Of a DNA stretch of 35,550 nucleotides, positions 1 through 35,550 are shown piece by piece (the stretch's first letter is position 1; every line of letters begins with the position of its first letter). The notes below the pieces were generated by a model, which saw only the letters and a program-made list of their open reading frames with translations, was not told the DNA's origin and searched no databases. Where the stretch lies: contig JAIXSA010000148.1 in the NCBI GenBank assembly GCA_027484915.1, positions 1-35,550 on the forward strand, written 5' to 3'. A program made the position numbers and the translations under genes. The stretch comes from Paracoccaceae bacterium. GTDB taxonomy: Bacteria > Pseudomonadota > Alphaproteobacteria > Rhodobacterales > Rhodobacteraceae.

Positions 1-693
1 CTCCATAGGGGAGAACTCCACCCCCGGCTGGACGACGAGGCCGCCGATCTGGTCGAGGGGGATGTTTGCGGCGGTGAAGGCGTCGCGGTGGGCGACGAGG
101 GTGGCCTTGGCGGCTTGCGGCTTGGTGGGAGGGATGTCGCCGTGGTCGTCGGTCCGCGCGCCGCCAGGGGGTGGGACTTCGGTGCCGATGACGAAGAGGA
201 GTGCGCCGGGGTCGGGAGCGTGTTTCAGGGCGGTTGCGGCGAGGGCGGCGGAGCGGGTGGCGGTGATTTCGTCGGGGAGTTGGGGGGCTTCGCCCGCGCA
301 GCCTTCGGAGCAGTCGAGGTGGATCTTGGTGAAGCCTGCGATGGCGTAGTCGGCGACCATCCGGTGCCCTTTTTGCATGGCCTGGTCGGCAGGGAGTTTG
401 CGCCAAGCTTGGGGCCCCAGGTGGTCGCCGCCGAAGAGGATGCGGTTGGGATCGACTTCGGCGCGGCTGGCTATGTCTTGGACGAAGCTGATGAAATCGG
501 CGGCTTTTAGGCCGGTATAGCCGCCGTCCTGATTGACCTGGTTCGAGGTGGCTTCGACCAAGATGGGCTGGTCCAGGTGTTCGGCGAGGGTCAGAGAGGC
601 CTCCAGCGCTTGTGCGTGGGCGGTGCAAACCGAGGGGATGGCGATGGGCTCGCCACCACGGTTGCGGGCGATGATCTGGCGGAGGTCAGGCAT
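1..693 (-). CDS. KbaZ/GatZ-type D-tagatose-bisphosphate aldolase subunit (3' end cut by window)
   Basis: The reverse strand gives an open frame from ATG at 693 to the window edge (231 codons, no stop). It begins MPDLRQIIARNRGGEPIAIPS and carries VCTAHAQALEA, VEATSNQVNQDGGYTG, LFGGDHLGP and KIHLDCSEGC, all typical of the KbaZ/GatZ family. In E. coli these proteins are non-catalytic partners of the class II tagatose-1,6-bisphosphate aldolases KbaY/GatY. The ATG lies inside the end of the upstream ROK kinase gene (8-base overlap), so the two are translationally coupled. Next to an AgaS-like gene, a role in the tagatose-6-phosphate branch of galactosamine breakdown is the natural inference. No KbaY/GatY partner is visible; it could lie beyond base 1. 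The family call is firm, while the precise activity is uncertain because a lone KbaZ-type protein need not be an aldolase subunit. Confidence 0.85.
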   Translation of the reverse strand, partial: MPDLRQIIARNRGGEPIAIPSVCTAHAQALEASLTLAEHLDQPILVEATSNQVNQDGGYTGLKAADFISFVQDIASRAEVDPNRILFGGDHLGPQAWRKLPADQAMQKGHRMVADYAIAGFTKIHLDCSEGCAGEAPQLPDEITATRSAALAATALKHAPDPGALLFVIGTEVPPPGGARTDDHGDIPPTKPQAAKATLVAHRDAFTAANIPLDQIGGLVVQPGVEFSPME

Positions 694-1591
694 GGCTGGC
701 CTCGTTCAAGGCGTGGAGGGCGGCACCGCGCGCGCCGCTGGCGTCGCCGCCTTCGGCGAGGCGGATTGAGGAGATCGGGAAGCCCTTCAGGGTGGCCTGG
801 GTCAGACGGTTGGCGAGGTCGTGGGTGAGGCCGGGGGCGCGGGAGAGGCCGCCTCCCAGCACGATGACCTCGGGGTCGATGGTGAGGCAGAGGGTGATGA
901 GGAACTCGGTGGCGAGGTCGAGCCAGATGTCCCAGGCTTTGGCGAAGTCCGGATTGTGCGGACGATCGGCGACGATGGCTTCGGGCGACTGGTCGGTGCC
1001 GGTCAGGTGGGCGGCGATGCGGGCAAGGCCGGGGGCGGAGAGGTAGGTCTCCACGCACCCCTGGCGGCCGCAGCCGCAGGTGAGGATCGGGAGGCTGTGG
1101 GCCACGATGGGCGTGGCGGCGAGGGGGAAGTGACCGAACTCCCCTCCGGTTTGCGCCGGGGAGGGGAGGAGTTTGCCCCCCGTCACGACGCCCCCGGCGA
1201 CGCCGGTGCCGAGGATGAGGCCGACGGCGGGATCGGCTCCCCTTGCCGCGCCGAGGGTGGCTTCGGAGAGGGTGAGGGCGCGGCAGTCGTTGATCCAGGC
1301 GATCTTTCGTTTGGCGGCGATTGCGATGTCGGCCGGGAAAGGTTTGCCGGTGGCGGAGAGGTTGGAGGTGAGGGCGAGGCCGGTTTTCGGGTTGATCAAC
1401 CCGGCGGCGGAGATGCCGATGGGGGCCTGTCCATGCGTCTCGCACCAGCGGATGGCCTCGGCCATCGCGGTGACAAGGTTGGGGTAGTCCTTTGGCGTGG
1501 GCCAGCGGTTGCGGGCAACCAGGGTCCAGTCCGAGGCGAAGACCTGTGCCTCGATCTTGGTGCCGCCGAGGTCGATGCCCGCTGCAATCAT
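686..1591 (-). CDS. ROK-family sugar kinase, probable N-acetylhexosamine kinase
   Basis: This 301-residue protein has the ROK kinase layout. An N-terminal phosphate-binding loop GIDLGGTKIE (5-14) is followed by the catalytic-base region WINDCRALTLSEA, with Asp102 in the position of the conserved Asp. Next come the glycine-rich GTGVAGGV (128-135), EFGH (151-154, first zinc ligand) and CGCGRQGC (172-179, the cysteine zinc site). ROK kinases of this type phosphorylate GlcNAc, ManNAc, glucose or fructose with ATP in the cytoplasm. The neighbours (GH20 hexosaminidase, AgaS-like and GlmS-like SIS enzymes, sugar ABC importer) point to GlcNAc and/or GalNAc as substrate, forming the 6-phosphate; that is inference. 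Its start overlaps the stop of the upstream AgaS-like gene by 4 bases and its end overlaps the KbaZ-like gene by 8 bases, so it sits mid-operon. Confidence 0.9.
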   Translation of the reverse strand: MIAAGIDLGGTKIEAQVFASDWTLVARNRWPTPKDYPNLVTAMAEAIRWCETHGQAPIGISAAGLINPKTGLALTSNLSATGKPFPADIAIAAKRKIAWINDCRALTLSEATLGAARGADPAVGLILGTGVAGGVVTGGKLLPSPAQTGGEFGHFPLAATPIVAHSLPILTCGCGRQGCVETYLSAPGLARIAAHLTGTDQSPEAIVADRPHNPDFAKAWDIWLDLATEFLITLCLTIDPEVIVLGGGLSRAPGLTHDLANRLTQATLKGFPISSIRLAEGGDASGARGAALHALNEASHA

Positions 1592-2646
1592 GGTGTCACC
1601 GGGTGGAGTTTCACGCCGGAGACAACGCGGGTGAGAGTGCCCTGGCCGGCGAAAGGGTCATCGACGTTCAGGCCGAGGGCGTCTGACCACGTGACGGCGA
1701 GGAGTTGGGCGAGGGCGACGTAGAGCGGGGCGGACCAGAGGTCGCCGTGTGGTTGGTAGATCTCGGGGGCGGTGATCCGACTGGCTGGGAATTGTGCGTG
1801 GAGTTCGGCGAGGAGGTCTTCGTCATAGGCGCGGGTGTGGGGGTCGGCGGAGCGGAAGAGCCAGAGGTCGGTTGCGCCGACGGTGAAGCTTTTCGGGCCG
1901 TGGCGGAAGCCGAGAGTCGAATCCCAGAGCGCGGGGATCTGGCCGGAGGCGAGCTCCATGACCTTGAGGGCAGCCTCGCGGGCGGCGAAGGCGAGGGGGC
2001 CGGAGCCGAGGAAGACGACGCGCTGAGGGAGGCGGGCGGCGCGGGCGGATGCGGTTAAGGCGGGGAGGAGCGATTGCAGAGTGTCGGCGAGGTCTTTCAG
2101 GCGTGTTGGAGTGTCTTCGGGGGCAAGGCTGGCGTCGAAGAGGGCGGCGGCGGTGAGGAGCATGGTGGAGAAGCTGGAGGTCATCGCGAAGCCCTGGTCG
2201 TGGGTGGCTTCGGGGAGGGTGATGACTTTGGCTTTGGCGTCCTGGCCGAGGGCGGACCCGGCGTTGCAGGTGATGTTGAGACGGGGCCAGTGCGGGACGA
2301 GGGCGTCCAGCGCGGTCAGGAGGCCGATGGATTCGGTGGAGTTGCCGGAGCGGCCGAAACTGACGATGAGTTTCGGCGTGCCGCGGAGGTAGGTGTGGGG
2401 GCGGGCGACGATGTCTGTGGTGGGGGTGGAGCGGAAGCGGTTTCCGGGTTGGCCTTCGAGACCGGCGGCGAGGATGTCGCCGATGTAGGCGGAGGTGCCG
2501 GCGCCGCAAAACCAGACGCCGTCGGTGCCGGTCTGGGCGATCCACTGGCGGATGTTGGCCACGGGGAGTTGCGCGCCCCAGGCGGCCCAGATGGCGGGTT
2601 GGGCGAGGATCTCGCGGAAGGTGGCGTGGGCGGTGAGGTCGGTCAT
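1588..2646 (-). CDS. AgaS-like SIS-domain sugar-phosphate deaminase/isomerase
   Basis: A 352-residue double-SIS protein. SIS 1 has WFCGAGTSAYIGD (45-57) and SFGRSGNSTES (96-106); SIS 2 has VVFLGSGPLAF (210-220), REAALKVMEL and STLGFRHGPKSF (243-254). The LGFRHGPKSF block and the overall length match AgaS, the galactosamine-6-phosphate deaminase/isomerase that yields tagatose-6-phosphate and ammonia. The start was set at ATG 2646 (MTDLTAHATF), because the in-frame extension up to 2868 reads through the neighbouring gene and an intergenic repeat and is Arg/Pro-rich. It shares its MTDL start with the next SIS gene upstream but is otherwise clearly different, so this is not a recent duplication. 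It is followed with a 4-base overlap by the ROK kinase. AgaS-type function is likely; exact substrate (GalN-6-P versus another aldose-ketose phosphate) is inferred from context. Confidence 0.85.
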   Translation of the reverse strand: MTDLTAHATFREILAQPAIWAAWGAQLPVANIRQWIAQTGTDGVWFCGAGTSAYIGDILAAGLEGQPGNRFRSTPTTDIVARPHTYLRGTPKLIVSFGRSGNSTESIGLLTALDALVPHWPRLNITCNAGSALGQDAKAKVITLPEATHDQGFAMTSSFSTMLLTAAALFDASLAPEDTPTRLKDLADTLQSLLPALTASARAARLPQRVVFLGSGPLAFAAREAALKVMELASGQIPALWDSTLGFRHGPKSFTVGATDLWLFRSADPHTRAYDEDLLAELHAQFPASRITAPEIYQPHGDLWSAPLYVALAQLLAVTWSDALGLNVDDPFAGQGTLTRVVSGVKLHPVTP

Positions 2647-2742
2647 CTTGGGTCTTCTGCGGCGGCAAGGAAAATGAGCGCGTTCCGCGCGAGCCTTTTG
2701 TCTCGCCTCTGCGCGCGAAGGGCGCGCAACCGGCTCGGGGGT

Positions 2743-2775
2743 GCCTCCGGCGGGGATATTTGGGCAAATGTGAAA
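2743..2775 (+). repeat. Interspersed intergenic repeat, copy 1 (CCTCCGGCGGGGATATTTGG core)
   Basis: This lies in the gap between the two SIS-domain genes. The core CCTCCGGCGGGGATATTTGG is followed by a GTGAAA-like tail. Copy 2 at 3910-3940 is identical over the 20-base core, and copy 3 at 18098-18130 is a diverged form. I recall the same core being scattered between genes in other Rhodobacteraceae genomes; its function is not known to me. Confidence 0.8.
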
Positions 2776-2788
2776 GGCAGGGTTTGGG

Positions 2789-3796
2789 TCATCTTGTCTG
2801 GGTGACCTTGGCGAGCGTTGTGGGGCTGTCGGGGTCGTGGCCCAGGGCGAGGGCGGTTTGAAGCGCAAGCGGGTAGGTGAGGATCAGGAGGGCCGCTGCA
2901 GCGGCGGCGGGGGTGAGGTTGGGTGCTCCGGCGTCGGAGGGGCGGAGGCGGAAGGTGGTGCCCCCTGCGGCTTTGAAGCGCTGTTCGGCGGTGTCGAGGC
3001 TGTCCTGCACCTCGGGTTGTTCGGTGTCGAGGATCAGGATCAGAAGGGGGTTCGTGACAAGCTGCAGTGGGCCGTGAAGGACCTCTGAGGAGGAATAGGC
3101 CTCGGCGTGGAGGGCGCAGCATTCCTTGAGTTTCAGCGCCAGTTCCTGAGCGGCACCAAAGCCGGTGTCGCGGCCGATGACGTAGACGTGGGACGCCCGG
3201 AGGAGGGCGGAGAGGAGAGCCCGTGTTTGGGGGAGCCGTTTGCCGCTGAGGTTGGCGATGGTCTCGGCAGAAGCTTTTGCACGGGGCGCGTAGTCGGGTA
3301 CGAGGGCGGAGAGGAGAGCCATGCCTCCGCCGATGGCGCCGACGACGGATTTCGTGGCAGGGACGGCAAGTTCGGGGCCAGCGGCGATGCGGAGGGTGGC
3401 CTGGGCCTCGGTTTCGACCGGGCTGGCGGGGGCGTTGGTGAGGGCGAGGACGGTGGCGCCGACGGCGCGCGCGCCCTGGGCGGAGCGGACGAGGTCGTCG
3501 GAGGCGCCGGATTGGCTGACGACGAGGACGGCGGAGTCGGTCAGACGAACGCCCTGGCCAAGGGAGAAGATCGAGGGCGGGAGCGAGGTGACGGGGAGGT
3601 GGGTCTCGCGCATCAGCTCGTAGGACAGGATGTTGGCGGCGGCGTCGGAGGAGCCGCGGGCGACGGTGTAGATCGCGCGGAGGTGGGTAAGGTCGGGGAG
3701 CGTCACGGCTTGCGCGACGGCGGCGGCGAAGACGCCGGGCGCTTCGGCGATTTCGCGCTGCATGTGCTGGCCGGCGGTGGGGGAGAGGTCGGTCAT
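2789..3796 (-). CDS. GlmS-like double-SIS protein without glutaminase domain, probable glucosamine-6-phosphate deaminase (NagB-II type)
   Basis: The 335-residue protein resembles the isomerase half of GlmS but lacks the N-terminal glutamine amidotransferase domain. SIS 1 carries YTVARGSSDAA (43-53), VVSQSGASDD (92-101) and VPATKSV (145-151, the GlmS VASTKAF position). SIS 2 carries VIGRDTGFGAAQELALKLKE (206-225) and SSSEVLHGP (235-243), matching the GlmS catalytic Glu and His-Gly-Pro region. Such stand-alone proteins include NagB-II deaminases, which convert GlcN-6-P to fructose-6-P plus ammonia, and related sugar-phosphate isomerases. ATG 3796 was chosen over a start 8 codons upstream because it gives the usual N-terminus. 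With the AgaS-like gene downstream and the hexosaminidase nearby, deamination of a hexosamine-6-phosphate is the best inference. The 142-base gap to the AgaS-like gene holds repeat copy 1. Confidence 0.85.
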   Translation of the reverse strand: MTDLSPTAGQHMQREIAEAPGVFAAAVAQAVTLPDLTHLRAIYTVARGSSDAAANILSYELMRETHLPVTSLPPSIFSLGQGVRLTDSAVLVVSQSGASDDLVRSAQGARAVGATVLALTNAPASPVETEAQATLRIAAGPELAVPATKSVVGAIGGGMALLSALVPDYAPRAKASAETIANLSGKRLPQTRALLSALLRASHVYVIGRDTGFGAAQELALKLKECCALHAEAYSSSEVLHGPLQLVTNPLLILILDTEQPEVQDSLDTAEQRFKAAGGTTFRLRPSDAGAPNLTPAAAAAALLILTYPLALQTALALGHDPDSPTTLAKVTQTR

Positions 3797-3909
3797 TTGG
3801 CGGTTCCGGTGGCCCCCCACCTCCGGCCCCTCACCACGGAGGGGGAGGAGAGGCGCTTGGGGATGCGGTGAGGCGATAGGCGTGCGGTGGCGCGGGTAAT
3901 GCGTGTGGA

Positions 3910-3940
3910 GCCTCCGGCGGGGATATTTGGGGACATGAAA
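3910..3940 (+). repeat. Interspersed intergenic repeat, copy 2
   Basis: This lies in the 160-base gap between the Gfo/Idh/MocA gene and the GlmS-like SIS gene. It carries the same 20-base core as copy 1 (CCTCCGGCGGGGATATTTGG), then GGACATGAAA. Like copy 1 it separates two same-strand genes of the amino-sugar operon, so the operon message should contain two copies. Confidence 0.8.
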
Positions 3941-3956
3941 TGGGGGAAAGGGTGGG

Positions 3957-5099
3957 TCATTGGCGGAGGCCGTGGGTGTCGAGTTCGGCCCAGGTTTCGG
4001 TGAGGTCGATGACCTGGCCGGTGGTGCGGGCCTGGTCGAGCGCGATGGCGGCGATGCCGGCCTCCATCGCGTCGAGGATGGAGACGGGGAGGCTGTCGGC
4101 CTGGCCGCGCAGGTAGGCGGTGATGTCGCGGCACATCAGCTGGTCGGCGCCGTAATGGGCGCCCTTCATCGCGGTGCCTTTCGTGTAGTCGTGGTCCGCG
4201 AGGCGGCGCCCGTCGCGGGCGGTGATTTTCAGGAAGCCGCGCACGAAGTCGCCTTCGGCCATGCCGTGGGTGCCGATGACGCAGAATCGGCGGTGTTCGT
4301 CGGGGACGTTGAGGTTGGTGTGGAAGGCGAGGCTCGCGCCGGTTTCGTACTGCAGGATCGCGGTCTGGTAGTCGATGATGTCGCCGTCGGAGTTGAACGG
4401 ATCGTCGGTGTATTCCCAGACGGATTTCTTGACGTGGAAGATTTCGGCCTCGGCATTCGATTTCGGCGCATTGGCGGGGACGAAGGATTTGCGGCCGCCG
4501 AAGCTGGCGACGCGGCTCGGGCGGGAGCCGGTGACCATGTTGTAGATGTCGAGGTCGTGGCAGCATTTCTCCAGCATGAAGCCGCCGGCGAGGCCGGTCT
4601 TCCGCCGCCAGTCGCGCATGAAGAAGGCGCCGTGGTAGGGGCCGATGTGTTCGTTGGCCTCAAGGCTGGTGACGTCGCCGAGCCAGCCTTGCGACATGGC
4701 CGCGCGGAGGTCGACCATGTGCTGGGAATAGCGCAGGACGAGGCCGACCATCGCGCGGTTTACCCCGCCGTGTTTGGCGAGGAGACGGGCGAGTTCGAGG
4801 GTTTCCTCGATCGAGACGACGACGGGTTTTTCGGTGAAGACCTGCACTCCGGCCTCAAGCCCCAGACGGATCTGGTCGAGGTGGAAGACGTTCGGCGAGA
4901 AGACGCAGTAGAGGTCGGGTTTGGCGTCCGACAGCATCGCCTCGACGGAAGGATAGCGGGGGGTGTCGGTGCCGATCATCTCCAGATACGTGGGCTGGGG
5001 GTCGTAGTAGCCGACGATCTGGGCTTCCGGCATTTCCTCGCGAAGCGTGGTCAAGACGTGACCGGCCCGCAGGCCGATGCCTGAGGTGACGATGCGCAT
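3957..5099 (-). CDS. Gfo/Idh/MocA-family NAD(P)-dependent oxidoreductase
   Basis: This 380-residue protein has an N-terminal Rossmann fold beginning MRIVTSGIGLRAGH with a G-x-G-xxx-G loop (residues 7-13). The family EKP motif is at 90-92 (FTEKPVVVS), and the C-terminal domain has GGFMLEKCCHDLDIYN (172-187), where His181 and Asp184 sit at the usual catalytic positions. Gfo/Idh/MocA enzymes oxidise, reduce or epimerise sugars with NAD(P); one branch (GH109) uses NAD to hydrolyse alpha-N-acetylgalactosaminides. The start at 5099 has a good ribosome site (AAGGAG, 8 bases upstream), 14 bases after the ABC ATPase stop. Placement between the transporter and the SIS enzymes implies it acts on the imported sugar. 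Its substrate cannot be read from sequence. Confidence 0.88.
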   Translation of the reverse strand: MRIVTSGIGLRAGHVLTTLREEMPEAQIVGYYDPQPTYLEMIGTDTPRYPSVEAMLSDAKPDLYCVFSPNVFHLDQIRLGLEAGVQVFTEKPVVVSIEETLELARLLAKHGGVNRAMVGLVLRYSQHMVDLRAAMSQGWLGDVTSLEANEHIGPYHGAFFMRDWRRKTGLAGGFMLEKCCHDLDIYNMVTGSRPSRVASFGGRKSFVPANAPKSNAEAEIFHVKKSVWEYTDDPFNSDGDIIDYQTAILQYETGASLAFHTNLNVPDEHRRFCVIGTHGMAEGDFVRGFLKITARDGRRLADHDYTKGTAMKGAHYGADQLMCRDITAYLRGQADSLPVSILDAMEAGIAAIALDQARTTGQVIDLTETWAELDTHGLRQ

Positions 5100-5113
5100 T
5101 CTGGTCTCCTTCT

Positions 5114-6211
<1,098 letters not shown>

Positions 6212-6236
6212 CGGCGGGTCCTTTTCGCGGGAAGGT

Positions 6237-6261
6237 GGGGGCGCGAGAAACCCGCGCCCCC
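6237..6261 (-). other. Intercistronic GC hairpin between binding-protein and ATPase genes
   Basis: GGGGGCGCG and CGCGCCCCC form a perfect 9-bp stem with a 7-base loop, in the 59-base gap after the binding-protein stop. There is no U-run on the transcribed side, so it looks like an RNA-stabilising or attenuating hairpin rather than a full terminator. Similar hairpins after binding-protein genes keep that part of the message more abundant than the rest. Confidence 0.6.
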
Positions 6262-6270
6262 GGGGTCAGA

Positions 6271-7479
6271 TCAGCGGACGGCAGCCAGCTCGACGCCGGC
6301 TTGCGTGACCAGCTCGTCAACCGAGCCTTCGCCCAGCATGATGCCCTGGATCATGTTGGTGAAGACGGCCTGCAGCGCCTTGAAGTCTTCGACCATCGGC
6401 TCGGGTCCGCCGGTCGAGATCCCGGCCACGAAGATCGGCCAGTTGCCCTGCTTGTAGTAGACGTCGGTCTTGCCCAGCTTTTCGTAGTCGAGGATCGGCG
6501 TCAGACCCCAGGACGAGTCGAGGTCATACTGCGCGTCGCCCGAGGTCAGGGCCTTCGCGAGTTTCGTCGCCAGTTCTTCGTTCCCGGTGCCCTTGAAGAC
6601 GGCGAGCGAGTCGGTGATCAGGATGGTGCCGGAGACACCCGACGGACCGGCCGGGACCGGGGCGACGATCTGGTTCGGGACCTTCTCCTTGTGCTGGCCT
6701 TCGCCCCAGGGACCCGAGACATACATGGCGATCTGCCCGTCGTTGAAGAGGTCCTTCATCTGGTCGCGTTCCCATTCGGTCGGGCCGGACTGCATGTAGG
6801 GCAGAAGGTCTGCGTAAAGCTGCAGGGTTTCGCGGGTCTGCTGGCTGTCGAGCGCCGGGGTGCCGTCGTCGTTGTAAACCTTGCCGCCGTTGGAATAGAG
6901 GAAGTCGAGGAACATGTGCATCGTGTTGTCGAAGTCCTTGCCGGCGATCCCGATGCCTGCGGCGTCGGTGTTGTCGGTCACGGTCTTCGCCAGCGTCACA
7001 AGGTCAGCCCAGGTCGCAGGCGCCTTGCACTCGGCCCCTGCGGCCTCGACCACGGTGCAGTTGATATAGAGCGCCTTGGTCGAGAAGGCATGCGGGATGC
7101 CCCAGTACTGGCCGCCGTTGGTCACGGTCTTGAGGACGCCGGGCTGGTAGGCGGCCTCTTCCTCGGGCGTGAAGGTCACGGGGACGATCAGGTCGTTATT
7201 GGCCAGCTGGCGCAGCGTGCGCGAGCCCATGTAGGCCACATCCGGCGGGTCACCGGCGGCGGCCAGCTGCATCGACTTGTCCTGGCAGGTGCCCCATTCT
7301 ACCGCTTCCATCTTGACGGTGACGCCGGGGTTGTCGGCCTGGAACTTGTCGATCACGACCTGGTCGGCCGGGCGCACTTCGCCGCCGCACATGATGAAGT
7401 GCAGCTCTTGCGCCTGGGCCGAAAGGGCCGTCCCGGCCATCAGGCCAGCGGCGACGGTGAGGGTCTTGAAGTGGGTCAT
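6271..7479 (-). CDS. Periplasmic sugar-binding protein of ABC transporter (family 1 type)
   Basis: A 402-residue exported protein. The signal peptide MTHFKTLTVAAGLMAGTALS ends near AQA-QE, with cleavage around residue 23-24. The mature part has the family 1 solute-binding layout: ELHFIMCGGEVRPADQVVIDKFQADNPGV at the start, then NDLIVPVT, an aromatic-rich hinge region, MYVSGPWGEGQ (cf. M-x-x-x-G-x-W in sugar-binding proteins) and a C-terminal helix with GEGSVDELVTQAG. It captures the substrate in the periplasm and delivers it to the two permeases. The ligand is inferred from the locus to be an amino-sugar mono- or oligosaccharide. A ribosome site (AAGGGAG) precedes the ATG. It lies downstream of both permease genes, unlike many CUT1 operons where the binding protein comes first. 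Confidence 0.93.
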   Translation of the reverse strand: MTHFKTLTVAAGLMAGTALSAQAQELHFIMCGGEVRPADQVVIDKFQADNPGVTVKMEAVEWGTCQDKSMQLAAAGDPPDVAYMGSRTLRQLANNDLIVPVTFTPEEEAAYQPGVLKTVTNGGQYWGIPHAFSTKALYINCTVVEAAGAECKAPATWADLVTLAKTVTDNTDAAGIGIAGKDFDNTMHMFLDFLYSNGGKVYNDDGTPALDSQQTRETLQLYADLLPYMQSGPTEWERDQMKDLFNDGQIAMYVSGPWGEGQHKEKVPNQIVAPVPAGPSGVSGTILITDSLAVFKGTGNEELATKLAKALTSGDAQYDLDSSWGLTPILDYEKLGKTDVYYKQGNWPIFVAGISTGGPEPMVEDFKALQAVFTNMIQGIMLGEGSVDELVTQAGVELAAVR

Positions 7480-7512
7480 GCGTAGTCTCCCTTGGTTGGA
7501 CGTCTTGGTTGG

Positions 7513-8355
7513 TTATTCTTTCACCGCGCCCGCGGTCAGACCCGCGACGAGGTATTTCTGCAGGAACAGGAACACGAGCATCACCGGCAGGACGCCTGTG
7601 AGGGCCGCGGCCATCAGCTCGTTCCAGGTGGTGTCCTGGTAGCCGACGAACTCGAACAGACCGGCGGGGAGGGGCTGGATCTCGCGGACGTTGTTGAAGG
7701 TGATGGCGAACAGGAACTGCTGGGCATAGGCGCCGATGAAGACGGCGGTGCCGACGACGATCAGGCCAGGGATCGCCAGCGGGATGACGACGCGTCGCAG
7801 GGTGTAGAGACGCGACGCCCCGTCGACGTAGGCGGCCTCTTCCAGTTCCTTCGGGATCTTTTCGAGGTAGGAGCGGAGGAGCCAGATGCCCGTGGGGATC
7901 AGGAAGGCGACACCGGGGATGATCATCGCCCAGTAGGTGTTGAGGAGCGAGAGGCTGCGCAGGACCCGGTAGAGCGGGATCAGGAGGACCGCGCCGGTGA
8001 ACATGTTGACGGCCAGGAACCCGCCCAGCGACAGGGACTTGAAGGGGAATTCCAGCCGCGCATAGGCGTAGGCGGCGGGAATGACCACGATCATCGTGAC
8101 CACGGTCACCGAGGCGGCGATGAAGATCGAGTTGAAGATGTAACGACCCAAAAGCGGAACCGTGACCCACATGTCGCGGTAGGCCTGCAGGCTGAAATCG
8201 TCCGACCACCAACTAAAATCGGCGGTCATCAGGTGGCTCATGGGGCGCAAGGAGACGCGGATCATCTCGATGAAGGGCATCAGGATGAAGAGCAGGAAGA
8301 TGAAGGTGGCGATGTAGACGCCGATCTTCTGCAGCAGGGTCAGGCGGTCGATCAT
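7513..8355 (-). CDS. Sugar ABC transporter permease, MalG/UgpE-like (second permease)
   Basis: This 280-residue inner-membrane permease has about six hydrophobic helices. The first is IGVYIATFIFLLFILMPFIE, and the series ends in LMAAALTGVLPVMLVFLFL. The conserved cytoplasmic EAA loop reads EEAAYVDGASRLYTLRRVVIP, where the ATPase docks. The start ATG 8355 overlaps the stop of the first permease by one base (TGATG), so translation is coupled. With the first permease it forms the translocation channel of a CUT1-type importer. Confidence 0.94.
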   Translation of the reverse strand: MIDRLTLLQKIGVYIATFIFLLFILMPFIEMIRVSLRPMSHLMTADFSWWSDDFSLQAYRDMWVTVPLLGRYIFNSIFIAASVTVVTMIVVIPAAYAYARLEFPFKSLSLGGFLAVNMFTGAVLLIPLYRVLRSLSLLNTYWAMIIPGVAFLIPTGIWLLRSYLEKIPKELEEAAYVDGASRLYTLRRVVIPLAIPGLIVVGTAVFIGAYAQQFLFAITFNNVREIQPLPAGLFEFVGYQDTTWNELMAAALTGVLPVMLVFLFLQKYLVAGLTAGAVKE

Positions 8356-9281
8356 CACTTTGCCCCGTAATGCCGGTTCACGCGGTTCAGGAACCACAGG
8401 TAGAAGAGCGAGAAGGTCGCCAGCAGCACCACGATCACCACGGCCCGCGCCGCGCCTTCGCCGAAGCGTTGCGAGGAGATGGCGACCTTGTAGGTGTCGA
8501 TGATGAGCGTCGTCGTCGCCCCGCGCGGGCCGCCTTCGGTAAGGATCCAGATGATCTCGAAGCTGTTGAAGGTCCAGATCGCTGACAGCAGTGCCATCGA
8601 AACGATCACCGGCATGATTTGGGGAATGGTGATCCGGCGGAAACGATACCAGCGGCTGGCGCCGTCGACCCAGGCGGCCTCGTACAGGTCCTTGCTGACC
8701 CCTTGCATGGCGGCGAGGAAGAAGAGCGTGACCATAGGCGTGCCGACCCAGACGTCGGTGACGATGGCAGAATAGAAGGCGGAGGTCTTGGTGGCGAGGA
8801 GGGCGACCCGGTCCTGGACCAGCCCGAATTCCTGCAGAAGTCCCGAGATCAGCCCGAAATAGCCGTTGTACATCCACTTCCAGCCGATGACGCCGATGGC
8901 CACGGGGATGACCCAGGGCGGCATGACGAGGACGCGGAAAAGCGCCTTGCCGGGGATCGCGGCGTTCAGAAGCGAGGCTCCGATCAGCCCGACGATCAGC
9001 TTCAGGCTGACGGCCAGGACCATCCAGTAGAAGGTCCGCCCCACGGTCTGCCAGAACTTCGGGTCGGCGAAGAGTGCGGCATAGTTGGCGATGCCGACGA
9101 AGTTTTCGCCGCCAAGGGTGGCGTCGGTGAAGGACAGCCGGATCGTCTCGGCCAGCGGCCAGACGACGATGACCAGGATGAAGAGCAGCGCAGGAGAGAT
9201 CAGGAGCCATGCAAAGGCGCGGTCCGAAAGCTCGCGCCGCTGCATCCGTTCCGGCGCGGCCCCTTCGGCGACAAGCGTCAT
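8355..9281 (-). CDS. Sugar ABC transporter permease, MalF/UgpA-like (first permease)
   Basis: A 308-residue inner-membrane permease. The first helix, FAWLLISPALLFILVIVVW, lies at about 28-46, followed by five more. The EAA loop reads YEAAWVDGASRWYRFRRITIP, and the EIIWILTEGGP segment before the last loop is typical of UgpA/MalF-like subunits. It is the first gene of the leftward operon; its ATG at 9281 has a ribosome site (AGGGGGA) 6 bases upstream. The upstream 233 bases form the divergent control region shared with the GntR regulator. Confidence 0.94.
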   Translation of the reverse strand: MTLVAEGAAPERMQRRELSDRAFAWLLISPALLFILVIVVWPLAETIRLSFTDATLGGENFVGIANYAALFADPKFWQTVGRTFYWMVLAVSLKLIVGLIGASLLNAAIPGKALFRVLVMPPWVIPVAIGVIGWKWMYNGYFGLISGLLQEFGLVQDRVALLATKTSAFYSAIVTDVWVGTPMVTLFFLAAMQGVSKDLYEAAWVDGASRWYRFRRITIPQIMPVIVSMALLSAIWTFNSFEIIWILTEGGPRGATTTLIIDTYKVAISSQRFGEGAARAVVIVVLLATFSLFYLWFLNRVNRHYGAK

Positions 9282-9354
9282 GCGGTTCCCCCTGTTCAGC
9301 CTTGAGCCACCCTGGCAGGGGCGGCGCGGGTCGAATCATGTCGTTGGACTGACG

Positions 9355-9500
9355 ATACCAGAAAAGTGATGTCGTGCTACCATTATAATACCAAGTCTGA
9401 GGAAAAATCGGACCAACTTCCGATTTCCCTTGTTTTGGCGGGGTATTCTGGTCCATCTTGCATCGCACCGAGGGGATTGGTCCCATCGAAATAATACCAA
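9355..9500. promoter_or_regulatory. Divergent control region with a cluster of TACCA half-sites (putative GntR operator)
   Basis: The region between the importer operon and the regulator gene is AT-richer than its surroundings. TACCA occurs at 9356, 9378, 9389 and 9495 on the plus strand, and ACCAGAA (9357-9363) recurs inverted as TTCTGGT (9445-9451). The first three copies are 22 and 11 bases apart, which puts them on one face of the helix. The self-complementary ATTATAAT (9382-9389) between two copies offers a TATAAT -10-like box on both strands, but I see no good -35 for either. A pair ATTGGT/ACCAAT (9476-9481, 9496-9501) sits just before the regulator start. Autoregulation by the GntR protein is the simplest reading. 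Confidence 0.5.
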
Positions 9501-9514
9501 TTCGGGGGCTTCCG

Positions 9515-10276
9515 ATGGAAGACGATCTGGCGCTATTCCGCCCCGATGCCTGGTTCCGTGCCGCGCGTGGGCCGCGCTATGAACAGCTGTACCGCCACCT
9601 TTCGGCGGCCATCGCGGCAGGGGAACTGCCGCCCGAGGCGCAGTTGCCGCCAGAGCGGGAACTGGCGCTGATCGCCGATGTGTCGCGTGTGACGGTGCGC
9701 AAGGCCGTAAGCCAGCTGGTCGAAGACGGCGTTCTGGAACAGCGGCGCGGCGCAGGAACTTTCGTCAAGCCGCCACGGTCGAAAATGGAGCATTCGCTGT
9801 CAGCGCTCCTTTCCTTCACCGAATACATGCGGCAGCGCGGCAAGACCTCCTCCAGCCGCATCCTGCGGCGCGGTCTGTTCCTGCCGACGCCGGACGAGAT
9901 GATGGCGCTGGGCCTGCCGCAGGGTGACCGCGTGGCGCGGGTGGAGCGGCTGCGCTTTGCCGACGACACACCGCTGGCGTTGGAATGGTCCTCGCTGCCG
10001 ACCGACGTGCTGCCGGACCCCGAGGCGGTGGAGACCTCGCTCTACGACGTGCTTCGCGCCTCCGGGAAGGCACCGACGCGTGCGGTACAGCGGATCACGG
10101 CGGTCAATCTGACGGCGGTGGATGCGAAGCTGCTGCTGCTCCCTGAAGGCGCGGCTGTGCTGCGGATCGACCGGACGGCCTATCTGCCATCCGGCCGGCC
10201 GATCGAGTTCACCCGCGGGCTTTACCGTAGCGACATCTATGATTTCATTGCCGAACTTAGGCTGGACGCACCATGA
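9515..10276 (+). CDS. GntR-family transcriptional regulator with UTRA domain (HutC/NagR type)
   Basis: The protein is 253 residues from ATG 9515. The winged helix-turn-helix (about 18-84) includes YEQLYRHLSAAIAAGEL, LPPERELALIADVSRVTVRKA and the wing RRGAGTFV. A UTRA ligand-binding domain follows (about 100-245), with ERLRFADDTPLALEWSSLP and the ending EFTRGLYRSDIYDF typical of the HutC subfamily. Such regulators (NagR, DasR, PhnF) respond to small metabolites, NagR and DasR to amino-sugar phosphates; that ligand class fits this locus but is inferred. A TTG start at 9458 in the same frame would add 19 residues, but it would put ACCAAT-type operator elements inside the gene, and the added residues are not like the family N-terminus. 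The GH20 gene overlaps its end by 4 bases. Confidence 0.92.
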   Translation: MEDDLALFRPDAWFRAARGPRYEQLYRHLSAAIAAGELPPEAQLPPERELALIADVSRVTVRKAVSQLVEDGVLEQRRGAGTFVKPPRSKMEHSLSALLSFTEYMRQRGKTSSSRILRRGLFLPTPDEMMALGLPQGDRVARVERLRFADDTPLALEWSSLPTDVLPDPEAVETSLYDVLRASGKAPTRAVQRITAVNLTAVDAKLLLLPEGAAVLRIDRTAYLPSGRPIEFTRGLYRSDIYDFIAELRLDAP

Positions 10277-12108
10277 CCCTGACTTTCGCCTCCCGCATCG
10301 ACGGGATTCAGATCAGATGCTTGATCGGCTCGGATCGCCCGATTGCTGCGCCGACGTTGTGCTTCTCGCTGATGGCAGCGCCGAAGGTTGTTTCCGGCGG
10401 CACGATGGTGCGGCGGGTGGCGGGATACGCCGAGATCGCACTACCGGACCTGGTGCCAGGGACGGAACACGAGGTGGTGCTGGAACACGCGCACAAGGAA
10501 TTCGGGCCGCGGAACCGGGCCTGGTTGCCCTTGGGCGCCTATCTGCGGGTGGGCAAGGAGTGTCTGCCGCTGCCCCCGAGGACTGACCTTGGCTTGCGGG
10601 AGGTGGATGGTCCGCCCGCGCCAGCGCTTCCAGCGGACCGCGTGCCGCTTGTGCCGCAGCCGACGGAGTGGCGGCCTTCCGGCGCGACTGTCGCTTTTGC
10701 CACCCTCGCCCATGTACCGGGTCTGGACGGCGTGGCGGACCTTGCCGTGAGGCTGGGACTTGCGCCGCTGATGCAGGCGGGCGGGGCTGCGCTGGTGGTG
10801 GGCGAAGACCCTGCCTTGGGCGCGGAAGGCTATCGTCTGACGATCGCGCCCGCGGGGCTGTCGGTCACAGTTGGCGGGCCTGCGGGCCTCCACTACGCCG
10901 GGATCACCCTTCTGACTCTGCGCGAAACCTGTGGAGGGAAGCTTCCCTGCGGCACAATCACCGATACCCCGCGTTTCGGCTATCGCGGCCAACACCTTGA
11001 TTGCGCGCGGCATTTCTTCGGGGTCGACTTCATCCTGCGCCTCCTCGACCTGATGGCGCTGCTAAAGTTGAACCGATTCCACTGGCATTTCGCTGATGAC
11101 GAGGCCTTCCGGCTGGAGGTGGAGACCCAGCCGCTTCTCTGGCAGCGCACGGTGTTCCGGGGCGAGGGGGAACTCGTTCCGGGCGTCTTCGGCGGCGGCA
11201 TCCGCGCTGGCGGCAGTTACTCCAAGGCTGACGTGGCAAGGGTGGTGGCGCGGGCAAAGACTCTGCAGATCGAGGTGCTGCCCGAGATCGAGGTGCCGGC
11301 GCACAGCCATGCGATGGTCAAGGCCGTGCCAGGCCTCCGCGATCCCGGCGACAACGGCGAGGAAGTCTCGGTCCAGGGCTACCTCGACAACATTGTGAAC
11401 CCGGCGGTTCCGGGGACCTGGGACCTCTTGGTGCCGCTGGCGAAGGAGGTGGCGGGGCTTTTCCCGCTGGGCATTTTGCATCTTGGCGCGGACGAGGCAC
11501 CGCATGGGGCCTGGGATGGTTCGCCCGCCGTGGCGGCGCTGAAGGCGCGAGAGGGGCTATCGACCTCGGACGACGTCCAGGGCTGGATGCTGGCGAAGCT
11601 CGCAGCAGAGCTTGGGTCCGAGGGCGTCCGCGTTGCGGCCTGGGAAGAGGCGGCCAAAGGCTGCCAGGGCGGCATCGGCAACGCCGCACTTCTGTTCAGC
11701 TGGACCGGGCAGGGGCCGGGGATCGAGGCGGCGCGTCGGGGGCATGACGTGGTGATGTGCCCCGCACAGCACGCCTATTTCGACCTGGCGCATTCCCCCG
11801 ACCCTGACGACTGGGGGGCGGCCTGGGCAGGTTTTGTGCCGCTGGAAAAGACGGTGGCCTGGGACCCGGTGCCGAAGGGGGCGGAGAACATCACGCCACG
11901 CATCGCGGGGGTGGAGGCCTGCTTCTGGGGTGAGTTCACCGTCGAGGACAGCCAGGCCGAGGGCATGATTGCCCCGCGCATTCTGGGCATCGCGACAAAG
12001 GGATGGGAGCCCGCAGGCCGCACCGATGGCTCGGCGCTTCGGGCGCTGGCAGGGGCCTATGCGCCGCTGTTCGACAGCATCGGATGGAAGCGGTACCGAA
12101 GCGCCTGA
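10273..12108 (+). CDS. Beta-N-acetylhexosaminidase, glycoside hydrolase family 20, cytoplasmic
   Basis: This 611-residue enzyme has an N-terminal beta domain, a small alpha/beta GH20b-like domain (about 120-235), and the TIM-barrel catalytic domain from about residue 237 (RFGYRGQHLDCARHFF). Catalytic residues are visible in HLGADEAP, Asp407-Glu408, the Asp polarising the substrate acetamide and the Glu acting as acid. The barrel motifs NRFHWHFADDEAFRLE and EVLPEIEVPAHSHAM are also present. GH20 enzymes release terminal beta-linked GlcNAc or GalNAc. No signal peptide is visible (MTLTFASRIDGIQIRC), so it should act inside the cell on sugars brought in by the adjacent importer. It begins at ATGA overlapping the regulator stop, so regulator and enzyme are co-translated. 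The first ~110 residues are not a standard GH20 segment that I recognise. Confidence 0.93.
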   Translation: MTLTFASRIDGIQIRCLIGSDRPIAAPTLCFSLMAAPKVVSGGTMVRRVAGYAEIALPDLVPGTEHEVVLEHAHKEFGPRNRAWLPLGAYLRVGKECLPLPPRTDLGLREVDGPPAPALPADRVPLVPQPTEWRPSGATVAFATLAHVPGLDGVADLAVRLGLAPLMQAGGAALVVGEDPALGAEGYRLTIAPAGLSVTVGGPAGLHYAGITLLTLRETCGGKLPCGTITDTPRFGYRGQHLDCARHFFGVDFILRLLDLMALLKLNRFHWHFADDEAFRLEVETQPLLWQRTVFRGEGELVPGVFGGGIRAGGSYSKADVARVVARAKTLQIEVLPEIEVPAHSHAMVKAVPGLRDPGDNGEEVSVQGYLDNIVNPAVPGTWDLLVPLAKEVAGLFPLGILHLGADEAPHGAWDGSPAVAALKAREGLSTSDDVQGWMLAKLAAELGSEGVRVAAWEEAAKGCQGGIGNAALLFSWTGQGPGIEAARRGHDVVMCPAQHAYFDLAHSPDPDDWGAAWAGFVPLEKTVAWDPVPKGAENITPRIAGVEACFWGEFTVEDSQAEGMIAPRILGIATKGWEPAGRTDGSALRALAGAYAPLFDSIGWKRYRSA

Positions 12109-12225
12109 ACGCTGCTGGTTTCAACCCGTAGCAAAAGCATAGCGCCAATCGGTCATCAATTCGGCAGGAATATGGCTAACTGTTCATTATTGATGGAAAA
12201 TCAATCTGCAAATGAAAAATTTGCG

Positions 12226-12240
12226 TTAATTCTGGGTTAA
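12226..12240 (+). promoter_or_regulatory. CtrA-type box TTAA-N7-TTAA
   Basis: TTAA at 12226-12229 and TTAA at 12237-12240 are separated by exactly 7 bases, the spacing of the CtrA recognition motif in alphaproteobacteria. The box sits inside a longer imperfect palindrome with outer arms TTGCG and CGCAA (12221-12246), and lies 47 bases before the ATG of the small secreted protein. A weak -10-like TATGCA is at 12248-12253. The surrounding 12109-12287 gap is clearly AT-rich and holds no other gene that I can see. Confidence 0.5.
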
Positions 12241-12287
12241 TCGCAACTATGCAATCTTTCCTCACCCAACATTTAGGGAGGGAAGAA

Positions 12288-12545
12288 ATGAAAACGAAGA
12301 ATTTGACTGCTGCTGCCACTGTTCTTGCGATTACGATGAGCTTCGGGTCGGCAGCCTTCGCCTGCTACGAAAACGAGTGCGAGCCACCGCCGCCGGAGGA
12401 AGAGCCCACCAAGGGCAACAACGGCTGGGGTAATGGCATCGACGGGACTAACCCCGGCTCCGATGCGGGACCGGTTACTCAGGTGGAGACCAAGAACAAC
12501 GTGGTCGTCTGGGACAAGTTCGTGGGCAAGTTCGAGGGCCGCTGA
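12288..12545 (+). CDS. Small secreted protein with NNGWGNG motif, unknown function
   Basis: An 85-residue protein starting at ATG 12288 behind a strong ribosome site (GGGAGGGAAGAA). A signal peptide MKTKNLTAAATVLAITMSFG ends near AAFA-CY. The mature part of about 60 residues begins CYENECEPPPPEEEP (two cysteines, acidic/proline-rich), then KGNNGWGNGIDGTNPGSD, then a more ordinary VETKNNVVVWDKFVGKFEGR tail. I recall the NNGWGNG...PG stretch in short uncharacterised alphaproteobacterial proteins; its role is unknown to me. A start at 12249 would add 13 residues ahead of a good signal peptide and is less likely. The cysteine right after the signal region raises the possibility of a lipoprotein, but FAC lacks the usual leucine at -3. 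It is monocistronic, with its own CtrA-like box and terminator. Confidence 0.75.
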   Translation: MKTKNLTAAATVLAITMSFGSAAFACYENECEPPPPEEEPTKGNNGWGNGIDGTNPGSDAGPVTQVETKNNVVVWDKFVGKFEGR

Positions 12546-12578
12546 GCGCCTAATTGCGGCAATCAAAAATAGCGGTTG

Positions 12579-12605
12579 GACGGGCGGCCACTTCGGTCGC
12601 CCGTC
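12579..12605. terminator. Hairpin between convergent genes (shared terminator)
   Basis: GACGGGCGGCC pairs with GGTCGCCCGTC (11-bp stem with one G-T pair) around a 5-base ACTTC loop, followed by TTCATT. It lies 33 bases after the small secreted gene stop and directly at the end of the convergent alkylation-repair gene, so it can serve both strands. There is no long U-run on either side. Confidence 0.7.
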
Positions 12606-12606
12606 T

Positions 12607-13284
12607 TCATTCCTGCGCTTGCAGATGCCGGGATGCTTCCTTTCGCGCAAAGGGCTTGAGAACTTCGCCATGCGCGGCAAGGAAATCATTTGCGCCCTTT
12701 GGGTCATGCTTCGACAGGTCCCGCACCCACCACGCGACAGCCTTCTGGATGAACCAGTCGCGGTCCGGGGCCAGCGTCGCGCACCAGCCCAGCACCCGGG
12801 CGCGGATGGCAAGGTCCTGTTCCTTCGGGAAATTCTGCTTGGTCCAGGGGAGCGTCATCACCAGTGCCGCGCGACGGGTCCACATGTGGGGGCTTGTGAC
12901 CCAGGTCTCCACCAGGCCCAGCCGCGAGGGGTCGGCGACCAGCCGCTTCTGTCCGGCAATCGAGGCATGGTCGGCCAGGGCCCAGCCGTCGAAATCGGGC
13001 ACCCAGGAAACGATGAGCTGCCACGCAGCTTCGTCCGGCCGCAGGCGCGCCTGGGTCAGTAGCCTTGCAGCGGCGACGCGGGCCTCATGGATGTCGGTCC
13101 GCCACAAGTCGGCGGCCAGCGCTATGCGGTCGTCAAGTGTCAGCTCGGCGCGCCAACGGTCGGTCAGCTCTTCGATCTGCGGCACGGTCACGCCCAGGTA
13201 CGGACGGTCCACCTTGTGATAGACGGACATTTCGGCGGCCTTCGCCGGATCGGCCAGCGCCTGCAGTTCCTCAAGCGGGGTCAT
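12607..13284 (-). CDS. DNA alkylation repair protein (AlkD-like HEAT-repeat)
   Basis: A 225-residue, mostly helical protein of the AlkD-like family, whose HEAT-type repeats grip alkylated DNA and remove damaged bases. Visible family features are VTVPQIEELTDRWR near the N-terminus, LWRTDIHEARVAAARLL, WVPDFDGWALADHAS, a Trp/Arg-rich TSPHMWTRRAALVM, and KAVAWWVRDLSKHDP near the end. The length matches the family. The ATG at 13284 has a good ribosome site (GGGAGG). It appears to be transcribed alone; the DUF3833 gene upstream on the same strand is 50 bases away and could be co-transcribed. No recruitment domain or partner gene is seen. Confidence 0.88.
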   Translation of the reverse strand: MTPLEELQALADPAKAAEMSVYHKVDRPYLGVTVPQIEELTDRWRAELTLDDRIALAADLWRTDIHEARVAAARLLTQARLRPDEAAWQLIVSWVPDFDGWALADHASIAGQKRLVADPSRLGLVETWVTSPHMWTRRAALVMTLPWTKQNFPKEQDLAIRARVLGWCATLAPDRDWFIQKAVAWWVRDLSKHDPKGANDFLAAHGEVLKPFARKEASRHLQAQE

Positions 13285-13334
13285 CGGGGCCTCCCTTTTG
13301 GCCCTACCTGCCAGCCCCGCGCCGGAAGGGCAAG

Positions 13335-13868
13335 TCAGCGCCGGATCAGGAAGCGGACCGAGGCGACGGCGATCCCGGCTTTGGTGACGACAGCGTCGTT
13401 GACGATGGTGCCGTCAGGGCGGGCGTAGAGGATGTCCTCGAACCCTAGCCGGTTTACGCCCGAGGGCGACTTAAAGTCGGCGGTATAGGTCAGCCGGATC
13501 TGGCCGTTCTCTTCCACCACGGTAGCCTCGCCCACGGTATCCTCCCGTTTGCCGGTCCAGCGGCCGGGACCCTGTTCGCGGAAGACCCAGGTCAGGCGGT
13601 CCTTCTGGCCGTCGTCGTAGAGGAAGTCCTCGACCACAGTGAGGGTCCGCGCGCCGTCGCGGCCCGTGGCAGTGCCGTTCAGTCGGGCGGTGAAGCGGCG
13701 TTCATCCCCGGTCAGCCAGATGCGGAAATGCCCGCGGCCTGTCGTACGGCCCTGAAAGGCCGAGATCAGGGTGATCGCTGGCCCCGGATCAGACGGCGGG
13801 GCGGGGGTGGTGGCACAGGCAGCCAGGGGAAGGGCGGCAAGGCCGAGGAGGAGGGATCTGCGCTGCAT
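13335..13868 (-). CDS. DUF3833-type lipoprotein, unknown function
   Basis: The 177-residue protein has a short N-terminus MQRRSLLLGLAALPLAAC with a lipobox (LAAC, Cys18). The twin arginines followed by SLLL could also suit the Tat route. The mature part (FQGRTTGRGHFRIWLTGDERRFTARLNGTATG, then a strand-rich region with FLYDDGQKDRLTWVF and a YTADF segment) resembles the DUF3833 family of envelope lipoproteins, which has no assigned activity. It is likely attached to the periplasmic face of a membrane. Neighbours (alkylation repair downstream, glmS upstream after three inverted repeats) give no functional hint. Confidence 0.8.
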   Translation of the reverse strand: MQRRSLLLGLAALPLAACATTPAPPSDPGPAITLISAFQGRTTGRGHFRIWLTGDERRFTARLNGTATGRDGARTLTVVEDFLYDDGQKDRLTWVFREQGPGRWTGKREDTVGEATVVEENGQIRLTYTADFKSPSGVNRLGFEDILYARPDGTIVNDAVVTKAGIAVASVRFLIRR

Positions 13869-13920
13869 CTTTGACTCCGTTTACAGGGATACGGAGCGCG
13901 CGCGGCGGTGGATCAAAGGG

Positions 13921-13987
13921 GCGGAGGTTTCGAAAACTCCGCGCCGGAGCCTTCGAAGGCTCCGATACGATTTCTTTAGAGAAATCG
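13921..13987. repeat. Three consecutive inverted repeats downstream of glmS
   Basis: Three hairpins lie in 67 bases. IR1 at 13921-13942 has GCGGAG/CTCCGC arms with an inner TTTCGAAA and one mismatch. IR2 at 13945-13964 is a perfect 20-base palindrome, CGGAGCCTTCGAAGGCTCCG. IR3 at 13968-13987 is CGATTTCT/AGAAATCG with a TTAG loop. They begin 5 bases beyond the glmS stop, so they probably end or stabilise the glmU-glmS message; IR1 and IR2 both centre on TTCGAA. Confidence 0.8.
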
Positions 13988-13992
13988 GTCCC

Positions 13993-15810
13993 TTACTCTA
14001 CGGTGACCGATTTCGCCAGGTTGCGGGGCTGGTCCACGTCCGTGCCCTTGGCGATGGCGGTGTGGTATGCCAGCAGTTGCGCGGGCACCGCATAGAGGAT
14101 TGGCGCCCAGTGCGGATCGACCGACGGCAGCGTCAGCGTCTTCCAGGTGCCCTGACCAGCGGTCTCCACCCCCGCGGCGTCCGACAGCAACAGCACCTTG
14201 CCGCTGCGCGCCATGACCTCTTGCATGTTCGACACCGTCTTGTCGAAAAGCGCGTCCTTTGGGGCAAGGACGATGACTGGAACCGCCGCGTCGATGAGCG
14301 CGATGGGGCCGTGCTTGAGTTCACCCGATGCATAGCCTTCGGCGTGGATGTAGCTGATTTCCTTCAGCTTCAACGCGCCCTCCAGCGCCAGCGGGAACAT
14401 CGGACCCCGGCCAAGGAACAGGATGTCCTGCGCGGTGCCCAGTTCTTCAGCCAGCCTGGCGATAGGGTCCGACAGCCCGAGTGCGGCGTTCATCAGGCCC
14501 GGGACCGAACGCAGCGTTTCCAGCCGGTCGCGCAGTTGGGCCGCGTCGATCCGACCACGGTCCTGGGCCGCCTTCAGCGCCATCAGGGCGAGCACGGTCA
14601 GCTGGCATGTGAAGGCCTTGGTCGAGGCCACACCGACCTCTACCCCCGCAAGGATCGGCAGGGCCAGGTCGGATTCCCGCGCGATGGAGGAGGTGGGAAC
14701 GTTGATGACCGAGACGACAGTGGAGACCTTGTCCTTCACGTGGCGCAGGGCGGCAAGGGTGTCGGCGGTCTCGCCCGACTGGCTGACGAAGATTGCCATG
14801 CTGGACGGCGACAGCACCGGGTCGCGGTAGCGGAATTCGCTGGCGATGTCGATGTCGGCGGGCAGGCCCGCGATCTGCTCGAACCAGTACTTCGCCACGT
14901 GGCAGGCGTAGGAGGCCGTGCCGCAAGCGACCAGCGTCAGGCGGTCTATGCCTTTGAAATCAAGCGCTTCGGGCAGCTGAAGCGTGCCTTGCGGTGAGGT
15001 GTAGTGTTTCAGCGCGTCGGCGATGACCACCGGCTGCTCGGCGATTTCCTTGGCCATGAAGTGCTTGTAGCCTGCCTTCTCGATCCGCGTCGCGTCCAAC
15101 TGGATGCGGGTCTCGGCGCGGTTGGCGCGGGCCCCCCGTGCATCGTAGATCTCGGCCCCCGAACGGGTGATGACGGCCCAGTCGCCTTCCTCCAGATAGG
15201 TGATCCGGTCGGTCATCGGGGCCAGCGCGATGGCGTCGGACCCCACGAACATCTCGCCGTCCCCCCAACCGATGGCGAGGGGAGAGCCCTTGCGGGCCGC
15301 GATCATCAGGTCGTCCTGACCGTCGAACAGAAAGCAAAGCGCGAAGGCGCCGTGCAGCCGCGACAGGGTGTCCTTGGCGGCTTCGATCGGCGAGGCGCCG
15401 CGATCCATCGCGCGGTTCACCAGAAGGACGACGGTCTCGGTATCCGTCTCGGATTCCTGGACGTAGCCGTCGGCGGCCAGTTCGGCGCGCAGTTCGCGGA
15501 AGTTCTCGATGATACCGTTATGGACGACCGCCACCCCGCCCGCGCGGTGCGGGTGGGCGTTGGTCACGGTCGCGGCCCCATGAGTAGCCCAGCGGGTGTG
15601 GCCGATGCCGGCCTTTCCGGCCAATGGGTTATGGACCAGGAGGTCCGACAGGTTCACAAGCTTGCCCACTGCCCGGCGACGGTCCAGCTTGCCCGCGTTC
15701 ACCGTGGCGATACCGGCGCTGTCGTAGCCACGATACTCCAGCCGTTTCAGCGCCTCGACCAGCAGCGGGGCAGCCTCATGGTTGCCCAGCACCCCTACAA
15801 TACCGCACAT
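13993..15810 (-). CDS. glmS: Glutamine--fructose-6-phosphate aminotransferase (isomerizing)
   Basis: A 605-residue full-length GlmS, catalysing fructose-6-P + glutamine to glucosamine-6-P + glutamate, the first step towards UDP-GlcNAc for peptidoglycan and LPS. The class II amidotransferase domain begins MCGIVGVLG, with Cys2 as nucleophile after Met removal, and carries HTRWATHG and HNGIIEN. The two SIS domains carry VACGTASYACH, FVSQSGETADT, VASTKAF, FLGRGPMFPLALEGALKLKE and ELKHGP, and it ends in LAKSVTVE. It follows glmU by 2 bases, so the two form an operon. No glmS ribozyme-like leader is expected in this lineage and none fits in the 2-base gap. Its isomerase half resembles the catabolic SIS protein at 2789-3796. 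Confidence 0.98.
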   Translation of the reverse strand: MCGIVGVLGNHEAAPLLVEALKRLEYRGYDSAGIATVNAGKLDRRRAVGKLVNLSDLLVHNPLAGKAGIGHTRWATHGAATVTNAHPHRAGGVAVVHNGIIENFRELRAELAADGYVQESETDTETVVLLVNRAMDRGASPIEAAKDTLSRLHGAFALCFLFDGQDDLMIAARKGSPLAIGWGDGEMFVGSDAIALAPMTDRITYLEEGDWAVITRSGAEIYDARGARANRAETRIQLDATRIEKAGYKHFMAKEIAEQPVVIADALKHYTSPQGTLQLPEALDFKGIDRLTLVACGTASYACHVAKYWFEQIAGLPADIDIASEFRYRDPVLSPSSMAIFVSQSGETADTLAALRHVKDKVSTVVSVINVPTSSIARESDLALPILAGVEVGVASTKAFTCQLTVLALMALKAAQDRGRIDAAQLRDRLETLRSVPGLMNAALGLSDPIARLAEELGTAQDILFLGRGPMFPLALEGALKLKEISYIHAEGYASGELKHGPIALIDAAVPVIVLAPKDALFDKTVSNMQEVMARSGKVLLLSDAAGVETAGQGTWKTLTLPSVDPHWAPILYAVPAQLLAYHTAIAKGTDVDQPRNLAKSVTVE

Positions 15811-15812
15811 TT

Positions 15813-17165
15813 CTAATGCCCCTTTGCCTTCGCAGCCTTAATGGCTTTCAACTTTTCAAACATTCTGGTTGCCAGGCCGGCCTTGGTGACCTGCCGGGCG
15901 CGCCCGATGGCGACGGCTTCGGCGGGCACATCCTCGGTAATGACCGATCCGCTGGCCGTGAGCGCCCCATCGCCCACCGTGACGGGTGCCACCAGCATGG
16001 TGTCCGAGCCGATGAAGGCCCGTTTGCCGATGGTGGTGCGGTGCTTCATCACGCCGTCATAGTTGCAGGTGACGGTGCCCGCGCCGATGTTGGTGAACTC
16101 TCCGACATGGGCGTCGCCAAGGTAGGTCAGGTGGCCGACCTTCACGCCCTCGTCGAGGATGGCGTTCTTGATTTCCACGAAGTTGCCGACGTGCACATCC
16201 TCGGCCAACTCTGCGCCGGGGCGCAGGCGCGCGAAGGGGCCGACCGTGGCACCGCGGCTGATGTGGCAGCCTTCGAGATGGCAGAATCCCTTGACCTCGG
16301 CCCCGGATTCCACAGTGACGCCGGGGCCGAACAGCACGTTCGGCCCGATGATCGCATCGCGGCCGATGTAGGTATCAAGCGCGAAGAACACGGTTTCGGG
16401 GGCAGTCAGCGTGACCCCGTTCTCAAGCGCCTCGGCCCGGGCGCGGGACTGGAAGGCGGCCTCTGCCTCGGCCAGTTGCTGGCGTGTGTTTACGCCCAGC
16501 GTCTCGGCCTCGGGGCAAAGGACCACGCCGGCGGAAAGACCACGTTTCCGGGCCAGCTCGACGATGTCGGTCAGGTAGTATTCCTTGGCCGCGTTGTCGT
16601 TCCTGATATCGGCGATCAGCGAGAAGAGGAGCCGCACCTCGGCACAGACCACGCCGGAATTGCAGAGGGGTATGGCGCGTTCCTCGGGTGTGGCGTCCTT
16701 GAACTCGCGGATGGCCAGGAGGTTGTCGCCCTGAGTCAGAAGCCGGCCGTAGCGGCCCGGATCGCGGGCGTGGAACCCAAGGATGACGACGGCGTGGCGG
16801 GCCCGCGCCTCCAGCATCGCACGAAGGGTCTCCTCGCGGATCAGGGGTGTGTCGGCGTAAAGGACGATGGCGTCACCGTCTGCGTCCGAGAGGAGCGGGC
16901 CAGCTTGGGCGACGGCATGGCCGGTGCCGAGCTGGGGGTCCTGGACGACGGTCTCAACCGCCTCGGAATAGGCTGTCGCAGAGGCAGCCACAGCCTCGCC
17001 CCCGTGACCGGTGACGACGACGATGCGGGAGGGTTCAAGGGTGTGGGCGGTGGCAAGCGCATGGTGGAGAAGGGGTGCGGCTGCGACCCGGTGCAGGACC
17101 TTGGGCGTGTCGGAGTTCATCCGCGTGCCCTGACCGGCTGCCAAGACGATGACTGAAACCTGCAT
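15813..17165 (-). CDS. glmU: Bifunctional GlcN-1-P acetyltransferase / GlcNAc-1-P uridylyltransferase
   Basis: This 450-residue GlmU makes UDP-GlcNAc in two steps. The N-terminal uridylyltransferase starts VIVLAAGQGTRMNSDTPKVLH (nucleotide loop and catalytic Arg/Lys). It continues with DPQLGTGHAV and YADTPLI. From about residue 245 the left-handed beta-helix acetyltransferase appears as hexapeptide-like repeats (IIGPNVLFGPGVTVESGAEVKG), then NFVEIKN, YLGDAHVGEFTNIGAGTVTCNYDG and ending near AIGRARQVTK. The ATG at 17165 has a strong GGAAGGGG ribosome site. Divergent from the HAD phosphatase; upstream of glmS in one operon, which supplies the substrate chain for cell-wall amino sugars. Confidence 0.98.
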   Translation of the reverse strand: MQVSVIVLAAGQGTRMNSDTPKVLHRVAAAPLLHHALATAHTLEPSRIVVVTGHGGEAVAASATAYSEAVETVVQDPQLGTGHAVAQAGPLLSDADGDAIVLYADTPLIREETLRAMLEARARHAVVILGFHARDPGRYGRLLTQGDNLLAIREFKDATPEERAIPLCNSGVVCAEVRLLFSLIADIRNDNAAKEYYLTDIVELARKRGLSAGVVLCPEAETLGVNTRQQLAEAEAAFQSRARAEALENGVTLTAPETVFFALDTYIGRDAIIGPNVLFGPGVTVESGAEVKGFCHLEGCHISRGATVGPFARLRPGAELAEDVHVGNFVEIKNAILDEGVKVGHLTYLGDAHVGEFTNIGAGTVTCNYDGVMKHRTTIGKRAFIGSDTMLVAPVTVGDGALTASGSVITEDVPAEAVAIGRARQVTKAGLATRMFEKLKAIKAAKAKGH

Positions 17166-17199
17166 TCTGCCCCTTCCTTTATCGTTGCGCCCGTTTTAC

Positions 17200-17225
17200 C
17201 CCCCTTGGGCGGGGTGGCAAGGGGG
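17200..17225. other. Inverted repeat in the glmU / HAD-phosphatase divergent region
   Basis: CCCCCTTG (17200-17207) and CAAGGGGG (17218-17225) form an 8-bp stem with a 10-base loop, between glmU (start 17165) and the rightward phosphatase (start 17259). It may be an operator or simply structured leader RNA; no clear -35/-10 pair was found. Confidence 0.4.
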
Positions 17226-17258
17226 CGAGCCCTCACGCCACGTTACAGGGATACCCGA

Positions 17259-17909
17259 ATGCGCTGTGTAGTCTTCGATCTGGACGGAACTTTGGCAGAC
17301 ACCTCGGCGGACCTGCTGGCGGCGGCGAATGCGTCGCTGCCGCGGGCCTGTCTTGGGCCGGCGGACGCGCTGACGGCGTTCCACGGCGGGCGGGCGATGC
17401 TGCGGCTGGGGTTCCAGCGGCTGGGGATGGAGTGGTCCGAGGCGGATGTGGATGCAGGCTATCCGGTCCTGCTGGAGGCCTACCGGGCCGGGATCGCCAC
17501 CCATACCCGGCTCTATCCCGGCGCGATGGAGGCGGTGGAGGCGCTCAAGGCGGCGGGGTTCGCGGTCTCGATCTGCACCAACAAGCCGGAGGGGCTGGCA
17601 GAGCTTCTCCTGGCCGAACTGGGGGTGCGGCGGTCCTTCGGGGCGCTGGTGGGGGCGGATACGTTTCCGGTGAGAAAGCCCGATCCGACCCCGTACCGGG
17701 CGGCGGTGGAGCGGGCGGGGGGCGTGGTCGGGCGGTCGATGCTGGTGGGAGACACCGAGACCGACGCGAAGACGGGGGTGGCGGCGGGGGTGCCAGTCGC
17801 CCTTGTGACCTTCGGGCCGGAGGGGCGGGGGGTCGAAAGGTTCCGGCCGGCGGCCTTGCTCGACCGGTTCGAGGACCTGCCGGGGCTGGCCGGGCGGCTG
17901 TTGGCGTAA
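17259..17909 (+). CDS. HAD-family hydrolase, phosphoglycolate phosphatase-like
   Basis: The 216-residue protein has the HAD motifs in order: motif I FDLDGTLADT (Asp7 nucleophile, Asp9), motif II in SICTNKPEG, motif III Lys in VRKPDPTPYR, and motif IV LVGDTETDAKTG. A helical cap domain lies between motifs I and II. Gph-type enzymes hydrolyse 2-phosphoglycolate, but this subfamily also includes other sugar-phosphate phosphatases and the substrate cannot be read here. The start at 17259 (MRCVVFDLDG) was chosen because the usual family N-terminus begins there; a weak AGGGA precedes it. It is divergent from glmU, an arrangement I recall in related genomes, which may mean shared control. Confidence 0.9.
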   Translation: MRCVVFDLDGTLADTSADLLAAANASLPRACLGPADALTAFHGGRAMLRLGFQRLGMEWSEADVDAGYPVLLEAYRAGIATHTRLYPGAMEAVEALKAAGFAVSICTNKPEGLAELLLAELGVRRSFGALVGADTFPVRKPDPTPYRAAVERAGGVVGRSMLVGDTETDAKTGVAAGVPVALVTFGPEGRGVERFRPAALLDRFEDLPGLAGRLLA

Positions 17910-18214
17910 AGCTGCCCACGCGCGGGCAGGTTTTGGGACACAAGAAAATCAACGGGTTGGCTGCGGGCATTAGGGCCTGGTTAACCTTCGCGCCAGCGGT
18001 TTTCCGGTAGCCCCCAAGGGCAAGCGCCTATCTGGCAGATGTTTTCGCAAGGGGACCAGCGGGTCTTGAAATGAGCGCCTGTCGGCGCGGGGCAAGAGCC
18101 TCCGGCGGGGATGTTTTGAGCCAGGTGAAAGGGCTTGGGCGGATCGGCGACGGAACAGACGGGAGCTCCCCGAAGGTTTGACACTTCCAGCCTCGACCCA
18201 TAGGGTCGCGCGTC
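17910..18214. other. Intergenic region of 305 bases with a repeat and a TTAAC site
   Basis: No gene was seen. It holds a TTAG-N7-TTAAC sequence at 17970-17985 that partly matches the CtrA pattern, and intergenic repeat copy 3 at 18098-18130. The promoter of the rightward MFS operon probably lies in the last 100 bases, but no convincing -35/-10 pair stands out. Confidence 0.5.
18098..18130 (+). repeat. Interspersed intergenic repeat, copy 3 (diverged)
   Basis: CCTCCGGCGGGGAT matches copies 1 and 2 exactly, then GTTTTGAGCCAGGTGAAA diverges while keeping the GTGAAA tail seen in copy 1. Same orientation on the plus strand as the other two, although here the flanking genes run rightward. Confidence 0.75.
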
Positions 18215-19450
18215 ATGAGCCAAGCCGCAGATGCCACCCCGACGGTCAGCCGCCATGCGGTGACCTTCGTCCTGATCACCGTGTTCCTGGACATGGTGGG
18301 ATTCGGGCTGATCATGCCGGTCCTGCCCAAGCTGATCGAGGATGTGGGCCATGTCGACATTTCCCACGCCGCGGTGATCGGCGGCTGGATGTTCGCGGCC
18401 TTCTCGCTGGCGCAGTTCGTCTTTGCCCCACTGATGGGCAACCTTGCCGACCGGTTCGGTCGCCGCCCTCTGCTCCTGCTGGCGATCTTCGGGCTGGGTA
18501 TGGATTTCATCCTGATGGCGCTGGCACCGACGCTGGAGTGGTTGTTCGTCGGGCGGATCATCGCCGGGGTTTGCGGCGCAAGCTGGATCATCGCCAGCGC
18601 CTACATCGCCGATGTCACCGCGCCGGACGACCGGGCCAAGGCCTACGGCTACATGGGAGCAGCCTTTGGCGTGGGCTTCGTGATCGGCCCGGCCATCGGC
18701 GGGCTTCTGGGTGAGCTCGGACCGCGCGTCCCGTTCTGGGTGGCGGCCGGGATCTCGATCCTGAACTTCATCTACGGCTGGTTCGTGCTGCCCGAGTCGC
18801 TTGCGCCCGAGAACCGCCGCAAGTTCGAGTTGTGGCGGGCCAATCCGTTCGGCGCCTTCCGGGTCTTTGCGACCTACAAGGGCGTACTGCCGATGGTCCT
18901 GGTCATGGGCCTTTTCTTCTTTTCCACCTCGGTCTACCCGGCGATCTGGACCTTCTGGGGCATCGCCAAGTTCGGCTGGTCCGAGGCGATGGTGGGCGCG
19001 ACGCTGGCGGTGTTCGGGCTGATCGCCGGGGGGTTTCAGGGCCTGCTGACCGGGCCTGCAACCAAGCGGTTCGGCGAATGGCGGGTGGCGCTGTTCGGCC
19101 TGGTCTGCGCGACGCTGGTGGTGCTGGGCTATGGGTTTGTGGGCGCGCTGTGGGGGGTGATCGCGCTGATGATCCTGCATGGCCCTGAGGGGTTCGTGCA
19201 TCCCTTGATGACGACACTGCTGACCAAGCGCGTGCCCGAGGATGCGCAGGGCGAGTTGCAGGGCGGGATCTCGGCGGTCACGAATGTCGCAATGCTGTTC
19301 GGGACGGTGTTCTTTGCCTTCATCTTCGGGCATTTCTGGGCGGAAGACCGCGCCTGGCGGTCGACCGACGTGGCGTTCTGGGTGGCGGCAGGGTTCCTTG
19401 CGCTGACGACGCTGCTGTTTGTGATGCTGAAGAGGTCCGAAAAGGAATGA
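18215..19450 (+). CDS. MFS transporter of the TetA/TCR type (12-TM drug:H+ antiporter family)
   Basis: A 411-residue inner-membrane protein with about 12 hydrophobic helices. TM1 holds [22 protein letters not shown] (the Asp-Met-x-x-x-G pattern of TetA-like carriers). Motif A is [13 protein letters not shown] in loop 2-3, and motif C-like GPAIGG is in helix 5 ([17 protein letters not shown]). The family exports tetracyclines or unrelated small molecules by proton exchange; a resistance role cannot be claimed from sequence alone. It is the first gene of a four-gene overlapping unit: its stop overlaps the aminotransferase start by 4 bases (ATGA), suggesting its cargo relates to that enzyme's product. 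Confidence 0.92.
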
Positions 19451-20679
19451 GCGAGCGCTTCACCGGGAGCTTTACCCAACAAGAGCCGATTCCCGAGGCG
19501 GGGATCGACGCCGCTGTGGCCGTGCTGCGGCACGGGCGGCTTCACCGCTACAACACGGTGGCGGGCGAGGTGGCCGAGACGGCTTTGCTTGAGGAGGAGT
19601 TCGCTGCCTATGTCGGCGCAACCTATTGCCTGGCGCTGGCCTCCGGCGGGGCGGCGATGGCCTGCGCCTTGCGTGCCTTGCAGGTCAAACCGGGTGAGCC
19701 GGTCCTGTCCAATGCCTTCACGCTGGCCCCGGTGCCGGGGGCAATAGCCTCGATCGGTGCGAAGCCGGTCTTCGTCGAGGTGACCGAGGACCTGACCATC
19801 GACCTTGCGCATCTGGAGGCGCAGGCCAAGGCGACAGGTGCGAGGGTGCTTCTCTTGTCCCACATGCGGGGGCATGTCTGCGACATGGACGCGCTGATGG
19901 CGCTGTGCGACCGGCTGGGGGTGCGGGTGGTCGAGGATTGCGCGCACACGATGGGGGCGAAGTGGAAGGGCGTGCCCTCGGGTCGGCACGGGGCCATCGG
20001 CTGCTATTCGACGCAGACCTACAAGCACATCAATTCGGGCGAAGGCGGGTTTCTGGTCACCGATGACGCCGGGCTTGCGGCACGGGCGGTCCTTCTGTCG
20101 GGGTCCTACATGCTGTATGCGCGCCACCGGGCTGCGCCGCCGCCGGAAGTGTTCGAGGCGCTGAAGCTGGAGGTCCCGAACGTCTCCAGCCGCATGGACA
20201 ACCTGCGGGCGGCGATCCTGCGGCCGCAGGTCGCGATGCTGGACGACCGGCGGACGCGGTGGCGGGCCCTCTATCAGGGGATGGAGCAGGGGCTGGCCGG
20301 CGCTTCGGGGGTGAAGCTGATCCCAAGGCCGCAGCATGAGGATTACGTAGGCTCAAGCTTCCAGTTCCTCCTGCCGGGATGGGAGGCGGCGCGCGTGGCG
20401 CGCTTTGTCGCCGGTGCCGCGGCGCGGGGGGGGGAGCTCAAGTGGTTCGGCGCGGCGGACCCGGCAGGGTTCACCAGCCGTTATGCGCATTGGCAATACG
20501 CCAATCCCGTGCCGCTGCCGCAGACCGACCGCGTGCTGGCCGGGTTGATCGACATGCGGCTGCCGCTGACCTTCACGGAGACCGACGTGGCGCAGATCGC
20601 CCGCATCCTGTCCGAGGAGGCGGCCCTGGCCGCCAAGGCAGAAGCGGTGGAGCCGGTGGCGGCCCCGGTCGCGGATTGA
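19447..20679 (+). CDS. DegT/DnrJ/EryC1/StrS-family PLP aminotransferase
   Basis: A 410-residue PLP enzyme. The substrate/PLP region holds ALASGGAAMACALRAL (N-terminal phosphate-binding turn), VVEDCAHTMGAKWKG (Asp that contacts the PLP ring nitrogen) and GCYSTQTYKHINSGEGGFLVT, with Lys193 as the Schiff-base lysine. Members of this family aminate nucleotide-activated keto-sugars or related substrates for polysaccharide and natural-product synthesis. The C-terminus carries a short Ala/Val/Pro tail. It is coupled to the MFS gene upstream (ATGA) and to the nuclease gene downstream (TGATG). No other sugar-nucleotide biosynthesis gene is nearby, so the substrate stays open. Confidence 0.92.
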   Translation: MSERFTGSFTQQEPIPEAGIDAAVAVLRHGRLHRYNTVAGEVAETALLEEEFAAYVGATYCLALASGGAAMACALRALQVKPGEPVLSNAFTLAPVPGAIASIGAKPVFVEVTEDLTIDLAHLEAQAKATGARVLLLSHMRGHVCDMDALMALCDRLGVRVVEDCAHTMGAKWKGVPSGRHGAIGCYSTQTYKHINSGEGGFLVTDDAGLAARAVLLSGSYMLYARHRAAPPPEVFEALKLEVPNVSSRMDNLRAAILRPQVAMLDDRRTRWRALYQGMEQGLAGASGVKLIPRPQHEDYVGSSFQFLLPGWEAARVARFVAGAAARGGELKWFGAADPAGFTSRYAHWQYANPVPLPQTDRVLAGLIDMRLPLTFTETDVAQIARILSEEAALAAKAEAVEPVAAPVAD

Positions 20680-21197
20680 TGGGCTGGCTTTTGCGTCCGG
20701 CGCGGCCTGCGGGCGCGGTGACGCGGACAGTCCGGCGCTTGGTCGATCCGCGCTTCTATCTGAAGGCGCTGGTCGGGGCTGGGGTGGGCGGGCTGATCCT
20801 GGTGCCGACCATCGCGGACCTGGTGAATGCGGGGATGAAGACGGTCGCCAGCGCGCAGGGCACCTGCCGGATCATCCGGGTGGTGGACGGGGATACCGTG
20901 TCGCTCATCTGTCCCGAAGACGGGATGGTCGGCGCGCGCATCCTGGGCTTCGACACGCCCGAGAAATACGCCCCGAAATGCCTGGAGGAGTTCGTGGCGG
21001 CCGAACGGGCGTCGTGGCACCTTCGGGCGCTGATCCAGAAGGCCGACCGGCTGGAGGTGAGCCACCAGGGGACGGACCAGTACGGGCGGGCGCTGGTCAG
21101 GCTGGAGCTTGACGGGGTGGACGTGGCGCGGACGATGATCCGGGATGGCCATGCGCGGCAGTATGGCGGCGGTCTGCGCGGGAGTTGGTGCGGATGA
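20679..21197 (+). CDS. SNase-like (thermonuclease family) membrane-anchored nuclease
   Basis: The 172-residue protein has one hydrophobic segment near the N-terminus (about 29-48, ALVGAGVGGLILVPTIADL) and a staphylococcal-nuclease-like OB-fold after it. The catalytic set is complete: Asp70/Asp72 in VVDGDTV, Arg87 in GARILGFDTPE, Asp92 and Glu95 in the same motif, and Arg137 in DQYGRALV. These correspond to SNase Asp19/Asp21, Arg35, Asp40, Glu43 and Arg87. An active Ca-dependent nuclease facing the periplasm is the likely reading; the topology is inferred. ATG 20679 overlaps the aminotransferase stop by one base, whereas an in-frame start further upstream would lie deep inside that gene. Confidence 0.88.
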   Translation: MGWLLRPARPAGAVTRTVRRLVDPRFYLKALVGAGVGGLILVPTIADLVNAGMKTVASAQGTCRIIRVVDGDTVSLICPEDGMVGARILGFDTPEKYAPKCLEEFVAAERASWHLRALIQKADRLEVSHQGTDQYGRALVRLELDGVDVARTMIRDGHARQYGGGLRGSWCG

Positions 21198-21982
21198 GGG
21201 TTGTGCGTGAGACCGAGCGGTCTTTGACGGTGGAGCTTCAGGAGCTGACGGTCACGATGCTGCTGGACGGCGTGACCATGATGGGGGCGGATTGCCTGCG
21301 GGGGCCGGAGGGCTTTGCGCTGGGGGCTACGGACCTGGTGGACGGGCGGTTGCCGTTGCCGGTGCGGGCCTTCCTGGTGCAGGGCCCAGCGGGTTGTCTC
21401 TTGATCGACGCTGGCGCGGGGAATGCCTGGCACAAGGGGCTGGGGCGGTTGCCCGAGGCGCTGGCCGAGGCGGGGTTGGGGCCGCAGGAGGTGGATGTGG
21501 TCGCGCTGACCCATACGCATATCGACCACATCTCCGGGCTGGTGGATCGCGATGGCGGCCTCGCCTTCCCGAATGCACATCGGGTGCTGGTGGCGACCGA
21601 GGAACTGATGGCCTTCCGGGATGAGCCGCGGATGATCCCGGTCCTGCCGCGCCTTGTGCCGCTGGAGCAGGGGGATGGGCCGCTGCCGGGGGTGGTGGCG
21701 GTGAACGCTCCCGGTCATTCGCCGGGGCACATGGCGTTCCTGGTCGAGGGACGGCTCTTGATCTGGGGCGACCTGGTGCACCATCCGGTGCAGTTCGCGC
21801 AACCGAAAGTGACGTGGAAGTTTGACGAGGACCCGGACCAGGCGCGGGCAACGCGGGGGGCGCTGTTCGACCGGGTGGTCGATGAGGGCTGGCTTGTCGC
21901 GGGGGCGCATTTGCCGCATCCGGGGATCGGGCGGCTGGAGCGGGATGGCGACGCCTACGCCTACCATTCCGCCACGCGCTGA
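21194..21982 (+). CDS. Metallo-beta-lactamase-fold hydrolase
   Basis: The 262-residue protein shows the MBL metal site: HTHIDH (107-112), GHSPGH (174-179), Asp193 in IWGDLVHH, and a final His in GAHLPHPG. The layout (LVQGPAGCLLIDAGAG before the first motif) is like the lactonase/quorum-quenching and general hydrolase branches rather than true beta-lactamases. No signal peptide is evident, so it is probably cytoplasmic. ATG 21194 overlaps the nuclease stop by 4 bases (ATGA); TTG and GTG codons just upstream (21185, 21188) are alternatives. Substrate unknown. It is the last gene of the unit that begins with the MFS carrier; a hairpin follows. Confidence 0.9.
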   Translation: MRVVRETERSLTVELQELTVTMLLDGVTMMGADCLRGPEGFALGATDLVDGRLPLPVRAFLVQGPAGCLLIDAGAGNAWHKGLGRLPEALAEAGLGPQEVDVVALTHTHIDHISGLVDRDGGLAFPNAHRVLVATEELMAFRDEPRMIPVLPRLVPLEQGDGPLPGVVAVNAPGHSPGHMAFLVEGRLLIWGDLVHHPVQFAQPKVTWKFDEDPDQARATRGALFDRVVDEGWLVAGAHLPHPGIGRLERDGDAYAYHSATR

Positions 21983-22012
21983 ATTTTCTGTCCACAAGCA
22001 TCCTCTGGGAGT

Positions 22013-22032
22013 TTGGGGGCGACGACCCCCAA
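22013..22032 (+). terminator. Hairpin after the MFS-aminotransferase-nuclease-hydrolase unit
   Basis: TTGGGGG and CCCCCAA pair over 7 bp with a 6-base loop, 30 bases past the MBL hydrolase stop. There is no U-run, so termination strength is uncertain. The rest of the gap up to 22107 shows no gene. Confidence 0.55.
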
Positions 22033-22106
22033 CGGCCGAGGAGGAGGCGAAGGCTGACGACGGGCGCAAAGGCTCGCGCGTCAGCGATCTGCTTGAAAGC
22101 CGCCCC

Positions 22107-22514
22107 TCACTGCGGATAGGGCGAAGTGCCGCCGAGGCTGTCGTTGGTGTGCTGGATCAGCACCGCGCAGAGGCAGGCCTCTTCAGTGCAGGCGTCGCGG
22201 CGGGCGAGGAAATCGTCGTCGCGGGGCGGGTCCGTCTCGTCGATGTCTTGGCCGGTGGCGTTCTCGACCGCGTAGATCCAAGCGAGGTCGTCCAGGCGGC
22301 CCATGCGCCAGATCGCCGCATCGGGCGTCTCGGCAGCCTCGCACATCAGGATATGGGCTGGGTTGGTGGGTGCGTCGCAGCCGATGTCGGACAGGACCTG
22401 GCCATGCGAAGGCTCCAGCTCTGCGATGCGCGCTTCGACGGCGGCGATGTCGACCCCGCAGGTCTGGGCGGTGGCGGTCCCGGCCGTCAGGACAAGGATC
22501 AGGGCAAGTCGCAT
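22107..22514 (-). CDS. Small periplasmic protein with LprI-like C-terminal pattern, unknown function
   Basis: This 135-residue protein begins at ATG 22514 with a signal peptide MRLALILVLTAGTATA-QTCG. The mature part has six cysteines (CGVD, GCDAP, MCEAA, DACTEEACLC), and its C-terminal FLARRDACTEEACLCAVLIQHTND resembles the RD-x-C...CL tail of LprI/DUF1311-type proteins, some of which inhibit lysozyme. The resemblance is by eye and partial, so a function is not assigned. Upstream codons as far as 22802 stay open but run into the nuoA start region and lack a secretion signal. The gene is monocistronic and divergent from the nuo operon. Confidence 0.7.
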   Translation of the reverse strand: MRLALILVLTAGTATAQTCGVDIAAVEARIAELEPSHGQVLSDIGCDAPTNPAHILMCEAAETPDAAIWRMGRLDDLAWIYAVENATGQDIDETDPPRDDDFLARRDACTEEACLCAVLIQHTNDSLGGTSPYPQ

Positions 22515-22665
22515 GGGCGGTTCCTTTCTTCGGATGCGGGCAGAAAAAGCCGCTTCGGGGCAGGGGTCAAGGTAAGGGGAACCGGCCCGTCCATTTCCTG
22601 ATCGAAAGGCTTGGGTTGTCCTGATTTTCTGCTCACCCTGCCGCCGGATTCTCACCCGCCTTCGG

Positions 22666-22694
22666 TTGACCCCGGCAAGGGTGCAGAGTAAACG
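22666..22694 (+). promoter_or_regulatory. Candidate sigma-70-type promoter of the nuo operon
   Basis: TTGACC at 22666 and TAAACG at 22689 are separated by 17 bases, about 70 bases ahead of the nuoA start. The -35 is good and the -10 weak. The 22515-22764 gap is otherwise without a gene and is the natural place for the operon promoter. Confidence 0.4.
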
Positions 22695-22764
22695 GGCGGA
22701 GAGACAAAGCGGGCGCGGTATGCGTTCGCATGCACGCGCGCCGCCAGCATCAAGGAGTCTTCTC

Positions 22765-23654
<890 letters not shown>

Positions 23655-23658
23655 CCCC

Positions 23659-24264
23659 ATGTCCGAAGCCCTGCAGGAACTGGCCGGAATCATCGCGCTG
23701 AAGCAGCCCGAGGCGGTCGTCTCGTCGACCGTCGCCTTTGGTGAACTGACCCTGGTCGCGAACCTTGCAAACTTGGAATCGCTGGTCGAATTCCTGCGAG
23801 ACGACGCGTCCTGCCGGTTCTCGTCCCTGGTCGACATCACGGCGGTTGATCACCCCGAACGCGCCCAGCGGTTCGACATGGTCTACCACTTCCTGTCGAT
23901 GTACCGGAACCAGCGCATCCGCGTGAAAGTCGCCGTGCGCGAGGACGAGATGGTGCCCTCGATCCACGAACTGCACCCGTCGGCCAACTGGTTCGAGCGG
24001 GAAGTGTTCGACATGTTCGGCATCCTCTTCAGTGGCCACCCTGACCTGCGTCGCATTCTGACCGACTATGGGTTCCGCGGTCATCCCTTGCGCAAGGACT
24101 TCCCCACCACGGGTTACACCGAGGTCCGCTATGACGAGGCGCTGAAGCGCGTCGTCTATGAGCCGGTGAACCTGGTGCAGGAATACCGGCAGTTCGATTT
24201 CATGTCCCCCTGGGAGGGTGCCGAATACATCCTGCCCGGTGATCAGAAGGCAGGTGCCAAGTGA
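23659..24264 (+). CDS. nuoC: NADH-quinone oxidoreductase subunit C
   Basis: A 201-residue protein of the 30-kDa subunit family in the connecting module of complex I. Family signature: [40 protein letters not shown] (about 113-152), followed by the tail [21 protein letters not shown]. It is separate from nuoD, as in mitochondria and alphaproteobacteria, unlike the NuoCD fusion of E. coli. Its stop overlaps the nuoD start (GTGATG). Confidence 0.97.
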
Positions 24265-25499
24265 TGGACGGCGACATCCGCGTGAACACCTATGACGACG
24301 GCTCGAAGGATTTCGAGACCGGCGAACAGCGCATCCGCAACTTCAATATCAACTTCGGCCCACAGCATCCGGCGGCGCATGGCGTGCTGCGCCTGGTGCT
24401 GGAGCTGGACGGCGAGATCGTCGAACGCTGCGACCCGCATATCGGCCTGCTGCATCGCGGGACCGAGAAGCTGATGGAAAGCCGGACCTATCTGCAGAAC
24501 CTGCCGTATTTCGACCGCCTAGACTATGTGGCGCCGATGAACCAGGAACATGCCTGGTGCCTGGCGATTGAACGCCTGACCGGGACGGTGGTGCCGCGTC
24601 GGGCCAGCCTGATCCGGGTGCTGTTCTCCGAGATTGGCCGCGTTCTGAACCACCTTCTGAACGTGACCACGCAGGCGATGGACGTGGGCGCGCTGACGCC
24701 TCCGCTATGGGGCTTCGAGGAACGCGAAAAGCTGATGGTCTTCTACGAGCGTGCCTCGGGCGCGCGGCTGCATGCGGCCTACTTCCGGCCCGGTGGCGTG
24801 CACCAGGACCTGACGCCGCAGCTGATCGACGATATCGACGCCTGGGCCGAACAGTTCCCCAAGGTGCTGGACGATATCGACGGTCTTCTGACCGAGAACC
24901 GCATCTTCAAGCAGCGCAATGCCGATATCGGCGTGGTGACCGAGGCTGACATCCAGAAATGGGGCTTCTCTGGCGTCATGGTGCGCGGCTCGGGCCTGGC
25001 CTGGGACCTGCGCCGCGCCCAGCCTTATGAGTGCTACGACGAGTTCGACTTCCAGATCCCCGTCGGCAAGAACGGCGACTGCTATGACCGCTACCTCTGC
25101 CGGATGGAGGAGATGCGTCAGTCGACCAGCATCATCCGCCAGGCCTGTGCCAAGCTGCGGGTGGAAAAGGGCGATATTCTGGCCCGCGGCAAGATCACGC
25201 CACCGAAGCGGGGCGAGATGAAGACCTCGATGGAAGCCTTGATCCACCACTTCAAGCTTTACACCGAAGGGTTCCACGTGCCCGCGGGTGAGGTCTACGC
25301 CGCCGTCGAGGCGCCGAAGGGCGAGTTCGGGGTCTATCTGGTGGCCGATGGCACCAACAAGCCCTACCGCGCCAAGATCCGCGCGCCCGGCTACCTGCAC
25401 CTGCAGTCGATGGACTACATCTGCAAGGGCCACCAGCTGGCCGACGTCAGCGCCATCATCGGCACGATGGACATCGTCTTTGGCGAGGTCGACCGGTGA
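24264..25499 (+). CDS. nuoD: NADH-quinone oxidoreductase subunit D
   Basis: The 411-residue 49-kDa subunit forms most of the quinone pocket with NuoB. It has [18 protein letters not shown] (the His-bearing loop near cluster N2), [31 protein letters not shown], and a C-terminal DIVFGEVDR that ends at the quinone-facing Arg. ATG 24264 overlaps the nuoC stop by one base; GTG 24261 would add one residue. The next short ORF begins inside its stop (GTGA). Confidence 0.98.
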
Positions 25500-25594
25500 T
25501 CGCGCTGGGGATTGCTCCGTTTCTTCTGCTGGGGATCGCGGTCCTGCCCGTCGGCGTGATCGCGGCCCCGGCCTATATCGCTGGAATGTTCTGA
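25496..25594 (+). CDS. 32-residue hydrophobic ORF between nuoD and nuoE
   Basis: A GTG at 25496 overlaps the nuoD stop (GTGA), and the frame runs 32 codons to a TGA whose last base is the A of the nuoE ATG (TGATG). The product, starting [20 protein letters not shown] and ending AYIAGMF, is almost wholly hydrophobic and could form one membrane helix. Both ends couple exactly to core genes, and nuoE has only a weak ribosome site of its own, which favours real translation. I recognise no family. It might instead be a translational bridge whose peptide does not matter. Confidence 0.5.
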
Positions 25595-26772
25595 TGCTGC
25601 GTCGCCTTCACAAGGACCAACCCGCCTCGTTCGCCTTCACTCCGGCGAATCTGGCCTGGGCCAAGGGCCAGATCTCCAAATACCCCGAGGGCCGTCAGGC
25701 CAGCGCGATCATCCCGCTTTTGTGGCGCGCGCAGGAGCAGGAGGGATGGCTGAGCCGTCCCGCCATCGAATACGTCGCGGACATGCTGGGAATGGCCTAC
25801 ATCCGGGCGCTGGAAGTGGCGACGTTCTACTTCATGTTCCAGCTGCAGCCGGTCGGGTCCGTGGCCCACGTCCAGATTTGCGGCACGACCTCCTGCATGA
25901 TCTGCGGCGCCGAAGATCTGGTGGCCGTGGCGAAAGAGCTGATCGCTCCGACGCCGCACACCGTGTCGGCGGACGGCAAGTTCAGCTGGGAAGAGGTGGA
26001 ATGCATGGGCGCCTGCGCCAATGCGCCGATGGCCCAGATCGGCAAGGATTACTATGAGGACCTGACGGGCGAGAAACTGCGCGAGCTGATCGGGCGGTTC
26101 CGCGCGGGTGAGGTCCCGGTGCCGGGGCCGCAGAACGGGCGGTATGCGGCGGAACCCATCGGGGGACTGACCAGCCTGAAAGAGTTCGAGTCGGGCCGCA
26201 CGCAGTACAACGCCAGCGCGCAGGCGGCGGTGGACCTGAAGGACACCGTGAAGCGGATCGACGGGACCGAAGTGCCGCTGACGACGCCGTGGCTGGGCAA
26301 GGCTGCGGCTGTGACCGCCGCCAAGGGCCGCCAGACCGAGCCGAAGCCCGGCGCGGGCGCTGTGGCCGATGCCACGGGTGCCACGGTGCAGGAAGCCAAG
26401 GCCTCTTCCAAGGGCAAGCCGAAGTCCGACGGCAATGCGCCGAACGCCACGCCGCTGGCGACGCCGAAGGCCAAGGCCTCGGGTCAGGCGGGCGGCGTGC
26501 AGCCCGCGGGCCTGTCGGCGCCGAAGGGCGGCAAGGCGGATGACCTGAAGCTGATCGTCGGGATCGGCCCGAAGCTGGAGGCCCTGTGCAACAAGCTGGG
26601 CTTCTTCCACTTTGACCAGATCGCCAACTGGACCGAGGGCGAGATCGCCTGGGTCGACGAGAACCTGGAAGGCTTCCGGGGTCGGGTGACGCGCGACAAA
26701 TGGGTGGCACAGGCGAAGGTGCTGGCTGCGGGCGGCAGCGTCGCCGACGCGGAAGCCGCGGCAAAGGCATAA
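25594..26772 (+). CDS. nuoE: NADH-quinone oxidoreductase subunit E with long linker and C-terminal helix-hairpin-helix-like domain
   Basis: A 392-residue protein whose first ~175 residues are ordinary NuoE: thioredoxin-like fold with the [2Fe-2S] N1a ligands Cys96, Cys101, Cys137 and Cys141 (ICGTTSC and CMGAC). Many bacterial NuoE proteins end near 160-240 residues. Here an extra ~200 residues follow: a charged segment ([17 protein letters not shown]), a Lys/Ala/Pro/Gly-rich linker, and a compact domain at about 312-381 ([20 protein letters not shown] ... [19 protein letters not shown]). That domain is repeated in the next two genes. The GIGPKLE turn suggests a helix-hairpin-helix. NuoE works with NuoF in the NADH-oxidising module; the role of the extension is unknown. 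Confidence 0.96.
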
Positions 26773-26811
26773 CGGACTGCGGAAGGTGAATTGCGTGCAG
26801 GGTGCAGCGGG

Positions 26812-27687
26812 ATGATGGACGGCGACGACGACACGACGATCGGCACGGGTGGCTGGGTCCTGGTGGGCGTTTCCGGGCTGGTCACCTTTGCCGTTCTGCG
26901 TGGCTGGTTTCACTACCTGCTGGTCCCGTCGCTGCTCTTCGCCCTGGCCATCGCCCTGATCGTGCTTCTGGTGCTGTACCGGCTTGCCGAAGCGGTGAAC
27001 CGCTACGATGACGCGGAAGAGGCCAGCCGGGTCCGCAAGGTTGTCCCGGCTTCGGATGTCGGCATCCGGACCGGCGAGGGGGCAGCCATCCCCGCCGCGA
27101 TGGCTGTTCCGGTGCGATCCGACGCCGCGGTGGTGCCGCAGCGGCCCTCGTCCGTCGTGCGTCCGCTGGCCGAGGTTGAGGCGCCTCCGGTGATCCTGCC
27201 GGTCAGCCTGGTGGTCGAGGCGGAGGCAGAGGTCGCGGCCTTGGCTGCGAAGCCTGCGGCCAGCGGCAAGCCAAAGACCAAGGCCAAGGCGGACGCAAAA
27301 CCCAAGGCCGCGTCAAAGGCTGGGGCGACGGCGAAGACGAAGGCCGAGGCGAAGCCAAAGGCAGAGCCGAAAGCGAAAGCCGCGAAGGCCCCGAAGACCA
27401 AGCCCGCGGGCCTGGTGCGGTTGCAGGCCGCGCGCGGCGGCAAGGCGGACGACCTGCAAGAGATCGAGGGCATTGGCCCGGCGCTGGAGAAGCTGTTGAA
27501 CAGCCTGGGCTTTTACCACTTCGACCAGCTTGCTGCCTGGACCGAAGCCGACGTGGCGCTGATCGACGCGGAAATGAAGACGTTCAAGGGGCGCATCACG
27601 CGCGACAAATGGGTGGAGCAGGCGAAGATCATCGTCAGCAACGGGCTTGAGGCGTTCCGGGAACGCGCGAGGGCCAATGACTACTAA
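26812..27687 (+). CDS. Membrane protein with Lys/Ala-rich linker and helix-hairpin-helix-like domain
   Basis: The 291-residue protein lies between nuoE and a second similar gene. It has a short acidic N-terminus (MMDGDDDTTIG), two hydrophobic helices (WVLVGVSGLVTFAVLRGWF and LLVPSLLFALAIALIVLLVLY) joined by a few residues, then a cytoplasmic-type charged stretch. A Lys/Ala/Pro-rich linker (about 140-205, many KAKA/KPKA steps) leads to a domain at 209-278, GGKADDLQEIEGIGPALEKL ... GRITRDKWVEQAKIIVSNG, ending RARANDY. The last 70 residues match the NuoE C-terminal domain and the next protein closely. I chose ATG 26812; a TTG at 26791 with a nearby GGAAGG is an alternative. Function unknown; the domain type usually binds nucleic acid, which is odd here. 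Confidence 0.85.
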   Translation: MMDGDDDTTIGTGGWVLVGVSGLVTFAVLRGWFHYLLVPSLLFALAIALIVLLVLYRLAEAVNRYDDAEEASRVRKVVPASDVGIRTGEGAAIPAAMAVPVRSDAAVVPQRPSSVVRPLAEVEAPPVILPVSLVVEAEAEVAALAAKPAASGKPKTKAKADAKPKAASKAGATAKTKAEAKPKAEPKAKAAKAPKTKPAGLVRLQAARGGKADDLQEIEGIGPALEKLLNSLGFYHFDQLAAWTEADVALIDAEMKTFKGRITRDKWVEQAKIIVSNGLEAFRERARANDY

Positions 27688-27734
27688 GGCCAACGGCGGC
27701 CCCCTGCGGGCTGCAGCAACGGGAGTGACATGGA

Positions 27735-28307
27735 ATGCGTAGAGCAGAAGCTGTGAATGCGCCCTCGCTTGGTGGGTGGCTCATCGGTGCGGCGATGGGG
27801 CTGGTGGCGTTCGGCGTCCTGGTCGTCATCGGCGAGTTCGACCTGGTCCCCGCCGTGGCGATGGCCGGGATCGTCGCGGCGGTGGCCGGATTGATCATGG
27901 GCATGCCCTGGGGCGCGTCCGCCCCGCGCGTGGCCGCGACGCCGGTCGTCCATGCGGCGGCACCCGCAGCTGCCCCGGTTGCCTTTGTCTCGACCCCTAA
28001 GGCCGCGCCCGCTCCGTCCAACAGCGAAGGTCCGGCCCGGCTTGCCGCACCGCGCGGTGGCAAGGCCGACAACCTGAAGGAAATCGAAGGCATCGGTCCG
28101 GCGCTGGAGAAACTGGTCAACGAGATGGGCTTCTTCCATTTCGACCAGATCGCCGGGTGGTCCGATGCCGACGTGGCCTGGGTCGATGCCAACCTCAAGG
28201 GCTTCAAGGGCCGCGTGACCCGTGACCGCTGGGTGGCACAGGCCAGGATCATCGTGGCCGATGGGCTTGCGGCCTTTCGCGAGCGGGCCAAGACCAACAA
28301 CTATTGA
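27735..28307 (+). CDS. Second membrane protein with helix-hairpin-helix-like domain
   Basis: A 190-residue shorter relative of the preceding protein. Two hydrophobic helices (GGWLIGAAMGLVAFGVLVVIG and AVAMAGIVAAVAGLIMGM) are followed by an Ala/Pro linker (about 63-105) and the domain at 108-177, GGKADNLKEIEGIGPALEKL ... GRVTRDRWVAQARIIVADG. It ends RAKTNNY, like RARANDY in the preceding gene. By eye this domain is closer to that of the preceding protein than to NuoE's, so the pair probably arose by duplication. Start ATG 27735 follows a GGGAG 9 bases upstream; an overlapping ATG at 27730 is out of frame. No function is known to me. Confidence 0.85.
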   Translation: MRRAEAVNAPSLGGWLIGAAMGLVAFGVLVVIGEFDLVPAVAMAGIVAAVAGLIMGMPWGASAPRVAATPVVHAAAPAAAPVAFVSTPKAAPAPSNSEGPARLAAPRGGKADNLKEIEGIGPALEKLVNEMGFFHFDQIAGWSDADVAWVDANLKGFKGRVTRDRWVAQARIIVADGLAAFRERAKTNNY

Positions 28308-28311
28308 TCCC

Positions 28312-28539
28312 ATGATGCAGACCCGTCCCGATCCAGCAGAAGTCCGTCGCGCCCGTCAGGCGCGGCTGGTGGGCATCGTGCTTGCGGTGACGATGGTGCT
28401 GTGGATGGGGGCCCAGTATCTGGGCGGACAACTCGGGTTGGAGACGCGCTACGTGTTCCTCTTCGACCTATGTGCCATCGCGGCCTTCGTCTGGGCCCTG
28501 GTGGTGACGTATCAGATCTGGCGCGGACGCCGGGGTTAG
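28312..28539 (+). CDS. DUF5337-type two-TM small protein
   Basis: 75 residues with a basic N-terminus (RPDPAEVRRARQARL) and two hydrophobic helices (VGIVLAVTMVLWMGAQYLGG; FLFDLCAIAAFVWALVVTYQIW). Sequence and place in the nuo operon, between nuoE and nuoF, match the DUF5337 family I know from Rhodobacteraceae. It is likely an inner-membrane protein, and an accessory or assembly role in complex I is a guess from location. It starts 5 bases after the upstream stop and ends 9 bases before nuoF. Confidence 0.85.
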   Translation: MMQTRPDPAEVRRARQARLVGIVLAVTMVLWMGAQYLGGQLGLETRYVFLFDLCAIAAFVWALVVTYQIWRGRRG

Positions 28540-28548
28540 GAAGACCAA

Positions 28549-29844
28549 ATGCTCAAGGATCAGGACCGCATTTTCAGCAACCTCTACGGGATGCATGACC
28601 GCAGCCTGAAGGGCGCGATGAAGCGTGGCCATTGGAACGGCACCGCCGAGATCATCAAGCGCGGGCGCGACACGATCATCGAGCAGGTGAAGGCCAGCGG
28701 CCTGCGCGGCCGGGGTGGCGCGGGCTTCCCGACCGGCCTCAAGTGGTCGTTCATGCCAAAGCAGTCGGACGGCCGTCCGTCCTATCTGGTGGTCAACGCC
28801 GACGAATCCGAGCCGGGGACCTGCAAAGACCGCGAGATCATGCGCCACGATCCGCACACGCTGATCGAAGGCTGTCTGATCGCGAGTTTCGCGATGAACG
28901 CCAACACCTGCTATATCTATATTCGCGGCGAATACATCCGTGAGCGTGAGGCGCTGCAGGCGGCCATCGACGAATGCTATGACGCGGGGCTTCTGGGGAA
29001 GAACGCGGCCAAGTCGGGCTGGGACTTCGACCTTTACCTGCACCATGGGGCAGGGGCCTATATCTGCGGCGAGGAAACGGCACTTCTGGAAAGCCTGGAA
29101 GGCAAGAAGGGCATGCCCCGGATGAAGCCGCCGTTCCCGGCCGGTTCCGGTTTGTACGGCTGCCCGACCACGGTGAACAACGTCGAATCCATTGCCGTCG
29201 TCCCGACGATCCTGCGCCGGGGCTCTGACTGGTTCGCCTCGTTCGGCCGGCCCAACAACACCGGGACCAAGCTTTTCGGGATCTCGGGCCACGTGATGCA
29301 GCCCTGCGTCGTCGAAGAGGCGATGTCGATCCCGCTGAAAGAGCTTCTGGAACGGCACTGCGGCGGCGTGCGCGGTGGCTGGGACAACATCAAGGCGGTG
29401 ATCCCGGGCGGGTCCTCGGTTCCCTTGCTGACCAAGGCACAGTGCGACGACGCGATCATGGACTTCGACTGGCTGCGCGAGCAGCGGTCGGGTTTGGGGA
29501 CGGCGGCGGTGATCGTGATGGACAAGTCCACCGACGTCATCAAGGCGATCTGGCGGCTGTCGAAGTTCTACAAGCACGAAAGCTGCGGCCAGTGCACGCC
29601 TTGCCGCGAAGGCACGGGCTGGATGATGCGCGTGATGGACCGGCTGGTGCGCGGCGAGGCCGAGGTCGAAGAGATCGACATGCTTCTGTCCGTGACCAAG
29701 CAGGTCGAAGGCCACACCATCTGCGCGCTGGGTGATGCGGCGGCCTGGCCGATCCAAGGCCTCATTCGCGCCTTCCGCGACGAGATCGAGGACCGGATCA
29801 AGGCCAAGCGCACCGGCCGCATCAGCGCGGTGGCTGCCGAATGA
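28549..29844 (+). CDS. nuoF: NADH-quinone oxidoreductase subunit F (NADH- and FMN-binding)
   Basis: A 431-residue subunit that binds NADH and FMN and begins electron transfer. FMN/NADH-binding motifs are [27 protein letters not shown] and [17 protein letters not shown]. The N3 [4Fe-4S] ligands are Cys346, Cys349 and Cys352 in [12 protein letters not shown] and Cys392 in HTICALGD. Good AGGAAG ribosome site. The C-terminus ends AVAAE and overlaps the next lipoprotein gene by 4 bases (ATGA). Confidence 0.98.
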
Positions 29845-30212
29845 AGGTCGCGCTGCTGCTTCCTGTGCTGCTGGCTGCCTGCGTCAGCTCCGAGATCCCG
29901 GATTCCGAACGGGTCGACGGGGTAATCGAAGGACCGATGCCATTGCAGGTCGGCGGGGCGACCGTGGGGGTCGAACAGGTCAGCGATTGGCCGCGCATGA
30001 TCGCGACGGTCGATGCCAAGGGCCAGTCGCAGGTGCTGGAGTCTGGCACGGCAGAGACGGTCATCGTCTCGGGCGCGGCGGACTTCGCCACAGCGGTCGC
30101 GGCTTTGGGTCAATTCTGCGAGCGGAAGATCGATATGGCCGGATTTGACACCCAGTTCGTCTATCGCGAGCCCGAGACCGGCAACTACTGGTTCGACGGG
30201 TTCTGTGGATGA
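29841..30212 (+). CDS. Small lipoprotein of the nuo operon, unknown function
   Basis: The 123-residue protein opens [17 protein letters not shown], a short lipoprotein signal with lipobox LAAC (Cys14). The mature part has [16 protein letters not shown], then [20 protein letters not shown], ending [11 protein letters not shown] with a Cys one residue from the end. The central and terminal Cys could form a disulfide in the periplasm. Coupled by ATGA overlaps to nuoF before it and another lipoprotein gene after it. I recognise no named family. Confidence 0.8.
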
Positions 30213-30454
30213 GGCGGACCTGGGCCATATCGCCTGTGGTGCTGGCCTGCGCGGCCTGCGTCCAGCCCGCGTCCGAAACCCGGGTGGCCGAGCCTGTCCG
30301 GGTGACCAACAATGGCCAGCCGTTCCAGATGTGGGAGGGTGCCCTGGCCCGGAAGGCGGCGGATGCGGCCTGCGGCGGCAAGGTTCGGACCTCGATCTAC
30401 GACCGTTTCGACCGGGCGACGGGTGCATGGGTCTATCCGGAGGGTTGCGCATGA
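30209..30454 (+). CDS. Second small lipoprotein of the nuo operon, unknown function
   Basis: 81 residues starting [20 protein letters not shown]; the acylated Cys could be 14 (VLAC) or 17 (CAAC). The mature part contains NNGQPFQMWEGALARKAADAAC and ends TGAWVYPEGCA. The TG-x7-C ending has the same spacing as the preceding lipoprotein, and a central Cys is likewise present, hinting that the two are distant relatives. ATGA overlap with the upstream gene. Confidence 0.75.
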   Translation: MRRTWAISPVVLACAACVQPASETRVAEPVRVTNNGQPFQMWEGALARKAADAACGGKVRTSIYDRFDRATGAWVYPEGCA

Positions 30455-30573
30455 CGAATGCTGTCACCTTCGGTCACAAGGGCCTGATCCGGGCCGTTTG
30501 TCATGGCATATCAAGGCGTTTTGCCCCCATTTGCGGCGCACGAGCAGACCGCGAGCAACCAATGGAGGCCAAC

Positions 30574-30972
30574 ATGCTTCGCACCACCCTTATCGCCCTG
30601 GCTCTTGCCGCCACGCCGGCTTTCGCGCTGGTGCCGATCAACGAGAACCCCGAAATCCGCGACAAGCTTCTGCAAGGCTTCATCGGTGACGCCATCGCCG
30701 ACAACTGCCCGACCATCGAGCCGCGCAACCTTCGCGCGCTGGGAGAGCTGAACAAACTGCGCGACTTTGCGCTGAAGCAGGGCTACGAGGCCAGCGTCGT
30801 GCGGGAATTCGTCACTTCCAAGGAAGAGAAGGCCAAGTTCAAGGCGGAAGCCGCGGAATGGCTGAAGGCCAAGGGCGCCGAGCCGGGCAATGCCGAGGCC
30901 TATTGCAAGATCGGTGAAGAGGAAATCGCCAAGGACAGCCTGATCGGCTATCTCTTGAGGTCGAAAGAATGA
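30574..30972 (+). CDS. DUF5333-type periplasmic protein
   Basis: A 132-residue exported protein. Signal peptide MLRTTLIALALAATPAFA, then a helical mature domain LVPINENPEIRDKLLQGFIG ... DNCPTIEPRNLRALGELNKLRDFALKQGYEASVVREFVTS, with two Cys (DNC, YCKIG). This resembles the DUF5333 family found in Rhodobacteraceae nuo loci. ATG 30574 has a GGAGG 6 bases upstream. The frame is open back to an ATG at 30451 overlapping the previous stop, but that would add 41 residues that mask the signal peptide. The 119-base gap before it is the longest non-coding stretch inside this part of the operon. Confidence 0.85.
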   Translation: MLRTTLIALALAATPAFALVPINENPEIRDKLLQGFIGDAIADNCPTIEPRNLRALGELNKLRDFALKQGYEASVVREFVTSKEEKAKFKAEAAEWLKAKGAEPGNAEAYCKIGEEEIAKDSLIGYLLRSKE

Positions 30973-31466
30973 CCGAAGCCCGTCACCTGGCCGAGTTGAA
31001 CGTGGGGCGCCTTCTGGCGCCCACGGATGACCCGCGCGTGGCCGAGTTCATGGCCGCGCTTGACCGGGTGAACGGGATGGGCAAGCGCATGCCCGGCTTC
31101 GTCTGGATGATGGAAGGCTCGGGCGAGCCGGGCACCGGGAATACGGAAGCCAAGATCGAGGGCGACCCGCAGTTCGTGTCGAACCTGACCGTCTGGGAAG
31201 GCGTCGAGCCGCTGGAGCAGTTCGTCTTCAACACCGTCCACCGCGCGTTTTATGAGCGGCGGGCGGAGTGGTTCGAGGTGCTGGGCCGGATGCATTTCGT
31301 CATGTGGTGGGTGCCTGCGGGGCATAGGCCCACATTGGACGAGGCTTTGGCGCGGCTGAAGCATCTCGAGGCGCATGGCGACAGTGACCATGCGTTTGGG
31401 TGGAAATACCTCAAGGAAGCGCGGCTGTGGCAGACGCGCGGCTGTGTCCAAGTGGCGGCGGAGTAG
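30969..31466 (+). CDS. DUF3291 domain protein
   Basis: The 165-residue cytoplasmic protein resembles DUF3291: HLAELNVGRLLAPTDDPRVAEFMAALDRVN at the start, FVWMMEGSG, FVSNLTVWEGVEPLEQFVFNTVHRAFYERRAEWFE, and MWWVPAGHRPTLDEALARL. The fold is thought to be ferredoxin-like, related to dimeric alpha/beta-barrel monooxygenase-like proteins, but no activity is established. ATG 30969 overlaps the DUF5333 stop (ATGA). Why it lies in the nuo operon is unclear. Confidence 0.85.
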   Translation: MTEARHLAELNVGRLLAPTDDPRVAEFMAALDRVNGMGKRMPGFVWMMEGSGEPGTGNTEAKIEGDPQFVSNLTVWEGVEPLEQFVFNTVHRAFYERRAEWFEVLGRMHFVMWWVPAGHRPTLDEALARLKHLEAHGDSDHAFGWKYLKEARLWQTRGCVQVAAE

Positions 31467-31471
31467 GGGCG

Positions 31472-31648
31472 ATGTGCTACGGCGGTCAGGACCCGAAATA
31501 CATGATGCGCGACATCGAGGCGCGTTTGAAACACCTGTCTTTTGAACAGGACAAGACGAAACAGGCGGCCCCGGCGGCGCAAGGGCTTCTGGCCCGGCTG
31601 CGTGACGCGGTGACGGGGCTGCTGCGGAAGGACCGGGCGCATGTCTAA
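31472..31648 (+). CDS. Small 58-residue protein upstream of nuoG
   Basis: It begins [20 protein letters not shown], is charged and probably helical, and ends in a Leu/Arg-rich stretch ([20 protein letters not shown]). ATG 31472 lies 5 bases after the previous stop, with GGGGC just upstream, and its last 8 bases overlap the nuoG start. Starts further upstream lie inside the DUF3291 gene. No family is recognised; cytoplasmic location is likely. Confidence 0.65.
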
Positions 31649-33650
31649 CTTGAAGAAAATCAGCATCGACGGGATCGAGGTCGAGGTCGATGGCGCGATG
31701 ACCATCATCCAGGCGGCGGAAGCGGCCGGGGTGGAGATCCCGCGCTTTTGCTACCACGAACGGCTGTCGATCGCCGGCAACTGCCGGATGTGCCTGGTCG
31801 AGGTCGTGGGCGGCCCGCCGAAGCCCGCGGCCTCCTGCGCGATGCAGGTGCGTGACTTGCGGCCTGGCCCGAATGGCGAGGCCCCTGTCGTCAAGACCAA
31901 GTCGCCGATGGTGAAGAAGGCCCGCGAGGGGGTGATGGAGTTCCTGCTCATCAACCACCCGCTGGACTGCCCGATCTGCGACCAGGGCGGCGAGTGCGAC
32001 CTGCAGGACCAGGCGATGGCTTACGGTGTGGACTTCAGCCGCTACCGCGAACCGAAGCGGGCGTCAGAGGACCTGAACCTTGGCCCGCTGGTCAAGACCG
32101 CGATGACTCGCTGCATTTCCTGCACCCGTTGCGTCCGTTTCACCACGGAAGTCGCCGGGATCACCCAGATGGGCCAGACGGGACGTGGCGAAGACAGCGA
32201 GATCACCAGCTATCTGAACGAGACGCTTTCCTCGAACCTGCAGGGCAACATCATCGATCTCTGCCCGGTGGGCGCGCTGACCTCGAAGCCTTACGCCTTC
32301 ACCGCGCGGCCGTGGGAGCTGACGAAGACCGAGAGCATTGACGTGATGGACGCGCTGGGGTCGAACATCCGCGTCGACACCAAGGGCCGCGAAGTCATGC
32401 GCTTCCTGCCGCGCAACCATGACGGCGTGAACGAGGAGTGGATTTCGGACAAGACCCGCTTCGTCTGGGACGGGTTGCGCCGCCAGCGGCTTGATACGCC
32501 TTACGTCCGCGAGAACGGCAAGCTGCGGAAGGCGACCTGGGGCGAGGCGCTGGAGAAGGCGGCTGCCGCGATGAAGGGGCGCAAGGTCGCCGGTCTGGTG
32601 GGCGATCTGGCCCCGGTCGAGGCGGCTTACAGCCTGAAAACGCTGGTCGAATCGCTTGGCGGCCATGTCGAGTGCCGGACGGACGGGGCGAAGCTGCCGA
32701 TCGGCAACCGCTCGGCCTATGTCGGCACGGCGACGATCGAGGATATCGACAGCGCCAAGGTGATCCTTCTGATCGGGACCAACCCGCGGGTGGAAAGCCC
32801 GGTCCTGAACGCCCGCATCCGCAAGGCTTGGACCAATGGCGCGATGGTGGGGCTGTTCGGGGAACAGGTCGACCTGACCTATGACTACATGCACATGGGG
32901 TCGGACCGCGCGGCGTTGGTGGACCTGGTGGGCCGGGTGACCCAGAAGGACAACACGCTGGTCATCATCGGCCAGGGCGCGATCAACGAGGCCGACGGCG
33001 AGGCGGTGCTGAGCCAGGCGATGGCCTATGCCACCGGCGCGGGTGCTAAGTTCATGGTCCTTCACACCGCCGCCGCTCGCGTCGGCGCGATGGACGTGGG
33101 TGCGGTGACCGAGGGCGGGCTGGCAGCGGCGACCGAGGGCGCGGAGGTGATCTACAACCTCGGCGCGGATGAGGTCGAAATCGCCGCGGGTCCCTTCGTG
33201 ATCTATCAGGGCAGCCACGGCGACCGGGGGGCCAACCGGGCCGACATCATCCTGCCGGGCGCTGCCTACACCGAAGAGAACGGGCTTTTCGTCAACACCG
33301 AAGGCCGCCCGCAACTGGCCTTCCGCGCCGGGTTTGCCCCCGGTGAGGCGAAGGAGAACTGGGCGATCCTGCGGGCGCTGTCGGCCGAGGTCGGCCAGCA
33401 GCTGCCGTGGGATTCGCTGGCGGGTTTGCGGGCCGCGCTGGTCAAAGCCCATCCGCACCTGGGCCGCATCGACGAAGTGCCGGAAAACCAGTGGCAGCCG
33501 CTGGAGCTGAAGCTTCCCGCAAAGGCCACCTTCCGCAATGCGATCAAGGACTTCTACCTCACGAACCCGATTGCCCGGGCCTCTGCGGTGATGGCGGAAC
33601 TTTCCGCCATGGCCAAGGCCCGTGCGGCGGCCCCGATTGCGGCGGAATAA
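31641..33650 (+). CDS. nuoG: NADH-quinone oxidoreductase subunit G
   Basis: A 669-residue iron-sulfur subunit of the peripheral arm, mitochondrial (75-kDa) size rather than the ~900 of E. coli. The N-terminal [2Fe-2S] N1b ligands are Cys37, Cys48, Cys51 and Cys66. Cluster N5 region [20 protein letters not shown] follows, then N4 ligands in [10 protein letters not shown] with the distal Cys in [13 protein letters not shown]. The rest is the molybdopterin-oxidoreductase-like domain ([50 protein letters not shown]) without a cofactor. Its start overlaps the preceding small gene by 8 bases. Confidence 0.98.
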
Positions 33651-33651
33651 C

Positions 33652-34059
33652 ATGGCGCAGCGCCTCTCCCTGCTCGCGACCCTTGGCACCGCGACAGCGG
33701 CGCTGGGGGCTTGCGCGCCCGCCGGAGAGGTGCCAGAGGAGCGCGGGCAGACGGCGGTCTATCAGGGGGTCTCGACGATCCTGCTCGACAAGGACCTGGT
33801 CAGCTTCAGCGTCGCCATGAAGGGCGCGAAGGACCGGTCGGACGTCGAGGCCTATGGCCGCTGCGCTGCCGCGCAATATGCGCTGGATCAAGGGTTTGGC
33901 TTCGCGCGGCAGGTGCGGACCATTGTGACGAAGAAGGGCGGGGCATGGTACGGGGATGCGGTCTACCTCATTTCCGGTACCCTGCCCGAGGGCCTGCGGA
34001 CCATCGACGCCGAAGTGGTGGTGGTGGAATGCGCAGAGCTTGGAATACCAAGCCGGTAA
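33652..34059 (+). CDS. Lipoprotein between nuoG and nuoH, unknown function
   Basis: 135 residues. The signal MAQRLSLLATLGTATAALGAC has lipobox LGAC (Cys21). The mature part is a small alpha/beta domain: LDKDLVSFSVAMKGAKDRSDVEAYGRCAAAQYALDQGFGFARQVRTIV, then GGAWYGDAVYLISGTLPEGLRTIDAEVVVVECAELGI, with two Cys (GRC, VEC) that could pair. It starts one base after the nuoG stop, so it is co-translated. I recall similar uncharacterised proteins at this spot in related genomes; no name is assigned. Third lipoprotein of the operon. Confidence 0.8.
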   Translation: MAQRLSLLATLGTATAALGACAPAGEVPEERGQTAVYQGVSTILLDKDLVSFSVAMKGAKDRSDVEAYGRCAAAQYALDQGFGFARQVRTIVTKKGGAWYGDAVYLISGTLPEGLRTIDAEVVVVECAELGIPSR

Positions 34060-34088
34060 CACTGGCGGATTGAGGATGAGGGACTGAC

Positions 34089-35126
34089 ATGGACGGGTTT
34101 CTTGCCACAGGGTTCGGAACGGCGGTGCTGATCGCGGCGCAGTCGCTGCTGATCGTGGCCTTCGTGATGATCAGCCTTCTGTTCCTCGTCTACGGCGACC
34201 GGAAGATCTGGGCGGCGGTGCAGATGCGGCGTGGGCCGAATGTGGTGGGCCCCTTTGGCCTTCTGCAGTCGGTGGCCGACGCGCTGAAATATGTGGTCAA
34301 GGAGATCGTGATCCCGGCGGGTGTGGACCGTCCGGTGTTCTTCCTGGCCCCGATGCTGTCCTTCGTTCTTGCCATCCTCGCCTGGGCGGTGATCCCCTTC
34401 GATGACGGCTGGGTGCTGGCCAACATCAACGTGGCGATCCTGTTCGTCTTTGCCGTCTCCTCGCTCGAGGTCTACGGCGTCATCATGGGCGGCTGGGCGT
34501 CGAACTCGAAATACGCCTTCCTCGGGTCGCTGCGGTCCGCCGCGCAGATGATATCTTACGAGGTCTCCTTGGGCCTGATCATCATCGGCGTGATCATCTC
34601 GACCGGAGCGATGAACTTCGGCGCCATCGTAGAGGCGCAGGACGGCGATTACGGGTTGTTCAACTGGTACTGGCTGCCGCACTTCCCGATGGTGTTCCTG
34701 TTCTTCATCAGCGCCCTGGCCGAAACCAACCGCCCTCCCTTCGACCTTCCGGAAGCGGAATCCGAGTTGGTGGCGGGCTTCATGGTGGAATACTCCTCGA
34801 CCCCCTACCGTCTCTTCATGGCCGGCGAATACATCGCGATCTTCCTGATGTGTGCCCTCATCAGCCTTCTCTTCTTCGGCGGCTGGCTGTCGCCGATCCC
34901 CGGGCTGGCCGACGGCTGGTGGTGGATGGTCGCCAAGATGTGGCTCTTCTTCTTCATGTTCGCCATGGTGAAGGCCATCGTCCCCCGCTACCGCTATGAC
35001 CAGCTGATGCGGATCGGCTGGAAGGTCTTCCTGCCGATGTCGCTGGCCTGGGTGGTGATCGTGGCGTTCCTGGCGAAATTCGAAGTGCTTGGCGGCTTCT
35101 GGGCCCGCTGGGCGATTGGAGGCTGA
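34089..35126 (+). CDS. nuoH: NADH-quinone oxidoreductase subunit H
   Basis: A 345-residue membrane subunit with eight or more helices that links the peripheral arm to the proton-pumping arm and lines the quinone channel. Family signatures are [90 protein letters not shown] and [25 protein letters not shown]. Ribosome site GAGGGA upstream. One base separates its stop from the nuoI start. Confidence 0.98.
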
Positions 35127-35127
35127 C

Positions 35128-35550
35128 ATGTCCAACATCGACTGGACCCGCGCCACGAAGTACTTCCTGCTGATGGACTTCCTCAAGGGCTTCGGCCTGG
35201 GGATGAAGTACTTCTTCGCGCCGAAATCGACGGTGAACTACCCGCATGAGAAGGGGCCGCTCAGCCCCCGCTTCCGCGGCGAACATGCGCTGCGTCGCTA
35301 TCCGAACGGCGAGGAACGCTGCATCGCCTGCAAGCTGTGTGAAGCCGTCTGCCCGGCGCAGGCCATCACCATTGACGCCGAACCGCGTGAGGACGGCTCC
35401 CGCCGCACCACGCGCTATGACATCGACATGACCAAGTGCATCTACTGCGGCTTCTGCCAGGAAGCCTGCCCCGTGGATGCCATCGTCGAAGGCCCGAACT
35501 TCGAATTCTCGACCGAGACGCGGGAAGAGCTGTTCTACACCAAGGAAAAA
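35128..35550 (+). CDS. nuoI: NADH-quinone oxidoreductase subunit I (3' end cut by window)
   Basis: 141 codons are present from ATG 35128 to the window edge. Two ferredoxin-type [4Fe-4S] motifs, [12 protein letters not shown] and [12 protein letters not shown], hold clusters N6a and N6b, which carry electrons from NuoG to N2 in NuoB. The N-terminal amphipathic part ([25 protein letters not shown]) attaches to the membrane arm. TKEK at the edge is close to the family C-terminal region, so only about 20 residues should be missing. Confidence 0.97.

Follow-up and report, generated by a model that had tools for sequence, protein, structure and literature searches.

Introduction

The closest described relative of the proteins analyzed here is protein-O, a subunit of the RC-LH1 of Dinoroseobacter shibae whose gene lies between nuoE and nuoF. 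The available part of the paper that describes it (PMC12079452) also notes the likeness of the protein-O tail to NuoE and speculates on a role in RC-LH1 assembly. The same text presents Protein-U/PufY, from the RC-LH1 of Rhodobacter sphaeroides, as having a hairpin structurally like that of protein-O and a distinct sequence, and describes no such tail for it in that part. A homologous hairpin fold with a tail is found in chain a of the LH1-RC of Rhodovulum sulfidophilum (9wqv), a structure for which our literature search found no paper. On the side of complex I, NuoE with a long C terminus is already known as the NCBIfam equivalog NF009040 (PRK12373), a model whose name assigns the tail no function. 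The same tail is present, at 53 to 77 bits, in models of carriers different from the proteins of this locus: L21 (NF008915/6), S2 (NF008966), and the phasin PhaH (NF045508). Literature searches on L21 with helix-hairpin-helix, on the Rhodobacter NuoE extension, and on nuo-operon reading frames found no paper on the tail; PMC12079452 was the only source found to discuss it, and the available parts of PMC11522691, PMC11463270, and PMC8115037 do not.

Here, we analyze a window (the whole stretch of 35,550 nucleotides) in which the tail occurs three times within the complex I operon. The explanation that we prefer, tentatively and at somewhat less than even confidence, is that the tail could be a tethered protein-protein docking module common to complex I and to membrane O proteins, bringing these complexes together or to the same factor.

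Results

Three copies of one domain between nuoD and nuoF. Copies of a domain of about 70 residues close NuoE and the two proteins encoded after it, in the stretch from nuoD to nuoF (Table 1). The sequence-only reading had reported three C-terminal copies, and alignment, shuffling, and a genome search all confirm them; the motifs quoted for the domain are present. Its boundaries stand for NuoE and orf3, and those of orf2 move from 209-278 to 208-277 when the ATG is taken at 26815. The copies are 60 to 70% identical to one another, with 42 (NuoE-orf2), 47 (NuoE-orf3), and 49 (orf2-orf3) identical residues over 70 ungapped positions, against a best of 14 to 16 in 10,000 shuffles. Searching the whole genome (95% complete) with the orf3 domain at E <= 1 returned three places only (7.7e-50 for itself, 1.2e-36, and 2.2e-31), and a 10-row profile returned the same three. 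The gaps from nuoE to nuoF, of 42, 47, 4, and 9 bases, have operon-like spacing, and NuoA, B, C, D, F, G, and H were matched around the set (NuoA under the cut-offs of its models).

Table 1. Features of the nuoE to nuoF interval in the window
Feature	Coordinates	Strand	Basis
nuoE, 392 aa, 24-kDa-type [2Fe-2S] subunit with C-terminal tail	25594..26772	+	NF009040, PF01257
Domain copy 1 (NuoE residues 312-381)	26527..26736	+	Alignment; model pLDDT
orf2 (O1), 290 aa, protein-O-like membrane protein	26815..27687	+	PDB sequence matches; hydrophobic N terminus
orf2 transmembrane hairpin, approximate	26851..26985	+	Hydrophobicity of translation, by eye
Domain copy 2 (orf2 residues 208-277)	27436..27645	+	Sequence search and alignment
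orf3 (O2), 190 aa, protein-O-like membrane protein	27735..28307	+	AlphaFold2 model; 8yy9_O match
orf3 transmembrane hairpin (residues 12-56)	27768..27902	+	Helices 12-31 and 37-56 in model
Domain copy 3 (orf3 residues 108-177)	28056..28265	+	Sequence search; PDB 8yy9_O, 9wqv_a
DUF5337 small protein, last gene before nuoF	28312..28539	+	PF17272, 110 bits
nuoF, right border of set	28549..29844	+	NF010120, 849.7 bits; TIGR01959, 660.5 bits

The tail of NuoE. The window NuoE is a member of NF009040 (580.3 bits, cut-off 514; 171.6 bits against PF01257), and we saw no difference from that model. The core of its predicted structure, made with 32 near relatives, is poor (mean pLDDT 64.9, pTM 0.32), and hence we take from it only the disordered linker and the folded tail: in blocks of 10 residues, the pLDDT is 29 to 44 over the linker (231-300) and 85 to 97 from residue 301. 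The leash comprises about 70 disordered residues in NuoE, where the linker has 11 K+R in 81 residues, and a median of 120 in O proteins. The solved NuoE chain 8qby_E (239 residues), presumably from P. denitrificans, matches only residues 1 to 236 of the window protein, and NuoE lacks the tail in 27 of the 143 genomes surveyed below, which argues that the tail is dispensable for complex I as such.

Two membrane proteins related to protein-O. Judged by their tail sequences, orf2 and orf3 are relatives of protein-O, and orf3 is so also by its predicted structure. The tail of orf3 matches 8yy9_O (4.8e-28) and 9wqv_a (1.1e-26), and orf2 matches 9wqv_a (4.9e-26) and 8yy9_O (4.1e-25) within its linker and tail; at the threshold applied, chain a of 9wqv gave no sequence match beyond these two parts. 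The AlphaFold2 model of orf3 (mean pLDDT 86.3, pTM 0.51) has two helices, joined by a linker of low confidence to a confidently predicted C-terminal domain, and it fits 8yy9_O with an rmsd of 1.0 over 45 columns (Foldseek probability 0.96, but E 2.1). The hairpin matches the solved RC-LH1 of D. shibae (8yy9, 9lts) and of Rhodovulum sulfidophilum (9wqv). A plain hydrophobicity window gives 3 stretches in orf2 and 1 in orf3; by eye, both proteins appear to have the two N-terminal helices previously proposed, which the model also predicts for orf3. The Lys/Ala/Pro linker ascribed to both is present in orf2, where it is Lys-rich, and not in orf3, whose linker is Ala/Pro/Val with 4 K+R in 47. Weak Pfam matches of the membrane proteins to HHH_5, Cdd1, and Acyl-thio_N were considered and set aside as too weak to serve as identity.

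The window proteins share with D. shibae protein-O (8yy9) the hairpin, the long loop, the C-terminal tail, and the position between nuoE and nuoF, and both hosts carry reaction-centre genes, the window genome having pufL (with an early stop), pufM, and PufX. They differ in that the window has two tandem copies and neither hairpin holds a cysteine, so that the cysteine pair closing the hairpin in D. shibae is absent from both. This trait is variable within the protein-O family, since the pair is missing in 33 of the 92 O proteins counted, the two of the window included. The window host has PufX and gave no match to pufC, whereas D. shibae has a tri-heme cytochrome; protein-O of D. shibae is an RC-LH1 subunit, whereas the window proteins are candidates for that role. 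The presence of two O paralogues in the Tabrizicola-like clade of the window is new here, tandem duplicates being found in this clade among the best 80 of 472 relatives.

The tail is constrained. Among 93 O proteins, the mean pairwise identity is 0.653 in the tail and 0.244 in the hairpin. The tail is thus strongly constrained and far better conserved than the hairpin (65% against 24%), an observation that is new here. A fold search gave no match at E <= 0.001; the closest folds are C-terminal domains of NusA (1wcn, E 0.25; 6ib8, E 0.90), both weak and without a sequence link, and 6ib8 is a protein-protein complex, that of NusA AR2 bound to SuhB.

An earlier suggestion was that the GIGP hairpin of the tail might bind DNA or RNA. 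Such binding could tie the respiratory membrane to the nucleoid, mRNA, or ribosomes. Such a hairpin is indeed a feature of helix-hairpin-helix domains, although in Pfam HHH_5 (PF14520) orf2 scores 17.8 bits, under the gathering cut-off of 27, and NuoE and orf3 have no match. The tail is present on ribosomal L21 and in an S2 model, K+R outnumber D+E in the leash of each of the three window proteins, and ten diverse tails all have R53 and R56. However, D5, E18, D44, and D57 are likewise invariant in these tails, and the O leashes have a median charge of -3 across the family. The net charge of the tail is -3, -3, and 0 in the window, with a median of -3 (range -8 to +4) in the 93 O proteins, and because of this charge a nucleic-acid role is disfavored. 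We found no support for a nucleic-acid link to respiration and consider it quite improbable.

A family trait also present without pufLM. Among 150 genomes of the family, nuoF was found at E <= 1e-150 in 145, and the intervals examined were those of 144 genomes and that of the window. Two were left out (G120 and G130, whose contigs start inside the interval), leaving 143 scorable; G093, with a short contig and a NuoE match of 85 residues, stays in the count as a genome with neither tail nor O, so that both may be undercounted. Transmembrane segments were counted with a plain hydrophobicity window. Of the 143 genomes, 116 encode a NuoE with the tail, 90 have a membrane O gene in the interval from nuoE to nuoF, and 126 have one or both. 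The arrangement between nuoE and nuoF is therefore a family trait, which is new here. In named genomes, all 80 relatives examined adjoin nuoE and/or nuoF, these being the best 80 of 472, which favors closeness to the window.

The O gene is commoner in genomes with pufLM (42/54) than in those without (48/89; Fisher p 0.0045, kinship ignored). This apparent excess, the RC-LH1 structures of D. shibae and Rhodovulum sulfidophilum that match the hairpin, and the pufL, pufM, and PufX of the window genome would suit O proteins that are plain gap subunits of RC-LH1, like protein-U, placed in nuo by chance and carrying the tail as a passenger. We regard this as improbable. In the 48 genomes that have O but no pufLM, the gene stays between nuoE and nuoF, so O cannot be a part of photosynthesis only, and in 37 of these 48 the protein has one cysteine ahead of helix one and another behind helix two, the pattern of D. 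shibae. The tail, the supposed passenger, is conserved and the hairpin is not. On a quick tree of NuoE plus NuoF (142 rows, G093 left out), the association with pufLM has 8 supported independent pairs, which go the same way in 2.4 against 0.4 on average (median p 0.5). An O gene is present in Fuscovulum blasticum, whereas the available part of its RC-LH1 paper names RC, LH1, and PufX only. One of 30 PufX-like matches (G065, E 5.9e-4, no pufLM) was kept out of the PufX group. The NuoE tail goes in the direction opposite to O (39/54 with pufLM, 77/89 without; p 0.047). Tail and O seem coupled in their presence (odds ratio 3.8, p 0.0035) in a plain test that ignores kinship, and the median p is 0.625 on the tree.

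Tails of NuoE and O resemble each other within genomes. The identity between the NuoE and O tails is 0.699 within genomes and 0.662 across them, a difference that no permutation out of 5000 reached, with or without stratification by GC3. Identity at fourfold sites follows (0.471 within against 0.396; 0 of 5000, stratified 1 of 5000). Compared with the nearest genome in the tree, a tail remains more similar to that of its own genome (0.699 against 0.666; Wilcoxon p 0.0009, n=79, 50 up, 28 down), these nearest genomes being far apart (mean tree distance 0.456). Drift of composition across a lineage could contribute to the likeness. NuoE tails and O tails remain partly distinct, since the closest tail from a different genome is mostly of the same kind (78 of 116 NuoE tails, 61 of 93 O tails). 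The within-genome likeness, fourfold sites included, suggests gene conversion together with interchangeable function, a proposal that is new here, and judged from these sequences it fits the earlier idea of a set of parts that meet. It may also stem only from gene conversion between neighbors, which would speak against a docking reading; six single-span tails encoded away from nuo, which do not consistently resemble the nuo tails of their genomes, agree with this.

Taken further, the tail could spread by local duplication and gene conversion with each copy serving its own carrier and no joint role. The fourfold sites would agree with this, as would the tandem duplicates in the clade of the window and genome G094, where the tails are 97% identical and all compared fourfold sites are identical. 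Other genomes have near-identical tail proteins despite diverged fourfold sites (95% and 0.47 in G003; 85% and 0.48 in the D. shibae-like G030), and there selection on the protein is needed, so we give the absence of any joint role very little weight.

Other carriers of the tail. The copies form a nuo-linked set, at least one being present in 126 of the 143 intervals, yet they do not belong to complex I alone: relatives of the membrane proteins are RC-LH1 subunits, and the tail also sits on other carriers. Copies at loci with no nuo link had been named as evidence against a joint system, and this is partly borne out. Nine matches away from nuo were chosen from among the matches listed, so that carriers outside nuo are given as examples and not as a count. 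They include single-span membrane proteins encoded next to OmpA-family genes, a DUF2189 protein, and ribosomal L21 (TIGR00061), of which two proteins with the tail were examined. Its occurrence on L21 and on these other membrane proteins is new here. The window proteins match the L21, S2, and PhaH models over the tail and some linker, missing the whole-protein cut-offs (at most 64 to 77 bits against 193 to 526). Some genomes have membrane-free second tail proteins, which were considered as phasins and rejected for want of model matches to their N-terminal parts: among the 4 of 10 proteins scanned (one by both), three had no NCBIfam match and two no Pfam match there. That the tail occurs on proteins without a known link to complex I counts against docking, as do its absence from some NuoE proteins, the partial distinctness of NuoE and O tails, and the weakness of the fold matches.

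These carriers suggest the strongest rival: a general factor, such as a chaperone, a protease, or insertion or ribosome-linked machinery, might recognize the tail as a handle for assembly or quality control, with NuoE and O as clients that do not meet. The L21, S2, and phasin NCBIfam models, the OmpA-adjoining proteins, and the DUF2189 protein would all accommodate this, as would the position of the tail, close to the C terminus behind a leash in most copies examined. A tail found only in the nuo operon of the window genome is odd for a general handle. Moreover, the nuo copies are alike within genomes and six single-span copies are not consistently so: in ten comparisons with the NuoE and/or O tails of their own genomes they ranked from 1 to 82, with no pattern. 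We consider the handle unlikely, though less so than the other alternatives.

Discussion

In the docking explanation that we favor, the tail would be a small domain through which proteins dock with one another, carried on a long, flexible leash. NuoE would bear one copy, at the tip of the cytoplasmic arm of complex I, and the others would hang from transmembrane hairpins of the protein-O type, on the same side of the membrane. The NuoE and O tails of one species would then recognize the same thing, either a common partner or each other. Complex I and the membrane assembly holding O, which is RC-LH1 in at least two phototrophs, would thereby be kept together or handled by the same factor. The analysis shows the homology, the nuo linkage, the occurrence of O in genomes lacking pufLM, the constraint on the tail, and the likeness of tails within genomes, and RC-LH1 membership of relatives is published; protein binding by the tail, a partner common to NuoE and O tails, and the joining of complexes are inferences. 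The long leashes, the mostly negative charge of the tail, and the fold matches to NusA, though weak, also favor docking. A more specific form, which we think rather doubtful, is a plug and socket (or a plug to a common socket), in which the tails would physically link complex I via NuoE to the hairpins of RC-LH1 and, in non-phototrophs, to another membrane complex.

How respiratory and photosynthetic complexes are jointly arranged in the membranes of purple and aerobic phototrophs is, to our knowledge, an open question. Here, a family of RC-LH1 subunits is encoded in the complex I operon, has a tail apparently exchangeable with that of NuoE, and persists without pufLM. This changes the reading of protein-O, so far a speculated part of RC-LH1 assembly, toward a protein that would not serve photosynthesis alone. 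If the plug and socket were true, it would be a tether between photosynthesis and respiration.

A shared tail on three proteins of the complex I operon

The window lies within a complex I operon. Its genome, G000, is 95% complete; among named relatives (the best 80 of 472), Tabrizicola are nearest to it. Matches to NuoA, B, C, D, F, G, and H were found around the tail genes, and NuoE belongs to NF009040 (NCBIfam). The sequence-only reading had proposed that NuoE and the next two proteins, orf2 and orf3, share a C-terminal domain of ~70 residues. This is borne out: 42, 47, and 49 of 70 residues are identical pairwise, against 14 to 16 in the best of 10,000 shuffles. No fourth copy was found in G000 at E <= 1 by single-sequence search or a 10-row profile. 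Genes of three DUF families are interspersed with the nuo genes. At the place of the small frame preceding nuoE, a few relatives (G072, G044) have short hydrophobic frames and others have longer, unlike ones.

Coordinates of the features discussed (positions in the window unless a locus is named)
Feature	Position	Strand	Description
Small frame	25496-25594	+	Hydrophobic, 32 residues, GTG start; 4-base overlap with nuoD stop, one base common with nuoE ATG
orf2	26815-27687	+	Membrane protein with tail
orf3	27735-28307	+	Membrane protein with tail
DUF5337	28312-28539	+	Among nuo genes
DUF5333	30628-30972	+	Among nuo genes
DUF3291	30969-31466	+	Among nuo genes
L267 (another genome)	3961-5265	-	Multi-span DUF2189 membrane protein with C-terminal tail; BipA-type GTPase gene adjoining, same strand

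The membrane proteins are relatives of protein-O

Searching the PDB by sequence with the tail, we found two convincing matches, 8yy9_O and 9wqv_a (next best E 0.15). The first represents protein-O, from the RC-LH1 of Dinoroseobacter shibae (9lts is a further entry for this complex); the second comes from an entry titled as LH1-RC of Rhodovulum sulfidophilum. According to PMC12079452, protein-O is a two-helix hairpin positioned between RC and LH1, with a long loop leading to a C-terminal domain that is invisible in the map; its function is given as unknown. Protein-O itself, its gene position between nuoE and nuoF, and the resemblance of its C terminus to those of NuoE and other proteins are already in print (PMC12079452), and NuoE with the tail is already in databases.

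In the AlphaFold2 model of orf3, two helices (12-31 and 37-56) are followed by a linker (residues 61-90, block pLDDT 57-61) and a confident domain. The model matches 8yy9_O (Foldseek) with an rmsd of 1.0 over 45 columns, probability 0.96, and E 2.1. This match is to the hairpin, since the chain holds only a hairpin (52 residues), for which a strong E-value cannot be expected. The model also matches NusA C-terminal domains (1wcn, E 0.25; AR2 in 6ib8, E 0.90), which we assign to the tail from their length. Hence, orf2 and orf3 are protein-O relatives, mainly from tail, layout, and gene position.

Linkage to nuo across the family

We surveyed 150 family genomes of completeness >= 90%, window's genome included: 137 have the domain, 57 pufLM, and 145 nuoF. 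The nuoE-nuoF interval was read in 144 genomes plus the window, of which 143 were scorable. The proposed tie of the domain to complex I holds in part: the tail is on NuoE in 116/143 genomes, and copies also occur away from nuo. In 90/143, nuoE and nuoF flank one or more separate genes for a tail protein with a membrane segment (O genes). The protein encoded in the G030 interval starts like 8yy9_O over the residues shown, so we take this genome as D. shibae.

A second separate copy is found in 11/143 intervals. Nine of these copies have no predicted membrane segment, one (G060) has a single segment, and the eleventh is that of the window, the only interval of the 143 where both copies read as hairpin-type. 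We dropped a phasin label for the membrane-free proteins: in scans of four out of ten such proteins, three N-terminal parts gave no NCBIfam match and two gave no Pfam match, one protein being scanned against both. Among 80 named loci (best 80 of 472), a NuoE tail with two membrane copies also occurs in L180, L181, L182, L184, and L186. The closest tail to each membrane copy of the window is its own counterpart in L180, so the duplication is older than the divergence of the two lineages.

Constraint on the tails and probable exchange between them

Over 93 O proteins, mean identity is 24% in the hairpin and 65% in the tail; the linkers are Ala/Pro-rich (45-272 residues) and the tails have a median net charge of -3. 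NuoE and O tails are only weakly separated: mean identities between genomes are 0.653 (NuoE-NuoE), 0.653 (O-O), and 0.645 (NuoE-O), and 78/116 NuoE and 61/93 O tails find their closest match in another genome among tails of their own kind. Within a genome, NuoE-O identity is 0.699 (79 genomes) versus 0.662 across genomes (reached in 0/5000 permutations), and at fourfold-degenerate sites 0.471 versus 0.396 (0/5000; GC3-stratified, 1/5000). With the nearest tree genomes as control, which are distant (mean 0.456), the own NuoE-O value equals NuoE-NuoE (0.699), lies just under O-O (0.710), and exceeds NuoE-O (0.666; p 0.0009, 50 up, 28 down). The simplest interpretation is that neighboring genes have repeatedly undergone gene conversion. 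The persistence of converted tails implies that NuoE and O tails are interchangeable; that they have no joint role seems very improbable. In some genomes (G003, G030) the tail proteins are near-identical although their fourfold sites diverged, a sign of selection at the protein level. For six single-span tails encoded away from the nuo operon, likeness to the nuo tails of their own genome showed no consistent effect.

Carriers outside nuo

Nine non-nuo copies were selected by choice from the family matches, as examples and not as a count. Eight have one N-terminal membrane segment; the ninth (L267) is multi-segment with a DUF2189 match. An OmpA-family gene is directly upstream in 7/8 of the single-segment cases (L260, L261, L263, L264, L265, L266, L268), which have a charged middle before the tail; the upstream frame in L262 gave no match when scanned. 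The position next to OmpA-family genes is another recurrent site of the tail.

The domain occurs in 23/241 genomes of the class, including 19 non-family ones. Among 28 loci read, the tail is on NuoE in four non-family genomes, so this fusion extends beyond the family. It is also on various membrane proteins, twice in tandem in L278 and L284 (other Alphaproteobacteria), and, in four loci, on proteins that resemble L21; TIGR00061 confirms two of these, and a motif suggests the identity of the other two. The tail is likewise part of the NCBIfam models for L21, S2, and phasin PhaH. The tail is a module widely used in the class, yet in a minority of genomes. It could be a general handle, which we consider rather unlikely.

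Protein-O and photosynthesis

G000 (locus L179, contig C130) encodes pufL, pufM, and PufX (PF11511, 81 bits), but a search of this genome for the reaction-centre cytochrome family found none. Its pufL frame has a TAG 16 sense codons ahead of the next stop, real or an assembly error.

PMC12079452 describes the disulfide closing the D. shibae protein-O hairpin as unique among RC structures. A corresponding Cys pair, one residue close to the start and one beyond the second helix, occurs in 37/48 genomes with O and no pufLM, 14/17 with pufC only, 7/20 with a PufX-like match only, 1/4 with neither, and 0/1 with both; by protein, in 37/48 without and 22/44 with pufLM. Across the O family as a whole the pair is therefore common, and it is rarer in PufX-bearing genomes, among them that of the window.

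O proteins could serve the RC only. The O gene is indeed commoner with pufLM by a plain test (42/54 genomes; p 0.0045), a tree-based test of the same link giving no decision. However, it is also present in 48/89 genomes without pufLM, making this reading improbable. Fuscovulum blasticum DSM 2131 (L217; formerly Rhodobacter blasticus) has both NuoE tail and O gene. In the passages covered, the F. blasticum RC-LH1 paper names only RC, LH1, and PufX. O cannot be a part of photosynthesis alone.

A possible common docking module

NuoE is located at the distal end of the complex I cytoplasmic arm, and its tail has a leash of about 70 disordered residues in the predicted model. The D. shibae disulfide is on the cytoplasmic side (PMC12079452), implying that both hairpin ends are, in which case the O tail would be cytoplasmic too. 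NuoE and O tails would then share a compartment and could meet a common partner or one another; that they do so is our inference. Folds of this type are used for nucleic acids as well as protein contacts. The sequence-only reading had raised a nucleic-acid role; the acidic charge and the NusA-SuhB match weakly favor protein contacts, and we hold the nucleic-acid role to be quite unlikely.

Our literature search, covering few subscription papers, found no mention of family-wide nuo linkage, O persistence without pufLM, NuoE-O tail exchange, or paired O genes; these seem unreported, which is not proof of novelty. Tentatively, we favor the tail as a docking module common to NuoE and O, a reading that ranks first but falls a little short of even odds.
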